Assembly: GCA_029251375.1 (NCBI GenBank)
Contig: JAQXDL010000012.1
Coordinates: forward strand, 1-61,231
Source of the DNA: Pseudomonadales bacterium
Lineage (GTDB): Bacteria > Pseudomonadota > Gammaproteobacteria > Pseudomonadales > Azotimanducaceae
Direction: 5' to 3'
DNA length: 61,231 nucleotides
Shown piece after piece: positions 1 through 61,231 of the stretch. How positions within the stretch are numbered: the first letter of the stretch is position 1; every line of letters starts with the position of its first letter. A program made the translations under genes and the position numbers. The notes beneath the pieces were generated by a model. That model was not told the DNA's origin, did no database searches, and was given only the letters and a program-made list of their open reading frames with translations.

Positions 1-1472
1 GAATAGACACCCGCGTTGCGGTCACGACGGACGGTGAAATTACGGCTTTCGAGATCGATGACTGGACCGGTGTTGGGCCCTATTCCGCCTATCCTAGAAC
101 CAGCGCTATGGAAGCCCTGCAGGTATTGAGTTTTACCGGCGGTCAGTACAAGAATCGTAACTACAAAGGTAGAGCCACGGTTGTCTATCAAAACAAAACA
201 CCCATGTCACAGTACCGGGCTGTCGGTCACCCTATCGTCACGATGATCACCGAAGGTATGGTCGATGATGCAGCGCGGGCAATTGGCATGGACCCGTTGG
301 AAATTCGGCGCCGCAATCTGATCGCTGATGACGCCTACCCTACGACTTCCGCCAGCGGTCTTCCTTTTGAAAAACTTTCACATCAGGCTAGTCTCGATAA
401 ACTAGAAAAAATGATCGATTATGCGGAGCTGCGTAAAGATCAGGCCGCAGCCCTCGAACGAGGCATCTATCGCGGCATAGGGATCGCAACATTTATCGAA
501 ATGACCAATCCGGGTGCTGCTTCATACGGGGTCGGTGGCGCGCCCATTACTGCGCAGGACGGCGCGACCGTTAGACTCGATGCCAACGGCAATACGACCG
601 TTGCCATTGGCGTCACTGAACAAGGACAGGGTTCAGAGACTATCGTGGCACAGTGCGTCGCAAGTGCCTTAGGTATCACTTTGGATAGCGTCAAGGTCAT
701 CACCGGTGACACCGATGTAACGCCCTATGGTGGCGGCACATGGGGTTCTCGTGGCGCAGGTATTGCCGGTGAGGCGGCAGTTCAGGCAGGCAAAGCACTA
801 CGTGAAAATATACTTGAGGTTGCGGCAATCATGCTTCAAACAGATGCTGACTCATTGGATATTCGTGAAAATGAAGTGGTTAACCAAAGCGACGGCGAAG
901 TCCGCATGCCTTTATCCGAGATCGGTCGCATTTGTTATTTTCGCCCAGACACCCTACCGGCTGACTTTCAGGCGGAACTGGTAGCAACTCGACATTATGT
1001 CCCGAGACAGTACCCCTTTGCCTTCACCAACGGTGTACAAGGCTGCTACATCGAGGTCGACATCGAGACTGGTCTGATTGAGTTCAAAAAATACTGCGTT
1101 GTCGAAGATTGCGGCAGAGTCATCAACCCACAATTAGTCGACGAGCAAATCCGTGGTGGTGTTGCGCAAGGCATCGGCGGCGCCCTGTTTGAAGAATGCA
1201 GGTATAACGACCGAGGAGAGCTGCTAAACGGCACCATGTCTAGCTACCTACTACCGACAGCGACCGATGTGCCTGACATTGAAGTTGCGCATATTGAGAC
1301 CCCGACCAGCGAGTCAGAACTTGGCGCTAAAGGCGCGGGAGAAGCTGGCACCGGCGCGGCGGCAGCGGCAATCATGAATGCCATCAACGATGCCTTGAGC
1401 CCCATCGGCGGAAAAGTAACTCAACAGCCTTTTACCCCAGAGCGAATTCTGTCAGCTATCGGCAAAATCTAA
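1..1472 (+). CDS. Molybdopterin-binding large subunit of a xanthine dehydrogenase/CO dehydrogenase-type hydroxylase (5' truncated)
   Basis: The frame is open from base 3 with no start, so the N-terminus lies outside the window; about 490 C-terminal residues are present. The family binds the molybdenum cofactor and hydroxylates aldehydes, purines or other heterocycles with water, passing electrons to Fe-S and FAD subunits. Seen in the sequence: a Mo-pterin segment 'MSQYRAVGHP', the glycine-rich 'GGTWGSRGAG' and the C-terminal 'GAKGAGEAGT', whose Glu matches the catalytic base of the family. The CO-dehydrogenase active-site signature AYxCSFR is not visible in this part, so a general aldehyde/xanthine-type hydroxylase is more likely than a true CoxL; the substrate is unknown. 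Small and medium subunits are expected upstream, outside the window. No gene follows on this strand for 1.8 kb. Confidence 0.9.
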   Translation, partial: IDTRVAVTTDGEITAFEIDDWTGVGPYSAYPRTSAMEALQVLSFTGGQYKNRNYKGRATVVYQNKTPMSQYRAVGHPIVTMITEGMVDDAARAIGMDPLEIRRRNLIADDAYPTTSASGLPFEKLSHQASLDKLEKMIDYAELRKDQAAALERGIYRGIGIATFIEMTNPGAASYGVGGAPITAQDGATVRLDANGNTTVAIGVTEQGQGSETIVAQCVASALGITLDSVKVITGDTDVTPYGGGTWGSRGAGIAGEAAVQAGKALRENILEVAAIMLQTDADSLDIRENEVVNQSDGEVRMPLSEIGRICYFRPDTLPADFQAELVATRHYVPRQYPFAFTNGVQGCYIEVDIETGLIEFKKYCVVEDCGRVINPQLVDEQIRGGVAQGIGGALFEECRYNDRGELLNGTMSSYLLPTATDVPDIEVAHIETPTSESELGAKGAGEAGTGAAAAAIMNAINDALSPIGGKVTQQPFTPERILSAIGKI

Positions 1473-2026
1473 ACAGCGATTTACAGCTTTCTTACGGACA
1501 GCCATTAATAATAATGTCTCAATCCTCTTTACCTCATCAAATCTCTCCCGCCGCTGAAGCATAAATCCGGGGGGTTCTCTCGTGCCGAATAACGATACCC
1601 TACCATTTAATCTTCCGCCTGGTATGACCTGCGCCTTGGTAATTTGACGATTAACGTGCCACCTATGGATCACGCGAACCGGTCGCCAAACAGCTTCCCC
1701 TGAAGCAGGTGCGGGTTTTTCACCGAATTGAAAAGCTACGTTGCACTCGACCAACCATCGCTTTGGCAGCCGGAACTCTCTTCACAAGCACAAGCACAGG
1801 CACAGTCAAGGCAATCATAGATAACTCGGACAGTGTTTCGGCAGAAGTAAGGGCTGCAGGTATTGAGGAAGAGGATAAACTTAAACTTTGGCTCAACGAC
1901 TCAGGCGAGTGTTTGAACAGGCCCCGCTTGGCTCGATATAACTCTGTGCCCTTAGTGTGGTGGAACGTTGCGTCGCACCGAACGGGCCAAGATAATCGAA
2001 TCGCTTGAGTTAAGCTTTTAACAGGC
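1473..2026. other. Gene-poor stretch between molybdenum hydroxylase and proteorhodopsin
   Basis: About 550 bases without a convincing gene. A frame of about 100 codons on the minus strand (1452-1754, TTG start) and another on the plus strand (1709-2008) are open, but neither has a good ribosome binding site or a family I recognise. The minus frame has protein-like composition and could be a gene remnant. Confidence 0.4.
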
Positions 2027-2057
2027 AAAAAAAACCCCACCGAAGCGGGGCTTTTTT
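2027..2057. terminator. Rho-independent terminator, apparently bidirectional
   Basis: An A-run, a C4/G4 GC-rich stem with a CGAA-type tetraloop core, then a run of six T. Because A- and T-runs flank the stem, it can act on both strands. It sits 12 bases past the proteorhodopsin stop codon and most likely ends that transcript. Confidence 0.85.
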
Positions 2058-2068
2058 AGGTCTAACCT

Positions 2069-2764
2069 TTAGTGACTAGATTCTGAGGAATCATTGTACG
2101 CAAGGTTCCAGATAATCAATCCAAACAAGATCTTGTTCACAAAGTCTGCAAGGTTATAAACCATATTGAGCGAGCCTTCATCAACACCGCCCATCATGTA
2201 ACCTAAAACATAGCCGATCGGGTAGATCGCCCAGCCCACCAGCACGATCAAGCGCATGTAACCAAATGCTGCCCTTACGCTTTCGTTTGCCGCTGCCGCC
2301 TTTGACGCTTCGCCCGCAAAGATTTCATAGATGATCACAGCCCAACCGACCATTCCTATCCAGAAAGCGATTGTTGAATTCATAACGCCCGCTTCGCCGA
2401 AATAGCCGAATATCAGCATAACCACGGTGCCGACCAGCAACCGAAGGAACGAACCGGTACTGACTGCCGCGCCAACCGCTTTTAGTATAATGAAAAATTC
2501 GATCATCAATAACGGCACTGTGATGAGCCAATCTATATAGCGATAGACAATCGGCGTACTTTGATTTACCACCCAGTAGTCGCGCATATACATGTAATGC
2601 ACAGCCGCAACCAAAGTTACCAAACCGGCTACCAACATCGACAGCCGCCACTCGCGTTTTACGTTCATGCCTTCATATAAAAAGAATACGGTCGATGCCA
2701 TCATGGCAACCGACACGATCCAGAATGTGACCCCAACTAGGTCTCCTTCAGCTAAAAAATGCAT
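2069..2764 (-). CDS. Proteorhodopsin, predicted green-absorbing proton pump
   Basis: Light-driven proton pump of the inner membrane, 231 aa with seven hydrophobic segments. Helix C reads 'RYIDWLITVPLLMIEF': Asp78 is the proton acceptor (D97 of the reference protein), Thr82 and Glu89 complete the DTE pump motif (E108 = donor), and Leu86 occupies the spectral-tuning position 105, where Leu predicts green absorption. His56 matches the conserved His75, and Lys211 in 'NLADFVNKILFG' is the retinal Schiff-base lysine. The start is supported by GGAGGA five bases upstream of the ATG. The gene is monocistronic: a terminator follows directly and there is no carotenoid or blh retinal-synthesis gene in the window, so retinal must come from genes elsewhere or from uptake. 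Function is assigned with high certainty, absorption colour by analogy. Confidence 0.97.
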   Translation of the reverse strand: MHFLAEGDLVGVTFWIVSVAMMASTVFFLYEGMNVKREWRLSMLVAGLVTLVAAVHYMYMRDYWVVNQSTPIVYRYIDWLITVPLLMIEFFIILKAVGAAVSTGSFLRLLVGTVVMLIFGYFGEAGVMNSTIAFWIGMVGWAVIIYEIFAGEASKAAAANESVRAAFGYMRLIVLVGWAIYPIGYVLGYMMGGVDEGSLNMVYNLADFVNKILFGLIIWNLAYNDSSESSH

Positions 2765-3314
2765 AGTTCCTCCGCAATTTAGAATTTTTTATTTTTTATT
2801 TTTTTAAGTACCCTGTACTAGCGATACTCCGCTTTTATAGCAGCGGCATCCTTGCAAACTGCGCAAAAATGATACACCCATGAAGTCTTTTTGCACAGGG
2901 CTAATAAATGCCACGATTCTGTGACGCTCTGAGACAAAAAGTTAGAAGAACTGCAGCTTTCGGCTATCTTTATTGCGCGTCCCGAATGGGTCGCAGAAAA
3001 TGATAAACCCAACAGTCTATAAGCGGCAGATCAGCCCATGACAGTCATCGACCATCAGGAGTATCACCGCGTCACTGTGTCTTAAATTCGAATCATCATG
3101 GCGATGGACACATAATCCGTCGCCGTTGTGCTAGTAGCCATTGCGATGAAATTAGCCAAGATATTCCTGCTTGAGACGCTCGTGTCTAGGACTATTCGGT
3201 GTTCATATGACCATAAGAGCTCAATGGTCTCGGTTGAAAGCAGCACGTGCTCAATACTCACTGTTACATTGGCAGCTAGATTGGTTGTAGAATATTATTT
3301 TATGGAGAGCCAGC
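2765..3314. other. Intergenic region upstream of proteorhodopsin and the PPOX flavoprotein
   Basis: 550 bases between divergent genes, so both promoters should lie here. The proteorhodopsin leader contains a 7-base-period T-rich repeat (2785-2805). The other short open frames here lack ribosome binding sites and recognisable domains. Confidence 0.5.
2785..2805 (-). repeat. TTTTTTA repeat in the proteorhodopsin 5' leader
   Basis: Three consecutive copies of TTTTTTA (the last with one extra T), i.e. a UAAAAAA-type unstructured A-rich stretch in the proteorhodopsin mRNA, about 20 bases upstream of the start codon and just before its strong Shine-Dalgarno. It could be an A-rich standby or enhancer of translation, or a slippage-prone tract; this is inference. 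Confidence 0.6.
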
Positions 3315-3941
3315 ATGTACGAACCAAAGCATGTGGTATCGACAACAGAAGAGATACGTGAGGTGCTGGGCGAGGTGCTCTATAGCCAGGACACCAAGTG
3401 TATCAACCATATTGATCAGCACTGTCGCACGTGGATTGAGCATTCGACTTTTGTGGTGATATCAAGCATCAATCAGGAAGGCCACCTTGATGTCGCACCC
3501 AAAGGTGATCCGGCAGGTTCCTGGCAGATACTGGACGAGCATACCCTGGCGATCCCAGACCGGTTGGGCAACAATCGAGCCGATACCTTTTTTAATATCC
3601 TGGACAACCCCAGAGTTGGGCTGATGTTCGTTGTAGCTAACCGCCGTGAGGTCGTTAGGGTGAGCGGCTCAGCTTTAATCGTCAAGGATCCAGAGCTGTT
3701 AGCGAGCATGGCCATCAAAGGCAAAGTACCGGACTTGGCCATCGTGGTCAGCGTCGAGGAAGCCATGTTTCACTGCGGAAAATCTATGATTCGCTCTAAC
3801 CTTTGGAATCCCGATAAATGGGCGTCCGTCGAGGGTTTACCGACCTACGGTCAAGCGCTTGTAGATCACGGTAAGCTGTCGATTTCCGCTGAGGACATGC
3901 AGGCCGGTGTTGAACACAACGCCATCGAAAGCCTTTACTAA
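3315..3941 (+). CDS. PPOX-class FMN-dependent flavoprotein, DR_2398-like
   Basis: A 208-aa cytoplasmic protein of the split-barrel pyridoxamine-phosphate-oxidase-like superfamily. The diagnostic segments are 'DVAPKGDPAGSW', 'LAIPDRLGNNRADTF' followed by 'NPRVGLMFV', and the C-terminal 'FHCGKSMIRSNLW'; this is the pattern of the DR_2398 family of probable FMN-dependent enzymes rather than of PdxH. The physiological substrate of the family is not established. The start ATG has GGAGAG six bases upstream. It is a single gene with its own upstream region and no operon partner; the next gene starts 150 bases downstream. Confidence 0.85.
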   Translation: MYEPKHVVSTTEEIREVLGEVLYSQDTKCINHIDQHCRTWIEHSTFVVISSINQEGHLDVAPKGDPAGSWQILDEHTLAIPDRLGNNRADTFFNILDNPRVGLMFVVANRREVVRVSGSALIVKDPELLASMAIKGKVPDLAIVVSVEEAMFHCGKSMIRSNLWNPDKWASVEGLPTYGQALVDHGKLSISAEDMQAGVEHNAIESLY

Positions 3942-4027
3942 TCTGGCGCCAGCCCCCTACTTCTAAGAGAGGACAGCTGTGCGTTTCGCGGCCTACCCTG
4001 CCCCTTTAGACTGATCCCACAACCTCC

Positions 4028-4043
4028 TCTGGCACTTTACTCT
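4028..4043 (+). promoter_or_regulatory. Repeated upstream motif TCTGGCAC(T/C)TTACTCT, copy 1
   Basis: This 16-base sequence, 48 bases before the yegD-like start, matches 15 of 16 bases with 10653-10668, which is 36 bases before the exported nucleosidase gene. The similar position upstream of two genes suggests a shared regulatory or promoter element, but with two copies chance cannot be excluded. Confidence 0.3.
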
Positions 4044-4091
4044 TGAGCCGCCCTTCTATAGATTGTGCGTCGCTTCATTGAGAGGTCTTTC

Positions 4092-5462
4092 ATGATTTCT
4101 GGGTTTGACTACGGTACTTCAAATTGCGCGCTTGGCGTCATCAACTCGACGACTCAAAAAGCGCAACTGCTGCCACTTGAAAACGATCAATATTTTTTAC
4201 CCTCAGCCTTGTATGCGCTTGGTCGCGAGCTCGTTTGCGAGCAGGTTGCGAGCGGTATAACCAACCAAAAAATTCATCGTGAGTATCTGCAAAGCCGCAA
4301 CGCCAGCTTATCTGCTGCGAAGCAATTTCGGCGTAAAGAAAGTATTGGCCAAGACGAACAAAGCCTTTTTTTTGGTCAGCAAGCCTTCGACAACTATTTT
4401 AATTTGCCAGGCGAGGGCTATTTCGTCAAATCACCCAAATCATTTCTAGGCGCGAGTGGTCTCAGAGTTGAACACATCCGTTTCTTTGAAGACCTTGTTA
4501 CGGCCATGATGATGCACGTTAAACAGCGCGCAGAGGCACAGTGCCAAACAGCCCTGACCGATACGGTAATCGGGCGCCCAGTGAACTTCCAGGGGCTGAA
4601 CTCTAATGAAAACAATGCTCAGGCAATCGCTATACTTGGTGTCGCGGCGCAAAGAGCGGGTTTCAAATCCGTTGAATTTCTTTATGAGCCCATCGCCGCC
4701 GGCCTCGATTTCGAGCGTCAGTTAACGCAAGACAAAAAGGTACTAGTGATCGATATAGGGGGCGGCACCAGTGACTGCGCCATGGTGTGCATGGGCCCAA
4801 GTCATCGCGACAAAGCAGATAGACAGAACGATTTTATTGGCCATAGTGGTGAACGCATCGGTGGTAACGATTTTGATATACAAATTGCATCAAAAGCGCT
4901 GCTACCCCTATTTGGTATGAACTCCCATCTCAAAAGCGGCTTACCTATGCCGACTCAAATTTTTTGGAATGCGGCTTCAACGAATGATGTCGGCGCTCAA
5001 GCCGATTTTAATAGTCTACAAACAACGCTGTTAATCGAGCGACTACAAATCGAAACCCGGAAGCCAAAGCTGTTTGAGCGCTTCGTCAAAATGCGCAAAC
5101 ACAGGCAAAACCAACATGTTGTAGCCAGCGCTGAACAAGCCAAAATCCAACTTTCTGACAGCAAACAAGTAGACGTTGCTTTAGATTATATTGAGGCAGG
5201 ACTCGCTAGCAGCGTTACGTTTGAAGCAATGAAAGAAGCGGTCCGCGGACCTTTAACGCAAATGATTAACGTGGTGAACGAAACCATTGCTCAAGCAGCG
5301 GTGAAGCCTGATCTGATTTATATCACTGGTGGTTCGGCAAGATCACCTGTAATTAGGCAATTCATCACCGAGCAAATTGGGAATGTTGAAGTGGTCGACG
5401 GTGATCACTTTGGCAGTGTCGCTAACGGTCTGACACTATGGGCGAATAGAATTTTCAAGTAA
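4092..5462 (+). CDS. yegD: Hsp70-like protein of the YegD family
   Basis: Actin/Hsp70-fold ATPase without the Hsp70 substrate-binding and lid domains; the length (456 aa) matches E. coli YegD (about 450). Motifs: phosphate-1 loop 'GFDYGTSNCALGV' at the N-terminus, 'VKSPKSFLGASGL', 'VIGRPVNFQGL', the second phosphate loop 'VIDIGGGTSDCAMV' and the adenosine motif 'YITGGSARSP' near the C-terminus. The role of YegD is poorly known; it is grouped with molecular chaperones but is not a general DnaK. I choose the ATG at 4092 over the GTG at 4065 because GAGAGG lies six bases upstream and the family begins with this segment. It stands alone on this strand, with the copy-1 TCTGGCAC element upstream. 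Confidence 0.93.
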   Translation: MISGFDYGTSNCALGVINSTTQKAQLLPLENDQYFLPSALYALGRELVCEQVASGITNQKIHREYLQSRNASLSAAKQFRRKESIGQDEQSLFFGQQAFDNYFNLPGEGYFVKSPKSFLGASGLRVEHIRFFEDLVTAMMMHVKQRAEAQCQTALTDTVIGRPVNFQGLNSNENNAQAIAILGVAAQRAGFKSVEFLYEPIAAGLDFERQLTQDKKVLVIDIGGGTSDCAMVCMGPSHRDKADRQNDFIGHSGERIGGNDFDIQIASKALLPLFGMNSHLKSGLPMPTQIFWNAASTNDVGAQADFNSLQTTLLIERLQIETRKPKLFERFVKMRKHRQNQHVVASAEQAKIQLSDSKQVDVALDYIEAGLASSVTFEAMKEAVRGPLTQMINVVNETIAQAAVKPDLIYITGGSARSPVIRQFITEQIGNVEVVDGDHFGSVANGLTLWANRIFK

Positions 5463-5471
5463 GCGATCATG

Positions 5472-5592
5472 AAATTGATCCCGATGTTTATTTTTAATCG
5501 AAGCTGCCGGTTATAACAGCCGCTCGCCTCAGCGATGCGCTTTACTTTTTGCTCGGCTGTGTTGTCTACTATCGACTGTAAATTGATCCCGA
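5472..5592 (+). repeat. Pair of 13-bp direct repeats (AAATTGATCCCGA)
   Basis: Exact copies at 5472-5484 and 5580-5592, 108 bases apart, in the short gap between yegD and the DUF1295 gene; the second copy ends eight bases before the downstream start codon. This could be a pair of protein-binding sites or the trace of a small duplication or insertion. Confidence 0.55.
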
Positions 5593-5599
5593 CACCTCT

Positions 5600-6463
5600 A
5601 TGACTCAAGCGTATATTCTGATCTGTGTTAGTTACTTACTCGCGCTAGCCGCTGCCTGGGTAACGCTTGCGTTTGTAGCCGACTATCACCTTATGGTTCA
5701 AGTGCTGATTGCGGACGTGGTCGCAACCATCGTCATTTTCACATTCAGTGTTGTGTTCAAAAACTCCAGTTTTTACGATGCCTATTGGAGCGTTATTCCA
5801 ATGGTCATTGTTGGCTACATGATTTGCCTAAACAGTGACGCTGATCAAATTCGTCAGCTAATGCTGGCACTTGTCATTTTGCTATGGGGGATTCGTCTGA
5901 CGGCCAACTGGGCCTACACCTGGAGCGGTCTTGATCACGTCGATTGGCGTTACGTAAACCTGCAGGAAAAAGCCGGAATCCTCTGGTGGCCGCTGAGTTT
6001 CACGGGGGTTCACCTTTACCCAACTATTCTCGTGTTTCTAGGCTGCATACCGATGTATCACGCCCTAGTAATCGGTACCCAATCAATCAACGGCTTCGAC
6101 TATCTGGCGCTGACTGTTGGCATCGTTTCGGTCTGGATTGAATTCCAGTCTGACCGTGAACTGCATCACTTTCGAAGCGTTCGCCGCAGTAAAACCGAGG
6201 TATTAGATACGGGGCTGTGGTCCTTGTGTCGACACCCTAACTACTTAGGCGAAATCGGTGTTTGGGTATCTGTACTGTTGTTCGGTTATGCCGCGGTAGG
6301 CTATGCCGACTATTGGATGCTGTCGGGTTCGGCAGCGATGATTCTGCTATTTACCATCGTCTCGATTCCAATGATTGAGAAGAAACTCATCGAAGATAAA
6401 CCCGGTTATGCAGCCTACAAGGCCAAGTCCTTCTCACTCATTCCACTGTCAAGATTTCGCTGA
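5600..6463 (+). CDS. DUF1295 integral membrane protein (steroid 5-alpha-reductase/ICMT-like fold)
   Basis: A 287-aa polytopic inner-membrane protein with about seven hydrophobic helices. The C-terminal third carries 'LWSLCRHPNYLGEIGVW', the RHPNYxGE signature shared by DUF1295, steroid reductases and isoprenylcysteine methyltransferases, where it contributes to NAD(P)H or SAM binding. The family's bacterial substrate is unknown. No clear Shine-Dalgarno precedes the ATG, so the start is taken from the hydrophobic N-terminus. The gene is on the same strand as yegD, 137 bases downstream; no functional link is evident. Confidence 0.85.
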   Translation: MTQAYILICVSYLLALAAAWVTLAFVADYHLMVQVLIADVVATIVIFTFSVVFKNSSFYDAYWSVIPMVIVGYMICLNSDADQIRQLMLALVILLWGIRLTANWAYTWSGLDHVDWRYVNLQEKAGILWWPLSFTGVHLYPTILVFLGCIPMYHALVIGTQSINGFDYLALTVGIVSVWIEFQSDRELHHFRSVRRSKTEVLDTGLWSLCRHPNYLGEIGVWVSVLLFGYAAVGYADYWMLSGSAAMILLFTIVSIPMIEKKLIEDKPGYAAYKAKSFSLIPLSRFR

Positions 6464-6643
6464 TCGCGCGGAGCCTCTTGCCTGAAGAAAGAAACAGGAT
6501 ATCGGGTCAGGGTAAAGGGACGCAGTCTACGCGCAGCTGAATTAATCATACAATTCATACATAAACACACTCTTTATATTTATGAAGCAAGCGTTCGGGT
6601 GTTAACAGTAAGCGTTCACGGTTTAAGTTAACCTAATTTACAG

Positions 6644-6692
6644 GGCAAGTACTTATTCCAGCAAGCTAGAGATCAGGGACTGGATACTTGCC
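6644..6692 (+). promoter_or_regulatory. Inverted repeat able to form a two-part hairpin upstream of the DUF2956 gene
   Basis: GGCAAGTA (6644-6651) is exactly complementary to TACTTGCC (6685-6692), and inside it TCCAG (6657-6661) pairs with CTGGA (6680-6684), leaving a small bulge and an 18-base loop. It lies about 70 bases before the preferred start of the downstream gene, where it could be a leader RNA structure or a protein-binding site. There is no T-run, so a terminator is unlikely. Confidence 0.4.
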
Positions 6693-6759
6693 TTGGTTAG
6701 CATTCATACTGAGCTTTGATCGACTATCCGCTTCCCAAACATTAAATATAGGTACACCG

Positions 6760-7098
6760 GTGAAAAACGAAAATGTATCAAAAGCTTCAAGTGAATCACA
6801 AGCCGTGGCGCTGAAGCTGGCCAAAGGTATACAACGCCCGGAGCAGACGAAGGCGCAGACGAAACTTATTGCCCAAGGTATTGAGAAAGGCATTACCGAG
6901 TACAAGAAACAACAGAAAGTCCTGGCCCGTGAGCGCGACAAGCATCGCAAGAAAGAATTGAAAGCAAGCCTGCGCGATGCGGCGGATAACTCAGGTGAGA
7001 ATGTTGAGCCACCGAGCAATCTTGTATCCCAATTGTTAGTCGGCTTACCGTGGCTTCTGCTGGCAGCAAGCTGGGGGTACTTTTTACTACGTCAGTAA
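6760..7098 (+). CDS. DUF2956 family small membrane-anchored protein
   Basis: About 112 aa. A charged, coiled-coil-like Lys/Glu/Gln-rich region with 'QTKLIAQGIEKGITEYKKQQK' split around residues 35-55, then a C-terminal hydrophobic helix 'VGLPWLLLAASWGYFLL', fits the DUF2956 family of gammaproteobacteria (usually a little over 100 aa). The function is unknown; the layout suggests a tail-anchored inner-membrane protein facing the cytoplasm. The frame is open to an ATG at 6688, but the GTG at 6760 has AGG seven bases before it and gives the usual family length, so I prefer it. The next gene is convergent (RhlE) after 249 bases that hold an AT-rich palindrome at 7232-7251. Confidence 0.75.
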   Translation: MKNENVSKASSESQAVALKLAKGIQRPEQTKAQTKLIAQGIEKGITEYKKQQKVLARERDKHRKKELKASLRDAADNSGENVEPPSNLVSQLLVGLPWLLLAASWGYFLLRQ

Positions 7099-7347
7099 CT
7101 GACAATAGACGGGGCCGGGGTAAAATTCACACCTGCTTTATACGGCTTTATGTTGCTGGCCTTAGCGCGCGTTAGTCGCGGCCATAATATAGGCTGCGCT
7201 GCGTCAGTAATACGATGAGCCGAGCGTGGATGGATAAATATAAATTTATCCTCGACCTTATTAATTCTTTCTTCTGCGGACAGAGCCAAAGACGTGGCGT
7301 CTGAGTGAATTCACACTACCGGCTATCCACATCAACAGTAGGTCGCC

Positions 7348-8607
7348 TTAGCGCGCGCGCGGCTTACCAGGCTTGGTACTTGTTTTGCGTCTGCTAACCC
7401 GACTAGGTTTGTTGATTTTACGAGGCTGAATACTGCTCGCAGAAGCAATGATTTCACTATCGTATTCGAAGCTGTTCTTACCGTCGATATAGGGAATAGC
7501 TGCGATGAATATTTGTTGCTGAATAAGCTTTTCGATCGCTGCTACGTTGCTACGTTCGTCGCCACCCATTAATGAAATAGCAACGCCTCGCATGCCAGCA
7601 CGACCGGTTCGACCAATACGATGCACATAATCTTCAGCTTGACGCGGAATATCAAAGTTGATCACCAGTGGCAGTTGCTCAATATCGAGCCCGCGTGCTG
7701 CAATGTCGGTGGCGACGAGTATCTGGATTTCCCCATCTTTAAATTTCTGTAGCGTCTGGGTCCGCAGGTGTTGTGATTTATCACTATGAAGCGCGGCGCT
7801 GCTCATGCCTTTTTCGCGCAGGTAAGCATCAACGAGATTTGCGTTTCGGCGAGTACGGGCGAAGACCAAGCACTGCTGTGTATTGTTAGCTAGCAGGTAG
7901 TAAACGATGTCGGCTTTTTCATTTTGTTCGACTTCGTAAATAATCAGCTTAACGTCCTCTGCCGCTTTGTTTAAACGTTGGCATTGGACGATGACAGGGT
8001 CATGCAATAGTCCATTGGTAAATTTGGTGATTTTGTCGTTAAACGTGGCTGAGAACAGTAAGTTTTGACGTTGTTCGGGAAGCTGATTGAGTACCTTTTG
8101 GATCTGATCCTGAAAGCCCTGATCAAGCATACGGTCAGCTTCGTCCAGCACCAAAGTTTCAACTTGACTGAGATCCAGCTGTTTTTGTGCCAGTAAATCG
8201 AGCAACCGGCCAGGTGTCGCAATGAGGAAATCAACGCCATTGCCAATTTTGCGAATTTGCTGGTTGATTGACACGCCACCATAAATCACCGCGTGACGCA
8301 GTGGTAACTCACCGATAAATAGCGCGACATTGTCATCGATCTGCTGCGCAAGCTCACGTGTTGGCGCAAGGCACAGAACTCGGATAGGCCGACCTTTGCC
8401 GGGCTTGACCTGTTGCAGCTTATCCAACAGAGGCAAAACAAACGCGGCGGTCTTACCACTACCCGTTTGTGCTGAGGCCAATACATCACGCTGCGCGATG
8501 ATCGATGGAATGGCGCGCTCCTGAACCTCAGTGGCTTCGCTGTAACCCAATTGATCTAAGGGTTGTATGAGTGACTCAGAAAGACCTAGGTTGGTAAAAG
8601 CGTTCAT
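7348..8607 (-). CDS. rhlE: DEAD-box ATP-dependent RNA helicase, RhlE-like
   Basis: A 419-aa cytoplasmic RNA helicase with all core motifs: Q motif region, Walker A 'AQTGSGKT' (residues 46-53), 'PTRELAQQ' (82-89), 'TPGRLLD', DEAD (155-158), SAT (186-188), 'ATDIAARGLDI' and 'HRIGRTGRAG' in the second RecA domain. The tail is short and basic (rich in Arg, Lys, Ser, Pro), as in RhlE-type enzymes that help ribosome assembly and RNA decay. Other small DEAD-box paralogues (SrmB, DbpA types) are possible because the C-terminal tail is not diagnostic; DbpA's specific RNA-binding domain is absent. The gene is monocistronic and divergent from the degenerate region upstream. Confidence 0.92.
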   Translation of the reverse strand: MNAFTNLGLSESLIQPLDQLGYSEATEVQERAIPSIIAQRDVLASAQTGSGKTAAFVLPLLDKLQQVKPGKGRPIRVLCLAPTRELAQQIDDNVALFIGELPLRHAVIYGGVSINQQIRKIGNGVDFLIATPGRLLDLLAQKQLDLSQVETLVLDEADRMLDQGFQDQIQKVLNQLPEQRQNLLFSATFNDKITKFTNGLLHDPVIVQCQRLNKAAEDVKLIIYEVEQNEKADIVYYLLANNTQQCLVFARTRRNANLVDAYLREKGMSSAALHSDKSQHLRTQTLQKFKDGEIQILVATDIAARGLDIEQLPLVINFDIPRQAEDYVHRIGRTGRAGMRGVAISLMGGDERSNVAAIEKLIQQQIFIAAIPYIDGKNSFEYDSEIIASASSIQPRKINKPSRVSRRKTSTKPGKPRAR

Positions 8608-8746
8608 GGGGTGCGTTCGATTGACTGGGTGAGCGGCGCAGTATATAGATTATATGGGCGGATGGATGCAAAAGCTTAAAAGATGATTTGTCCCGGCAGA
8701 TCGTTGAACCCTCAATACATAGCAATGGATAGTATCGTCAACTTAA

Positions 8747-8944
8747 CCGGCCGTAATTGGTAGCAGAAGAGAAGACGGCACTATTAAGATAATCATTGAA
8801 GATTCAGGGAAAGGTATTGGTCGGCAAGACCTGGGTGAAATATTTGATGGATTTTATCGCTTAAAGGGATCCGACCAGTCCATTGAGGGGCTTGGCATCG
8901 GTCTGTCGATGGCAGTGAGACAGACAATTCGCTGTGAATTCTGA
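8747..8944 (+). pseudogene. Remnant of a sensor histidine kinase ATPase domain
   Basis: Only about 65 codons survive between two stops, with no start codon or ribosome binding site. They contain the G1 box of HATPase domains ('IEDSGKGIG'), the F-box-like 'IFDGFYRL' and a G2-like 'GLGIGLSMAVRQ'. The N-terminal sensor, dimerisation/His box and N box are missing upstream, and the end of the ATPase domain is lost to a stop. It is therefore a fragment of a gene that was inactivated long ago, left in a 945-base gene-free interval. It shows that a two-component system was once encoded here; no partner response regulator remains. Confidence 0.75.
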
Positions 8945-9450
8945 CATACCACCGAAATCGCCTGCCCACGCTGCAGGGCGATGCTGGTGACAGTGAGACT
9001 CTGACACCTCTAGGTATGAAACGAAAAAAACAGGTATACAAAATGAAGAAGCTAAAAGTGAAGAAACCTAAAAATCCACGTACTTGCAAACATATTTAGG
9101 CTCAGGGATAGATAAAATAGCGCTTCCTCAAGCTGAACCAATTTAATCCCGCATATTCAGTTGCTCGGCTTAAAAGCTATGGAACGATATGGAACAAGAC
9201 TAAAGCGACAGAGTGTTCCCTCGCTTTCCAAGCTGATGATAGGTGCAGGAGCACCCATAGCCATCAGGCATATGCGAAGAATGATCTTCCACATTGAGAG
9301 GAAGACTAATTGGATTGGCGGGTTAGTATTCGATGGCGCTAGGTTTCGAGAACAAGTTACGGGACTCATTTCTTGATGAACTGACTCCGTCACTTCAACC
9401 TGACCATTCTCATTCTTCAGTTTTTAAGCAAAGTCTGCGGGCTCAAACTC
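8945..9450. other. Degenerate gene-free stretch
   Basis: About 500 bases after the kinase fragment. Short frames of 60-80 codons exist on both strands, but none has a start with a ribosome binding site or a recognisable domain. It probably holds further decayed sequence. Confidence 0.4.
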
Positions 9451-9520
9451 TTTTATCTTTTCTCATTTTTTCTCATCTTTTCTCATTTTTTCTCATCTTT
9501 TTTCGTCTTTTCTCATCTTT
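9451..9520 (+). repeat. 10-bp tandem repeat TCTCAT(T/C)TTT
   Basis: Seven 10-base units in exact register (9451, 9461, 9471, 9481, 9491, 9501, 9511). The units at 9461-9500 alternate TCTCATTTTT and TCTCATCTTT; the first and sixth units are degenerate. The tract is almost pure pyrimidine on the plus strand and ends 32 bases upstream of the mltC-like start. A 10-base period equals roughly one helical turn, so it may act as a bent or protein-binding element; it is also a likely slippage site. Confidence 0.9.
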
Positions 9521-9552
9521 TTTCAAAGACACTATGCACATAGAATAGCTGA

Positions 9553-10623
9553 ATGTTTACGCCAGCAAACTCATACACCTGTTTTCAGCGACCTTCGCGT
9601 CGTTTCCTATTAATTTGCTCTCTGCTTTTCTCCGCTACGTTGTTTGCGGAAAGCCAGCCCAGCTTCGACGAATATAGTCCGGATGTGGCGCAATTGCTTA
9701 AAGAATACCATGCTGAAACTGATGAACTTGGCAGCGTGATGCCATCGGTCCTCGCCTATAAAGGCAATAGCACTGCAGAGACACTGATCGATTTTGATCG
9801 TGGTCTAATCACTATTAGTGCTGCCAATGCAGAGCAGGTAAAACAAGCTGCGATTGAAATACTCTTAACGCAAATTGATCCTGAAATTATCGACGCAAGT
9901 ACCGCCACTGATTTAGGGCTAATAAACTCGAAAGACCAACAGCCTTTTTTTTATGAGCAAATATTAGATCAGGATAGCTTGCCCATTGCCTCCGTCTGGC
10001 GAGCGACTCGATTTGCCGACTATTTGATCGCTCGCAACAATAAAGACGATCCTACACGCCTAGTCATCCCGATGACCGGCCAATACAAAGCGATTGCAGG
10101 AAGCAAGTATCTAGGTTTCGCAAAAACAGCTAGCGCCAAACACATGATTCCAGCGCCGCTAATTATGGCCATCATGGAAGTCGAAAGCTCGTTTAATCCA
10201 TTGGCCCGCTCTCGCTCCAATGCGTTAGGGCTGATGCAGATTAAAGCAGATACCGCCGGCAAAGATTATTTTTCTATCATTAACGGCTATAGCCACACAC
10301 CGACAACCGCATATCTTTACAACCCTGAAAATAACGTCGAGGTGGGCACGGGCTATCTGAGTATTCTGGCAGACCATTATCTCGGCGGGATCTATCATCC
10401 GCAGAAGCTTCAGTACGCCATCATCGCAAGCTATAACGGTGGCGCAGGAAATCTTTATAAGAGCCTAGTCCGATCAGGCAACAAAAAAACAGCAATTGAA
10501 CGTATTAACCAAATGAGTGTGAAAGACTTCTATTGGTTTTTAACGCATCGACACATTCGATTAGAGTCGAGAAATTACGTCAAGAAAGTCACCGCTAGCA
10601 TGGCGAAGTACACGCAGATATAG
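9553..10623 (+). CDS. mltC: Membrane-bound lytic murein transglycosylase, MltC-like
   Basis: A 356-aa exported cell-wall enzyme that cleaves peptidoglycan glycan strands with formation of 1,6-anhydro-muramic ends. A signal peptide (hydrophobic stretch at residues 18-31, likely cut after 'TLFA') is followed by the MltC-type N-terminal domain ('LIDFDRGLITI', 80-89) and an SLT lysozyme-like domain: 'MEVESSFNPLARS' with catalytic Glu211, 'ALGLMQIK', 'YLYNPENNVEVGTGYL' and 'AIIASYNGGAGN'. E. coli MltC is a lipoprotein, but no lipobox Cys is seen at the cleavage site, so this version may be periplasmic or held by its uncleaved N-terminus. The pyrimidine repeat directly upstream may affect expression. 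The nucleosidase gene follows after 81 bases on the same strand. Confidence 0.9.
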   Translation: MFTPANSYTCFQRPSRRFLLICSLLFSATLFAESQPSFDEYSPDVAQLLKEYHAETDELGSVMPSVLAYKGNSTAETLIDFDRGLITISAANAEQVKQAAIEILLTQIDPEIIDASTATDLGLINSKDQQPFFYEQILDQDSLPIASVWRATRFADYLIARNNKDDPTRLVIPMTGQYKAIAGSKYLGFAKTASAKHMIPAPLIMAIMEVESSFNPLARSRSNALGLMQIKADTAGKDYFSIINGYSHTPTTAYLYNPENNVEVGTGYLSILADHYLGGIYHPQKLQYAIIASYNGGAGNLYKSLVRSGNKKTAIERINQMSVKDFYWFLTHRHIRLESRNYVKKVTASMAKYTQI

Positions 10624-10652
10624 TTGTGGTACTAACCTCTTGATGAGCTTAA

Positions 10653-10668
10653 TCTGGCACCTTACTCT
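10653..10668 (+). promoter_or_regulatory. Repeated upstream motif TCTGGCAC(T/C)TTACTCT, copy 2
   Basis: Second copy (15 of 16 bases) of the motif found upstream of yegD, here 36 bases before the nucleosidase start codon. Sigma-54 does not explain it: the TTGC box is missing at the required spacing. Confidence 0.3.
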
Positions 10669-10704
10669 AGCGTGGCAACTTCCCAGGGCTAAATAACAAG
10701 GACG

Positions 10705-11523
10705 ATGAAATTGCACACTAAAGTCGGCCACGTGGCCTTGATTGTATCTCTATTACTAAGTGTCGCAATCGCTTCTTCAAGCAGCCAAGCACAACAATCG
10801 AACGCCATTGGTATACTGACCGCCCTCGATATTGAACTAGATCTTCTGATCGGCGCCGCTGAGACCATAGAGACGACCACCATCGGCGGTGTTGAATATC
10901 ACCGTGCTAGATTGAATTCAGTCGACGTCGTTCTTGCTCGCGCAGGTGCCTATGGAATGTTACCGAGTGCGACAACGAGCATTCTGATTCATGAATTTGG
11001 GGTCAGCGGCATTGTCTTTACGGGTATTGCGGGTGGCGTTGCCGACCACACCAAGGTATTGGATGTTGTCATCTCAACAGACCTTATTATCCACGACTGT
11101 GGCACGCAGACTGATGATGGGTTTGTCTGGAAGCCTGACTGCGGTGTTAAAGAAGACGGCAGCATCCCAGTCGATCCCTATCTACGAAAAATCGCTAGCG
11201 ACGCTGCCAAGCAGATTGTCGGCAAAGAACATGTGTTTGAGGGAAGGATTGTCAGCGGTGAGGCGTTTATTGCCAGTCAGCAGTATGTCAATTTCTTACG
11301 CGATCAATTTGATGCCTACGCGGTAGAAAGTGAAGGAGGACCGGTCGCAAGAATCGCGCATGAATTTGGGGTTCCAGTCATTGTTATTAGGACTCTTTCT
11401 GACAAGGCCGATGGCCGAGCACATGATTCCTATGCAAGTTTTGCGCAGGATGCCGCTGATAACTCTGCGCGTGTCGTGCTTAAGATGCTAATAGACCTGG
11501 CCGGCGCTGAACGATTGAAGTAG
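10705..11523 (+). CDS. Exported 5'-methylthioadenosine/S-adenosylhomocysteine nucleosidase-like protein
   Basis: A 272-aa PNP/UDP-phosphorylase-fold nucleosidase that would hydrolyse the N-glycosidic bond of adenosine-type nucleosides. Motifs: 'IGILTALDIELDLLI' at the start of the mature domain, 'FTGIAGGV', 'SGEAFIA', 'AVESEGGPVA' (the usual purine-contact version is AVEMEG) and 'RTLSDKAD', which carries the catalytic Asp. Residues 1-29 form a clear Sec signal peptide (hydrophobic core, then Ser/Gln/Ala-rich cleavage region), unlike the cytoplasmic Pfs/MtnN enzyme. A periplasmic nucleosidase could salvage external MTA or similar nucleosides. The Met-to-Ser change in AVEMEG means substrate preference may differ. 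The start has AAGGA four bases upstream. Confidence 0.82.
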   Translation: MKLHTKVGHVALIVSLLLSVAIASSSSQAQQSNAIGILTALDIELDLLIGAAETIETTTIGGVEYHRARLNSVDVVLARAGAYGMLPSATTSILIHEFGVSGIVFTGIAGGVADHTKVLDVVISTDLIIHDCGTQTDDGFVWKPDCGVKEDGSIPVDPYLRKIASDAAKQIVGKEHVFEGRIVSGEAFIASQQYVNFLRDQFDAYAVESEGGPVARIAHEFGVPVIVIRTLSDKADGRAHDSYASFAQDAADNSARVVLKMLIDLAGAERLK

Positions 11524-11733
11524 TAACGAATAAAATCTTTCACCAATTTCACAAGATCTATCGATACTAATGAACTAATGGACTAATCGACTAAAGGATT
11601 ATCTACCTGTCCACCCCTATCTATTTTCGAGCAGCGAGCTCTAATCTGAACCGAGCAAACCCGAACGACACCACGGTAACATTGCTTGAAGGCAGCTCAT
11701 CCCATACGCGTGATCTATTTTCTCTCTAAACTC

Positions 11734-11749
11734 GTATAACGGGTTATAC
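11734..11749. promoter_or_regulatory. Perfect 16-bp palindrome, probable operator of the RND efflux operon
   Basis: GTATAAC-GG-GTTATAC: two 7-base arms in exact dyad symmetry around GG, 42 bases before the adaptor start. The right arm overlaps a good -10-like TATACT. Such a palindrome over a promoter is typical of a repressor or MerR-type activator site. No regulator gene lies beside the operon, so the cognate protein would act in trans. Confidence 0.6.
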
Positions 11750-11791
11750 TCGGACTACCTCCGCGCTGCGCCGCGAACCTGGAGAAACATC

Positions 11792-13039
11792 ATGTCGACG
11801 GTCACCGAAATGCGTGAAAACGGGGATAAAAAAGACGCCATCTCAACACTCGCGGAGCACACTAACGCCGCATCCGCAGAAACAGTCCGGAAGAAGCCAA
11901 TCGTTGGTTTATTACAGGTTGCCGGCGTTATCGTTTTGATTGCCCTCGCATTTATCTACTCCCGCGAGCCCGTCGATGCCAAGGCTCAGTCCGGAGCACC
12001 ATCAACAGGACAAGCAACGCCAGCCGCAGCTCAAAACACCTCGACATCAGCAGGGAAACTCGCGCCTTTAGTTTCTGTACTTAAGCCGGCTGCGTCATCC
12101 CAACAGGTAGCTATTACATCAACCGGCTCTGTCGTTGTTCGCAGCTACGTGACATTAACACCACAGGTTTCAGGCAAAGTAATTTCAACTTCGCCAGCCC
12201 TAAGAAGCGGCGGCCGATTTTCGGCTGGTCAAATCCTTGTAACACTTGAAAAACGTGACTTTACCCTTGGACTCGCTCAAGCCAACGCTGATGTTGCCTC
12301 AGCACGCGCATCACTGCAGCTCAGTCTGGCCGTTGGCAGCGCTGCAGTATCTAACTACGAATTGCTCAATCCAGGTGAAACCGTGCCCACCCTCGTCGCC
12401 AAAGAGCCTCAAATTGCACAGGCAAAAGCACAATTACAGTCCGCCATTGCACGTCGTGATATTCAGCAAACGAACCTTGAACGAAGCGTCTTCAGCTTGC
12501 CTTTTGCTGGTCGTGTGGTCGAAAGCTCGGCAGATCAAGGCCAAATCCTTCAAGTTGGTCAATCATTTGGGCGCGTCTATGCGCTTGACTCGGTCGAGAT
12601 TGTTACCTCATTGGCGCCAGAAGAGCTGACCAAAATAGCCCCTGCGATAGACCGCACGGTGACCGTCACAGCTGATGGCAACATTTTCTCAGCAAAGGTA
12701 AACAGGGTGGCGGCCGAGCGTGATTCGCGCAGCCGCTTCTCACAGGTGTTCATCACCCCGAACGACAACCAAGCCCTAACCCCTGGAACCTTCGTGTCCA
12801 TTACGTTAGACGGACCGCTCATCGACGACACTTTCATGCTGCCGGAAAGTGCACTGCAGGTCGGTCAGGTTTTCTGGATTGTAAAAGACGGCAATATTGC
12901 CGAGGTTTCAGCGAACATCTTGGGTCGCAGTGACGGTGAGTATCTGGTTAAAGCGTTCGACTATGCACAGGGTATCGTGACCGGATCAGTTCCTGGCGCC
13001 AAACAAGGCATGCCTGTTCGATTGGCGAGTAAAGACTGA
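11792..13039 (+). CDS. RND efflux periplasmic adaptor (membrane fusion protein)
   Basis: A 415-aa adaptor that links an inner-membrane RND pump to an outer-membrane channel. Residues 34-56 form an N-terminal membrane anchor ('VAGVIVLIALAFIYS'), followed by an Ala/Gln/Ser-rich linker, a biotinyl-lipoyl-like half ('LTPQVSGKVISTSPAL'), a short alpha-helical hairpin (about 155-225), the matching lipoyl half with 'PFAGRVVESSADQGQ' and a beta-barrel plus membrane-proximal domain. No lipobox Cys is present, so it is anchored by the helix. GGAGAAA precedes the ATG. Its stop codon overlaps the pump gene start (TGATG), showing translational coupling. No outer-membrane factor is encoded here, so a TolC-like protein from elsewhere is needed. 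Confidence 0.93.
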   Translation: MSTVTEMRENGDKKDAISTLAEHTNAASAETVRKKPIVGLLQVAGVIVLIALAFIYSREPVDAKAQSGAPSTGQATPAAAQNTSTSAGKLAPLVSVLKPAASSQQVAITSTGSVVVRSYVTLTPQVSGKVISTSPALRSGGRFSAGQILVTLEKRDFTLGLAQANADVASARASLQLSLAVGSAAVSNYELLNPGETVPTLVAKEPQIAQAKAQLQSAIARRDIQQTNLERSVFSLPFAGRVVESSADQGQILQVGQSFGRVYALDSVEIVTSLAPEELTKIAPAIDRTVTVTADGNIFSAKVNRVAAERDSRSRFSQVFITPNDNQALTPGTFVSITLDGPLIDDTFMLPESALQVGQVFWIVKDGNIAEVSANILGRSDGEYLVKAFDYAQGIVTGSVPGAKQGMPVRLASKD

Positions 13040-16000
13040 TGGCCGGCCCAGTTATTCCCCATGTACCGAGCATCGACAATCACCGGGGCATTGTGGCTTA
13101 TTTTGCTAGAAACCCGGTTGCTAGCAATCTTGTTATGGTCATTCTACTTGTCGGCGGACTTCTTGCTGCCCTGGGCCTAACCGCACAAGTCTTCCCTACC
13201 ATTGACCCTGGCACCGTTACTATCTCCGTTGCCTACCCTGGCGCAACACCCTCTGAAGTTGAAGAAGGCATTACCCGCCGCGTCGAAGAGGCGGTGTTTG
13301 GCATAGACGGCGTGGACCGCGTGATATCCCGCGCATCAGAAAATCTAGGTTCCGTCACACTTGAACTAAAAGACTTCGTCGATGCCGACAAAGTCCGTGA
13401 CGATGCTGAAGCAGCCGTTCAGCAACTGATCGACTTCCCGCCGGAAGACGCTGAACAAGCAAAGATTGTGCGAGCCGAGACCTTGGCAGACGTGCTAACG
13501 ATCGTTGTCAGCTCTGAGATGGGCGAGCGTCAACTGCGACGCGGCGCTGAAGCCATAGAAGAGGAGTTACTTGCCCTACCCGGGGTTTCACTGGTCACGC
13601 TGATAGGCGCCAAGGACTACGAAATTGCCATCGAAATTACTGAAGCTTCGCTGCGACGCTACGACCTGACCATGTCCGAAGTCGCCAATACGATCCGCCG
13701 TTCATCCATCAATCTGTCGTCGGGTGAAATTCGCACGCGCGGCGGCGATCTACTACTGCGCACCAACACCAAGGGCACGACAGGCAAATCGTTTGAAAAC
13801 ATCGTGCTACGTGCAGGCTCTGACGGCAACGTGCTCAGAGTCTCAGATGTGGCAACCATTCGCGACGGTTTCATCGACGTTGACCTTATAAATCAGTTCA
13901 ACGGTCGCGAGAGTGTATTTGTTAAGGTCCAAAAGTCCGAAGCCGAGGATGTATTGGCCATCGCCGAAGAGATCAAAACATTTTTAGTGGACTACACACC
14001 ACCGGCGGGCATTGACGTATCCGTATGGGATGATCAAACCGCAATCCTCGAAGATCGCGTTGGCTTACTGCTGCGTAACGGTCTACTCGGTTTTGCGTTG
14101 GTATTCCTGTTTCTTGTCATCATGCTGGATTTACGACTGGCGCTCTGGGTAGCCATGGGCGTGCCCATTTCCTTTTTAGGCGCGTTTCTTTTCTTTGACG
14201 CATTTGACATAAACATCAACATGATATCGTTATTCGCTTTGATCATAGTGCTCGGTATTGTCGTTGACGATGCGGTTGTCGTTGGTGAAAACATCATTGC
14301 CGAACAGGAACTAGGCAAGCAAGGCATGGAAGCTGCAATGGACGGCGTCAAGGGCGTGTTTGGACCAGTCATGGTCGGCGTGCTAACGACGATGGCGGCA
14401 TTTGCGCCATTGCTATTTGTGACCGGCACCTTCGGTCAGATTCTTGGCGCGGTGCCTGTGGTTGTCATTTTAGTGCTCGGCATGTCTCTGATTGAAGCTT
14501 TCCTGATTCTACCTTCGCACTTAGCCAATGGCGGCAAGTGGAGCCGCTGGCCGCTGGACCGCATACAAGACGCCGTCGCTGGCGTTGTGGAGAGATTTCG
14601 TAACAACATTCTGGCACCTGCTGTCGCCCGGGCTGTGCGGCGTCGCTACCTAACGTTACTGAGTGGCATTAGCCTGCTGATTTTAGCGGGCTCTTTAGTG
14701 ACTTCTGGCGCGATCAGGTTCATATTTTTTCCCGACCTAGAATCAAGTTCTATCCGTGCGACGGTGGAGTTCCCCGTCGGTACCCCGTTCGAATCAACAA
14801 AAAGCGCGGCTGATCGCCTGGTTGCAGCGGCCAACGCCGTCAATGCAGAACTGGACGGTGTTGCCTTTGAATCAATTAGCGTCACCATCGGCGGCCAAAC
14901 TCGCACAGGCGGCGGACCCGGCGGCGGCAGCGGATTAACCGTCGCCAGCCATTTGGCATCCGTACAAATTGAACTGGGACCCGAGCCGCCTAGAACCCAG
15001 TCGGCTAAGGAGCTGGAACGATTGTGGCGAACCGAAGTGGGTGAAATACCCGGCGTTGAACGCCTTTCCTACGTGGCAGACTTCTTCAGTGGTGGCGCCG
15101 ATGTTGAATTCGAACTTGCGCATCAAGACGGTAAAATTCTTGAACTCGCCGTGGCCGAACTGAAAGCCAGTTACGAGACCCTAAATGGCTTCTATGAAGT
15201 TCAAGATTCCAACAGTATTGGCAAGCGACAATTCGATATCAACCTAACACCAACCGGTGAGGCTGCTGGATTAACGCCCGCAGATGTTGCACGACAACTG
15301 CGAAGGAATTTCTTCGGCGAAGAAGTTCAGCGCATCCAGCGCGGTCGCGAAGAATTAAAAGTGATGGTGCGTTATCCCGAGGCTAGCCGACGATCAACGG
15401 CCGACTTATTTGATGCGCGCATACGTTTGGTTGACGGCAGTGAAGCACCCCTTTCCAGTGTCGCGCAAGTGACGGAATCGCGCAGTTACTCCGCCATCAA
15501 TCGAGTTGATGGACTGCGCATTGTGTCGGTCTCGGCTCAGGTTGATAATGCTGTGACGACGCCAAGTATTGCTAACGCCGAGATAACGAACCAACTCGTA
15601 CCTCTCCTCAAACAACAGTTTCCTGGTTTGCAAATACGGCAAGCAGGTCAAGGCCGAGAGCAATCAGAAGACCTCGGCGCGCTGGGTAGGCTAACGCTAG
15701 TTGCCCTGCTGATCATTTTCGCGTTAATGGCATCGCAACTAAAAAGTTACACTCAACCCATTATCATACTCGCGGGCGTACCCTTCGGTGCTGCCGGCGC
15801 ACTCGTCGGACACTACCTGCTCGGATACAATCTATCGTTTATCTCTATCTTCGGCATGGTGGCCTTGAGCGGCGTAGTTGTGAATGACTCGCTGGTGCTG
15901 GTTGACCGCTACAACAAATTGGTTGACGAAGGCTGGGATAATGCAGAGGCCATCATTGAAGCCTCACGCCTCCGATTCAGAGCGATCTTTCTAACCACCG

Positions 16001-16218
16001 CAACAACTGCGCTCGGCTTAACGCCGATGCTGTTCGAAACCAGCACTCAAGCACAGTTTTTGATTCCCATGGCCGTGAGTCTAGCGACAGGCATTGTCTT
16101 CGCCAGTGTCATCATCTTATTTCTTGTTCCAGCGCTTGTCATGATACGAGAAGACATGCGGCTGAAGGGCAAGAGTGCAGGCCGCAACAAACATGTGCTG
16201 CCTAACTCCCTCGGCTAA
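13039..16218 (+). CDS. RND-family efflux pump permease (AcrB/MdtB-like)
   Basis: A 1059-aa proton-driven inner-membrane pump with the duplicated RND layout: TM1 (about 25-46), a large periplasmic loop, TM2-6, a second half with its own loop, and TM8-12. TM4 reads 'GIVVDDAVVVGENI', which carries the paired Asp of the proton relay. The loops include 'VAYPGATPSEVEEGITRRVE', typical of hydrophobe/amphiphile exporters. Heavy-metal pumps have different TM4 residues, so drug, bile-salt or lipid-like substrates are more likely, but the substrate cannot be read from sequence. It forms an operon with the adaptor. Length and motifs are intact. Confidence 0.95.
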   Translation: MAGPVIPHVPSIDNHRGIVAYFARNPVASNLVMVILLVGGLLAALGLTAQVFPTIDPGTVTISVAYPGATPSEVEEGITRRVEEAVFGIDGVDRVISRASENLGSVTLELKDFVDADKVRDDAEAAVQQLIDFPPEDAEQAKIVRAETLADVLTIVVSSEMGERQLRRGAEAIEEELLALPGVSLVTLIGAKDYEIAIEITEASLRRYDLTMSEVANTIRRSSINLSSGEIRTRGGDLLLRTNTKGTTGKSFENIVLRAGSDGNVLRVSDVATIRDGFIDVDLINQFNGRESVFVKVQKSEAEDVLAIAEEIKTFLVDYTPPAGIDVSVWDDQTAILEDRVGLLLRNGLLGFALVFLFLVIMLDLRLALWVAMGVPISFLGAFLFFDAFDININMISLFALIIVLGIVVDDAVVVGENIIAEQELGKQGMEAAMDGVKGVFGPVMVGVLTTMAAFAPLLFVTGTFGQILGAVPVVVILVLGMSLIEAFLILPSHLANGGKWSRWPLDRIQDAVAGVVERFRNNILAPAVARAVRRRYLTLLSGISLLILAGSLVTSGAIRFIFFPDLESSSIRATVEFPVGTPFESTKSAADRLVAAANAVNAELDGVAFESISVTIGGQTRTGGGPGGGSGLTVASHLASVQIELGPEPPRTQSAKELERLWRTEVGEIPGVERLSYVADFFSGGADVEFELAHQDGKILELAVAELKASYETLNGFYEVQDSNSIGKRQFDINLTPTGEAAGLTPADVARQLRRNFFGEEVQRIQRGREELKVMVRYPEASRRSTADLFDARIRLVDGSEAPLSSVAQVTESRSYSAINRVDGLRIVSVSAQVDNAVTTPSIANAEITNQLVPLLKQQFPGLQIRQAGQGREQSEDLGALGRLTLVALLIIFALMASQLKSYTQPIIILAGVPFGAAGALVGHYLLGYNLSFISIFGMVALSGVVVNDSLVLVDRYNKLVDEGWDNAEAIIEASRLRFRAIFLTTATTALGLTPMLFETSTQAQFLIPMAVSLATGIVFASVIILFLVPALVMIREDMRLKGKSAGRNKHVLPNSLG

Positions 16219-16538
16219 ATCATTGATTAGTATTGCGTGAGTGAAAGCGGGACTCTATAGAAAACGAATAAGAACAGATTAAAAGAAAAGTTTCTGTAAC
16301 GATCTTTTAAGTTTGGCTAAACGGCTCGTGCAGCCTTAACTGCGAACGTTACCACTGTTACGCATCACAGGCTTATGCCTCAGGCCCAGCAGCATTTGAT
16401 GCGCCGCGGAAACCCTTCGTTGGTAAGTTTGATTATCGGGGTCTTAGTACTTTTTTTTGCTAAACTATAACGCGATTGATCAAAGCGTTTTTCTTGATCA
16501 CAGATGATCCTGTCAACAACCTCCATAGACCCGATAAT
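16219..16538. other. Intergenic region without recognised gene
   Basis: 320 bases after the efflux operon. There is no convincing terminator hairpin with T-run and no gene. In the last 80 bases the methyltransferase frame is also open upstream of its first ATG. Confidence 0.4.
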
Positions 16539-17267
16539 ATGAATGACCTGCGAGAGTACTTCGAACAAAATGAAGGCAAGCTGATCCATAAGTAGCTTCA
16601 CTACTTTGAAATATACGATCGTTATTTTTCAAAATTCCGCGGCACGGATGTTCATTTGGTTGAGATTGGTGTCTCTCAAGGCGGCTCTCTGCAAATGTGG
16701 AAGGACTATTTTGGTCCTAAAGCGCGAATTTATGGCATTGATGTCAATAAGGACTGTAAGCAGCTTGAAGAGGACCAGGTTGAAATTCTAATTGGTGACC
16801 AGGGCGACATTAAATTTCTAAAACAGCTGAAAGAAGCCATACCTCGTATCGATATCCTGCTGGACGACGGCGGGCATACCATGAAGCAACAAATAAATAC
16901 GTTCGAGCAACTGTATCCCGCTATTTCACAAAACGGTATCTATTTGTGCGAAGACGTACATACGTCCTACTGGAAAAAGTTTGGTGGTGGTTATCGCCGC
17001 CGCGGCACTTACATCGAGTACGCTAAACAACTAGTGGATCAATTGAATGCGTGGCATTCACGCGAAGGTAATTTTAAAGTCGATGATTTTTCCAGAAGTG
17101 CCTATGGCATACATTTCTACGACAGTGTTGTCGTAATTGAAAAGCGCAACGTTGAAGAACCGACCCACGAACGACGAGGTGAGTACACCACGCCTTATCA
17201 TAGTAAGCCCGGCTTCTGGAAACGTGTCGAGCGCAAAGTCACTGGCCTGCAATCTGGCAGAAAGTGA
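16539..17267 (+). pseudogene. Class I SAM-dependent methyltransferase interrupted by an in-frame amber codon
   Basis: Reading from ATG 16539 gives 'MNDLREYFEQNEGKLIHK', then TAG (16593-16595), then 'LHYFEIYDRYFSKFRG' and the Rossmann start 'VEIGVSQGGSLQMWKDYFG'. From memory, related proteins keep a Trp at the stop position (HKW-x-HYF), so a TGG-to-TAG change would explain it. The rest is intact: 'ARIYGIDVN', 'DILLDDGGHTM' and 'YLCEDVHTSYW', giving 242 codons in all. The family resembles methyltransferases of glycan or antibiotic tailoring clusters (cephalosporin-hydroxylase-like). Restart from the TTG at 16656 would lose the first helices and has no ribosome binding site. It is thus probably a recent pseudogene, unless the stop is suppressed or a consensus error. 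No sugar-pathway genes are adjacent. Confidence 0.75.
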
Positions 17268-17285
17268 TAAAAAAATAAGGGACTG

Positions 17286-17303
17286 TGATCATTTAGATGA
17301 TCA
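17286..17303. other. Perfect 7-bp inverted repeat between convergent genes
   Basis: TGATCAT-TTAG-ATGATCA between the methyltransferase and DUF1501 genes. It could end transcripts from both sides, but it is AT-rich and has no T-run, so a terminator role is uncertain. Confidence 0.35.
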
Positions 17304-17350
17304 TTAGCCATACAAGTTATCGACCAAATAACGACGGTCCGTGTTTGTCG

Positions 17351-18550
17351 CTAACCGAATACTGATAATGGTTTAAAACTTGCCTTGAGTACCTGATCAG
17401 AGCTTTTTTGCTGCAGCCAACCGTTAATCGCTGTCGCGTAAACTTCTCGAAAATCCGTTGTGTGCTTCAGGTTATCGCCACTGGTTAGATCCGTGAGGCT
17501 CGGCATCTCGCCATAATGGCCGCCGTTGACTGAACTACCCGCAAAAAACATCACATTGGCACTACCATGGTCAGTGCCAAGATTAGCGTTCTCAGGCACG
17601 CGCCGGCCGAATTCAGAGTAGACCATTACCGCCACGCGATCACTGAGACCGAGTCTCTCAAGATCCCTGACAAATCCATGTATACCATCGCAGGCATAAC
17701 TAAGTAGGCGACGCTGCAAAGCAGGTTGCTGCACGTGAGTATCAAACGCATTATTGCGAAACGACACATGGTACAGGCGAGTCGCAAGTCCTTTGTTGAT
17801 ACAGGCTGCAACCTTCGGCAAGTCCATCGGCGCAATGCCATAATCAACAGGTGTTTTATAATGCTCCCAGGCATCCCGGATCAGGGACGATGACTCAAGT
17901 GCACCGGACGCTACCGCATTGAGGTATCGTCGCGTCGCATTGCCGTTATTGGCATTCGAGATACTGTTTAGAATATCCGCCTGCTGAATAAATCCATCTC
18001 GCTGAAAACGAGATGGATCATCGAACACAACCGGCGTTTGGTATTGACTCTTAACCGCTAACGACTGCGTGCTACCAACGCCAATGATCGAATTCGGGGT
18101 TCCGCGCGGATTCATCGAATCTGCTAGCCGCCCCATCCAGCCGAACTCGTCGCCACCGTTCGGTGCTGCGGTATGCCAGTTTGCCATGGAGGTAAAGTGA
18201 GAAAATGACGGATTGTCGTAACCACATCCGTGCACGATGGCCAGGTCTCCAGACTGCCATAGCCGCTCAAAACCCAGCATACCGGGGTTGAAACCAAAGT
18301 GATCATCGAGACGCAACAGATCTGGTTTTTTAATCCCAATTGTTGGCCGATGACGATAGTAAGCGTCGTCAGCATAGGGCACGATCGAGTTCAGACCATC
18401 ATTACCGCCGGAAAGCTCAACCACAACAAGAATGCGATCACTATCATCGCTGCTACTTTTCGAATCGCCCAGCGCAGGTCGCCAGGGTGACAAAGCTGCA
18501 CCGCCGGCGATCGCAGCTTTTGACAAAAACTTCCTTCGATTAAGCGTCAT
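17351..18550 (-). CDS. DUF1501 family exported protein with Tat signal
   Basis: A 399-aa protein of the DUF1501 family, whose fold resembles the sulfatase/alkaline-phosphatase superfamily. The N-terminus 'NRRKFLSKAAIAGGAAL' is a twin-arginine signal, so the protein is folded before export and probably cofactor-bound. Conserved segments include 'VVVELSGGNDGLNSIVPY' near residue 42, 'AIVHGCGYDNPSFSHFTSM' and 'MVYSEFGRRVPEN' with 'GTDHGSANVMF'. It starts 12 bases after the DUF1800 gene ends, and the two families almost always occur as such a pair, so a joint periplasmic or surface function is likely. The biochemical role is not established. Confidence 0.92.
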   Translation of the reverse strand: MTLNRRKFLSKAAIAGGAALSPWRPALGDSKSSSDDSDRILVVVELSGGNDGLNSIVPYADDAYYRHRPTIGIKKPDLLRLDDHFGFNPGMLGFERLWQSGDLAIVHGCGYDNPSFSHFTSMANWHTAAPNGGDEFGWMGRLADSMNPRGTPNSIIGVGSTQSLAVKSQYQTPVVFDDPSRFQRDGFIQQADILNSISNANNGNATRRYLNAVASGALESSSLIRDAWEHYKTPVDYGIAPMDLPKVAACINKGLATRLYHVSFRNNAFDTHVQQPALQRRLLSYACDGIHGFVRDLERLGLSDRVAVMVYSEFGRRVPENANLGTDHGSANVMFFAGSSVNGGHYGEMPSLTDLTSGDNLKHTTDFREVYATAINGWLQQKSSDQVLKASFKPLSVFG

Positions 18551-18562
18551 TGTTAATCCTCA

Positions 18563-20374
18563 TTATCCTAGCTGGTACTCGGGTCGACTCAGTATCACAT
18601 GCAAAAGCATGCGTAGCGGTTCTTCAAGGTACGATTGCGCACCTTCAATATCGTTAGTTCCAACTTCTTTTTCAAGGAACGCCGCCAACATCTTTAGTGA
18701 TTCAGGGTCGAGCGGTACCGACAAAAATTGTTCCACAAAATAACTAACAACCTCTTCGGGGCTCGTCAGCTTCGCTTGCATCACCTCTTCAGAAAGATTC
18801 AGCCTTGCCGTATGGCGCGGAATCGGCCTTACCCGCTCTATCGCCATCTGCCAGCCTCGATAGCTTGCATATCGCGTGTTAAACGCCTCATCTCTGTCGG
18901 CCAATAAATTTGAGGCGGCCATCATGTCGTTATCTTTACCCGGCGGCTTCGTGGCATTGGTAATGTCCATACCCTGCTTCAACCGCTTGTGAACAGTGAC
19001 GATGGGCGATCCGTACATGGGATAACGATCCGGAGGGATAAACGCAATATCCGGGAAAACCATATCCAGCACAAAGTTGCCTCTTTCAAACAACAGGCTA
19101 GGTGTGATCCAGCTTCTGCCCTGCGACCAACCTGCAACCGTTGGCGGGTGCAACAAGCGCTGACCGAGCGCCTCCGTTGTTAGATTAAAATCAGGGACGC
19201 CGGGAACTTCTAAGAATCCTGCCTTATGATAGGTTGAGACCACAAGCTCAACCGGTCCTTTTATCCTTGTGCCGATCGATTCAGGTGAGTAAAAATCACG
19301 GGACATAAACAACATCTCGAGATAGTCGGCTATGTTGTAATCCAGTGCTTTTAGCTGGCTCCCTAAACGCGCCTGCAGGCTAGCATCGAGGTCCTGTCGC
19401 ACAAAGTATCGATACAATTTACCGGCAATATATGCAGCGGTGACATCCTGCTCGAGGATGATATCAATGACATCCACACCATCGAAATTTCCACGCTGAC
19501 CAAGAAATACTTTTTCGCCATCGTCATGCAGCGCATCGGCTACTTGAAAGTCGAGACCTTCAAAATTCCAGCCGGTGAATGCGCGGGCAGCTTCACGAAT
19601 GTCCGTTTCACTGTAGTGACCAACGCCCATAGTGAACATTTCCATGATCTCCCGGGCAAAGTTCTCATTCGGCGCGCCCTTTACATTAATCCCGGCATCG
19701 AGAAATGCGAGCATGGCTGGATCCTGTGCCGCACCGACAAGCAGTGTACGAAAATCACCAAGGCCTTCTCGCTGAAACAACTGTAGTTGCATTAACATTT
19801 TTCGATAGTCACGCACCTTATCTTCGTTGGTGGCGAAATGGCCATGCCAAAAAAGTGCCATCTTCTCTTCTAATGGTCTGGGCGAATTCAGCATTCGGTT
19901 GGCCCACCAGTAAGACACCCGATCGGTCTCTAGTCGACTGGCTCGCAGCCAATAGAAAAACTTATTAGCCACCGGTTGAATGGGTCTGTTACCCGATTCT
20001 TTAACCTTAACGCCAAGTGCTTCGCCTGACTTCCTAGCCAGTTCAGTCGTCGCGGGTCTACTCGGTGGGAATGGGTCAAGACCCGGCTCAAACACACCAG
20101 AATGCTCAAACTCAGGGCCCTCGTAACGACTGACACCCTTGAAGCGTAAAAGTCTTTTCACAGCCTTTTTAGGACCGAGTTTGGTAAACACTTTGACTTC
20201 TGCCTGGGTGCCACCAAATGCAGCCCGCTCCAGCAGATGCGATGCCGCTTGCTGACTCCACTCTTCAGCGCTTATGGGTGACAGATCACCGGCCCAATCA
20301 GCGTCGGCGTAACTTAGAGACGCCGTTGTGATCGCCAAAATTACGATGGCTAGCGCACTTTTCATGTCATGCAT
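18563..20374 (-). CDS. DUF1800 family exported protein
   Basis: A 603-aa protein with a Sec signal peptide (hydrophobic stretch to about residue 22, cut near 'SYADA'). Family features: N-terminal 'ASHLLERAAFGGTQAEV', central 'RMLNSPRPLEEKMALFWHGHFATN', 'NENFAREIMEMFTMGVGHY' (the ExxRExxELFxxG-like segment), and 'ARAFTGWNF'. It is predicted to be periplasmic or secreted and helical; the function is unknown. It is the first gene of a two-gene operon with DUF1501 (12-base gap). AAGGAAGAG precedes the ATG at 20374, though the second Met three codons later is an alternative start. Confidence 0.92.
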   Translation of the reverse strand: MHDMKSALAIVILAITTASLSYADADWAGDLSPISAEEWSQQAASHLLERAAFGGTQAEVKVFTKLGPKKAVKRLLRFKGVSRYEGPEFEHSGVFEPGLDPFPPSRPATTELARKSGEALGVKVKESGNRPIQPVANKFFYWLRASRLETDRVSYWWANRMLNSPRPLEEKMALFWHGHFATNEDKVRDYRKMLMQLQLFQREGLGDFRTLLVGAAQDPAMLAFLDAGINVKGAPNENFAREIMEMFTMGVGHYSETDIREAARAFTGWNFEGLDFQVADALHDDGEKVFLGQRGNFDGVDVIDIILEQDVTAAYIAGKLYRYFVRQDLDASLQARLGSQLKALDYNIADYLEMLFMSRDFYSPESIGTRIKGPVELVVSTYHKAGFLEVPGVPDFNLTTEALGQRLLHPPTVAGWSQGRSWITPSLLFERGNFVLDMVFPDIAFIPPDRYPMYGSPIVTVHKRLKQGMDITNATKPPGKDNDMMAASNLLADRDEAFNTRYASYRGWQMAIERVRPIPRHTARLNLSEEVMQAKLTSPEEVVSYFVEQFLSVPLDPESLKMLAAFLEKEVGTNDIEGAQSYLEEPLRMLLHVILSRPEYQLG

Positions 20375-20590
20375 GAGAGACTCTTCCTTGGAGGTTGACG
20401 AAGTATAGACTGCACTCGATCAATTATCATCGGTACTGTCGCTGGCGAAAAAATCAAAAAGTCACGCCACTCGCTAACTCGCAAATGCCGACTCGACCCG
20501 ACCTAAAAGAACCAATTGGTATGGATAAATTCTCGATTCACTCCACGACTGCTGGTAAGGTCTCGTTCGTATCTATAAGCGGAATCACAA

Positions 20591-21136
20591 TTGGAAAATC
20601 AATCGAAAGTTTTTGAAAAAGCGGCATTTATTCACGACACGGCGCGCGTATATGGCAACGTGCAAATAGGAAAAGGTTCATCCCTTTGGCCTTATTCAGT
20701 GATTCGAGCCGAAATGTATGACGTTGTCATCGGCACTAAATCAAACATTCAAGACTTTGTCATGATTCACGTCGGCAATGGCACCGGGACGATCGTCGGC
20801 GACTACTGCTCTATCACTCATCACTGCACGTTGCATGGTTGCACTATCGGCGATAACTGCCTGATTGGTATTAACTCCACCATTATGGATGGCTGCGTCA
20901 TTGGTGATAATTGCATCATCGCAGGTCACACAATACTTAAAGAGGGCACCGTCATTCCTGACAACTCAATCGTTGCTGGATCACCAGGAAAAGTCATCAA
21001 AACCAGAAACAGTTATGAGCCTAACCGTTTCAATGCGATCGCATACTACGAGAATGCGATGGGTTACGCTGAAGGTGACCATCGACGTTTGTCGGATCCA
21101 GCTGTGATGAAAAGGCTTAAAACAGCAACAGAATAA
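20591..21136 (+). CDS. Gamma-carbonic-anhydrase family hexapeptide-repeat protein
   Basis: A 181-aa left-handed beta-helix protein with repeated hexapeptides (I/V-G-x-x-x-x) from about residue 18 to 130. Metal-binding histidines typical of gamma-carbonic anhydrases are seen in 'MIHVGNG' and 'SITHHCTLHGC', so trimeric Zn- or Fe-dependent CO2 hydration is possible; close relatives (YrdA/PaaY type) may be thioesterases or have other roles. The C-terminal helix 'YEPNRFNAIAYYENAMGYA' packs against the helix as in the family. The start is a TTG at 20591; there is no ATG before residue 37 and the TTG agrees with family length, but the ribosome binding site is weak. Cytoplasmic, single gene, divergent from DUF1800. 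Confidence 0.85.
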   Translation: MENQSKVFEKAAFIHDTARVYGNVQIGKGSSLWPYSVIRAEMYDVVIGTKSNIQDFVMIHVGNGTGTIVGDYCSITHHCTLHGCTIGDNCLIGINSTIMDGCVIGDNCIIAGHTILKEGTVIPDNSIVAGSPGKVIKTRNSYEPNRFNAIAYYENAMGYAEGDHRRLSDPAVMKRLKTATE

Positions 21137-21437
21137 ATTTGATGATACTGCGCGACTTCAATCCGACCTCAGGCAAATTGCGTTGTTTACCTGCATACCC
21201 TGCCTGCCAAAATTCTGTCATGAACCAAGCAATCCATTGATCGTTAGCAAAACCCAATGTGTCCTGCCGATCGTTAGATCGGTCTATGTCCACATTCTAA
21301 AATCTATTGCGGTCAACATTCCAATTCAAAATTTAGCGTTCCTGAATTAGAGTTAATCGCTACGCCAACATCCTTTATGAATAATAAATTTAGAAATTAG
21401 TAATTACTAAGGCTCGCCTGCGATCCTCGCGTCGGTT
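21137..21437. other. Intergenic region with small hairpin
   Basis: About 300 bases without a gene. A perfect 6-bp stem CCGATC-GTTA-GATCGG lies at 21267-21282, without a T-run. The next gene has no ATG start, so part of this stretch may be the decayed 5' end of that gene. Confidence 0.35.
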
Positions 21438-22493
21438 TTGGCACTGTCCCTACCGGTATTTTTGTTTCGCTTACCGCAGTCAAACAACACCATCAATCGA
21501 TTGAGCCTTTTATTAGTTGTGGAAGCACCGGCGCTGCTCAGCAGCTTCCCTAGTTTAAGCTCGTTATTTGGCTTGGAACAGATAATGGCCTTCTCAGCAC
21601 TACATATTGTTGCAGATATGGTTATGTTCGTCCTTCATCCTACGTTTGTCGCATATGCATTACCGAACACTTTTCTTGCCTTCTTACGAAAGCCTTTGGC
21701 TCTGCTGACACTGATAGTCATCGCCAGCCTGCTTTTAGTCTGGACTGGACTAACAGAGTCTGCGGAGATTACATACATAGCAATGAGCGCGGTGTTCATG
21801 ATCGTGTTTGTTGCGTCTAGCCTCAGCATCCGATCAAGCAGAACCAAACTCGCTAAGCAACGCGCGTGGCTGTTTACCCTAGCATTTGGCTTACGTGATT
21901 TTGCCTGGACAGTGACTTTTATTGCCGCTGCCACATCTGATATGCGGGTCATAAACAGCGTACATAAGAGAGTAGCGCCGTTTGGCATGAGCCTGACAAG
22001 GTTTGATGAAATTGTGAGTCTTATTTACGCGGGTTCATCCCTTGTCTATATTCCTATCGTGACCTATGGCGCGCTCAAACTGCAGTTATTTGATGTCGAT
22101 ATTCGCCTGAAGAAGACAAGTCGACAAAGTACGCTCGCTGCAATGTTTATCGCGCTATTTTTTCTGATATCAGAGGGTGCCAGTTCTAATTTTTCATCGA
22201 TGCTGGGTAATTTCCTCGGGATTGCGTTGGCAGCATGTCTGGTGTTCTTTTTAGCACCCTTGAGCCGCTGGGCTGAATGGGTTTCCTCCTCTCTGTTAAG
22301 TCAGGATATGCAAGGCACCGACTATGAGAGTTATCGTAAATTTCAAATGTATAGTGCTGCTGTCGAGGAAACGCTAGCGTTGGGTGAAATCGGCCCGAGC
22401 CAAGATGCACTTTTAGACCGGCTACGGGAAAGCCTGCAAATATTCAATGAAGATGCACAAAAGGTACGACAGGAAATTCTTGCAGACAATTAA
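21438..22493 (+). CDS. Multi-pass membrane protein with C-terminal helical domain; possibly 5'-truncated
   Basis: 351 aa with about seven hydrophobic helices in the first 270 residues, a short linker 'LQLFDVDIRLKKTSRQ', one more membrane pair 'AAMFIALFFLISEG' and a soluble helical tail ('YESYRKFQMYSAAVEETL' to the end). The layout recalls the 7TM input modules of signalling proteins whose C-terminal catalytic domain is absent; I do not recognise a named family. The only start is TTG 21438 inside an already hydrophobic segment, without a ribosome binding site, so the true N-terminus may be lost or further upstream. The last 200 bases are duplicated 3.5 kb downstream at 97 percent identity. Confidence 0.6.
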   Translation: MALSLPVFLFRLPQSNNTINRLSLLLVVEAPALLSSFPSLSSLFGLEQIMAFSALHIVADMVMFVLHPTFVAYALPNTFLAFLRKPLALLTLIVIASLLLVWTGLTESAEITYIAMSAVFMIVFVASSLSIRSSRTKLAKQRAWLFTLAFGLRDFAWTVTFIAAATSDMRVINSVHKRVAPFGMSLTRFDEIVSLIYAGSSLVYIPIVTYGALKLQLFDVDIRLKKTSRQSTLAAMFIALFFLISEGASSNFSSMLGNFLGIALAACLVFFLAPLSRWAEWVSSSLLSQDMQGTDYESYRKFQMYSAAVEETLALGEIGPSQDALLDRLRESLQIFNEDAQKVRQEILADN

Positions 22494-22570
22494 AAGACCT
22501 AAACTTCACCTAGATCAATTAGGCTTTTTGCGCCCGCTTTGATTGCGTCCTCAGATGATCTGAACTTCCA
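22281..22570 (+). repeat. Duplicated segment, copy A
   Basis: This segment repeats at 25813-26103 in the same orientation. In the coding part (22294-22492) there are only about five differences. It continues past the stop codon into about 70 bases that correspond, antisense, to the 3' end of the NAD-epimerase gene, which is intact only beside copy B. Copy A therefore carries a scar of the epimerase gene. The two copies bracket the OpgB-like gene. Confidence 0.9.
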
Positions 22571-23179
22571 GATTGATCATGAAGATCACGAAATGACAAC
22601 ATCGAACCATTGTGCCAATGCGTCATTAACTAGTGAATTGGACCTACGGTAGTGCCGCATGTCACTCAACACTGAACAATGAAGCGAGCAAAAGACTAAG
22701 GTAGCACCAGTTTTTTCGCGTTGGCTAATACGGCGCATATTTTGGCTCCAGTAGTCTGGTAACGAAAAACAGCATGCTTTAATTCATGGCAACCTTTCAT
22801 CACTTCGTACTTTTCGTTCAAGTTTTGGTTCTAATTAGAATTGAAATCATTAATATCGACAAAATTTGTTAAGAGAGAACATTTATTTTTTCGAGTCAAT
22901 GCAGAGCAGTAAGGCTCTGCTGGTTATTCATACTCGTATTCTTGATATTATTTCCAGAAAGAGCTTAACCGGAAGCTATGGTTGCAATGTATAATATCGA
23001 TCTTAACTCTGCGACACATGCAAACGCCTAGGTGTTTATGAGGAGAGCGAAGACGCGTATAATTTAACCGGCCGTCGATGATTCTTAGATACCGTCGGTG
23101 AGATAAAAACGGCGCCAACTAACAACACAGGTCAAGTGTGAAAAAGCTGCCTTTCACCCAATAATATCCTAGGATTAAA
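22571..23179. other. AT-rich intergenic region before the OpgB-like gene
   Basis: About 600 bases without a gene. It contains a perfect 7-bp stem GCAGAGC/GCTCTGC at 22901-22920 with a six-base loop and no T-run, and presumably the opgB promoter. The base composition is more AT-rich than most of the window, like the gene that follows. Confidence 0.4.
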
Positions 23180-25597
23180 ATGCTCTTATCAGCACTACTC
23201 TTTACGTCAGCTCTTATTCTGATGATGGTCAGCGGCAGCCACAAATCTGCGAGGATTTGCTCAAGTATCACTGCGGTAACCATAATCCTCTTAACATTGA
23301 CTTACGTCACCGCAGATTATTTTACAGACAATGGCATTGATGAATCGGTCGTCTATCATTTACAGTATGGATTGCAGGGCACTGGATTCGGAGAGTATAT
23401 CGCCCTATTTATTGCTGTTATCGCCACAATTCTTCTCGTTGTTCCAGCGATCTGGTATAAAAATCGACTACTTAGTCTCGTTACGAACAAAGCTTCCAAG
23501 CTCTCGTCAATCTCTGTTCTGTTGTTACTCACCGGTTCGATTCTAAGTCACGCAGCCACTAGTGATATAATTGCGCTTAATTTAGCAGCAAATGCGTCCT
23601 CAAAAAGTCTCTCAACCATTTATGCAGACACTAGTGTCGAAGTTCAGGGTAGACCACTGAACCTTGTCTACATATATCTCGAAAGTCTCGAGCGTACTTA
23701 CCTTGATCAAACCCTTTTTCCTGGACTGACGCCAAACCTAACTCTGTTAGAAAAAGAATACACATCATTTACCGACATCCACCAACTACCAAGCACAGGC
23801 TGGACAATCGCTGGTATGACGGCAAGCCAATGTGGTGTACCGCTTGTGACGAAAGCCAACACGAATGACGCTACGGCACGAGGTGAAGGCAATTCAATGT
23901 CAGGCATGTCAAAGTTCCTGCCCGGTGCGACTTGCATCGGCGACATTCTAAAAAATATTGGCTATCGACTCTCTTATACTGGCGGTGCAAAACTGAGTTT
24001 TGCTGGGAAAGGCAAGTTTTACAAAACCCACGGATTTGATCTGGTAGAGGGCAAAGATGAACTCACTAAAAAACTAAAGCCAGGAAAGTACTTCTGGCAG
24101 TGGGGGTTGTACGACGACACGCTTTTTAACAATACAATAGAGGTTTTGAAAGATCCAGAACTCAAGGAGCCATTTGGTCATTTCCTATTGACCCTCGATA
24201 CCCACAATCCAAAGGGCCATCCATCCGCGTCATGTGGTGATCGAAAATATCAAGATGGCGCTAACTCAATGCTCAATGCGGTGCACTGTAGTGACTATTT
24301 GTTGGGCAAGCTAATTGATAATATTCAAAATCTAGAGGTCGCCAAGAACACATTAATAGTCATCACTTCAGATCACCTTGCACTTCGAAACACCGCCACT
24401 GAAATTTTAAACAAAGGAGAGCGCAGAGACTTATTCATTGCGATACCTCCAACAAAACCTATTCCTCAAGTCGTAGACCGCCCCGGTTCGATGCTTGATG
24501 TAGGGGTAACTGTTCTAAACTTAATGGGCATAGAAATTTCGAAACTCGGGTTCGGAAGAAATCTGTTAGGTAATACTGAAACATTGCTGGAATCAGAAAG
24601 TTCACCTGACGATTTCCTGGCTGGCCAAAAAGGAAATCTGCGTGATTTATGGCTCTATCCTGATATTATCAATCAATTTAGTGTTGACGCCGAAAAGCGC
24701 CAAATGCAGATAGGTAATCAAACGATAAAATTACCAGCGTTAATTGAAATCAACGCAAACGACAAAACTACGAACATCGCTTTTGAATTCAACTCCTATC
24801 GTAAACTCTCTCAAAGAATTTTAGATATTCCTCCTGACCAAGCTGTAGTTTGGGTAGACAAATGCTCTTCGCTTCGTGCATTTTCTAGTGAAACTGAAAC
24901 CTATTCAGAAGGTCTTTGTGTCGCGGCTGGTAAAATTGGGGGCGAGAGTACTTTTTTCAAAAGCATCGAGGGACAAGCTAGCCTGAACTATGAAAATCTA
25001 CGCCCAACGTTAACCGCTGCTACCGAACCGGGTCGCACTGAAAAAGTCCGCCACCAACTCAAGATGGTCTCCACTTTTGGCGAATTCCCACTTCCATTGA
25101 TCACACTTCCTGAAAACGCTGAGTTAAAATCTCCTGTTTCACTATACGCATCAGGACACCCTCTTGATGGTCTCTCCTTCATTCTAAACGAGGGCATTCA
25201 AGAAAAAACGTCAGAAAGCGACCGGGGACTTAACCTGCTAGCACTTTCATCCGATGGTGTTCCAACCCGCATTTCAAATGTCAATATTTGCAAGGGAGTT
25301 ACTCAACCAAAAGTTCGAACCAATTTTGCCAACCTCATTCGCAAACAAAACGAACAAAACAAACAGGCAAACACGTTTATTGTTATGACAAACCATCTAG
25401 CCAAGTGCCTAGCAGACAAACAGACCGTTGAATTTTACCTCGAAGATCTTCCGTTCAAACAATGGCAAGATATTGTAAAACGACAATCATTTATCGGCGT
25501 GCTCGTCGACAATACCGTCGTTTTTGACAAAATTGGACACAAAGTTCATGGCACTCTTTCACTGCAAATCCAACCTAAACTTTCAGCAAAAAAATAG
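23180..25597 (+). CDS. opgB: Phosphoglycerol transferase I-like protein (OpgB/MdoB family)
   Basis: An 805-aa inner-membrane protein with four N-terminal helices (within residues 1-130) and a large periplasmic alkaline-phosphatase-fold domain. It aligns in order with E. coli OpgB (763 aa): 'NLVYIYLESLERTYLD', 'GWTIAGMTASQCGVPL' around the catalytic Thr, 'LSFAGKGKFYKTHGFD', 'LTLDTHNPKG' and 'VITSDHLALRNTA'. OpgB moves phosphoglycerol from phosphatidylglycerol to osmoregulated periplasmic glucans; the C-terminal third of OpgB is also matched ('VVWVDKCSSL' region), supporting orthology over a generic LTA-synthase-like sulfatase. AGGA precedes the ATG. It lies alone between the two copies of a direct duplication and is more AT-rich than its neighbours, which suggests acquisition or rearrangement. 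No opgGH glucan genes are in the window. Confidence 0.88.
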   Translation: MLLSALLFTSALILMMVSGSHKSARICSSITAVTIILLTLTYVTADYFTDNGIDESVVYHLQYGLQGTGFGEYIALFIAVIATILLVVPAIWYKNRLLSLVTNKASKLSSISVLLLLTGSILSHAATSDIIALNLAANASSKSLSTIYADTSVEVQGRPLNLVYIYLESLERTYLDQTLFPGLTPNLTLLEKEYTSFTDIHQLPSTGWTIAGMTASQCGVPLVTKANTNDATARGEGNSMSGMSKFLPGATCIGDILKNIGYRLSYTGGAKLSFAGKGKFYKTHGFDLVEGKDELTKKLKPGKYFWQWGLYDDTLFNNTIEVLKDPELKEPFGHFLLTLDTHNPKGHPSASCGDRKYQDGANSMLNAVHCSDYLLGKLIDNIQNLEVAKNTLIVITSDHLALRNTATEILNKGERRDLFIAIPPTKPIPQVVDRPGSMLDVGVTVLNLMGIEISKLGFGRNLLGNTETLLESESSPDDFLAGQKGNLRDLWLYPDIINQFSVDAEKRQMQIGNQTIKLPALIEINANDKTTNIAFEFNSYRKLSQRILDIPPDQAVVWVDKCSSLRAFSSETETYSEGLCVAAGKIGGESTFFKSIEGQASLNYENLRPTLTAATEPGRTEKVRHQLKMVSTFGEFPLPLITLPENAELKSPVSLYASGHPLDGLSFILNEGIQEKTSESDRGLNLLALSSDGVPTRISNVNICKGVTQPKVRTNFANLIRKQNEQNKQANTFIVMTNHLAKCLADKQTVEFYLEDLPFKQWQDIVKRQSFIGVLVDNTVVFDKIGHKVHGTLSLQIQPKLSAKK

Positions 25598-25674
25598 TGT
25601 TTTGTACTTCGTTTTTATAAATTCGATTGTCTAAGATGCGCTTGTAGCGAACGCCATGCTCAACCTACGGTCAT

Positions 25675-26034
25675 TTGAAATTACTCGTCACGAAAAGAAG
25701 CTATGAAGCAGCAAACTCGCCGCGATGTTTATCCTCTTTTCAGAGGGCACGAGCTTTTACCTTTCATCGATGCTGGGCAAAGTCCTCGAAATCGCACTTC
25801 CCGCGTGCTTGGTTTTCCTCTTCGCTGTTAAGTCAGGATATGCAAGGCACCGAGTATGAGAGTTATCGTAAATTTCAAATGTATAGTGCTGCTGTCGAGG
25901 AAACGCTAGCGTTGGATGAAATCGGCCCGAGCCAAGATGCACTTTTAGACCGGCTACGCGAAAGCCTGCAAATCTCCAATGAAGATGCACAAAAGGTACG
26001 ACAGGAAATTCTTGCAGACAATTTAAAGACCTAA
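25675..26034 (+). pseudogene. Truncated second copy of the 7TM membrane-protein gene
   Basis: The last 70 codons are nearly identical to the C-terminal domain of the gene at 21438 ('YESYRKFQMYSAAVEETL' then 'PSQDALLDRLRESLQ'). Upstream the DNA still resembles 22110-22280 in patches (shared ATGTTTATC, TCAGAGGG and TTTCATCGATGCTGGG) but has indels and lost the membrane helices. It has no proper start, so I regard it as non-functional. The sharp change from low to 97 percent identity suggests gene conversion or recombination between the copies. Confidence 0.75.
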
Positions 26035-26103
26035 ATTACACCTAAATCAACCAGGCTTTTTGCGCCCGCTTTGATTGCGTCCTCAGGTGATCTGGGGTTC
26101 CAA
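25813..26103 (+). repeat. Duplicated segment, copy B
   Basis: Partner of 22281-22570, same orientation. Here the segment runs into the intact 3' end of the epimerase gene (26031-27044, opposite strand), so copy B probably marks the original gene junction. Confidence 0.9.
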
Positions 26104-27044
26104 CCTAATGCCTCAGCAGGACTGCAATCGTATTCTATCTGCGTGCCGAGTGATTTGGCAGTAAATGCCATGACGGGATCAAACAGGGCGAGAATTCGAA
26201 TCACAAAGTCCGGAAGTTCTCGGGTCGCCAACTTGTCTTTGTAAGCAGGAAATTCCTCAATCAGACAGGCTGAGACCGCTTTAAACCAACGGAAACCGTT
26301 ACTACACAGCAACCGCTGCCCAGCGGCGTCAGCTTCCTCAAAACCAATTCGGTGCAAATGAGCGACGTCTCTGACATCGACAATACTAAAACCCATATGA
26401 GGCAACATGGGGTACTTGCCCTGCATCAATACATAGACAGTTTCTAGGGAACTGCCATAATCCGCTTCCAGGGCTGGTCCTAAAACCACAGCTGGCTGAA
26501 TAGTGACAAGTTCCATTTCTTCATGTGCGTTGACGAAGTCCCACGCAGCCTGCTCTGCCAAAGTCTTGCTCTGCCCATAAGGATCCGCGGCGGGATGATT
26601 AACGTCTGTCCAATCCTCGGCGGTTTGCGGTGCAGAATCGCGCTTCTGATTACTACTCACAGCAGCCACGGAAGAGGTCAGTACAATTCGTCTTATGCCG
26701 GCTGCTTGTGCGGCTTTCAAAACATTCAGCGCCCCTTCTCTGGCGGGCTTGATCACTTCATCGGGATTTTTTGGCTGTTGGATTGGCACAGGTGAGGCCA
26801 CGTGAATAACACCGTCACACCCTGCCACTGCTGCCGGCCAGGTGTCAGGATCCGTTAACGATGCTGCGACAAACTCAAGCTTGTCGATATGCTCAGTATG
26901 TTTCGCTAGCATCGTTTTAATAGCGTCAGCACGGCCCAGATCGCGGATACTGCCACGAACTTCATAACCATTGTTCAAAAACTCCAGAACAGTATGGCTA
27001 CCGATAAAACCAGATGCGCCTGTCACTAAGACTTTAGACATCAT
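26031..27044 (-). CDS. NAD(P)-dependent epimerase/reductase, extended SDR (cinnamoyl-CoA/dihydroflavonol reductase-like)
   Basis: A 337-aa cytoplasmic Rossmann enzyme. 'VTGASGFIGSH' near the N-terminus is the TGxxGxxG dinucleotide loop; 'GSIRDL' suggests NADPH preference; catalytic Ser in 'LTSSVAAV' and the YxxxK of 'YGQSKTLAEQ' are present. Length and the 'QPAVVLGPAL' segment fit the dihydroflavonol-4-reductase-like aldehyde/ketone reductases, so reduction of an aldehyde or ketone is more likely than sugar epimerisation; the substrate is unknown. AAGGAAT precedes the start ATG. Its 3' end overlaps the duplicated copy B by a few bases. Confidence 0.88.
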   Translation of the reverse strand: MMSKVLVTGASGFIGSHTVLEFLNNGYEVRGSIRDLGRADAIKTMLAKHTEHIDKLEFVAASLTDPDTWPAAVAGCDGVIHVASPVPIQQPKNPDEVIKPAREGALNVLKAAQAAGIRRIVLTSSVAAVSSNQKRDSAPQTAEDWTDVNHPAADPYGQSKTLAEQAAWDFVNAHEEMELVTIQPAVVLGPALEADYGSSLETVYVLMQGKYPMLPHMGFSIVDVRDVAHLHRIGFEEADAAGQRLLCSNGFRWFKAVSACLIEEFPAYKDKLATRELPDFVIRILALFDPVMAFTAKSLGTQIEYDCSPAEALGWNPRSPEDAIKAGAKSLVDLGVI

Positions 27045-27568
27045 GAGGATTCCTTTTGATTTGGCGTTGTTGGCGCAAATGTATGCCCCTTTTGTGAGCG
27101 AGTATAAGGTGAAATCTCACTAATCACCAAAACCCTACGACACGTTCTGGATCTCACCACACCAAGACGGACTTTGCCGAGCACGACATGGACGATGAGC
27201 ACAGTTTTAAGTCTTCGAAACCTATTTAACGCCTCCACAGTCCAGTGGTACATTTTACTCAAGCTAGTCACGCCATCTTTGTCAGAACAATCGCCAGCAC
27301 TGAGACATGTCAGAGTTTCGGCCAGTCACCCAAAGGCCAATGTTGATGTTCTACCAACACGTTAGGTTTTTTACAGATGATGATCGCGTATCGAATCGAG
27401 GTGAATTCATATCTTCAAGGGAGATGTCAGTCCGAAGAGTTACCGATTGAATCGACTCAGGATGAAAAACGATCGTTTGCTAATCAATCTCACAACAAAT
27501 TTTTCAGTCTGACAAATTTCGCACAACGCCCATTTGAGCCATTCCAAATCCCGCGAATTTACTCTAAT
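27045..27568. other. Long regulatory/intergenic region upstream of the exosortase locus
   Basis: About 520 bases without a recognised gene before the sigma-54 promoter. It includes a near-palindrome TTTTCAG-T-CTGACAAA (27501-27516) 53 bases upstream of the -24 box and a related ATGTCAGTCCGA (27424-27435) about 77 bases further up. These are plausible enhancer sites for a sigma-54 activator, by position and partial similarity only. Confidence 0.4.
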
Positions 27569-27584
27569 TGGCACGCTGATTGCT
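27569..27584 (+). promoter_or_regulatory. Sigma-54 (RpoN) promoter of the exosortase/PEP-CTERM locus
   Basis: TGGCACGCTGATTGCT fits the sigma-54 consensus TGGCACG-N4-TTGCW at every defined position, with GG and GC separated by exactly 10 bases. Transcription would begin near 27595, giving a leader of about 165 bases before the PEP-CTERM-like gene. In other proteobacteria PEP-CTERM/exosortase genes are linked with the sigma-54-dependent PrsK/PrsR two-component system, which makes this placement meaningful. No prsK/prsR is in the window. Confidence 0.8.
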
Positions 27585-27690
27585 TTGTTAACGTTTGAAA
27601 ATCAGATGCACACCTTTGATTCAGAAACGTTTTATAAATACCCCTCTGTTATAGGAGAAAACGACGCATGTGCATTTTGCAGAATCAAAA

Positions 27691-27709
27691 CATTCGCGAT
27701 TTGCGAATG
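27691..27709 (+). promoter_or_regulatory. Hairpin in the leader of the PEP-CTERM-like gene
   Basis: CATTCGC-GATTT-GCGAATG is a perfect 7-bp stem in the predicted leader, 51 bases upstream of the start codon. No T-run follows. It might stabilise the transcript or control translation of the substrate gene. Confidence 0.45.
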
Positions 27710-27759
27710 CAAATTGCAAAGACTAGAGACCTTTGTTACAACAAAAATGAGAGATACCA

Positions 27760-28533
27760 ATGATTAAATCACCGTTGAAATTAGCCACGCTTTTTACGCT
27801 AGTAACGATAATTGGCCACGCCAATGCTGCACAAGACGACCTAATCACCTTTGAGCCAGTTGATGGCTACCTACCCGACGGCTCATTGGCTGTCGACAAT
27901 GCCGCTATCACGACCCAATATCGCGCCCAATACGGCGTATCTTTTGGCTTAGACACTGACAATAATTTAGAAATCGATCGCGGCTCAACATTACGACTCG
28001 AGGATACGTCTAATACCAACGGCAATTGGGGATACGTTTCGACGTTAGCAGAGGAAGAATATAACAATGCGGAAAGTGGCTACGAGTCTCAGCTAGGAGA
28101 CTGGTTTTTAACAAACGATATAGATGGCGAAGTATCGGACACAATTTTAATCCAGTATGACAACCCTGTGACGCAGGCTTCGGGAGAAATTTGGGATATC
28201 GATGGCCGAACAAACGGCAACTCGGAACAATGGCAAGTATCTGCCTACGATCAGTCCGGTACCCTCCTCGAAAACATCGAAAGTCCGATAGGTGTGCACA
28301 ACAGCGTCGAAGGGTCACTCGATTCGAAGCCTTGGTTGTGGTCCTTTGATGTAGGCAGTGGACAACAAATCACGAAAATTACTATGCAAGCCATTGGTAA
28401 CGTAAGCAATTCGCCCGTTGCGTTCAACAATTTTGCAACAGCTTCGGTCGGTGCACCGGAACCGCAATTCTGGGCAATGTTGACCTGCTTTGGATTGATC
28501 AGCTTGTTTGTCCATCGCAGACGAACAGCGTAA
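27760..28533 (+). CDS. Exported protein with PEP-CTERM-like sorting tail, predicted exosortase substrate
   Basis: 257 aa. A Sec signal peptide (about residues 1-23, ending 'HANA') is followed by a beta-rich, acidic, Asn/Asp/Gly-rich domain without Cys that I do not recognise; it could be a carbohydrate-binding-like sandwich. The C-terminus has the tripartite sorting signal: 'APEP', a hydrophobic helix 'FWAMLTCFGLISLFV' and a basic end 'HRRRTA'. Exosortases are thought to cut or process this signal and release or attach the protein outside the cell. It is the first gene of the locus, directly behind the sigma-54 promoter, and the exosortase is two genes downstream, so it is very likely the dedicated substrate. 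The ATG has GAGAG about eight bases upstream. Confidence 0.85.
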   Translation: MIKSPLKLATLFTLVTIIGHANAAQDDLITFEPVDGYLPDGSLAVDNAAITTQYRAQYGVSFGLDTDNNLEIDRGSTLRLEDTSNTNGNWGYVSTLAEEEYNNAESGYESQLGDWFLTNDIDGEVSDTILIQYDNPVTQASGEIWDIDGRTNGNSEQWQVSAYDQSGTLLENIESPIGVHNSVEGSLDSKPWLWSFDVGSGQQITKITMQAIGNVSNSPVAFNNFATASVGAPEPQFWAMLTCFGLISLFVHRRRTA

Positions 28534-28545
28534 GGGATTACACCA

Positions 28546-30486
28546 ATGGACAAGAGTTCTCGAAACGTCGTTCTTGCTATTGTTGGTGTCATTGCTTTGG
28601 CCTTGTGTCTCGCGGTATTTGCATTGCAGGGAAGGGAGCGCGATCGGCTGGCTGCTGAACATGAGACACTGAAGCATGCTCAAGAAGTTCTCGAACTAGC
28701 GCCTGGCGAGTCGCTCAAAATGTACTACAAAACGAGAGGCAATGGATTCCCCGCCAAAAATCAGGCTGCGTGGGCGCCTCTTCATGCTAGAGCTTTGTTA
28801 AAAAGTAAACGCATTCCTGAACTCGCTGAAGTCTATCGACGCAACCCGGAACTTGTGCAAACGCAAGAAGATCTTAGTATTCAGGTCTACCAATTCCTTA
28901 GCACGACGGGCCGGCTGTCGGCCGCAAGTGCACTGCGTGACCATTGGCGTGATCGGGAGACTGACCAGCTAGGGTGGCTCACCGCCTCTATCACTGCCTA
29001 TGTTTACCTAGATGAAATAGCAAGCGCACGGGGTATCGCAAGTACTGCAGAACTCAATGAAGACGATGAAGTGCACAGACAATTACTACTAGCCCGGCTC
29101 GCGGAACACCCAGCGACACGGGTTGCGCACCTAGACGCCGCTTTAGCATTGCAGCCGTCCGAACCAGATGCTAGAGCAGCACGCGCCCTACAACTGGAAA
29201 CAGAGGATGAAATCCGCTATGCGCTCTACGAGCACAAACAGGCACTTCGAGCAGATCCTGATAACCCAGAACGAGCTCATGCATTGGCTGAATTTCTTGT
29301 AAGGAACAGGCAAAGTCGGGCTGCTCTTAACCTATGGGAGAGTTGGGCGGAAAAAGATCAGCAGGCCTATATCCGTGCTGCACTTTGGAGCCGATTAGTA
29401 CGTCCAATGCAACGTATCCCAAAAACGCCACGGGTCTTTGAACCTGATCTAGAGCAGCTTGTTACGACTCTCGCCAGCAACACAGAGGCATTCTTTAATT
29501 CATCATTTTTAGATAACCAAGTAGACCTGGAAGAAATATTCTGGATTACGCTGCTGAACAAAATTTCTACTGCCCAGTACACTGACGCACTCACTCAAAT
29601 GAATGAAACACCAACCGACAGCCCAACACTCAATCCGGTAATGTTCGCAGGTTTTCATCAGGTGCTGAATTATCGAGTTAACAAAAAATTTGAAAGCCAA
29701 TCGTCACCCATAACATTGGATCTGAGGCCTGAAAATAGCCCTCTTATCACGAGAAAGCTGCAACAACTTGCCAAATACAAAGAGAACCAGGGCACCGACC
29801 TCGTCAATAATGACGAGACTCTAAGAGAAGTCGAAACGCTTTTAGCTTCCGATCAAATTTTTACAGCCATCGCCCTTGCTGGCGGCTGGACAGAAGCCGC
29901 ACTAAATCTTCCAATGCCGACTGCGATTTCACCGCGTTGGCTTCAGTTACAATGGGTCAGTGCACTCATGGCAAACCGTTCATCGAAAATAACTCTTGCC
30001 TACGTCGAGTCGTTAAAACCATGGGACGAACAGATTGAAGTCATCGCTGCCGAGCTCTATCTCAGACTTGACAGCGTGCCGCTAGCAGAGGAAATACTGC
30101 GCCGACATGCTGGCACAGCGACCGTGGCTGGCGCGCGGGCAGCTGACCTGTACGCGAGGTTGCAGTTTGAACGTAAAGCGTATAACGAAGCACTTGAAAC
30201 GATAATTGCAAACCCCGCTTTCAGCATGACGGTGCCTGGCCACGAACTTGTTGCTCGAATTTACATTGATGCAGGTGCTACGGAATCAGCTCTAAAGATT
30301 CTTTCTCGAATAACCAAAAACTCAACGTTTGCGCGAGAGTTTATAGCCGCTGAATCTTATCGAAACGGCGATTACAAAACAGCCAGTGACAACCTCGCTG
30401 CGCTAATCCGTGACCAACCCGAGCGCAGCGATCTACGTGAGAGTTTGCTACAAGTTGCCAACGCAGAGCAGAAGGTGAAACTTTAA
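28546..30486 (+). CDS. TPR-repeat membrane-anchored protein of the exosortase locus
   Basis: 646 aa. One N-terminal membrane helix (about residues 8-27, 'VVLAIVGVIALALCLAVFAL') followed by a long all-helical region with degenerate tetratricopeptide-like repeats from about residue 70 to the C-terminus ('AARALQLETEDEIRYALYEHKQAL' region split over 200-240, and 'AALIRDQPERSDLRESLLQV' at the end). It should face the periplasm as a scaffold. Large TPR proteins accompany many exosortase/exopolysaccharide loci (for example PrsT). It lies 12 bases after the PEP-CTERM gene and overlaps the exosortase start (TAATG), so the three are co-translated. Its exact partner is unknown. Confidence 0.78.
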   Translation: MDKSSRNVVLAIVGVIALALCLAVFALQGRERDRLAAEHETLKHAQEVLELAPGESLKMYYKTRGNGFPAKNQAAWAPLHARALLKSKRIPELAEVYRRNPELVQTQEDLSIQVYQFLSTTGRLSAASALRDHWRDRETDQLGWLTASITAYVYLDEIASARGIASTAELNEDDEVHRQLLLARLAEHPATRVAHLDAALALQPSEPDARAARALQLETEDEIRYALYEHKQALRADPDNPERAHALAEFLVRNRQSRAALNLWESWAEKDQQAYIRAALWSRLVRPMQRIPKTPRVFEPDLEQLVTTLASNTEAFFNSSFLDNQVDLEEIFWITLLNKISTAQYTDALTQMNETPTDSPTLNPVMFAGFHQVLNYRVNKKFESQSSPITLDLRPENSPLITRKLQQLAKYKENQGTDLVNNDETLREVETLLASDQIFTAIALAGGWTEAALNLPMPTAISPRWLQLQWVSALMANRSSKITLAYVESLKPWDEQIEVIAAELYLRLDSVPLAEEILRRHAGTATVAGARAADLYARLQFERKAYNEALETIIANPAFSMTVPGHELVARIYIDAGATESALKILSRITKNSTFAREFIAAESYRNGDYKTASDNLAALIRDQPERSDLRESLLQVANAEQKVKL

Positions 30487-31313
30487 TGCAAGTCAGCGTC
30501 TTGACTGGGCTGCTTGTGCTTATCACTGGCGCTGTCTATATATGGCTGCATGATTTAGCTTGGTGGCACAGCCAGCCCTTCGCTCTGCTATTGATTTTGG
30601 TACCACTAATTCCAGCCTATCTGTGTCGCCCATGGAAATTGCGAGCATCGCCTTTACCCATGTCAATGCGCCACCAACTCTTACTAGGCTGTGCTGCGCT
30701 TGCATGGCTGGTAGGTCTTAGTACTGGTTATGTTTTCCCATTTGCACTGAGCTGGGCCGCCCTTTTCTGTATCTTCATGCACCAGAATTTCGAATCTGAG
30801 CGAGCAAACGACATACTAAAACTACTACCTTTTGCGCTATTGGCCTTTCCTTGGATAGTGCTGGATGGGGACACCATCGGATGGTACTTCCGACTCAGCG
30901 GCGCGATAGTCAACGAACACGTTCTTGCCGCTATTGGACTTGATGTTGAACGACAAGGCGTTAGTCTTCTTGTCAGTGGGCTGACAATCAATGTACTCGC
31001 AGATTGCGATGGCATCGATACCCTTCAAACGATGCTGATGGCAGGTGGCGTGCTTGGCTTTCTCGTCTCGGGTAAAAAGGACACACAATATTGGTACATC
31101 TGGCCGATGATCATTATTTTTGCCTGGCTTGCTAACACTTTACGTATTCTACTGATCTCCGTAGTCGGTCTACTTTACGGCGTAGACTTCGCGATGGGTA
31201 CATTTCATGACTGGGGTGGCACGGTATCGGTTGCTCTGATGTTTTTGCTATTTGCCTTTCTGACACTAGGTTTCTCCGCAGGCAATAGTAATGAAAACCA
31301 ACATGCTCACTGA
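30486..31313 (+). CDS. Exosortase/archaeosortase family transpeptidase-like protein
   Basis: A 275-aa inner-membrane protein with about eight helices. The three invariant exosortase residues are present in order: Cys174 in 'ADCDGIDTLQTML', Arg220 in 'LANTLRILLISVVG' and His241 in 'FHDWGG'. These form the predicted catalytic site that processes PEP-CTERM-like tails. It lacks the fused C-terminal EpsI-like domain of some exosortases; a separate EpsI-like gene follows two genes later. I cannot assign a subtype (XrtA and so on). The start overlaps the TPR gene stop (TAATG) with AAGGTG upstream, and its end overlaps the next gene by 23 bases, so the locus is tightly coupled. Confidence 0.93.
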   Translation: MQVSVLTGLLVLITGAVYIWLHDLAWWHSQPFALLLILVPLIPAYLCRPWKLRASPLPMSMRHQLLLGCAALAWLVGLSTGYVFPFALSWAALFCIFMHQNFESERANDILKLLPFALLAFPWIVLDGDTIGWYFRLSGAIVNEHVLAAIGLDVERQGVSLLVSGLTINVLADCDGIDTLQTMLMAGGVLGFLVSGKKDTQYWYIWPMIIIFAWLANTLRILLISVVGLLYGVDFAMGTFHDWGGTVSVALMFLLFAFLTLGFSAGNSNENQHAH

Positions 31314-31776
31314 GAAGCTACCGAGCATCATCATACTCACGTATGCGGCATTCCTATCATCGGATGTTATGACAGACTGGCGATACAGCCCTTTTGATTC
31401 TGGCGGGCATACTGCTTTCGCTATTTGGTTCTCGCTTTGGCTTGTGCTTGCAAAGACTGATGTAAAGCCCTCAAATTTTTTATCATTTGCAGCCGGACTC
31501 TGCTTGATTCTCGGTTTGATGATGGACTTAAACGTCGTATTTCATCTGGCCATATTAATTGCGGCGTTACAATTTTTGCCCCGCGAAGCCTGTTCCTACG
31601 CCCATCTTATCAGCGGGTTTTTATGGCTACCCGCCTTTGGCTATGCAATGGCCATGGTCGGCATTGAGGAGTCGAGCGCGGCAACCGTTCGCATATCACT
31701 CGCACTACTTATGACTATAGTGGTTGTGATCATTGCGACTACCCGAAAGTTGGAGCTTCGTTATGAGCCGCACTAA
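31291..31776 (+). CDS. Small multi-pass membrane protein of the exosortase locus
   Basis: 161 aa with four to five hydrophobic helices ('IIILTYAAFLSSDVM', 'AFAIWFSLWLVLA', 'FLSFAAGLCLILGLMM', 'FLWLPAFGYAMAMVG', 'LALLMTIVVVIIATT'). I recognise no named family. It overlaps both neighbours (23 bases with the exosortase and 14 with the EpsI-like gene), so it is almost certainly made together with them. A role as an accessory subunit of the sorting complex is inferred from position only. Confidence 0.7.
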   Translation: MKTNMLTEKLPSIIILTYAAFLSSDVMTDWRYSPFDSGGHTAFAIWFSLWLVLAKTDVKPSNFLSFAAGLCLILGLMMDLNVVFHLAILIAALQFLPREACSYAHLISGFLWLPAFGYAMAMVGIEESSAATVRISLALLMTIVVVIIATTRKLELRYEPH

Positions 31777-32353
31777 TGGGCAATTTTTACAGTGGCTGAT
31801 TATACTATTCGTTGTACTCGCAACATTTGCATTTAAGATCCATGCAACCCAGCAGCAACACAGCAGCCTGCATGATGTTCCTGTCAGCGGCTACGGTTTT
31901 GACGGCCGCGCGCTTGAATTTAGTGATGCCGAATTAGCATTTCTTGGCAAAGCTGAAGCAATCAAACATGAATACAGCCAAGCGGATTATCGATTGGTTG
32001 TCGTCGTTGTAGACGGCAGCAATAATCGACATGCTGTTCACGATCCGATCTTTTGTTTAAGGGGCGCTGGGTACGAAACAACCAGTAATACCGAATTTCC
32101 TATCATAAATGGTCACGGTCAATTGATCTCGCTTGCTAACGGATCAGCCAAACAAAAAGTTGCTTTCTGGTTTTCCAACGGCGAACAACGTTACACGGCC
32201 TTCAGCCGTTACCTTGCAGAATCGGCAATTAACCGCCTTACTTTCGGTGCGATCGGCTCGCAGCCAAAAATGATAACGGTCTATTCGACCGGCGGACGCA
32301 TTCCAAATTGGTCGAGCATCCTAGATCGATTCCCGGTACTAATGGACATATAG
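31763..32353 (+). CDS. EpsI-like exosortase-associated protein
   Basis: 196 aa. One N-terminal membrane helix ('WLIILFVVLATFAFKI') and a periplasmic domain. 'HAVHDPIFCLRGAGYE' resembles the HxPxxCLxGxGW signature of the EpsI/DUF3485 family, which occurs fused to or next to exosortases; 'VAFWFSNGEQRY' further supports it. The start at ATG 31763 is preferred over an upstream frame opening at 31733 because GGAG lies nine bases before it. It is the last gene of the locus and overlaps the preceding gene by 14 bases. The function of EpsI is not settled; it may assist substrate processing or polysaccharide coupling. Confidence 0.75.
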   Translation: MSRTNGQFLQWLIILFVVLATFAFKIHATQQQHSSLHDVPVSGYGFDGRALEFSDAELAFLGKAEAIKHEYSQADYRLVVVVVDGSNNRHAVHDPIFCLRGAGYETTSNTEFPIINGHGQLISLANGSAKQKVAFWFSNGEQRYTAFSRYLAESAINRLTFGAIGSQPKMITVYSTGGRIPNWSSILDRFPVLMDI

Positions 32354-32570
32354 TAAGCAGAGGCGAAAAAAAATCATGAACAGGTTAAAATATTAAATAT
32401 GCGCTAATCATCAACCGTCATACCCCCTTACAGATAAGTGGTCGCATGACGCGTCAATCGCTGTTTACCAACGCGATGGCAAAAAGATACATTTTACTCC
32501 GTCACGGCACTCTGCTTTACTCAACCTCATAAACTTCGATTCTTTTCATAGAGACAATTTTTCTCTCACA

Positions 32571-33113
32571 ATGACTTTTTTACAAAAAATTGTAGTAGCC
32601 ATGACGATATTCAGCTCATCAGCATTCGCCGAACCCATGCGAGTAATGGGTATAGATTCTGCTCATACCAACTTGGGCTGGCAGATTGTCAACGATACGG
32701 TGATGGGTGGCCGCTCAAAAAGTCGTTTCGATACCGAAAATGGCCAGCTGTTTTTTAGCGGCGTAATCAGCACCAACGGTGGTGGCTTTGCATCCTTACG
32801 CAGCGATCGACAAGACTGGGACTTATCTATGTTTTCGGTCATCCGCCTAAAGGTGCTCGGTGATGGCCGTACTTACAAGTTCAGATTGTTTGCAGATAAT
32901 GATCGGGCGTCATATCAAAGTGAATTTGTCACGACGGCCGACAAATGGCAGGTCGTAGAGTTACCGATCGATAAATTTTACGCTTCATGGCGTGGCCGCC
33001 CTTTAGACCGCCCTCCCTTGGCGGCTTCTGAGATAGCCGGCATGGGCCTAATTTTGGCAGATGGCAAAGACGGAAGTTTCAATCTAACCGTAGATTGGAT
33101 AGAGCTACACTAG
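32571..33113 (+). CDS. Exported CIA30-family protein
   Basis: 180 aa with a Sec signal peptide (residues 1-20, cut after 'SSAFA') and a single CIA30/NDUFAF1-like galactose-binding-fold domain: 'WQIVNDTVMGGRSKS', 'FFSGVISTNGGGFASLR', 'VIRLKVLGDGRTYKFRL' and the C-terminal 'GMGLILADGKDG'. The mitochondrial relative assists complex I assembly, but bacterial exported members are of unknown role and may bind carbohydrate or protein. No Shine-Dalgarno is seen before the ATG. It follows the exosortase locus by 217 bases and may or may not belong to it. Confidence 0.83.
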   Translation: MTFLQKIVVAMTIFSSSAFAEPMRVMGIDSAHTNLGWQIVNDTVMGGRSKSRFDTENGQLFFSGVISTNGGGFASLRSDRQDWDLSMFSVIRLKVLGDGRTYKFRLFADNDRASYQSEFVTTADKWQVVELPIDKFYASWRGRPLDRPPLAASEIAGMGLILADGKDGSFNLTVDWIELH

Positions 33114-33187
33114 ACGCATACGGCGCGCTTAATAAATGTTTCTGATACAAGCCAATACAGCTGCATACCAATCAAGCGGAGACAACG

Positions 33188-33781
33188 ATGCAGACAGTTA
33201 ACTTTACCCGCCTGGAAAATGGTACACGCGAGGAATACGCATTACTCGATCGCATGGAAGACGAATACAAGGCTGGTCTGCCAGATCGTATTTTGCAAAG
33301 CCTACGTAAACTCGAACACAGCATCTCGGGTTATCGCATCAGCCGGCTCGAGCACAGCCTACAGGGTGCAACACGAGCTACTCGCGCCGGTGAATCAGAA
33401 GAAATGATTATCGCCATCCTGTTGCATGACAACGGTGATGAACTGGCCACCTACTCACACAGCGAAATGGCCGCCGCGATTCTGCGCCCTTTCGTCTCCG
33501 AGAAACTCTACTGAATTGTAAAGCATCACGGCGTGTTCCAGATGCACTACTATGCGCATCACAGCGGCGGTGATCGCAATTGCCGCGATATGTATCGCGA
33601 GCATGCCTGGTACCAAGCAGCTGTCGACTTCTGTCACAACTATGATCAAAACTGTTTTGACCCCGAGTACAACTCAGAACCGCTGGCGTTTTTCGAACCC
33701 ATTCTGCGCCGCGTAATGAGTAAGCCCCGTTTCAACGACGCCGAACAGATCGCTCGTTACGGTGACGAAACGAATCGCTAG
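33188..33781 (+). pseudogene. HD-domain mixed-valence di-iron oxygenase-like protein (PhnZ/TmpB-like) with in-frame TGA
   Basis: One frame of 197 amino-acid codons is broken by TGA at codon 109 (33512-33514). Before it: 'YALLDRMEDEYKAGLPDRI', 'SRLEHSLQGATRA' (His56) and 'ILLHDNGDEL' (His80-Asp81). After it, still in frame: 'IVKHHGVFQMHYYAHH' and 'NYDQNCFDPEYNSEPLAFF'. From memory the family has Trp at the break ('LYW-x-V-x-KHG'), so TGG-to-TGA fits. PhnZ-type enzymes cleave hydroxy-alkylphosphonates; some metal ligands lie after the stop, so the short product should be inactive. Length equals the family norm (about 190). The ATG has a good GGAG. No phnY-like dioxygenase is adjacent, so the substrate is uncertain. 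Confidence 0.8.
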
Positions 33782-34316
33782 CCCCCTTACTTGCTGCTCT
33801 ATGCGGACCTACCTAAACCTTTAGCTAAGCTCTGATAAATAGAGCGAGTTCCTGAATTTGATTGGTCTGGCGTCTCTAAATTTTTTCCGCTGGTTAGCGA
33901 AGCAATCGTCTCAGCACCCAAGCCGCCTGTGAGGGTATGATCCGCCGTCACCATAATGATTCAACATTTATAATTCTTCGGGCCTACGACTTTGTTTTGA
34001 ACATTTTCTAAACGCGACTCGTAAAAAAATGTGCTGCGGCTCTTTAGAATGTCCTAATATCGAATCGTTTCATCAGCGGATGCTTTGCTTCCCGTTCCAC
34101 AGGCAAGTGTCTGCCCTGATTTTGACAATAATCGTTTTTCTTTTGTGAACGCCTAGACTGCACGCTTACAGAGCCTAATTAAAAATTCATTTTGACCCTT
34201 GTCATCTTCACACTTGTATAGCTCTGTGCAGGCAAAAGGCGTCTTGGCACTCAACGCGTTACGAAGTCAGCAACAAAGGTGATAACATCAGCGCACTAAC
34301 CGACTGAGACTATGCT
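33782..34316. other. Intergenic region without recognised gene
   Basis: 535 bases. No coding frame with a ribosome binding site, no strong terminator and no repeat were seen. The promoter of the flippase-like gene is presumably at the right end. Confidence 0.4.
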
Positions 34317-35312
34317 TTGACTGACCCAAAAGAAATCGACGAATCAACACCCTCTGTTTCAGAGCCAACACCTGCCCCGAAAAAAAATAGCCTACTCAAG
34401 CAAGCCATTCCATGGCTCATCACCATTGGCTGTTTCGCTTTTCTATACACAAGAGTAGCTGGGCCGGCTTCTGCACAGGATATGAGTGTAATCGCTTACT
34501 TGGGTAGTGTATTTGCTAGCGTCAACTGGTGGCTTTGGCTGGGGCTCATGATTCCCTATTCATTGTTCTTTTTTTTCCTCGATTCATTGATTGTCTGGCG
34601 AGTTATCAATTGGTTTAACGCAAAGGTTTCATATACCGATATCCTACCGGTTCGCGCCAGCACCTACATTTTGTCTATTATTAACGAACAGTTAGGTAAA
34701 GGCGCGATGGCCCTATATCTGAATCGCCGCGAAGGCGTGCCTGGCTGGAAGTTAGGCTCAAGCATGCTGTTTATTATGGTGTGCGAACTCATTTACTTAT
34801 GTGCGTGGGCCAACATCGGCCTTGCACTACAGTGGGAAACGCTACCCGAAGTGTTTCGTCTATTGCCGTGGGTTGGTATGACAATTGTTGCCGTCTTCTC
34901 AGTGGCATTTTTGTACTTTCGTGGAATGATCTTGCCTAACTTCAATTTGCGAGACAAAGACATTCTGTTTTCTTTCAGAGAAGCGAAACTGGGCCAATAC
35001 GCCCTGATTCTTGTCCTTAGATCACCCGCATTACTTGCGGCGGTCTTTGTTTACTCCGAGGCTTTGTCGTTGTTCGGGATCGAGTATTCCTATCTGCAGA
35101 TGCTCGGCATACTACCCGTCATATTCTTTGGCGCATCAATACCCGGTCCGTTCCGCGCCGTCGCGGTTTCAATGTGGGTAATATTGTTCCCTGAGTATCC
35201 AGCTGAAATGTCCGCCTTTGGACTCGTTCAACATAACTTCTTCATTCTGTTCAACGCAGTTATTGGCCTGTTTTTTGTTAAACGTGCTCAAAAAGAATTG
35301 TTCGAGGAATAA
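34317..35312 (+). CDS. Multi-pass membrane protein related to the lysylphosphatidylglycerol synthase TM/flippase-like family
   Basis: 331 aa with about eight hydrophobic helices after a Pro/Ser/Thr-rich cytoplasmic N-terminus of roughly 25 residues. 'RASTYILSIINEQLGKGAMA' and 'YLNRREGVPGW' resemble the conserved central motif of UPF0104/LPG-synthase-TM proteins, some of which flip lipids. The fit is moderate, so I keep the name general. The start must be the TTG at 34317: an in-frame stop lies four codons upstream and no ATG follows for over 50 codons. It is monocistronic and has an imperfect GC hairpin (TGGCGC/GCGCCA at about 35320-35345) after the stop. Confidence 0.65.
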   Translation: MTDPKEIDESTPSVSEPTPAPKKNSLLKQAIPWLITIGCFAFLYTRVAGPASAQDMSVIAYLGSVFASVNWWLWLGLMIPYSLFFFFLDSLIVWRVINWFNAKVSYTDILPVRASTYILSIINEQLGKGAMALYLNRREGVPGWKLGSSMLFIMVCELIYLCAWANIGLALQWETLPEVFRLLPWVGMTIVAVFSVAFLYFRGMILPNFNLRDKDILFSFREAKLGQYALILVLRSPALLAAVFVYSEALSLFGIEYSYLQMLGILPVIFFGASIPGPFRAVAVSMWVILFPEYPAEMSAFGLVQHNFFILFNAVIGLFFVKRAQKELFEE

Positions 35313-35510
35313 CCTGCCTTGGCGCGACCAGATTAGGAGCGCCAGCTATGTTCAGCGAACTGCCACGAGAAACAAAAATTTAAGGTTATAAGGCCAATCG
35401 GCCTATAGCCAAGCATCGCACTCATCCTGAAATTCTGCACGTTCCCCTGCCCTAATAATTGACGAAGCTGGCTTTTGCTGGTTTAGTCAGGTTTGAAAAG
35501 GGAGAGTGTT

Positions 35511-37364
35511 ATGTCGAATGCCATAGAAGTTGATTTAACCACAGGCGTAAAGAAGTTCAATACCCGAGCGGCTAAGGCCAGCAATAAGATTCAAGGCAAG
35601 GGCTACGCCGTCATTACGGACAAATCTCTGAAAACCCTGCCTGAGGCGCCTGCCGGCGCTGTCTTCAGCGCCGAGGAACAAGAGAAGTATCGTCAATTTA
35701 AAGAGTCCCGCGCCGGTGCAGCAGACTATATAGGCCTCGAAGGCGAATTTAGCGAGTACCTCACGGACGTCTACTCCGACGATCCCGTTCCTAGAGAAGC
35801 ATTAACGGATGAATGTGAAATCCTCGTCGTTGGCGCTGGTTTTGCCGGCCTACTACTTTGGTACAAACTTAAAAAAGCCGGCTTTACCGATATTCGCTTC
35901 TGTGAAAAAGGCGGTGACGTGGGTGGCACCTGGTATTGGAATCGATATCCAGGCATCGCATGTGATGTTGAGGCATACAGCTACCTGCCTCTATTAGAAG
36001 AAATGGGCTATATCCCAAGCATGAAGTTTGCAGGCGGCTTTGAAATTATGGAGTACTGCCAAAGCATGGCAGAGAAATTTGGTTTTTATGACCGTTGTTT
36101 GTTCCACACAACCGTTGAGAAGACCGAGTGGGATGAAGACGCCGGTCGATGGACAGTGAAAACCGATCGCGGTGACGCGATGCGAGCCCGCCATGTGATA
36201 CTTGCCAACGGCATTCTGACGACGCCAAAATTAGCGCGAATCGAAGGCATGGAAACCTTTAAAGGCGATGCCTTTCATACATCACGCTGGAAGTATGATG
36301 TTGAGTTAGAAGGCAAACGGGTTGGCATCATCGGTACGGGGGCAACATCTGTCCAAGCCGTCCCCGAACTCGCTAAAATTGCCGGTGAGCTTTTTGTATT
36401 CCAACGCACGCCCTCTTCAATTGATATTCGGGATCAACGTGAAACCACCGAAGAAGAAAAAGAAGCCTGGCAGAATGAACCAGGCTGGGCTGTTGCCAGA
36501 CGTGCTAGATTTGCAAAAATATCGGCTGGCCGCACAGCAATGAAAGCCAACGATGATTTTCTAGCGGGTAAAGTTAAAGATTTCAAAGTTCGCAAACAGC
36601 ACGATACTGAGCTCTCCCCTGAAGAACTGGTTCAAAAACAGCTAGATACCAATTTTCGAATCATGGAGCAGATCAGGGCAAGGGTTGATGCCATAGTTGA
36701 AGATCCTAAAACCGCCGCAGCACTGAAACCCTATTACCCTTACGGCTGCAAGCGACCCACCTTTCATGACGAGTACTTGCCTGCGTTCAACTTGCCTCAC
36801 GTACACCTCGTGGATACAGCACCGCGTGGTGTAAATAAGATAAACGCGCGCGGTGTCGTGCATGAGGGCGTCGAATATCCGCTTGATGTATTGATCTACG
36901 CAACCGGTTTTCAATGGATGGCAACCAGCACCTTCAATATGATCGAAGGTCGTAACGGTCGGTCGCTCACTGAGAAGTGGCAGTCGGAAGGCACTAAAAC
37001 ATTTCTCGGTTTACACAGCGAAGGGTTCCCCAATCTGTTTATTGTCTCGGGTCCCCAAGGCGGCGGTGGTAGTTTCAACTTCACCAATGCTATTGAAGAA
37101 CATGCGGATTATGTTGTTTGGATGCTAAGCACAATGCGCGATCGCGGCGCGACAAAAGTCGACGTTAAAAAAGAACCCGAAGAAGACTATGCCGAGCACT
37201 GTCGTCAAGCTGACATCATGACTGCGCCACTGCGAGACTGTATTACCTATTACAACGGCCACGGTGAGGGTGAACCCGGCGCGCTAGCCTATTATGGCGG
37301 CGGCCGCTGGCACAAATTTCGTGAGCGGGCCCAAAATTCACTCGCCCCCTACATCTTTGAGTAA
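35511..37364 (+). CDS. Type I Baeyer-Villiger flavin monooxygenase
   Basis: 617 aa, cytoplasmic, FAD- and NADPH-dependent. The FAD loop 'VGAGFAGLL' is near residue 104, the NADPH loop 'IGTGATSVQ' lies past the middle, and between them 'FKGDAFHTSRW' is an exact fit to the Baeyer-Villiger fingerprint FxGxxxHTxxW. The N-terminal 90 residues are an extension seen in some family members. It should insert oxygen next to a ketone to make an ester or lactone; the substrate is unknown. The ATG at 35511 is chosen because GGGAGAG precedes it by six bases; a TTG 18 bases upstream is less likely. It is a single gene, with the aminotransferase gene following after about 340 bases. Confidence 0.93.
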   Translation: MSNAIEVDLTTGVKKFNTRAAKASNKIQGKGYAVITDKSLKTLPEAPAGAVFSAEEQEKYRQFKESRAGAADYIGLEGEFSEYLTDVYSDDPVPREALTDECEILVVGAGFAGLLLWYKLKKAGFTDIRFCEKGGDVGGTWYWNRYPGIACDVEAYSYLPLLEEMGYIPSMKFAGGFEIMEYCQSMAEKFGFYDRCLFHTTVEKTEWDEDAGRWTVKTDRGDAMRARHVILANGILTTPKLARIEGMETFKGDAFHTSRWKYDVELEGKRVGIIGTGATSVQAVPELAKIAGELFVFQRTPSSIDIRDQRETTEEEKEAWQNEPGWAVARRARFAKISAGRTAMKANDDFLAGKVKDFKVRKQHDTELSPEELVQKQLDTNFRIMEQIRARVDAIVEDPKTAAALKPYYPYGCKRPTFHDEYLPAFNLPHVHLVDTAPRGVNKINARGVVHEGVEYPLDVLIYATGFQWMATSTFNMIEGRNGRSLTEKWQSEGTKTFLGLHSEGFPNLFIVSGPQGGGGSFNFTNAIEEHADYVVWMLSTMRDRGATKVDVKKEPEEDYAEHCRQADIMTAPLRDCITYYNGHGEGEPGALAYYGGGRWHKFRERAQNSLAPYIFE

Positions 37365-37703
37365 CGTAACGCATTAGCGGCGAACATAAGCAGATCATCT
37401 TATTTAGTTCATCTTATTCAGTTAATCGTCAAGAGATAGAACAATGTCGTTAAGCAATCAAATCTCTTAACTCATTTGCGCAAGAGTGTTTGGCCGCCAT
37501 TATTGACGAGCCGTCGCCGCTACTCGCTCGCAATGGGCGTAGTCGCAGCGCGGCACGAGCTACTTTGTTGGGCCATCTGAAAAAACCAACGACGCAGCGA
37601 GATTTTCCCCTGCCTGAAAATACACTGCGTGTTTTTTAGCCATCGCGAATTTCGAATCATGTATACTGACGTCTCTATTGAGTGGCTAACAAAGGAGACG
37701 ATA
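37365..37703. other. Intergenic region with a short tandem duplication
   Basis: About 340 bases. It contains two adjacent copies of CATCTTATT(T/C)AGTT (37396-37409 and 37410-37423). A short plus-strand frame between about 37480 and 37639 has protein-like composition but no start, and I do not recognise it. Confidence 0.45.
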
Positions 37704-38969
37704 GTGTCCTCGGTACTGCAAAGAAGACAACAATTACTTGGCGACGCCACGCTTTTTTACGAAGACCCTATCCAAATCATAAAGGGTGACGGCGTTCTTC
37801 TCTACGATGAAAAGGGCAGAGAGTACATTGATATGTACAACAATGTGCCTTGCGTTGGTCACGCGAACCCGATCATTGTCGAAGCGATGGCCAAACAGAT
37901 GTCGACTCTCAACGTTCATAGTCGATATTTACACGAAGGCATCCTCAATTATGCTGAGCGACTACTGGGTTTACACCATGCAGATCTAGAAAATATTATT
38001 TTCGCCTGCACGGGCACTGAAGCCAGTGAAATTGCCCTCATGACAGCCCGCATCGCAACACGAGGCCGGGGCATCATATGCACGGATGCGACCTATCATG
38101 GCAACAGTAGCGAAGTGATCAAAATGGCAATCGCCGCAAGCTCAGGCGAACCAGCAAACGCTGAGTTCCGCGCCATACCATTCCCGCAGAAATACCGACC
38201 ACTGCAGGAGGGATTAGATGAAGAGGCCCTGTGCGAATTGTATCTTGACAAAATAAGGCAAGCGATTGCCGACTTCGCAAGAAACAAAATTCCTTTTGCC
38301 GGTATGTTCGTCTGTTCTATCTTCGCCAATGAGGGGTTGCCCGACATACCCGGCAGCTTCATGGCAAAAGCTACAGATATCGTACACGCCGCAGGTGGCT
38401 TAATGATAGCCGATGAAGTTCAGGCTGGGTTTTGTCGCTCGGGTGATTTCTGGGGCTATGAAACCACCGACTTTAAACCAGATATCGTCTGTATGGGCAA
38501 ACCAATGGGCAACGGGCTACCCCTATCAGCGGTGGCTGCAAGTGCTGATCATGTCGCATCGTTTCGCAAAGCAACGCGCTACTTCAATACGTTCGCCTCC
38601 AGTCCATTACAAGCTGCCGTTGGCATGGCAGTGCTCGATGAAATTCAGAATCGCGATCTGTTGCGACAAAGTGCTGCTGTTGGTGCATATATGCGCAATG
38701 CACTTAAACGCATACAAGCAGACCATCCGAGCATGGGTGATATTCGTGGTTGTGGCCTCTTCACAGGGATAGAGTGGGTCACCGAAGACAGTCAAGCGGA
38801 TCAAGAAGGTGCCATCGCTGTGACCAACAAGCTAAAAGAGAAGGGATTTTTACTCAGCAATGCCGGCATATTAAAAAATGTCATTAAAGTGAGGCCACCA
38901 CTAGTTTTTGAAAAGAAACACGCAGATCAGTTTCTTGAAGCTTTTAAAGAGATTGTTAAGGGTGGATGA
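37704..38969 (+). CDS. Class III PLP-dependent aminotransferase
   Basis: 421 aa. Fold type I aminotransferase of the acetylornithine/omega-amino class: 'PCVGHANPIIVEAM', 'FACTGTEASEIAL' (PLP phosphate site), 'MIADEVQAGFCRSG' (cofactor Asp) and the Schiff-base Lys in 'CMGKPMGNGLPLSA'. The start is GTG 37704 because AGGAG lies six bases before it; an ATG further upstream has no such site. The gene overlaps the downstream phosphotransferase by eight bases. This pairing resembles the larger proteins in which an APH-type kinase is fused to a class III aminotransferase/phospholyase, so the two enzymes may act on the same amino-alcohol or phospho-amine, but the reaction cannot be read from sequence. 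Confidence 0.9.
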   Translation: MSSVLQRRQQLLGDATLFYEDPIQIIKGDGVLLYDEKGREYIDMYNNVPCVGHANPIIVEAMAKQMSTLNVHSRYLHEGILNYAERLLGLHHADLENIIFACTGTEASEIALMTARIATRGRGIICTDATYHGNSSEVIKMAIAASSGEPANAEFRAIPFPQKYRPLQEGLDEEALCELYLDKIRQAIADFARNKIPFAGMFVCSIFANEGLPDIPGSFMAKATDIVHAAGGLMIADEVQAGFCRSGDFWGYETTDFKPDIVCMGKPMGNGLPLSAVAASADHVASFRKATRYFNTFASSPLQAAVGMAVLDEIQNRDLLRQSAAVGAYMRNALKRIQADHPSMGDIRGCGLFTGIEWVTEDSQADQEGAIAVTNKLKEKGFLLSNAGILKNVIKVRPPLVFEKKHADQFLEAFKEIVKGG

Positions 38970-39933
38970 TCCTGTTGCGATTCTAAAACAAGTCAAAGGG
39001 GTGCTTGATCATTGGTCCCTTGAACCGGTAGAAATTGATGTTGCGTCTCAATCTGAGAACATCGTTTACAAGGTCACAACCTTAGAAGGAAACTTCGCGT
39101 TAAGAATTCATCGACCGGGATATCACACGCTTGAAGAGTTGAACGCCGAGCACGAGTGGACCGGCGCGCTTTCTCAAGCCGGTTTTCTTTTGCCCACAAC
39201 CCGACCAGCCACAACCGGTGAATTCTATATCCCCGTCGAGATCAATGGCGGTACTCGCTATGCGGGTCTCATCGAATGGCTCGATGGCAGCGCGATGAAA
39301 GACCAGGAAGACGACGAACCCACTGATGAGCTACATCGGCAACAGCTCAGCGCGCTGGGTGAGTTGATAGCAAAGTTGCATAATCACTCCTCAGCATGGC
39401 AACACTCTGTTTCTTTCACGCGTCATCACCTCGATGTTAACGGTTTTTTTGGCCCGACACCTTTTTGGGGTCGATACTGGGAGTCCCCTAGCATCAACAA
39501 AGGTCAGCGAGCTCTGCTACTTTCCACACAAAACACCATCGCAGGCATACTGAAAAATCTCGGTAAAGAACGGAACGTCTTTGGCATGATCCACGCTGAT
39601 CTTCATCGGGGTAATGTTTTCATCTCTCACGACAAGATGTACTTGATTGACTTTGATGACGCCGGGTTTGGATGGTATCTGTACGATATTGCCGTGGCGC
39701 TTTATGAGTACAACTTTGAGGAAGACTATCAAACAATTGAGGCCGCATTCTTAGACGGTTACACGAAGCACCGGGTACTCGCGGATGCGCATCGAGCTCT
39801 GTTACCGATGTTCTTGCACATCAGATCGCGAGCCATCATTGGTTGGGCAACCGCACGACCGGAACTAAAACAACAGGCGCTTATCGATGGTTTGGTACAG
39901 CAAACCTGCAAGGAAGCCGTTTTTTATGGGTGA
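38962..39933 (+). CDS. APH-family phosphotransferase (homoserine/choline kinase-like)
   Basis: About 324 aa, protein-kinase-like fold. Visible motifs: 'VYKVTTLEGNFALRIHRPG' (N-lobe with the ATP-binding Arg/Lys position), Brenner motif 'HADLHRGNVF' (catalytic Asp and Asn) and the metal-binding 'IDFDDAGFGW'. It should phosphorylate a small hydroxyl compound. I prefer GTG 38962, which overlaps the aminotransferase end by eight bases; the frame is open to an ATG at 38908 but that would overlap by 62 bases. The overlap implies co-translation and a shared pathway with the aminotransferase. The C-terminal helices are intact. Confidence 0.85.
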   Translation: MDDPVAILKQVKGVLDHWSLEPVEIDVASQSENIVYKVTTLEGNFALRIHRPGYHTLEELNAEHEWTGALSQAGFLLPTTRPATTGEFYIPVEINGGTRYAGLIEWLDGSAMKDQEDDEPTDELHRQQLSALGELIAKLHNHSSAWQHSVSFTRHHLDVNGFFGPTPFWGRYWESPSINKGQRALLLSTQNTIAGILKNLGKERNVFGMIHADLHRGNVFISHDKMYLIDFDDAGFGWYLYDIAVALYEYNFEEDYQTIEAAFLDGYTKHRVLADAHRALLPMFLHIRSRAIIGWATARPELKQQALIDGLVQQTCKEAVFYG

Positions 39934-40330
39934 ATTTTAAAGGGATTCGGTCAAAGTAAAGAAAGGACATTAACGCAAAAAGGCACGACCCTAAAGAATC
40001 GATTGCACTTCCGTCAATTGATGTAATAGATCGAAACTTATTTAACCAATAACTGCATAATCCAACATCGTTGCGCCGCCCTGATATTAAATCGCCCGAA
40101 GGCCATAACAGCGTTACCTAAACGTTCAACCCGAGTCTTCGTTAAGGTCCCATGGTCCGAACCTCAACCCCGTCACGGCAACGACAACATAAGCGATCAC
40201 TGTACCGGCAACTACAGGCAACAGCCTATCAACTGAGATCGAACTAATGACCCAGCAAATATATCGCGAATTAGAAGTCATGCAGCGTGAAAGACGTGAC
40301 TATATTCCAACGAGCCAATAAGATACTGCG
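39934..40330. other. Intergenic region with a possible tiny leader frame
   Basis: About 400 bases. A 24-residue frame (ATG 40247 to TAA 40321) ends nine bases before the molybdoenzyme start codon; it is charged (Arg, Glu, Gln-rich) and could be a leader peptide or chance. Nothing else is recognised. Confidence 0.35.
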
Positions 40331-42526
40331 ATGAAAAAAATTGTTGGCGGGGGTCCCAAAAAGGTACTCTACACATTAAATGCGGTTAGGCGTATTGGAC
40401 TAAAAAATTCCGCCAAGGCCCTATCCTCGAAAAACACCTGCAAAGCTTGCGGGCTAGGAATGGGCGGTCAACAAGGCGGCATGACCAACGAGCTTGGTGA
40501 GTTTCCCTCGGTATGCAATAAAAGCGTCCAAGCCCAATCCACAGATATCCAGCCGCCTATTCCGCACGAAGTCTTTCAACACAGTATTGAAGAACTTAAA
40601 GAACTAAGTCCGAAAGAGTTAGAACACATGGGCCGACTCGGCCAACCAATTTTTAAGGCAAAAGATAGCGAACACTACAGAACTGTAGACTGGGACTGGG
40701 CGTTAAATTACGCCATCGATCGTTTCAAACAATCCAATCCCAACCGCAGCTTTTTTTACGCTTCTGGCCGCTCCTCAAACGAAGCCGGTTTTTTGCTGCA
40801 ACTTTTAGCAAGACTTTATGGCACAAACAATGTCACCAATTGTTCATTTTATTGTCATCAGGCAACCAGCGTTGGTTTAGGTAGCACGATCGGCACCGGC
40901 ACCTCTACGATAGAACTGGAAGACCTCGCCCACTGCGATACGATATTTATTGTTGGCGCAAACCCTGCATCGAACCATCCTCGTCTCATCCATCAGCTTA
41001 AAAACTGTCGCGATAGAGGCGGCAACGTGATCATCATCAATCCGGCTAAAGAACCGGGGCTAGTCAAATTTTCCGTCCCCAAAAGCCCAGCCTCGATGAT
41101 CATGGGCGGTACTGAAATCGCGTCTCTTTATCTGCAACCTAATATTGGCGGTGACATTGCACTGTTTAAGGGTATTGCAAAACATCTTATTCAAAATGAC
41201 GAAACCGCACCTGAGTTTATTTCCAAGTATTGTGATAATTACGAAGACTTTAAGAAAGATATTTCTGCAACCTCTTGGGAAGAGATCGAAACAAACTCAG
41301 GCGTTGATCGCGCCCAGATTAAAGAAGTTGGCGATATGTATGGCCAAGCAAACAAGGCTGTGTTCGCCTGGGGCATGGGCATAACGCACCATCAATTTGG
41401 CTCCGCTAATGTGGAATATCTAAGTAACCTTGCGATGCTCAGAGGTATGGTGGGCACACCACACGCAGGACTACTGCCCCTGCGCGGCCACAGCAATGTT
41501 CAAGGCATCGGCACCATTGGCGTTAAACCTGTGTTATCTCGAGAAGTCTTTAGTAAACTTGAACAGAGCTTAAAAACCGAACTACCCAGCCAGCCAGGTC
41601 TCGATACTCTCGCCTCGTTAGAGCAAGCACATCGTGGCGAAATCGATAATGCCTGTATTGTCGGCGGCAATTTGTACAGCGCAACACCCGACTCCAAATG
41701 GGCGGCACAAGCACTCGGCAAAGTTGCATTCAAACTATTTCTTACCACGACACTCAATCAAGGACATTTATATGGCGTTGAGCAGGATGTATTGATCCTA
41801 CCGGTCTGTGCCAGAGATGAAGAAAGTCAACCAACCACGCAAGAGTCGATGTTTAACTATGTTCGTCTTAGTGACGGCGGCATTGACCGTCTTAATAACG
41901 TACGCTCGGAAGTGAACATACTCTCTACATTAGGGCAGGGCCTGATCGATCACGCGCTACCCAAGGATTCCCCTTTTAGTTTCCAGGCGTTTCAATGCCA
42001 CGATAAAATTAGAGCTGCGATCGCCAATACCGTTCCAGGCATGGAAGACTTACAAGACATCAACATCGCAAAGAAAGAATTTTACGTTCGAAAGAGAATC
42101 ATGCACGAGCCAACGTTTAAAACATCAAACAATCGCGCGCATTTTCAAATACACCCAATACCCCAAGCTAAAATGAAAGGCTTTCCTTTTTTATTGGCAA
42201 GTATTCGCAGTGAAGGCCAATTCAACTCGATTATTTACGAAGAGAATGACACCTATCGTCAAAACGCGGAGCGCGATTGCATATTAATATCAAAGTATGA
42301 CATGGATGAGCTTTCTCTTAACAACGGCGATCGAATAAGTGTTCGCTCATCGACAGGCACGTTAAAAGACAAAAAAGCATTTTGTTTCGATTTGAAACCT
42401 GGAAATGTTTTAGCTTACTACCCCGAAGCCAATGTTCTGTGTGAGCGAAAAGTTGACTCACGTAGCTTCACGCCTAACTTCAAATCAGTGCCGGTTAGAA
42501 TAACCAAACAATTACCTATTGTTTAG
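40331..42526 (+). CDS. Molybdopterin oxidoreductase of the FdhF/YdeP family
   Basis: 731 aa, predicted bis-MGD enzyme of the DMSO-reductase superfamily. The N-terminal 'CKACGLGMGGQQGGM' with Cys37, Cys40 and Cys62 is typical of YdeP-type proteins; 'YASGRSSNEAGFLLQLL', 'FYCHQATSVGLG', 'GANPASNHPR' and 'GHSNVQGIGTIG' mark the cofactor domains. A C-terminal cofactor-closing domain is seen ('DRISVRSSTG'). No twin-arginine signal is present, so it is cytoplasmic. YdeP is linked to acid resistance in E. coli, but its reaction is unknown and true formate dehydrogenase activity should not be assumed. The gene is alone, convergent with the potassium-channel locus, which it overlaps by 11 bases at the 3' end. 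Confidence 0.88.
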   Translation: MKKIVGGGPKKVLYTLNAVRRIGLKNSAKALSSKNTCKACGLGMGGQQGGMTNELGEFPSVCNKSVQAQSTDIQPPIPHEVFQHSIEELKELSPKELEHMGRLGQPIFKAKDSEHYRTVDWDWALNYAIDRFKQSNPNRSFFYASGRSSNEAGFLLQLLARLYGTNNVTNCSFYCHQATSVGLGSTIGTGTSTIELEDLAHCDTIFIVGANPASNHPRLIHQLKNCRDRGGNVIIINPAKEPGLVKFSVPKSPASMIMGGTEIASLYLQPNIGGDIALFKGIAKHLIQNDETAPEFISKYCDNYEDFKKDISATSWEEIETNSGVDRAQIKEVGDMYGQANKAVFAWGMGITHHQFGSANVEYLSNLAMLRGMVGTPHAGLLPLRGHSNVQGIGTIGVKPVLSREVFSKLEQSLKTELPSQPGLDTLASLEQAHRGEIDNACIVGGNLYSATPDSKWAAQALGKVAFKLFLTTTLNQGHLYGVEQDVLILPVCARDEESQPTTQESMFNYVRLSDGGIDRLNNVRSEVNILSTLGQGLIDHALPKDSPFSFQAFQCHDKIRAAIANTVPGMEDLQDINIAKKEFYVRKRIMHEPTFKTSNNRAHFQIHPIPQAKMKGFPFLLASIRSEGQFNSIIYEENDTYRQNAERDCILISKYDMDELSLNNGDRISVRSSTGTLKDKKAFCFDLKPGNVLAYYPEANVLCERKVDSRSFTPNFKSVPVRITKQLPIV

Positions 42527-43739
42527 CAGCGAACAGTTTTAGGAAGGCGGTTTCGCTTTCTGGAGTACCGATCAATACGATTTCACCTTCCTGAGGTAAT
42601 ACGGAGTCCGGGCTAGGGTTGGTAGTAGTCTTATCTTTTGTGTCGATGCCAATCACGGTGCAATTGGTTTGTTGACGAATGTTGGATTCAGTCAGAGTCT
42701 TGCCCGCAAGCTCCGCAGGAACCGGCACCTTAAACACATTCAACCCTTCCGCAACCATCAGCAAGTCACTGCGTTGCATCAAGTTAAACAGCGAATTGGC
42801 GCCCATTGAAGCGTACGACATAACAAGATCCGCACCGGCGCGATGCAAAGCAGCAACACTGCGCTCTAACGTTGCGCGGGAGATAATTTGTATGTCGTCA
42901 CGCAATAGGCGACTGAAAATAGCGAGATAAATATTCGTTTCGTCATCTCTTGTCGTAATGATGACCGTTGAGGCATGCTCAATACCGGCTTGGGTCATAA
43001 TATCCGAATCAGCACCAGAGCCATTAATGCTCACGGACGGATCAACAATACGTTGCTGATCGCTCTCGATGATACGATATTCGATGCCACGTCGAGCCAA
43101 TTCGCTTGCAGTCGCTCGACCGACACGTCCGCCGCCAATAATGATTACAGGCCCCTTAGGGATAGCAGAATCGTCGATTTGGCACATCTGGTCGAATTCT
43201 TTGAGTTGTTGTCTCGAACCCGCCAGCACCAACGCCGTGTTTGCATTCACAGTACTGTTCTCTTGGCCGATCTCAAATCGGCCTCGGTCCCAAAAGCCAA
43301 CAATGCTGACACTGGTCTCAAACTGCGCCTGCAGGTAAGGCTTTCCAACAAGCGTGGTCTGGCTTGCGTTCACTTCAGCAATCAGCAGATCATCAATTTT
43401 GCCAATAATGTGAGTGAAATTTTTGCCGCCCGCCACTCGCCTCGCCAGCGCACCCGCCATCAACTCGGTCAGATTCAGTACTCGCTTGCAACCGGCTAGC
43501 TTTAACACCGGTACCGAACTGTTATCTCTAGCAGCAGCAATGATAGGAATGTCTTCTGAAATACCGCGAACGGTGAAAACCACCGTCGTGTTGGAGATAT
43601 CGGAACGTGTCGTTGCAACCAGCGCCGCTTGACTCACTCTGGCATTGTTAAAGGTTTCAGGGTCGCTTAGGTCGCCGTGAATAACATTAAGCCCGGCGTC
43701 GTGCAGCAATTTAACCTCTTCAGCGTCGGGCAGAATCAC
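42516..43739 (-). CDS. RCK/TrkA regulatory part of a potassium channel (3' half of a split gene)
   Basis: About 407 aa with two NAD/ligand-binding RCK domains. The first begins in 'VVILPDAEEV' and includes 'GLNVIHGDLSDPETF'; the second has the clear Rossmann loop 'IIIGGGRVGRATASELARRG'. A C-terminal TrkA-C-like region ('VFKVPVPAELAGKTL') follows. The reading frame continues upstream without a break in phase into the channel module; only a TAA at 43770-43772 separates them. The GTG used as start here has no ribosome binding site. An internal start that makes free RCK subunits is known for MthK, so some product is conceivable, but a nonsense mutation in one channel gene is the simpler view. Confidence 0.75.
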   Translation of the reverse strand: MILPDAEEVKLLHDAGLNVIHGDLSDPETFNNARVSQAALVATTRSDISNTTVVFTVRGISEDIPIIAAARDNSSVPVLKLAGCKRVLNLTELMAGALARRVAGGKNFTHIIGKIDDLLIAEVNASQTTLVGKPYLQAQFETSVSIVGFWDRGRFEIGQENSTVNANTALVLAGSRQQLKEFDQMCQIDDSAIPKGPVIIIGGGRVGRATASELARRGIEYRIIESDQQRIVDPSVSINGSGADSDIMTQAGIEHASTVIITTRDDETNIYLAIFSRLLRDDIQIISRATLERSVAALHRAGADLVMSYASMGANSLFNLMQRSDLLMVAEGLNVFKVPVPAELAGKTLTESNIRQQTNCTVIGIDTKDKTTTNPSPDSVLPQEGEIVLIGTPESETAFLKLFAAKQ

Positions 43740-43769
43740 AACGTAGGGATAATTGTATTGCTTTAACTT

Positions 43770-44252
43770 TTAAACCAGAACCATTGTGATAGCGCCATAG
43801 TTCGTCAAAATAATGTGATCTTTTGTTCTGCGTGAGATTTTACGCGGCAGCCTACTCGCCGCTCGCGCTTCCATCCATGGTTCATAGAAGAGTTCGATAA
43901 AGGTAACAGGTAACAAAACGAGTAATACAATAATGCCGGACAACAGCACGACAATTGAAAAAAAACGGCCGTAGTCGGATGTGAACGTAATGTCCCCATA
44001 ACCCAGTGTCGACATGGTGGTTAAGGTCCAATACAGCGAGTCGATGATCGAGTAGCTGCGACCCTCAAATGCCATTAGGACATGGAACACAAAAGAAAAT
44101 AGGGTAATTAATGATGAGAAAATGAGCAGGTAGCGCAGCAATGCTCGCAAGCGACTCTCCACCATCCATGCGGGAATTGCATCAGTCAGCTTTTGGCGCA
44201 TCTGACTTTTTATCTGCTGCCATAGTGACGATTTCTTGTCAGATTCGGTCAT
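43770..44252 (-). CDS. Two-helix potassium channel module (5' half of a split gene)
   Basis: 160 aa: TM1 'LLRYLLIFSSLITLFSF' (38-54), pore helix and selectivity filter 'TMSTLGYGD' (79-87, filter TLGYGD), TM2 'FFSIVVLLSGIIVLLVLL' (94-111), then the first strand of an RCK domain ('HIILTNYGAI') before TAA. With the downstream frame the gene would be 578 sense codons, the usual size for a 2TM-RCK-RCK channel. Ending right after the first RCK strand makes a stable separate protein doubtful. The stop can arise from GAA, CAA or AAA by one change. It would be an inner-membrane K+ channel gated by a ligand bound to the RCK ring. Confidence 0.75.
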   Translation of the reverse strand: MTESDKKSSLWQQIKSQMRQKLTDAIPAWMVESRLRALLRYLLIFSSLITLFSFVFHVLMAFEGRSYSIIDSLYWTLTTMSTLGYGDITFTSDYGRFFSIVVLLSGIIVLLVLLPVTFIELFYEPWMEARAASRLPRKISRRTKDHIILTNYGAITMVLV

Positions 44253-44481
44253 CGTTTACTTGCGAGCACCCCAAAGGTTTTGAGATTTAAATAAAGACAT
44301 TAAAGACGGTAATGTGCCTGAGTACACCTACCCTAGGCAACCTTTGAATATAAAAGTTTTATACGACAAAATTAATATCGGAACGATACTTTAACTAGCA
44401 CAAAAAACTTAACTTACTTAATCTCCGCAGAATGCCGTTTGAAAACCGTCACCCATCAAATATGGATTTACTACGTTTGTT

Positions 44482-44517
44482 AAAAAAAAGGCATTGGCTA
44501 AAAAAATAGCCAATGCC
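44482..44517 (-). terminator. Rho-independent terminator of the TonB-dependent receptor gene
   Basis: A perfect 11-bp stem (GGCATTGGCTA / TAGCCAATGCC) with a six-base A loop, followed on the minus strand by eight T. A second 7-bp hairpin CTCCGCA/TGCGGAG (44517-44539) abuts it on the upstream side. The receptor stop codon is about 115 bases before the stem. Confidence 0.9.
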
Positions 44518-44631
44518 TCCGCACTTTATTTATGCGGAGTGAAAAATTACACCCCGCTTATTTTGGCCCGGTGCAAAGGCTTTAATCACCGCCAAAACGG
44601 TTAGATCCTCTACACCGAGTCAGGCTGGTTA

Positions 44632-47208
44632 TTAAAAATCAGCTGCTAGCCGCACATACCAAAATCCACCGTTGAACCCAAAGGGTGACGTTAATGATTG
44701 CGTCACACCAAGGAAGTTTAATGTGCCATTTTGTTCGTCGTCAGGCTCAACATCAAATACGTTCTCTGCCCCAACAGTTAGATGGTAGTTATCAGAGATC
44801 GTTACAGTCGCCTCAAGATCAACCAGTAGCTCACCACTGTAGGTTGATCGGTCAGAAGCATCACCCGGGCTAAATAAACCGCCTGTTGAAGCCCAATCAT
44901 CGTAGTTGTTTAACCTTACTAAGCCGCTAAACATACCACCATCAGAATAACTAGCAGTAAACGTTGTACGGTTCTGCGGCACATGGTTCTCAAGGTCAAA
45001 AACTCTAGACTCATTAATTGTTCCAGCCACTACGTTAGACACCTTCTGTTCGTTGAAATTATGTCGCAAGTCAAATGTCATTGAACCGCTAAACACCTCA
45101 ACGCTGGTTGTGACCGCTAGATCAACACCAGAAATTTCAGAATCGAATCCATTCACAAAATAATTAGCACTACTACCTAGCAGAAGATTTGCGTTAGGAA
45201 TGCCCGCATTGGTCAACAGCGTTACTTCGTTAGCACCAACAGTGTTGTTAAGAAGAGCAAGTCGATCCTCAATCTCTATTTCATAGTAATCCACGGTTAT
45301 GTCGAACATATTGACCGACCAGACCGCACCCACAGTAAAGCTGGTGGATTCCTCTGGGTTCAGTGGCAATGCACCTAAAGTTAATGCAATAGGATTATCG
45401 ACAGGGTAGGTTCCGTTTGGTATCAAATTACCATTCACATCACTGGTGGTCGTCACGTTGAGCGTATTGACCTGACCAGGTGTAGGTACTCGGAAGCCGG
45501 TTGATGCAGTGGCGCGAAGCGCAAAATCTTCAGTCAACTGGTACCTTGCAGACAATTTGTAGTCGAAGGTTGAGTCAAACTCATCGTAATCTTCATAGCG
45601 GAAAGCAACACCGGCAGAGAATTTATCCGTGATGTCAGCTTCCAGATCGACATAGAAACCTAGACTTTGACTTTCGAAACTACCACTTGATTCGACAGGG
45701 AAACCCTGGAATCCGTCGGAACCTACACCAAAAAATGAAGCTGTTGGACCCGCTTCAATAGAAGCTGAATCACCCGCGCCTATTTTGTAAGTCTCATCAC
45801 GCCACTCCAAACCGGCGGCAACGTTAATAGGTGATGCAAAATTAGCAAAATCGATACTTTTAACCAGATCAATATTTACACTAGATTCTTCCTGCGTGAG
45901 ACTGCCTGGCTTAAAGCTCACAGGTGACAAAGAACCGAGACTAGGATTGATGGTCTCGGAAATGTTGTATTGAGCTTCAGCTTCCGAGTTACGCACTTTA
46001 ATATCCCAGCTCGTACCATCGGAAAACTCACCTCTCATTCCAACAACGACTGCATAATCTTCCAGATCAGCACCAAAGTTCGGATTGTATCCGCCTGGAA
46101 AAAGTGTGTGAATTGGGTTAAGCAAAACGAAACCACTGGCACTAGTTGAATCAGCGGTGACATAGTCATTGGGGTTAAGCCCTGCTGCTTGGATGCTATT
46201 AATCAGTGTTTGCGGCGCCGGGTCTGGCAGAAAATCGCCATCAAGGTCTACCTGCAAAGTGTCTCTGGCAGCTGTCTGGTAAACCGGATCAAGAACAGGA
46301 CCACGGTAGAAGAAATCAGAAACTGTTTCGTTTTCTGACCAGTTAAAGTGACCGTAGATTTCTGTAGTGTCACCGATTTCATAAGCTGTATTGATAAACA
46401 ACTTTGTCGTTTCAACTTCCGGATCGCCCCAACGCTGACCTAGGCCATCGAGTGGTACAAGGCTTGGATCGACGATCGTTGCAACAAAAGCTGCATCGGG
46501 TCTCGCAATACCACGTGACGTTGTATCGGCATCTGACATTTCCAGCGTTGCATTAACAAAGCCTTTATCCCATAGACTGAATCCGCCGTTTAGGCTTATT
46601 GATGAGCGCTCACCATCACCTTCGAAGTACTCACCTGTCTGATAGGAGATCGAAAAACCCTCGTCCGCATCTTTCAAAATAACGTTTATAACACCCGCTA
46701 TCGCGTCTGATCCGTATTGTGCAGAAGCACCATCACGTAATACTTCAACACGTTTAATCGCTGCGCCTGGCAATGCTGAAAAGTCGACAGCCTGAGCACC
46801 CTGATTGACTGTACCCAATGGCGCTAACTGCAAGTTAACAAGGGGTGATCTATGGCGACGAGAACCATTCACTAAAACCAGCGTCTGGTCCGGTGAAAGA
46901 TTCCTCAAAGACACAGGACGAATAAACGCTGTACCGTCGGCTATTGGAAAACGCTGAGTATTTAGAGCAGGAGACAGTTTAGTTAAACCGTCGGTTAGAT
47001 CAAAAGTGGCCTGCTTTGTAACGGTTTCACCGCTAAATACATCGATAGGAGACAAGGTTTCTGTTGGAGCCAAACCCTCCTTACGGGTACCTGTCACGAC
47101 GACCTCTTCCATCTCAATCGCAGCCTCAGCCTCAGCCATAGCCACCGCTGGAAGCCCGCCAGACAAGGTCATAGCAGCTATCAGTAATGTTTTGTTTTTT
47201 ATCACCAT
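44632..47208 (-). CDS. TonB-dependent outer-membrane receptor
   Basis: 858 aa. A signal peptide (to about 'AVAMAEA'), a TonB-box-like acidic stretch ending 'EEVVVTGTR', the plug domain ('VEVLRDGASAQYGSDAIAG' is the classic plug motif), then a 22-stranded barrel ending in an aromatic residue ('FWYVRLAADF'). It imports a bound ligand using proton-motive force via TonB-ExbBD. The plug 'LVLVNGSRRHRSPLVN' type is common in marine receptors for carbohydrates or other organic ligands rather than classic siderophore receptors; the ligand is unknown. I choose ATG 47208 because GGGGGAT lies just upstream; a TTG four codons earlier is less likely. The gene is monocistronic with a strong terminator. Confidence 0.95.
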   Translation of the reverse strand: MVIKNKTLLIAAMTLSGGLPAVAMAEAEAAIEMEEVVVTGTRKEGLAPTETLSPIDVFSGETVTKQATFDLTDGLTKLSPALNTQRFPIADGTAFIRPVSLRNLSPDQTLVLVNGSRRHRSPLVNLQLAPLGTVNQGAQAVDFSALPGAAIKRVEVLRDGASAQYGSDAIAGVINVILKDADEGFSISYQTGEYFEGDGERSSISLNGGFSLWDKGFVNATLEMSDADTTSRGIARPDAAFVATIVDPSLVPLDGLGQRWGDPEVETTKLFINTAYEIGDTTEIYGHFNWSENETVSDFFYRGPVLDPVYQTAARDTLQVDLDGDFLPDPAPQTLINSIQAAGLNPNDYVTADSTSASGFVLLNPIHTLFPGGYNPNFGADLEDYAVVVGMRGEFSDGTSWDIKVRNSEAEAQYNISETINPSLGSLSPVSFKPGSLTQEESSVNIDLVKSIDFANFASPINVAAGLEWRDETYKIGAGDSASIEAGPTASFFGVGSDGFQGFPVESSGSFESQSLGFYVDLEADITDKFSAGVAFRYEDYDEFDSTFDYKLSARYQLTEDFALRATASTGFRVPTPGQVNTLNVTTTSDVNGNLIPNGTYPVDNPIALTLGALPLNPEESTSFTVGAVWSVNMFDITVDYYEIEIEDRLALLNNTVGANEVTLLTNAGIPNANLLLGSSANYFVNGFDSEISGVDLAVTTSVEVFSGSMTFDLRHNFNEQKVSNVVAGTINESRVFDLENHVPQNRTTFTASYSDGGMFSGLVRLNNYDDWASTGGLFSPGDASDRSTYSGELLVDLEATVTISDNYHLTVGAENVFDVEPDDEQNGTLNFLGVTQSLTSPFGFNGGFWYVRLAADF

Positions 47209-47489
47209 TGGATCCCCCAAAAATGCATGTTTTTTCGGCCCAAATAGGCCGGCTCGGAAATTGTACTGATTGACACCTGAATCTCTACACTTATCTGCAT
47301 AGCACTCGCGACTAAGGCAAAGACCTGTCGCCGTGATCTAACGAAAAAAACAAAAGAAAAGAATATGGCGACCAACTCGATGTTAAGAAGTACCGCGTTG
47401 ACAGACTGGGCATATAATTTACGCGGCCCTTTACTCAGACCCCCTTCTTTCTGCATGCTCTTAGCTGAATTCTCTAGTGACTTAGCAAC

Positions 47490-48923
47490 ATGGCCCTTTC
47501 ATCTGGTAGCGTACAAATCGTCAACCCACAGGCATCGCATTGCCTGTACGACATATTGCAAAACACAGCGCAAAAGTTTCCTAGCGACTTTGTTGATTCA
47601 CAATTGCCAGAAACCGCGCAGGCTTTTCGTCAGAACTATATTCACAGCTTGCCAAGATTCGAAGCAGCTCGTCTGGCAAGCCCTGCCAGCACCCTCATCG
47701 CCCGCGATCTTGCATTAGGTTTTGAAAATCAGCTGGTATATCGCACAGCTTCCGGCGATGAATCCATACACTCATACCTAAGCACATCCAGCAACCCCCT
47801 CGCGCTAACCACGATAGAAGGCGAGAGCACATCATTATGGCCGCCAGCGTTTGAAGACAAAGGCGTTATTTATCAAGATCTCGCCAAACTCGGTGCTGTG
47901 CTGGCAAATCGAAATGTGATCACACCGAGCGCCGCAGATGCGCTCAGCTGGCTACAACAACATTTAGCAGGTGAAGGTGTGTCACTAACGGGTCGAAAAA
48001 TTGCTGTAATAGGTGCAGCGGCAGAAATGGCACCGACTGCGCAACTGTTAAAAACAGGCGCTCAAGTATTGTGGCTTGATCGCGTCGCACCATCTGCAGC
48101 CTTATGTGCGCCAGCTAACATTCATGGTTCCTTGAGTTACCATCCACACGGCGTTGATCTACTCGCACAACCAAAGGAAACCCTGGCGACACTTATTGCG
48201 TTTGCAAATGGTGAACCACTCGATTTATGCCTGTATGCCTATGCACCTGGCCAAGGGCGAGAAATTAGACTCACCGGCACCATGGATGCGCTTGTAAACA
48301 GTTTGCCACCGCAACTGATTAGCAGCGTCACCTTACTGGTGTCTCCCACGACGCCGACCCGACTGGCTGAAGTCGATATCGCAGCTATGGATAAACGTCT
48401 CAATGCACGACCTGCGTGGGAGTCCGCTTTGGCGGCGATAGGTTTACTGGGCAAAAAGGGTGGTAAAACGACGGTCAATTCAACTTCAGTGACAAACACC
48501 ATCGTCAGCATTCAAGGCGCAAGCTATCAGGCCGCCCAATATCTCGCAAAAATTATCATGGCGGATTGTTGGGCAAAGCATGGCAACCCCTACGATGAGC
48601 AAACGCAATTGACGCCCATGAGAGTTTCCGCCAACACGGCCGCTATTACGCAAACGCAGTCTTTAGACCATCCTGTTTTTGACGCGGCTTTTGGTGGCGC
48701 CGCAGCCCTGCAGGTAGAAACCTTTACGCCAAATCAGTCCCAGTTAATGAACGGCTTATTGGCGATTCATGATTGGCTACGGCCTGAATTGCCAGTGCCA
48801 GGTCAGATACGTGTGCATGGTGGCATACACACGCTGCCCTATCCTTTAGAGATAGCACTTAGGCCCGCGGCAGCGATTGGCTTTGCCCGCAGACCAAAAC
48901 TGCTCGCTGGATTGTTGCGCTAG
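47490..48923 (+). CDS. Conserved-looking cytoplasmic protein of unknown function with Rossmann-like core
   Basis: 477 aa, no signal peptide or membrane helix. The middle has a nucleotide-binding-like strand-loop-helix 'KIAVIGAAAEMAPTAQLL' (about residue 170) with 'VLWLDR' ending the next strand, as in NAD(P)-binding folds, but the glycine pattern (GAAAEM) is unusual. Other memorable segments are 'VNSTSVTNTIVSIQGASYQ' and a C-terminal 'IRVHGGIHTLPYPLEIALR'. I cannot assign a family or reaction. The gene is divergent from the TonB receptor, with about 280 bases between the starts for both promoters. The start codon lacks a clear ribosome binding site. Confidence 0.65.
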   Translation: MALSSGSVQIVNPQASHCLYDILQNTAQKFPSDFVDSQLPETAQAFRQNYIHSLPRFEAARLASPASTLIARDLALGFENQLVYRTASGDESIHSYLSTSSNPLALTTIEGESTSLWPPAFEDKGVIYQDLAKLGAVLANRNVITPSAADALSWLQQHLAGEGVSLTGRKIAVIGAAAEMAPTAQLLKTGAQVLWLDRVAPSAALCAPANIHGSLSYHPHGVDLLAQPKETLATLIAFANGEPLDLCLYAYAPGQGREIRLTGTMDALVNSLPPQLISSVTLLVSPTTPTRLAEVDIAAMDKRLNARPAWESALAAIGLLGKKGGKTTVNSTSVTNTIVSIQGASYQAAQYLAKIIMADCWAKHGNPYDEQTQLTPMRVSANTAAITQTQSLDHPVFDAAFGGAAALQVETFTPNQSQLMNGLLAIHDWLRPELPVPGQIRVHGGIHTLPYPLEIALRPAAAIGFARRPKLLAGLLR

Positions 48924-49655
48924 TCAGACATCAACTTAGGCTCCGCTCGTTACATAATCGAAGGTTGCTAAAAGGCACTGCTGTCGAGGTGTTGAGAAGG
49001 GTACTGAACCGATGTAACAGCAGCCTTTCGACTTCTCATTTTGCACGAGAGACGCATCATCGCGCCAGACGTTAAGGGTTGGTACTTGACCACAAGACAG
49101 GCCGACTAACTCTGACACTTTACAGGGAGACACCGTTTTTCGACTGCACTATTGTCGCTTTGCCTAAATCTCGGTGTATGCTAACCACAACTAAGTAACG
49201 GGGGACCTATGTAACCGTCATTTTTCATCAAGTGCGATTTTGTTAGTTATCCTCTATTCGCTGATTTCACCGCTGGCTGCAAAGACCTTTTACTACAGCG
49301 GCGACGTGAACCGCTCGAATGAAGGGACAAACCAGAGTAAACCTGCAACGAACCGACTTCTCGGCGTTATTACAATAAGCGTAATTTCATCAGGTAAGGT
49401 CTCGTATGCAAGCACTTGGCGCTTACAGTGACTCGTGATCCCGTGCAAATGATGAAGCGACCATATAGGTTGTCATGGCCTATGAAGCGAACAATAGGCT
49501 CGTCGTTAACGATTTGATATTGGAAACGTTAGATCACTTGGGTCTGCTGAGTGTTATACCCAACTTCACCTTCAATTAACGGCTGTTTGATGATATCTGG
49601 AAACTTGCGGATACTATCTCAGCTTTATAAATATACTCACCATCAAGGGCTATTC
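48924..49655. other. Gene-free interval before the serine hydrolase
   Basis: About 730 bases. Short frames on both strands (for example 49240-49431 plus) lack ribosome binding sites and family features. Two similar stretches beginning ATGAAGCGA lie about 31 bases apart near 49450-49500. The hydrolase frame is also open upstream of its chosen start, back to 49551. Confidence 0.4.
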
Positions 49656-50825
49656 ATGTCAGAGCATAGTGGACGACAATTCACGGTTGATAATTGGGGT
49701 TACCCGCCACACAACCGGCAATCATTCCAACACGTTCAATCTCTCTTCCCGACCGCCCGCCTTCGTCGCGGACCGGGTCCAATAACTACTTTTGGCAGTG
49801 AATCAAAAGACGTTCTCAACATGACCTATGCAGGTGCGGACGGGTCACAACGAACTGTGCAGCAGATGTGTGATAACAGTTATACAGATGCATTTATTGT
49901 CATGAAAGATAACGCCCTATTATGTGAACACTACGAGAACGGCATGGCGGCGGACAGTTTTCATTTACTCAACTCTGTCACCAAATCATTCGTTGGTATG
50001 TTGGCTGGTATCCATATATCAAAAGGACTGGTACAGGAAATTGATCTGGTCACGCAATACATTCCGGAATTGGCAGACACCGCCTTTTCAGAATCCACCA
50101 TTCGCCATCTACTTGATATGACAGCGGCGCCAAAATACGGCGAAGACTATGCGGACCGATCTGCGGACTTCTGGGTCGAGGCTGCTGTTGTCGGTTGGCG
50201 TCCGGCATTAAGGACGAAAGATGCGGCAACGACGTTATTGGCACACGCGGCCACGCTCGCTGAAAGTGAACAAAAAAATGGTGAAAAATATCACTACAGA
50301 ACCGTCTTAACTAACGTTTTAGGTATGGTGCTAGAACGGGCCGGCCAAGGTCGTTTACAAGAACAGTTACAGAATCAGATTTGGCAAAAACTGGGCCCGC
50401 AACAGGATGCCGTGATTGTGGTCGACAGTGCTGGATTCCCATACGTTGGCGCGGGCATGAATGCGTGCGCACGCGATCTTGCACGCTTTGGTCAGATGAT
50501 GATTCAGCAAGGCGAATACAACGGCGAGCAAATTGTGCCGCGGCAATGGATCCATGATACGCGCCATGCAAACGATCAGGCCAGAATCAATTTTGCGCAG
50601 AGCGACTATGGCGCAATGATGCCGGGTGGTCATTATCGCAATCAGGTTTGGGTTGAGGATGCCGACAAAGGCATCTTGGTGGCCATTGGTATCCATGGCC
50701 AAGTCATCTACATGAACATGCAAACTCAGGTGGTGATCGTCAAACTTTCAACACACCCCGAGTCTTCAAGTTCACTATTCCAAGATGGTTTTATTGCAAT
50801 GAGGGCACTCGCCGCGTCGCTTTGA
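49656..50825 (+). CDS. Serine hydrolase of the beta-lactamase/DD-peptidase fold (NylB-like)
   Basis: About 389 aa. The SxxK motif is 'SVTK' (Ser107, Lys110 from the chosen start) in 'HLLNSVTKSFVGMLAG'; a YxN-like Tyr lies in 'YHYRTVLTNVLG'. The N-terminal 'NWGYPPHNRQSFQHV' is typical of 6-aminohexanoate-dimer hydrolase-like enzymes, which hydrolyse short amides or esters. No signal peptide is visible, so it is probably cytoplasmic. ATG 49656 is chosen for AAGGG six to seven bases before it; the longer version from 49551 adds 35 unrelated residues. It is convergent with the amine oxidase gene. Confidence 0.85.
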   Translation: MSEHSGRQFTVDNWGYPPHNRQSFQHVQSLFPTARLRRGPGPITTFGSESKDVLNMTYAGADGSQRTVQQMCDNSYTDAFIVMKDNALLCEHYENGMAADSFHLLNSVTKSFVGMLAGIHISKGLVQEIDLVTQYIPELADTAFSESTIRHLLDMTAAPKYGEDYADRSADFWVEAAVVGWRPALRTKDAATTLLAHAATLAESEQKNGEKYHYRTVLTNVLGMVLERAGQGRLQEQLQNQIWQKLGPQQDAVIVVDSAGFPYVGAGMNACARDLARFGQMMIQQGEYNGEQIVPRQWIHDTRHANDQARINFAQSDYGAMMPGGHYRNQVWVEDADKGILVAIGIHGQVIYMNMQTQVVIVKLSTHPESSSSLFQDGFIAMRALAASL

Positions 50826-50888
50826 CGCGGACTTAAGTGATCCAAATTTTAGCAGACAAAAAATACCCCAGTCACGCTATCCAACGCG

Positions 50889-52772
50889 TTATTCCTCACA
50901 CTTACGGGGTAAATCGAGCGTTGGGTTCTGATCAAAGAATCCAACGGGAATCAAATGAAAGCCGGTGTATTCGACCGGCATAACCGGCCAGTCTTCAGGA
51001 CGTGGCACGTGGGTCAACGCCACTGTATGCCACATCACAAGATCGCAGTCATCGATATCCCGATTACCCGCTGTGATCTCAGCAAGCCCACCCTGCCCCG
51101 CATGCATCACAGTATTGGCGCCAGCGGCACTCAATTCGTCTTCCTTAAATGGCGTCGCCCATAAGTTATGGCTAGCGAATGCAGCACGCTGTGCCACTTG
51201 AGAACCGGCTTGCGCAAATAACGTGGGTGACGCAGCAGGCAGCAGTTTGTAGGCAACCGGCACACCCCATTTGTTTTTTGACGCAGGGTTAACCACCTTC
51301 CAGTTTCTACTCACATGTGGCGCGTTATCCCGAATCGCTTCGGACTCTGTCGTTAAGGGTCGAGACACAGACTGAAACTGAGTACCTTCGGGGTTTTGTG
51401 TTGACATCGGCATTACCTCGATCTGATTCTCAAACAGCGAATTAGTGCCACCATCCAAATGCCAATCAAGACGAAAACAGAACAGATGTTGATGTACTGG
51501 TGACGAGAGATTTTCGCCTATAACCGGTGACTGTGCTGGGTTATAGGTTTCCTCCGTAAAAACGCTAATGCCAACAATACCGGTTAGTTTCACCTCCATT
51601 TGAATTGTTCCATCAAGATAGAGGTACCAATAAAAGCCGTAATCGTAATTGCCGACAGTGAACACAGAGCTGATCACCAGCCGTCTAGAGCGCCTTACCT
51701 CGGTCGTTTGTGACGATGAATCATAGTGTTTCCATTGAATTCCATAGTCTTCTTCATGGATACAGATGGCATTTTCAACTGTCTTAGGTTTACCGTCAAA
51801 AGTAACCTGATGACTGTCTAGGTAGTGAATTTCACCCAAACAGTCACAGCCAAGCTTCAGACTGTTAATCATCGTGCCCATGTTGTACTCGCTCGCATCT
51901 AGCACATGTTTCCAACTGTGCATGGGGTCACTATCGCCGTAAGGCACAACCATCTCAGAAAGCGCAGCACGGTAAAGGATGGGCCTTTGCTGCAGTGACA
52001 GCTCATGTAAAACAAGACCGCTTACAGGGTGGACAGAAGCGCGCACTTCAAAGCCCTGCCATGAAATCTTGTTACCGCTCACCTGAAAACTTGCACCTTC
52101 GGGCTGAGTGATCTCCAAAGGTTTCAAGTCCGATCGAATTGAGCTCTGGCTTTCGCTATCAAATCGTCCCGATGCCGTTGGCATTGGAACCACGCCGCTG
52201 TCCTCAACATGGGTAACAGTTTTGGCGGTGACATCGACGTGCGCAATAAGCCCATGAATCGGTCTTGCGTAGCCATTGTCAGTCGCATCCTCTCTAACAA
52301 AGGCAATACACCGCAATGCACGATGTCCCTTTGGTATACTGTCATGTGCATAACCGCCTGCGGGCCACGGATCGATCTGTATTAGTGCGAGCGCTTCGTC
52401 GCTGGATACATCGACGCCTCTAGCAGAGACCGCATCAAGCCATTGCGTGTTGGATTTTGTGAGCATTATCGCAATACCGAAGTCTGCGTAGTTATAGGCT
52501 ACCTGTGCATCCAGTGGAACGCGCGATGTGGCCAAAACCTTATTCTCGGTGACATCGACCATCGAGACAAAACCACCATCGGCTTGCTGATCGACACCCG
52601 TCAACCTGACGACCCTTGGTATCTGCTTTTCATGCAGCACATCTTGTTTGTTCGGCTCTTTTATCCCTATCGAAGAGAAAAAGGCCTGTTCGTCAGAATG
52701 ATGTTCGCGAAAAAGCTTAACCGCGGTTGTTATCTCGCTAGCAGAGAGTGCTTCCAGGGGATGAATTGCCAT
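50889..52772 (-). CDS. Copper amine oxidase (topaquinone-dependent primary amine oxidase)
   Basis: 627 aa. The cofactor Tyr (converted to topaquinone) is in 'TVGNYDYGF' (about residue 376), the catalytic base Asp is in 'LDASEYNMG' (about 292), and copper histidines are in 'VHQHLFCFRLDW' and 'WHTVALTHVPRPEDWP'. It oxidises primary amines to aldehydes with release of ammonia and hydrogen peroxide. Unlike the E. coli enzyme no signal peptide is seen from ATG 52772, so a cytoplasmic location is likely. This start has AGGAAC about six bases upstream; an extra 24 codons upstream look unrelated. It is divergent from the SDR gene; a shared amine/alcohol pathway is possible but not shown. Confidence 0.93.
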   Translation of the reverse strand: MAIHPLEALSASEITTAVKLFREHHSDEQAFFSSIGIKEPNKQDVLHEKQIPRVVRLTGVDQQADGGFVSMVDVTENKVLATSRVPLDAQVAYNYADFGIAIMLTKSNTQWLDAVSARGVDVSSDEALALIQIDPWPAGGYAHDSIPKGHRALRCIAFVREDATDNGYARPIHGLIAHVDVTAKTVTHVEDSGVVPMPTASGRFDSESQSSIRSDLKPLEITQPEGASFQVSGNKISWQGFEVRASVHPVSGLVLHELSLQQRPILYRAALSEMVVPYGDSDPMHSWKHVLDASEYNMGTMINSLKLGCDCLGEIHYLDSHQVTFDGKPKTVENAICIHEEDYGIQWKHYDSSSQTTEVRRSRRLVISSVFTVGNYDYGFYWYLYLDGTIQMEVKLTGIVGISVFTEETYNPAQSPVIGENLSSPVHQHLFCFRLDWHLDGGTNSLFENQIEVMPMSTQNPEGTQFQSVSRPLTTESEAIRDNAPHVSRNWKVVNPASKNKWGVPVAYKLLPAASPTLFAQAGSQVAQRAAFASHNLWATPFKEDELSAAGANTVMHAGQGGLAEITAGNRDIDDCDLVMWHTVALTHVPRPEDWPVMPVEYTGFHLIPVGFFDQNPTLDLPRKCEE

Positions 52773-52971
52773 GCGATGTTCCTGCCTGTATTTTTTGATG
52801 TCGGTGATACACTTTATGTATCGGCGTGGTAAATAATGGTACACAAAGATATGTAGCCCAAGTTATAGGAATAACGATACTTGATGCAAACCCAAGATGG
52901 CGTTTGTTATTTAAGTCCATGGTATAAACAAAGATTAAATCAAACCATGTCGGTTAAAAAGAGGCAAAAAA

Positions 52972-53835
52972 ATGAGACTAGCGAACAGAGTGGCAATCAT
53001 CACAGGCGGCGCAAGTGGCATGGGACTCGCCAGCGTCAATCGTTTTCTCGCGGAGGGCGCCAATGTCGTCATCGCAGACTTCAATGAAGATACGGGCGAG
53101 GCAGCCATTGCAATGGCGGTAGCGAACGGCTTTGCTGATCGAGTCTCTTTTGTTCGTACCGATGTTGCCAACGAGGACGATATTGCCAACATGATTGATC
53201 ACACGCTCAACAAGTTCAGCAAAGTCGATATCATGTTTAACAATGCCGGTGTGGGCGGCGCTATTGGCCCCTTAACCGAAACCACCGTTGAATCATGGGA
53301 CTACACATTCGATGTGCTAGCAAAGGGCGTGTTTCTAGGCATCAAACACGCGGCTATCGCCATGCGTGCAGCCGGTAACGGTGGTTCGATCATCAACACA
53401 GCATCAATTGCTGGACTCAGCGGCGACGCGGGACCACTGGTTTATTCCGCCGCGAAAGCAGCCGTGATATCTCTGACGCGCTCCTCTGCCGTTGAACTCG
53501 CTGCCGACAGAATTAAAGTCAATGCAATCTGTCCCGGCTTCATCGTCACGCCATTAGCTGATGGCGGTCGACCAGAAGCCACCAAAGCAAACTTTGCAAA
53601 ATCACAACCATGGCCCGATTACGGTCGAGGCGAACATATCGCCGGAGCGGCCATGTTCCTCGCCAGTGATGATTCTGAATTTGTCACCGGTGAAGAGATA
53701 GTTGTTGATGGTGGCCTCACCGCCGCAGGCCCAGAGCTGTCTCGAAAATTCCCCAAAACATCCGGCAGAAACTCACATGTTGCCGGCGTCACAAAAGGTT
53801 CGACCGGCGAGCCACCCGAAATAACACGGTTCTAG
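52972..53835 (+). CDS. Short-chain dehydrogenase/reductase (classical SDR)
   Basis: 287 aa. NAD(P) loop 'TGGASGMG' (11-18), Asp at the end of beta-2 ('VVIADFN', favouring NAD), 'NNAGVGGAIG', catalytic Ser in 'INTASIAGLSG' and 'YSAAKAAV' with the YxxxK pair. The C-terminus 'SEFVTGEEIVVDGGLTAAG' is the usual SDR ending, followed by a 30-residue extension. It would oxidise an alcohol or reduce a ketone; the substrate is unknown. GAGG lies about six bases before the ATG. It lies upstream of the TetR operon but is separated by 168 bases that hold the repeated operator, so it may be a separate unit. Confidence 0.92.
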   Translation: MRLANRVAIITGGASGMGLASVNRFLAEGANVVIADFNEDTGEAAIAMAVANGFADRVSFVRTDVANEDDIANMIDHTLNKFSKVDIMFNNAGVGGAIGPLTETTVESWDYTFDVLAKGVFLGIKHAAIAMRAAGNGGSIINTASIAGLSGDAGPLVYSAAKAAVISLTRSSAVELAADRIKVNAICPGFIVTPLADGGRPEATKANFAKSQPWPDYGRGEHIAGAAMFLASDDSEFVTGEEIVVDGGLTAAGPELSRKFPKTSGRNSHVAGVTKGSTGEPPEITRF

Positions 53836-53926
53836 AAAAATGCCATTAAAAACCTGACGAGTTACGCTGCCACTCAGATAAATCAGTGACCAGATATATT
53901 TTGGTACCTTGCCCTACTTTTATTAC

Positions 53927-53961
53927 TAAAACGCGTCTTAGCCTTATTGAAACGCGTCTTA
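53927..53961 (+). promoter_or_regulatory. Two direct copies of a palindromic operator upstream of the TetR gene
   Basis: AAACGCGTCTTA occurs at 53929-53940 and 53950-53961, exactly 21 bases (two helical turns) apart. Each copy is nearly palindromic around ACGCGT: the first, TAAAACGCGTCTTA, matches its reverse complement at 12 of 14 positions. The pair ends 42 bases before the regulator start, where a promoter should be. This is the expected layout for autoregulation by the TetR-type protein encoded next. Confidence 0.65.
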
Positions 53962-54003
53962 ATTTAACTTAGTCTAACTATCCTGACTAAATTCGGCTCA
54001 GAC

Positions 54004-54753
54004 ATGGGAAAGCGGCAAGACAACCGTGACGAGAAGCGAAAGCTGATTGTTGATTCAGCTCGACGCTTGATGCAAGCGCGGGCCACTTCCGATTTTTCTA
54101 TGCGAACCCTGGCAGACGTTGCGGGGGTCAGCAGTGCAACCCCTTATAGTTTGTTTGGCTCTAAACAAGCCGTCATTGCCGCCGTCATGGATACCGACTT
54201 CGATAACTTCACCTCAGCACTGTCAGCAAAACCGGTCATTGGACTCGACATCTTTTTCCACATGGTTGATATCACCGTTGAGTTGTTTGCGGCCAATCCC
54301 GGCTACTACAAGAAAGGTGCGCTTGCTATTCAGGCTGCGTCCGACAAGGCATTGGCATCACATTTCGGTTTGCCTCGGCATGGTTTGCTGCGGGATTTTG
54401 TCCGTGATGCCATTCAACGCGGCGACATCAATCATCGCATCAACGCAGATTCTTTTGCACTTACCCTAGGACACCAGTTTTATGGCTGGATACAGGCTTG
54501 GGCCAACGGTGATATCAAACTTGACGATCTATCAAATCGCGCTAAATACGGCATGAGCATGGCCCTTGCCGCAGCAGCAACCGCTGACGTACGCGACGCA
54601 TTAATGGTTCAGCTCCTCAATTTTCAGGACGCGCTGCCTGAGGCAGGCGCTATGGCGGCGATACAAACAACAGCTGCAATGACGACATCAGCAAATAAAA
54701 AGACAACCACAAACCTATCTAACAACAACAGTGTAAAAGAGGCATTGGGATGA
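54004..54753 (+). CDS. TetR/AcrR family transcriptional regulator
   Basis: 249 aa. The N-terminal helix-turn-helix reads 'MRTLADVAGVSSATPYSLFG' (about 36-55), the signature of TetR DNA-binding domains; the remaining 190 residues are the all-helical ligand and dimer domain. A low-complexity Thr/Asn/Ser-rich tail of about 25 residues is unusual. It is the first gene of a co-directional run (54004-59919) with overlaps or near-zero gaps, so it most likely represses this operon and responds to its substrate. Palindromic repeats upstream of its own start are the likely target. It overlaps the next gene by four bases (ATGA). Confidence 0.92.
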   Translation: MGKRQDNRDEKRKLIVDSARRLMQARATSDFSMRTLADVAGVSSATPYSLFGSKQAVIAAVMDTDFDNFTSALSAKPVIGLDIFFHMVDITVELFAANPGYYKKGALAIQAASDKALASHFGLPRHGLLRDFVRDAIQRGDINHRINADSFALTLGHQFYGWIQAWANGDIKLDDLSNRAKYGMSMALAAAATADVRDALMVQLLNFQDALPEAGAMAAIQTTAAMTTSANKKTTTNLSNNNSVKEALG

Positions 54754-54971
54754 ACACCGTTCGCAAATCGATTTTTCCATCTGCGCAAGACACCTGGGAG
54801 TCTATCGCAGCACGTGAGTTAAGCAGCTCAAGTACCGAAGAAGGCATCGCCAATCTGCAAAGCTGGAATCTGCATGTCTTTGCCCGCCCCCCTGCGCCTG
54901 CAGAATCACCACGGGCAGGCAATCCGATATTACCCAGTGACATTTTATTTATCGAGCCACCCCTCGTCTGA
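54750..54971 (+). CDS. Small protein of unknown function (73 aa) in the TetR operon
   Basis: No signal peptide, membrane helix or recognised domain. The N-terminal half 'SIFPSAQDTWESIAARE' is helical in character; the C-terminal half is Pro-rich and ends 'ILPSDILFIEPPLV'. It is translationally coupled on both sides (ATGA with the regulator and TGATG with the next gene), which is good evidence that it is expressed. It may be a subunit or assembly partner of the following small protein. Confidence 0.65.
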   Translation: MNTVRKSIFPSAQDTWESIAARELSSSSTEEGIANLQSWNLHVFARPPAPAESPRAGNPILPSDILFIEPPLV

Positions 54972-55201
54972 TGACCGACGCAAAAATAATTGCCGTCAAA
55001 CTTAGCGCGGCCCACGAAGGTGATGCCGAGCTGATTGTGGATATTCGCTACAGCAACGGAGGTGTCACACAAGTGCCGCTTGACCGTTATGCCAGCGAAG
55101 CATTAATGACCGCGTGCACCGCCGATACAGCAGATGATCTTATTGGTCATGGTTGGGAAAAAGTGCGGCGCGCATTACAGGTTTCTTATAGCCGATTTTA
55201 A
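54971..55201 (+). CDS. Small protein of unknown function (76 aa) in the TetR operon
   Basis: 76 aa, predicted alpha/beta: two strands ('IIAVKLSA', 'AELIVDIRYSNGGVTQVPL'), then a helical part 'SEALMTACTADTADDLIGHG' and a basic end 'WEKVRRALQVSYSRF'. I do not recognise a family. It is coupled to the preceding 73-aa gene by TGATG and lies 27 bases before the amidohydrolase start. The constant tight spacing suggests that both small proteins work with the amidohydrolase or the oxidoreductase. Confidence 0.65.
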   Translation: MTDAKIIAVKLSAAHEGDAELIVDIRYSNGGVTQVPLDRYASEALMTACTADTADDLIGHGWEKVRRALQVSYSRF

Positions 55202-55228
55202 AGTGGCCGGTTGGCCCGGAGTTTAATC

Positions 55229-56896
55229 ATGGATTTAGTAATCAGAAACGGAAATATTATTGATGGCAGCGGTTTGCCATCGTATTTAGGTGATATCGCG
55301 ATCAATGATGGTCGCATTGTAAAAGTCGGCAATGTTGCTGATACCGGCACAACAGAAATTGATGCACAGGGCAAAGTTGTATCGCCCGGCTTCATTGATC
55401 CTCACACACACTTTGATGCGCAGCTGTTGTGGGACGGCGCGGCTAAGCCGGCCATTGAGCATGGGGTCACGACAATTGTGCCCGGCAATTGCTCTCTATC
55501 ACTGGCACCGCTAAAAGCGGATCACCGCATGAAGTTAGTCGGCATGTTTAACCAAATCGAAGAGATGCCTTTTAAAGCCTTCGAAGAAGGTGTTGTTTGG
55601 GATTGGGAATCCTTTGAAGAATTTATCACACGCATTAAGAAAGATCTGACCATTAACGTCGCGCCACTAGTCGGTCACAGTGTCTTACGCCTGTGGGTCA
55701 TGGGTAACGAATCGATGCATCGCACAGCGACAGAGCAAGAAACGCAAGCCATGCAAGCGCTCTTGAAAGAGTGTCTGGACGCAGGCGCGATTGGTCTTTC
55801 AACTAGCTTCGTTGATATGGACGAAACGCTGCAGCCAGTCCCAAGCCGTTATGCTGACGCAGCAGAGTTAGATGCACTTTGCGCCGTATTAGGGCAACAC
55901 AATCGCATACTGCAAGTCGTTCATGAGTTTTACGATAACGACATCACCGTGGCGCGAATTGACCAACTGGCTGACATCAGCCGCAAACACAAAATCACCA
56001 CGACCCTGTCGCCATTGTTTGTCAACAACGACAACTTTGCCGGTGTCGATCAAGCCATCGCTCGCGTTGTGGAACAAAACGAAGCAGGCGCAAGAGTTTG
56101 GCCACAAGTACAGACAAGACCCATTGATATCAGCTTCACATTCTCAGTACCCAGCCTGCTGTTTATTCGTCTACGTACTTGGTACGCCGTTATGCGTTTT
56201 GGCACGCCGGAGACCATCATGGCTGCGTTTAGCGACGAAGAACAACGCAAGCAGTTAGTAGCGGAGGCCAGCAATATGATGGGGTTATGGCAGCGGTTGA
56301 TCTTGCGTCAGGTCAAGACCGAAGCGAATCAGCAGTATGTCGGCAAAAATCTTGCAGAAATCGCCGAACTACGCGGCACTGATGCATTAAACGTCATGAT
56401 TGATTTGTCCTTAGAGGAAGATCTCGATGCTCACTTCCTCTCCGCTGACATGGGTCACAACAACGACGATAAGGTTGGTAGTTTGTTACGCCACCCTCAC
56501 GTAATGATTGGTGCCAGTGATGGTGGCGCTCACATCCTGTCATTTTCCACTTACGGCGACACAGGCTATTTGTTCAGCCGGTTTGTCAGAGAAAACCACT
56601 CGATGTCGATTGAAGAAGCGGTCAAAAAGATTACATCAGATACCGCTGACATCTGGGCAATTCCACAGCGTGGTCTGTTGAAGTCTGGCTACGTCGCTGA
56701 CGTGACGATATTTGATGCGGATTTGATTGACCGCGGTCCTGAATACTACGTGCAGGATGTACCGGGCGACGGTCATCGTTACGTACGTGACAGCGCTGGC
56801 GTTGAAACGGTCATTATTGGCGGCGCCGTCGCTTACACGCAGCAAGGCGGTTATACCGATGAACGCCGTGGTGAAATCGTTGGAGGTCGCGCATAA
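55229..56896 (+). CDS. Amidohydrolase of the N-acyl-D-amino-acid deacylase family
   Basis: 555 aa, metal-dependent TIM-barrel hydrolase. 'LVIRNGNIIDGSGLPSY' opens the small beta domain; 'GFIDPHTHFDAQLLWD' holds the first metal HxH; 'VPGNCSLSLAP' has the Cys typical of D-aminoacylases; 'VGHSVLRLWVMG' and 'IGASDGGAHILSF' carry further ligands and the catalytic Asp. It should hydrolyse an amide, such as an N-acyl-amino acid; many environmental relatives have unknown substrates. ATG 55229 is chosen because GGAG lies eight bases before it. It abuts the hydrolase gene downstream with no gap. It is the first large catabolic enzyme of the TetR operon. Confidence 0.9.
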   Translation: MDLVIRNGNIIDGSGLPSYLGDIAINDGRIVKVGNVADTGTTEIDAQGKVVSPGFIDPHTHFDAQLLWDGAAKPAIEHGVTTIVPGNCSLSLAPLKADHRMKLVGMFNQIEEMPFKAFEEGVVWDWESFEEFITRIKKDLTINVAPLVGHSVLRLWVMGNESMHRTATEQETQAMQALLKECLDAGAIGLSTSFVDMDETLQPVPSRYADAAELDALCAVLGQHNRILQVVHEFYDNDITVARIDQLADISRKHKITTTLSPLFVNNDNFAGVDQAIARVVEQNEAGARVWPQVQTRPIDISFTFSVPSLLFIRLRTWYAVMRFGTPETIMAAFSDEEQRKQLVAEASNMMGLWQRLILRQVKTEANQQYVGKNLAEIAELRGTDALNVMIDLSLEEDLDAHFLSADMGHNNDDKVGSLLRHPHVMIGASDGGAHILSFSTYGDTGYLFSRFVRENHSMSIEEAVKKITSDTADIWAIPQRGLLKSGYVADVTIFDADLIDRGPEYYVQDVPGDGHRYVRDSAGVETVIIGGAVAYTQQGGYTDERRGEIVGGRA

Positions 56897-57844
56897 GTGA
56901 TTAGTCAGCGACGCATTGGCACCAATGGCATAGAACTTAATATCGCAGAAGCAGGCGAAGGTCCGTTGGTTCTAATGTTGCACGGCTTTCCAGAGTCTTG
57001 GTATTCCTGGCGGCATCAATTTGAACCGATAGCAAAAGCCGGTTACAAAGCGGTGGCGCCTGATATGCGTGGCTACGGAAAGAGCGACAAACCTGACGAT
57101 ATCAGCGCCTACAATCAGGTCGAAGTGGTGAATGACATTATCGGCTTGATCCCCGCACTCGGTTACGACACAGCCATCGTAATTGGCCATGATTGGGGCG
57201 CACCCACGGCGTGGAGTTGCGCGCTTCATCATCCCGATAAAGTCACTGCTGTCGGGGCTTTATCAGTCCCCTTCGCGCCGAGAGGCGATGTTGCCCCACT
57301 GGCGCAAATGCAGAAAATGTTCGAAGGCATGTTTTTTTATCAGCTGTACTTTCAAGAGCCAGGCATCGCTGAGGCAGAACTTGAAGCGGATGTGCGTGTA
57401 GCTCTGAAAAAGTTCTATCACATGGCATCCGGCGATTTTGATCTTACTACCCTCACGCCACAGGGCGCAGATGCAGATTTACTGTCCTCGCTACCTGAAC
57501 CCGTCAAAATGGGTGCGTGGTGCACAGACACAGATCTAGATTTTTACACCGCCGAATTTGAACGCAGCGGCTTTCGCGGACCAGTTAACTACTATCGCAA
57601 TCACGACCTAACCTGGGAGAAGACAGCCGGCGCACCAAATACGATTTCGCAACCCGCGATGTTCATGGCCGGTGACAAAGACGGCGTCATCATGATGGCT
57701 GCTGAGGCGTTACAAGCACTACCTCAGCGTGTACCCAATTTGTTGCTTAACGAACTGATACCCGGGGCCGGTCACTGGACACAGCAAGAAGCACCCGAGG
57801 CTGTGAATCGCGGCATTCTCAAATTTTTAGAGGCAGTCAAGTAA
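56897..57844 (+). CDS. Alpha/beta hydrolase, epoxide-hydrolase-like
   Basis: 315 aa. The oxyanion motif 'LHGFPESWYSWRHQ' and the nucleophile elbow 'GHDWGAPTAW' (Asp99) are those of soluble epoxide hydrolases and haloalkane dehalogenase relatives; the catalytic His is in 'GAGHWTQQE' and an acid in 'AGDKDGV'. HGFPESW and the Asp nucleophile favour epoxide opening to a diol. The start is GTG directly after the amidohydrolase stop, and the stop directly precedes the next ATG, so all three enzymes are co-translated. With the FAD oxidoreductase next door, epoxidation followed by hydrolysis is a reasonable inferred sequence. Confidence 0.9.
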   Translation: MISQRRIGTNGIELNIAEAGEGPLVLMLHGFPESWYSWRHQFEPIAKAGYKAVAPDMRGYGKSDKPDDISAYNQVEVVNDIIGLIPALGYDTAIVIGHDWGAPTAWSCALHHPDKVTAVGALSVPFAPRGDVAPLAQMQKMFEGMFFYQLYFQEPGIAEAELEADVRVALKKFYHMASGDFDLTTLTPQGADADLLSSLPEPVKMGAWCTDTDLDFYTAEFERSGFRGPVNYYRNHDLTWEKTAGAPNTISQPAMFMAGDKDGVIMMAAEALQALPQRVPNLLLNELIPGAGHWTQQEAPEAVNRGILKFLEAVK

Positions 57845-59359
57845 ATGAACGATACGAAACCCAAAGTTGTTGTCGTCGGAGCAGGCATTACCGGGCTTTG
57901 CACGGCACTCGCATTGGCCAAAGATGGTTTGCCAGTCACTATTTTAGAGCGCGACGCCCCACCCCCAACCGGCGGTGCGGATCAGGCGTTCTTTGAATGG
58001 AACCGCCGCGGCGCGGCTCAGTTTCGTCATCCGCACGCATTTCTTGCCGTCATGAGCAACCTACTGCAAGAAAGTTTTCCCGGCTTGATTGATGATTTTT
58101 TTGCCGCCGGCGCACGCAAGGTTTCATTTGAGGACATGTTGTCGCCCGAAATGGTTGAAGACTATAAACCCGAACCCGGCGATGAAAAAATGTGGCTATT
58201 GATGTGTCGTCGCGCGACGATGGAAACCGTTTTTCGTCGCTACGCTGAAAATCAGGATCTCGTCACCATCGAAAGCGATACAAACGTAACCGATCTATTG
58301 CGCCACCAAGAAGATGGTCAAATTGTCGTCGATGGCGTGACTATTCAAAAAAGAGGTGAAGAACCTTTCGACCTACACTGTGATGTGTTGATTGACGCGG
58401 CCGGCCGTAACAGCAAATTGAAAGTCTGGTTGCGCGAAGAAGGTGGCCAAATCGTAACCGAAGACGATGATGCTGAAATCGTCTATTTTACGCGACACTA
58501 TAAGTTCCTACCCGGCGTTGAAGAGCCTCAGCGAGGTACAGGCAAAGATCGCTCCTCCGGCGACCTCGGTTATATCAAATACGGCGTCTTTCCTGGTGAA
58601 GGTGGCCACTTTGCCATTATTGGCTGCCTGCATAATGATGAAACTGTGCTGCGCGATGCCGTAAAAGAAAGTGATCAGTTTGATTTAATCTGCCGCAGCA
58701 TTCCCGGCCTACAACCATGGATTGCTCCCGACAAGGCGGAGGCTACAACAAGCTCGTTCGGTTTCGGTGATATTCATGCTGTATGGCATAACTATGTGAA
58801 TGATGATCAACCCGTCGCACTGAATTATTTTGCAGTTGGCGACTCAGCCGTACGGACCAACCCACTTTACGGCAGAGGTTGCAGCACCGGTATTATCCAC
58901 GCCCACTTACTGAGCAAAGTACTGACACAAGAGTCCGATCCCTTAGCTCGGGCACTAAGATTTCATCAGGAGACGGAGGAAGAGCTTCGGCCAATTTTCA
59001 AAGCCAGCCTATCTGAAGACCGAAAAGCGATACTGAAAGCGAAAGCTGAAATTGCTGGTGAACCCCTTGAGCAAACCGACTCACTCAAAGCATGGTTTCG
59101 TATCGCCTTTGGCGACGCACTGGGTATGGCAGCGACCAAAAACATTAACGTGCTGCGCGGCGTGATGCGTACATTTAATCTGCTCGAAAAACCTGGCGAG
59201 TTCATGAAGGACTGGCGTATCGTGTTAACCACTTTTCGATACATGCTGGCGGGCCGCAAGCATAATGCGGATGCCCGCAAAGTCAGCGGTCCATCACGAG
59301 ATGAAATGCTTAAAATTGTTGAGGACTTCCGAGCATCGCAGCAGGATAAGGCGGCCTAA
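57845..59359 (+). CDS. FAD-dependent oxidoreductase (PHBH/squalene-epoxidase-like monooxygenase family)
   Basis: 504 aa. N-terminal FAD loop 'VVVGAGITGLCTAL' (GxGxxG, 12-17), 'ILERDAPP' ending the second strand, 'LIDAAGRNSKLKVWL' in the middle (the DG/NADPH-FAD-like motif) and 'AVGDSAVRTNPLYGRGCS' (GD motif contacting the FAD ribityl) fit group A flavoprotein monooxygenases. The C-terminal 100 residues are a helical extension. It probably hydroxylates or epoxidises an organic substrate with NAD(P)H and oxygen; dehydrogenase or halogenase relatives cannot be excluded. It begins immediately at the hydrolase stop. It is the largest redox enzyme of the TetR operon. Confidence 0.85.
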   Translation: MNDTKPKVVVVGAGITGLCTALALAKDGLPVTILERDAPPPTGGADQAFFEWNRRGAAQFRHPHAFLAVMSNLLQESFPGLIDDFFAAGARKVSFEDMLSPEMVEDYKPEPGDEKMWLLMCRRATMETVFRRYAENQDLVTIESDTNVTDLLRHQEDGQIVVDGVTIQKRGEEPFDLHCDVLIDAAGRNSKLKVWLREEGGQIVTEDDDAEIVYFTRHYKFLPGVEEPQRGTGKDRSSGDLGYIKYGVFPGEGGHFAIIGCLHNDETVLRDAVKESDQFDLICRSIPGLQPWIAPDKAEATTSSFGFGDIHAVWHNYVNDDQPVALNYFAVGDSAVRTNPLYGRGCSTGIIHAHLLSKVLTQESDPLARALRFHQETEEELRPIFKASLSEDRKAILKAKAEIAGEPLEQTDSLKAWFRIAFGDALGMAATKNINVLRGVMRTFNLLEKPGEFMKDWRIVLTTFRYMLAGRKHNADARKVSGPSRDEMLKIVEDFRASQQDKAA

Positions 59360-59469
59360 TTTGTCACTTGAGGTAGACTACTAACCAACTTTTTGAGTAT
59401 TGTTACCACCGGAATTTGTTTCTAACGATGCTCTTTCTTTTGATACCTATTCACTTTTTGAGAATACAT

Positions 59470-59919
59470 ATGGAACTCGTAGAAGAATTTATCTTTAACG
59501 CCAAGCTAAGAGAAGCGCTACCGATTGGAGCAGGCCCTATCGGCACACGCAATTACCTCGACATCATTAGCGGCGACGTTGTGGGCGAACGGCTCAACGG
59601 CAAAGTACTAGGCGGCGGTGAATGGGCGCTTATCGGTCCTGACGGCTTTTTGCGCGTGGATGTGCGCATGCAGGTTCAAACCGATGACGATGCTTTTCTG
59701 TATGTGCAGTACGTAGGACTTTTGGGCATGACCGACACGGCTCAAACAGCGCTTGCCAGCGGCACTGAAACTAACTTTGGCGATCAGTATTTCTATACTA
59801 ATCCACGCATAGAAACTGGTGACGAGCGTTACGCTTGGCTTAACACTACTTTTTTCGTCGGTGAAGGTAGATTTCTTGAAGGCGGTGGCGTTGAATATCG
59901 CGTTTCTCGCGTAGCCTAA
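59470..59919 (+). CDS. DUF3237 family protein
   Basis: 149 aa, single-domain beta-barrel family. 'IGAGPIGTRNYLDIISG', 'GGGEWALIGPDGFLRVDVR', 'LYVQYVGLLGM' and 'YFYTNPRIETGDERYAWLN' are the DUF3237 conserved blocks; length fits. The function is unknown, though such genes are frequent in aromatic and terpenoid catabolic operons. ATG 59470 is preferred: the longer frame from 59416 adds a spurious hydrophobic N-terminus. It follows the FAD gene by 110 bases on the same strand and is closed by a terminator, so it may end the operon or have its own promoter. Confidence 0.88.
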   Translation: MELVEEFIFNAKLREALPIGAGPIGTRNYLDIISGDVVGERLNGKVLGGGEWALIGPDGFLRVDVRMQVQTDDDAFLYVQYVGLLGMTDTAQTALASGTETNFGDQYFYTNPRIETGDERYAWLNTTFFVGEGRFLEGGGVEYRVSRVA

Positions 59920-59987
59920 AAATTTCGGGTTGATCGTTACATTGCACGCCAGCGACAAGGCTATCTAGCCCGTTATCTTTTTATTTG

Positions 59988-60013
59988 CCGTGGCTAAAAA
60001 ACCACGGGTTTTT
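59988..60013 (+). terminator. Rho-independent terminator after the DUF3237 gene
   Basis: CCGTGG / CCACGG stem with an eight-base A-rich loop, followed by GTTTTT. It ends the plus-strand catabolic operon. The minus-strand side has no T-run, so it is one-directional. Confidence 0.75.
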
Positions 60014-60036
60014 CTAGATATACCGTAAGAATTCCT

Positions 60037-60732
60037 TTACGCAGCAGCAACATTGCCTTGAGGTTTTTGCTTAGCTGATTTAAGCGCCAGATACCATTCA
60101 ACTAAAATCAAGTTTGGCACCCAAGCAATCCAGGCAACTGTCGGATAAGAATCAACGAAATCAACACCAGCCACTGCAAAAAGGCCAAGATAGACTCGCA
60201 GCATCACGGCACCAAAAGTCATTGAAAAATTCCGCATCATCCACGATTTATGTGATGCAATGTCACCGCGACGAATGCAAGCATATGCCTGCCAGCCGCT
60301 GAAAAGCCAAAGTACAGCAAGCATGCCAAAACCAAAATTTGCGACCAAGCCTCCTTCAGCATTTGGCGAAAGCACAAGACCGCCGACACCACCGACCAGA
60401 ACAAACGTCAAATAAATCCTGCCAAGCCAACGATGAATATTGATATGGTCACGCCGCAGCTTAGACCAAAATTGGAAACCGCCGGCAACGATAACGATAC
60501 CACCGCCGATCACATGCATAGATGAAAATATTGGCGACTCCGCAAATCTCGCATGGGAACCAGCACCTCCCTGCAAACCAGCTTGAAAGGCAAATGCATA
60601 CAAACCAATCGCTACACTGGATAAAATCATTAACCAAAAGGAAATACTGGTTAACCAATTCGACGAAGCTTTGCTTGGCTTAGTATCATTCGCATTTTCC
60701 TTGCTATTTGGTTTCATGGTGTTTGCGCTCAT
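60037..60732 (-). CDS. DUF2306 family membrane protein
   Basis: 231 aa. A polar 30-residue N-terminus rich in Lys, Asn and Ser, then six hydrophobic helices. 'HVIGGGIVIVAGGFQFW', 'HRWLGRIYLTFVLVGG' and 'SHKSWMMRNFSMTFGAVMLRVYL' are the DUF2306 motifs, with His residues on the helices that recall heme- or metal-binding membrane proteins; no function is established. The upstream region contains four copies of a 15-bp repeat ending 20 bases before the start codon. The gene is convergent with the catabolic operon. Confidence 0.88.
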   Translation of the reverse strand: MSANTMKPNSKENANDTKPSKASSNWLTSISFWLMILSSVAIGLYAFAFQAGLQGGAGSHARFAESPIFSSMHVIGGGIVIVAGGFQFWSKLRRDHINIHRWLGRIYLTFVLVGGVGGLVLSPNAEGGLVANFGFGMLAVLWLFSGWQAYACIRRGDIASHKSWMMRNFSMTFGAVMLRVYLGLFAVAGVDFVDSYPTVAWIAWVPNLILVEWYLALKSAKQKPQGNVAAA

Positions 60733-60752
60733 TATTTGGTCCCTGTTCTGCT

Positions 60753-60812
60753 TAGCTCTTCTTTAACTAGCTCTTCTTTAACTAGCTCTTCTCTGCTTAG
60801 CTCTTCTTCAGC
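60753..60812 (-). repeat. Four 15-bp tandem repeats upstream of the DUF2306 gene
   Basis: Units TAGCTCTTCTTTAAC (60753-60767 and 60768-60782, identical), TAGCTCTTCTCTGCT (60783-60797) and TAGCTCTTCTTCAGC (60798-60812). On the minus strand they lie 20-80 bases before the start codon. Read in one frame they give Val-Lys-Glu-Glu-Leu repeats that end in a stop overlapping the start codon (TAATG), but no start codon precedes them. Confidence 0.9.
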
Positions 60813-60940
60813 TCGACATCTTTACAGTGACAAATTGTCTTTTTAAAGTTTAATTTTGACCATGTCAATATTGAATTTATACTCTTCGGCGTAATCGGGA
60901 ATCGCGCGCAGAATCAAAATAGACCTGTTATTGTGGATCA

Positions 60941-61120
60941 CTAAGAGAGAATCTGCTTGAAGCCAACGACAGCGTGCCTATAGAGAAGAGCTTCATGACT
61001 TTCACACCAAGGGAATGCGCTCGCCGCGCCGGTGTGTCTCAAGCGGCGACGAAACATTATTTTGGTGGAGTGACTTAGTTTCTAACGGAACCTTCTCAGG
61101 TAATGGCCAAAACAACGTAA
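60941..61120 (+). pseudogene. TetR-type regulator remnant with in-frame stop codons
   Basis: The frame gives 'LRENLLEANDSVPIEKSF', then 'MTFTPRECARRAGVSQAATK' and 'HYFGGVT', a TetR helix-turn-helix, stopped by TAG (61076-61078) and continuing 'FLTEPSQVMAKTT' to TAA. The region after it is degenerate up to the window end. The usual 'helix 1' is present but altered, and there is no ribosome binding site. It is probably a decayed regulator gene; an intact downstream part outside the window cannot be excluded. Confidence 0.65.
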
Positions 61121-61231
61121 TCTTAAGGCAACGATGTGGGCCGGAAATGACGGTGGAAATGCTTAGCGACATTACGAGGTTCGAAAATCTTATCGATGAC
61201 ATAGTCATCGGCTGCTGTCATATCCATGGCT

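Follow-up and report, generated by a model that had tools for sequence, protein, structure and literature searches.

The window, a stretch of 61,231 nucleotides, contains at positions 27569-32353 a compact set of five genes that, taken as a whole, is probably explained as a dedicated exosortase module. The observations behind this reading concern the anatomy of the genes, the match to a sigma-54 promoter, the catalytic residues of the enzyme, and the pairing by position of three exosortases with three PEP-CTERM tails in the same genome. The features of the locus are as follows.

27569..27584, + strand: sigma-54 (-24/-12) site TGGCACG-N4-TTGCW, 12/12 defined positions; putative transcription start near 27595
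27692..27708, no strand assigned: perfect 6+5+6 palindrome ATTCGCGATTTGCGAAT, within the putative untranslated leader
27760..28533, + strand: gene 1, PEP-CTERM substrate, 257 aa; signal peptide by eye, C-terminal PEP tail
28456..28530, + strand: PEP-CTERM sorting tail; PEPQFW, then a hydrophobic helix, then RRR near the C-terminus
28546..30486, + strand: gene 2, TPR-type protein, 646 aa; one N-terminal TM helix, PF12895 match
30486..31313, + strand: gene 3, exosortase, 275 aa; PF09721, with Cys174, Arg220 and His241
31291..31776, + strand: gene 4, 161-aa membrane protein; possible detached middle segment of a fused exosortase-EpsI protein
31763..32353, + strand: gene 5, EpsI-like protein, 196 aa; DUF3485 match, with His93 and Cys98 (HxPxxC)

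All five open reading frames were found between 27760 and 32353, closely packed and in the order given by the first-pass annotation, a packing from which they would form an operon. Genes 1 and 2 are separated by 12 nt, and the junctions 2/3, 3/4 and 4/5 are overlaps of 1, 23 and 14 nt, an arrangement that suggests translational coupling of genes 2 to 5. For gene 5, the ATG at 31763, with GGAG upstream, is a better fit as the start codon than the TTG at 31733. The five genes have a GC content (46.9-49.7%) like that of the window (48.2%), and composition thus does not point to recent import. The locus had been described as free of surrounding EPS synthesis genes, and there are no clear ones among the 10 flanking genes: a Pfam scan of these gave no glycosyltransferase and no polysaccharide polymerase or flippase family match. 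One flanking dehydrogenase (26031-27044), with Epimerase as its best Pfam match, also matches PF02719 (Polysacc_synt_2; 29.8, cut-off 20.2); for three of the 10 genes Pfam gives no match at all.

The gene 3 product is recognized as an exosortase by PF09721 (72.8 bits, cut-off 25.7) and by NCBIfam TIGR04178 (37.4 bits, cut-off 23). It stays below the cut-off of NCBIfam TIGR02602 (69.5 bits, cut-off 105.55) and of every NCBIfam named subtype listed, the best being XrtA (48.5 bits, cut-off 208). The proposed catalytic residues Cys174, Arg220 and His241 are all invariant in an alignment of seven exosortases. The TPR protein matches PF12895 (32.1, cut-off 27.2), with TPR_19 and TPR_17 matches under the Pfam cut-offs. 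The EpsI-like protein matches PF11984 (DUF3485; 27.8, cut-off 26.1) and scores 12.5 with TIGR02914 (cut-off 42.8); its His93 and Cys98 (HxPxxC) do not vary when it is aligned with five other EpsI-like sequences. The substrate starts with an apparent signal peptide, as judged by eye, and ends in APEPQFWAMLTCFGLISLFVHRRRTA. It has the PEP motif, TM helix and basic C-terminus by both a regular expression and our own profile, the latter built with this same tail included, and lies under the curated NCBIfam CTERM cut-offs (NF035944, 11.5, cut-off 35; NF038126, 13.3, cut-off 50). Its domain had been called undescribed; nothing scores above any cut-off in Pfam or NCBIfam, there is no Pfam match at E 1, and the middle region is without a family match. 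PDB sequence searches at E 1 gave no matches for P0001, the exosortase (P0003) or the 161-aa protein (P0004), and single-sequence structure prediction gave a mean pLDDT of 53.7 for the 161-aa protein and 41.3 for the substrate.

With the Pfam exosortase profile, the genome contains three exosortases. It also contains three detectable PEP-CTERM tails, and each tail gene adjoins one exosortase. Besides that of the window (module 1), the gene sets are:

Module 2, C22, L017:8299-14791, - strand: Wza-like export protein, nucleotidyltransferase, TPR protein, PEP-CTERM protein, fused exosortase-EpsI protein of 534 aa
Module 3, C39, L018:6322-9634: PEP-CTERM protein with a long SSK repeat, 334-aa protein, XrtZ-like exosortase of 481 aa

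The Wza-like export protein of module 2 scores 158.5 bits with TIGR03027 (cut-off 180), and this content links the module to polysaccharide export, unlike that of the window. The TPR protein of module 2 has a lipoprotein-like N-terminus (by eye) and is weakly like the window TPR protein (7 of 300 shuffles); when the PrsT model (TIGR02917, cut-off 312.2) was scored on the proteins of both modules, neither TPR protein reached the cut-off (60.2 bits for module 2, 21.6 for the window). The 334-aa protein of module 3 has a single TM helix, gives no match to TPR models, and shows no likeness to the window TPR protein (283 of 300 shuffles). The exosortase of module 3 remains XrtZ-like, under the XrtZ cut-off (400.5 bits, cut-off 475). 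With the tails excluded, there is no clear similarity between the window substrate and the other two.

The fused protein of module 2 bears on the 161-aa protein encoded by gene 4, which had been reported as undescribed. At E 1 neither NCBIfam nor Pfam gives a match to the protein, and in PHROGs nothing is better than E 0.13. What is revised is that it may be a middle membrane segment, detached as a gene of its own, of the kind present in a fused exosortase-EpsI protein, a reading towards which the comparison of sequences inclines us. Residues 61-170, 180-340 and 350-495 of the 534-aa protein align, in order, with the catalytic half of gene 3, with gene 4 and with gene 5 (Smith-Waterman scores 125, 78 and 89, each equalled by none of 1000 local shuffles), suggesting that genes 3-4-5 may correspond to one fused protein of the same genome. 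The Cys of the module 2 protein lies at residue 89, this protein being without the N-terminal half present in the window exosortase. Seen from module 2, the 161-aa protein is the top Smith-Waterman match of the middle segment among 75 distinct TM-rich proteins (78, the next scoring 59), and in a phmmer search of 464 ORFs it comes first after the segment itself (E 3.7e-4). From the side of the 161-aa protein, phmmer gives module 2 an E of 0.11, still the best non-self match.

Alternatively, gene 4 encodes an unrelated accessory membrane protein that lies between the exosortase and EpsI genes by chance. This is a possibility of real weight, to which the near end-to-end alignment with the module 2 protein in gene order and the first places from the module 2 side are opposed. 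In its favour, besides the lack of a family match, are pairwise statistics that are weak or that fail. BLASTP of the pair gives E 0.36; BLASTP of the middle segment against the 464 ORFs ranks another window protein (E 0.080) above the 161-aa protein (E 0.31); and with the 161-aa protein as query against the same ORFs, module 2 is not among the best 10 matches listed. A tblastn search of the loci with the 161-aa protein at E 0.5 found nothing and so missed module 2, and the score of the protein against the isolated middle segment is equalled by 5 of 2000 shuffles. Genes 4 and 5 have no match in the XrtZ-like module 3 protein (146 and 343 of 1000 shuffles). After module 2, the 161-aa protein has its best Smith-Waterman score with the N-terminal part of another exosortase (69, 0 of 1000 shuffles), which raised the idea that the 161-aa protein is a copy of an exosortase N-terminal half. 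On a profile of 32 N-halves it scores -4.2 bits, with 304 of 400 shuffles scoring at least as high, and the module 2 middle segment scores -8.2 bits. The idea was dropped, not refuted, as this test has little power: the positive control, the N-half of the window exosortase, scores only 4.3 bits. Six of the decoys in it are real exosortases overlooked by the motif.

The view of the locus as a one-substrate sorting module gains from the rest of the genome, to which it can be extended, as the only two further PEP-CTERM tails found there each adjoin another exosortase. A tail profile made from six PEP-CTERM tails, the three of this genome with three taken from elsewhere, was searched against the whole genome at E 10, with 29 candidates scored; a tail without PEP could escape it. 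The search recovers the known tails, all three of them part of the profile (E 2.3e-18 to 9.9e-15), and no fourth PEP tail. Two weak extra matches (E 0.25 and 0.41) cover profile positions 16-35 and 17-33 only, after the PEP; one is the C-terminus of an 85-aa ORF, a helix followed by KRR without PEP, and the other lies inside a 654-aa ORF. Each exosortase thus has one detectable substrate, encoded alongside it. Haft and Varghese speak of a dedicated system when an enzyme has just one target in a genome (PMC3237569), and by position three pairs, each a single detectable target adjacent to its enzyme, are found here. The same source states that species having PEP-CTERM proteins often encode twenty or more of them (PMC3237569).

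It is unlikely, on this evidence, that the exosortase is not dedicated, i.e., that the three enzymes share substrates or serve proteins without a recognizable PEP motif. All three tails have PEP followed by W three residues later, give or take one, and such alike tails make cross-processing possible; the profile is short, only the 29 candidates were scored with it, and the end of the 85-aa ORF has the helix and basic residues of a tail without its PEP. On the other side, a fourth PEP tail is absent from the search, the weak extras align after the PEP alone, one of them inside a long ORF, and every tail gene adjoins one exosortase.

The dedicated module would be controlled by RpoN. The consensus sigma-54 promoter proposed for the locus proved to match at 12 of 12 positions (27569-27584), and even with one mismatch allowed the window holds no other match (window shuffles average 0.92). 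In the 4.16-Mb genome there are three perfect sites, and one for a reversed control pattern; at up to one mismatch, on both strands, the counts are 48 and 35, so most sites of this class are due to chance. Of the perfect sites, one is within an ORF resembling ureD, and a one-mismatch site (L018:2548) is just within another ORF. Modules 1, 2 and 3 have a site with no more than one mismatch 175, 45 and 34 nt upstream of their first gene, those of modules 2 and 3 with a single mismatch each; the distances between site and gene published by Haft et al. (2006; PMC1569441) average 71 nt and reach at most 221 nt. On one strand, a 200-nt upstream stretch should hold about 0.001 such sites, and we estimate the chance of sites before both modules 2 and 3 at roughly 1e-6, with the 200-nt stretch chosen after the data had been seen. 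That the match is fortuitous and the operon transcribed by other means, as the reversed control and the sites within ORFs might suggest, is very unlikely when all three exosortase gene sets have a site near their first gene, a simple sigma-70 consensus scan of the + strand from 27045 to 27760 finds no site, and sigma-54 sites ahead of PEP-CTERM genes are described in the literature, one with a mapped, RpoN1-dependent start (PMC1569441, PMC9850573).

A search of the genome for rpoN found the gene (C6:271438-271914). The link to PrsK/PrsR drawn in the first-pass annotation is not supported, though rpoN is present, as neither protein reaches its cut-off in the genome. The best PrsK match (TIGR02916) has 81.4 bits (cut-off 300) and covers the C-terminal kinase region alone (model positions 462-679); kinases matching this model occur as well in 13 of the 14 genomes used as controls, in none above the cut-off. 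There are 10 matches to the sigma-54 activator domain in the genome, six of them strong, and all six stay below the PrsR cut-off (TIGR02915, 502.6), the best being a LuxO-like protein (388.2 bits). Two of the six reach NCBIfam cut-offs, as NtrC and PspF. The other four are under the cut-off for all NCBIfam models listed: the LuxO-like activator (564.4 bits, cut-off 800), that of C25, whose gene adjoins a kinase gene, that of C36, which we take to be PilR, and an 895-aa protein of C1.

Haft et al. (2006) describe a motif ending in TTTACA 32-92 nt upstream of the sigma-54 site (PMC1569441). At this spacing TTTACA is absent before modules 1, 2 and 3, as judged with the end of the 17-nt motif. The exact hexamer occurs at -199 in module 1 and not within 400 nt upstream of modules 2 and 3; its reverse complement is found at -22 in module 2. 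A candidate activator site shared by modules 1 and 2 (GCGATTT..CGA..TGCAAA) was the best DNA match between promoter regions and was rejected: 31 of 500 shuffles equal it. It occurs only in these two modules among 88 loci, the pattern having been derived from those two. Shared 10-mers across the three upstream regions are not commoner than in shuffles.

The closest described counterpart is the PEP-CTERM/EpsH (XrtA) system with PrsK, PrsR and PrsT, as set out by Haft et al. (2006; PMC1569441). Common to both are a Cys/Arg/His exosortase, EpsI-like and TPR partners, a PEP-CTERM substrate, and a sigma-54 site ahead of the substrate gene. By comparison, here PrsK and PrsR stay under their cut-offs, the TPR protein is far under that of PrsT, TTTACA is not at the described spacing, one substrate is detectable, no clear EPS genes lie nearby, and no named-subtype cut-off is reached. 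In Aquincola tertiaricarbonis, the RpoN-dependent PEP-CTERM gene pepA has a mapped start, TGGCAC/CTGCTT RpoN1 promoter motifs and prsT downstream, and the genome has prsK and prsR, neither of which reaches its cut-off here; a prsK transposon mutant is floc-deficient and was not restored by added prsK (PMC9850573). The dedicated rhombosortase systems, in the account of Haft and Varghese (2011; PMC3237569), have in common with the present one that the enzyme and its single target are encoded side by side, but the enzyme family differs and here there are three exosortase pairs in one genome. Compared with the fused exosortase-EpsI proteins modelled in NCBIfam (XrtO, XrtN, XrtD, XrtZ), the window encodes its exosortase and EpsI-like protein separately, and another membrane gene lies between the two and overlaps each; below threshold, gene 5 matches XrtO, XrtN and XrtD in their C-terminal part.

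The general mechanism of exosortases is familiar from the literature. Applied to this locus, RNA polymerase with RpoN and an activator other than PrsR would produce one message from about 27595. The substrate would cross the inner membrane by means of its signal peptide and remain anchored by the PEP-CTERM helix, and the membrane-anchored TPR protein may then present it to a membrane complex in which the catalytic exosortase is joined by the 161-aa and EpsI-like subunits. By the published exosortase model, Cys174 would attack near the PEP motif, and the substrate, freed from its helix, would pass to the surface or matrix. The most specific form of this reading is tentative: the genome would have three parallel one-substrate exosortases, switched by RpoN without PrsK/PrsR, and that of the window would be a three-part membrane machine (catalytic, middle and EpsI) in the form of three separate, translationally coupled subunits, one of them a membrane subunit not named before.

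Three enzyme-substrate pairs without another detectable PEP-CTERM substrate provide a clean setting for the study of how exosortases choose their substrates, and suit the questions of the roles of EpsI and the TPR partner and of the non-PrsR activator that serves RpoN. The twenty or more PEP-CTERM proteins often present in species that have them (PMC3237569) make such systems difficult to dissect. Should gene 4 encode the middle segment as a subunit of its own, the parts could be deleted singly.

About 1000 genomes from a collection of 97,973 were searched for relatives of these proteins. Among 117 relatives, own genome included, the 161-aa protein is found in its own genome alone and is absent from the four other genomes of the genus listed. 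Among 369 genomes of the class, the exosortase is found in its own genome, with six weak matches elsewhere (E 1.2e-5 to 2.7e-4), and among 390 genomes of the order in its own genome, with one further match (E 8.4e-5). Read by eye from their ORF lists, four of the weak-match loci (L021-L024) look like EPS clusters, L025 looks similar, and in L026 a VWA-type protein adjoins an exosortase. Scans of genome and viral contigs with short-peptide patterns, which detect close relatives only, matched 23, 2 and 60 stretches, none of which was confirmed, and a search of plasmids gave no match for the window exosortase or for the two others. With no ortholog of the window exosortase in the sampled genomes, the five-gene unit is without evolutionary support. 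Some exosortase is present in 38 of the 117 relatives, own genome included, and in 35 of the 37 others the best Pfam score is at least 121 bits, compared with 72 for that of the window. Together with the weak matches, this low score makes the window exosortase look like a member of a rare, divergent lineage.

In the second exosortase set of the genome (module 2), the gene for the fused exosortase-EpsI protein is in frame with the substrate gene, and only one TGA and seven codons lie between them (L017:8299-10632, on the extracted module 2 locus). Read-through at this junction would fuse the substrate to the enzyme.

Two loci of the same genome (G000; C-numbers denote its contigs and L-numbers extracted loci) encode sigma-54 regulators:

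L090:3522-4901 and 6204-7654 (G000:C22:95500-105000), LuxO-like sigma-54 activator locus
L089:1737-6066 (G000:C25:21000-28500), multi-TM histidine kinase of 987 aa, then a sigma-54 response regulator

The LuxO-like protein is a candidate activator of the exosortase promoters, and its gene lies on the same contig as the module 2 promoter, ~22 kb away. Its neighbours, judged by eye, are an H-NOX-type sensor-like gene and kinase genes. The 987-aa kinase contains a PAS domain (Pfam, run on a 742-aa part) and has the highest score in the genome for PrsK, the kinase of published PEP-CTERM systems, though still far below threshold.

Besides the site preceding module 1, the five-gene exosortase operon of the window, two further sites match the sigma-54 consensus perfectly:

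L020:5389-5404 (G000:C36:14388-14403), minus strand, one of three perfect sites in the genome
L019:5266-5281 (G000:C11:29265-29280), minus strand, one of three perfect sites in the genome

The L019 site is probably a chance match; the ORF containing it appears by eye to be ureD-like and adjoins urease genes. About 130 nt downstream of the L020 site begins an ORF resembling a wax ester synthase/DGAT (by eye), a position that would be consistent with RpoN-controlled storage lipids; a short ORF of 100 aa also contains this site.

Exosortases of other genomes show further arrangements. The locus L026:5466-8926 comes from another member of the window's class. Here the gene directly 5' of an exosortase-EpsI reading frame encodes a VWA-type protein of 688 aa (by eye) that ends in a PEP-CTERM tail, and the two may form another dedicated pair. 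Two genomes of the window's family have in common a divergent exosortase-EpsI protein of 559-572 aa (L070:4477-10760 and L071:1866-5941), whose genes are divergently oriented to an apparent response regulator and kinase gene.

One further gene lies upstream of module 1:

window 23180-25597, membrane protein of 805 aa with a sulfatase-type domain (PF00884)

Between it and module 1 lie a small ORF and, on the reverse strand, a dehydrogenase gene.
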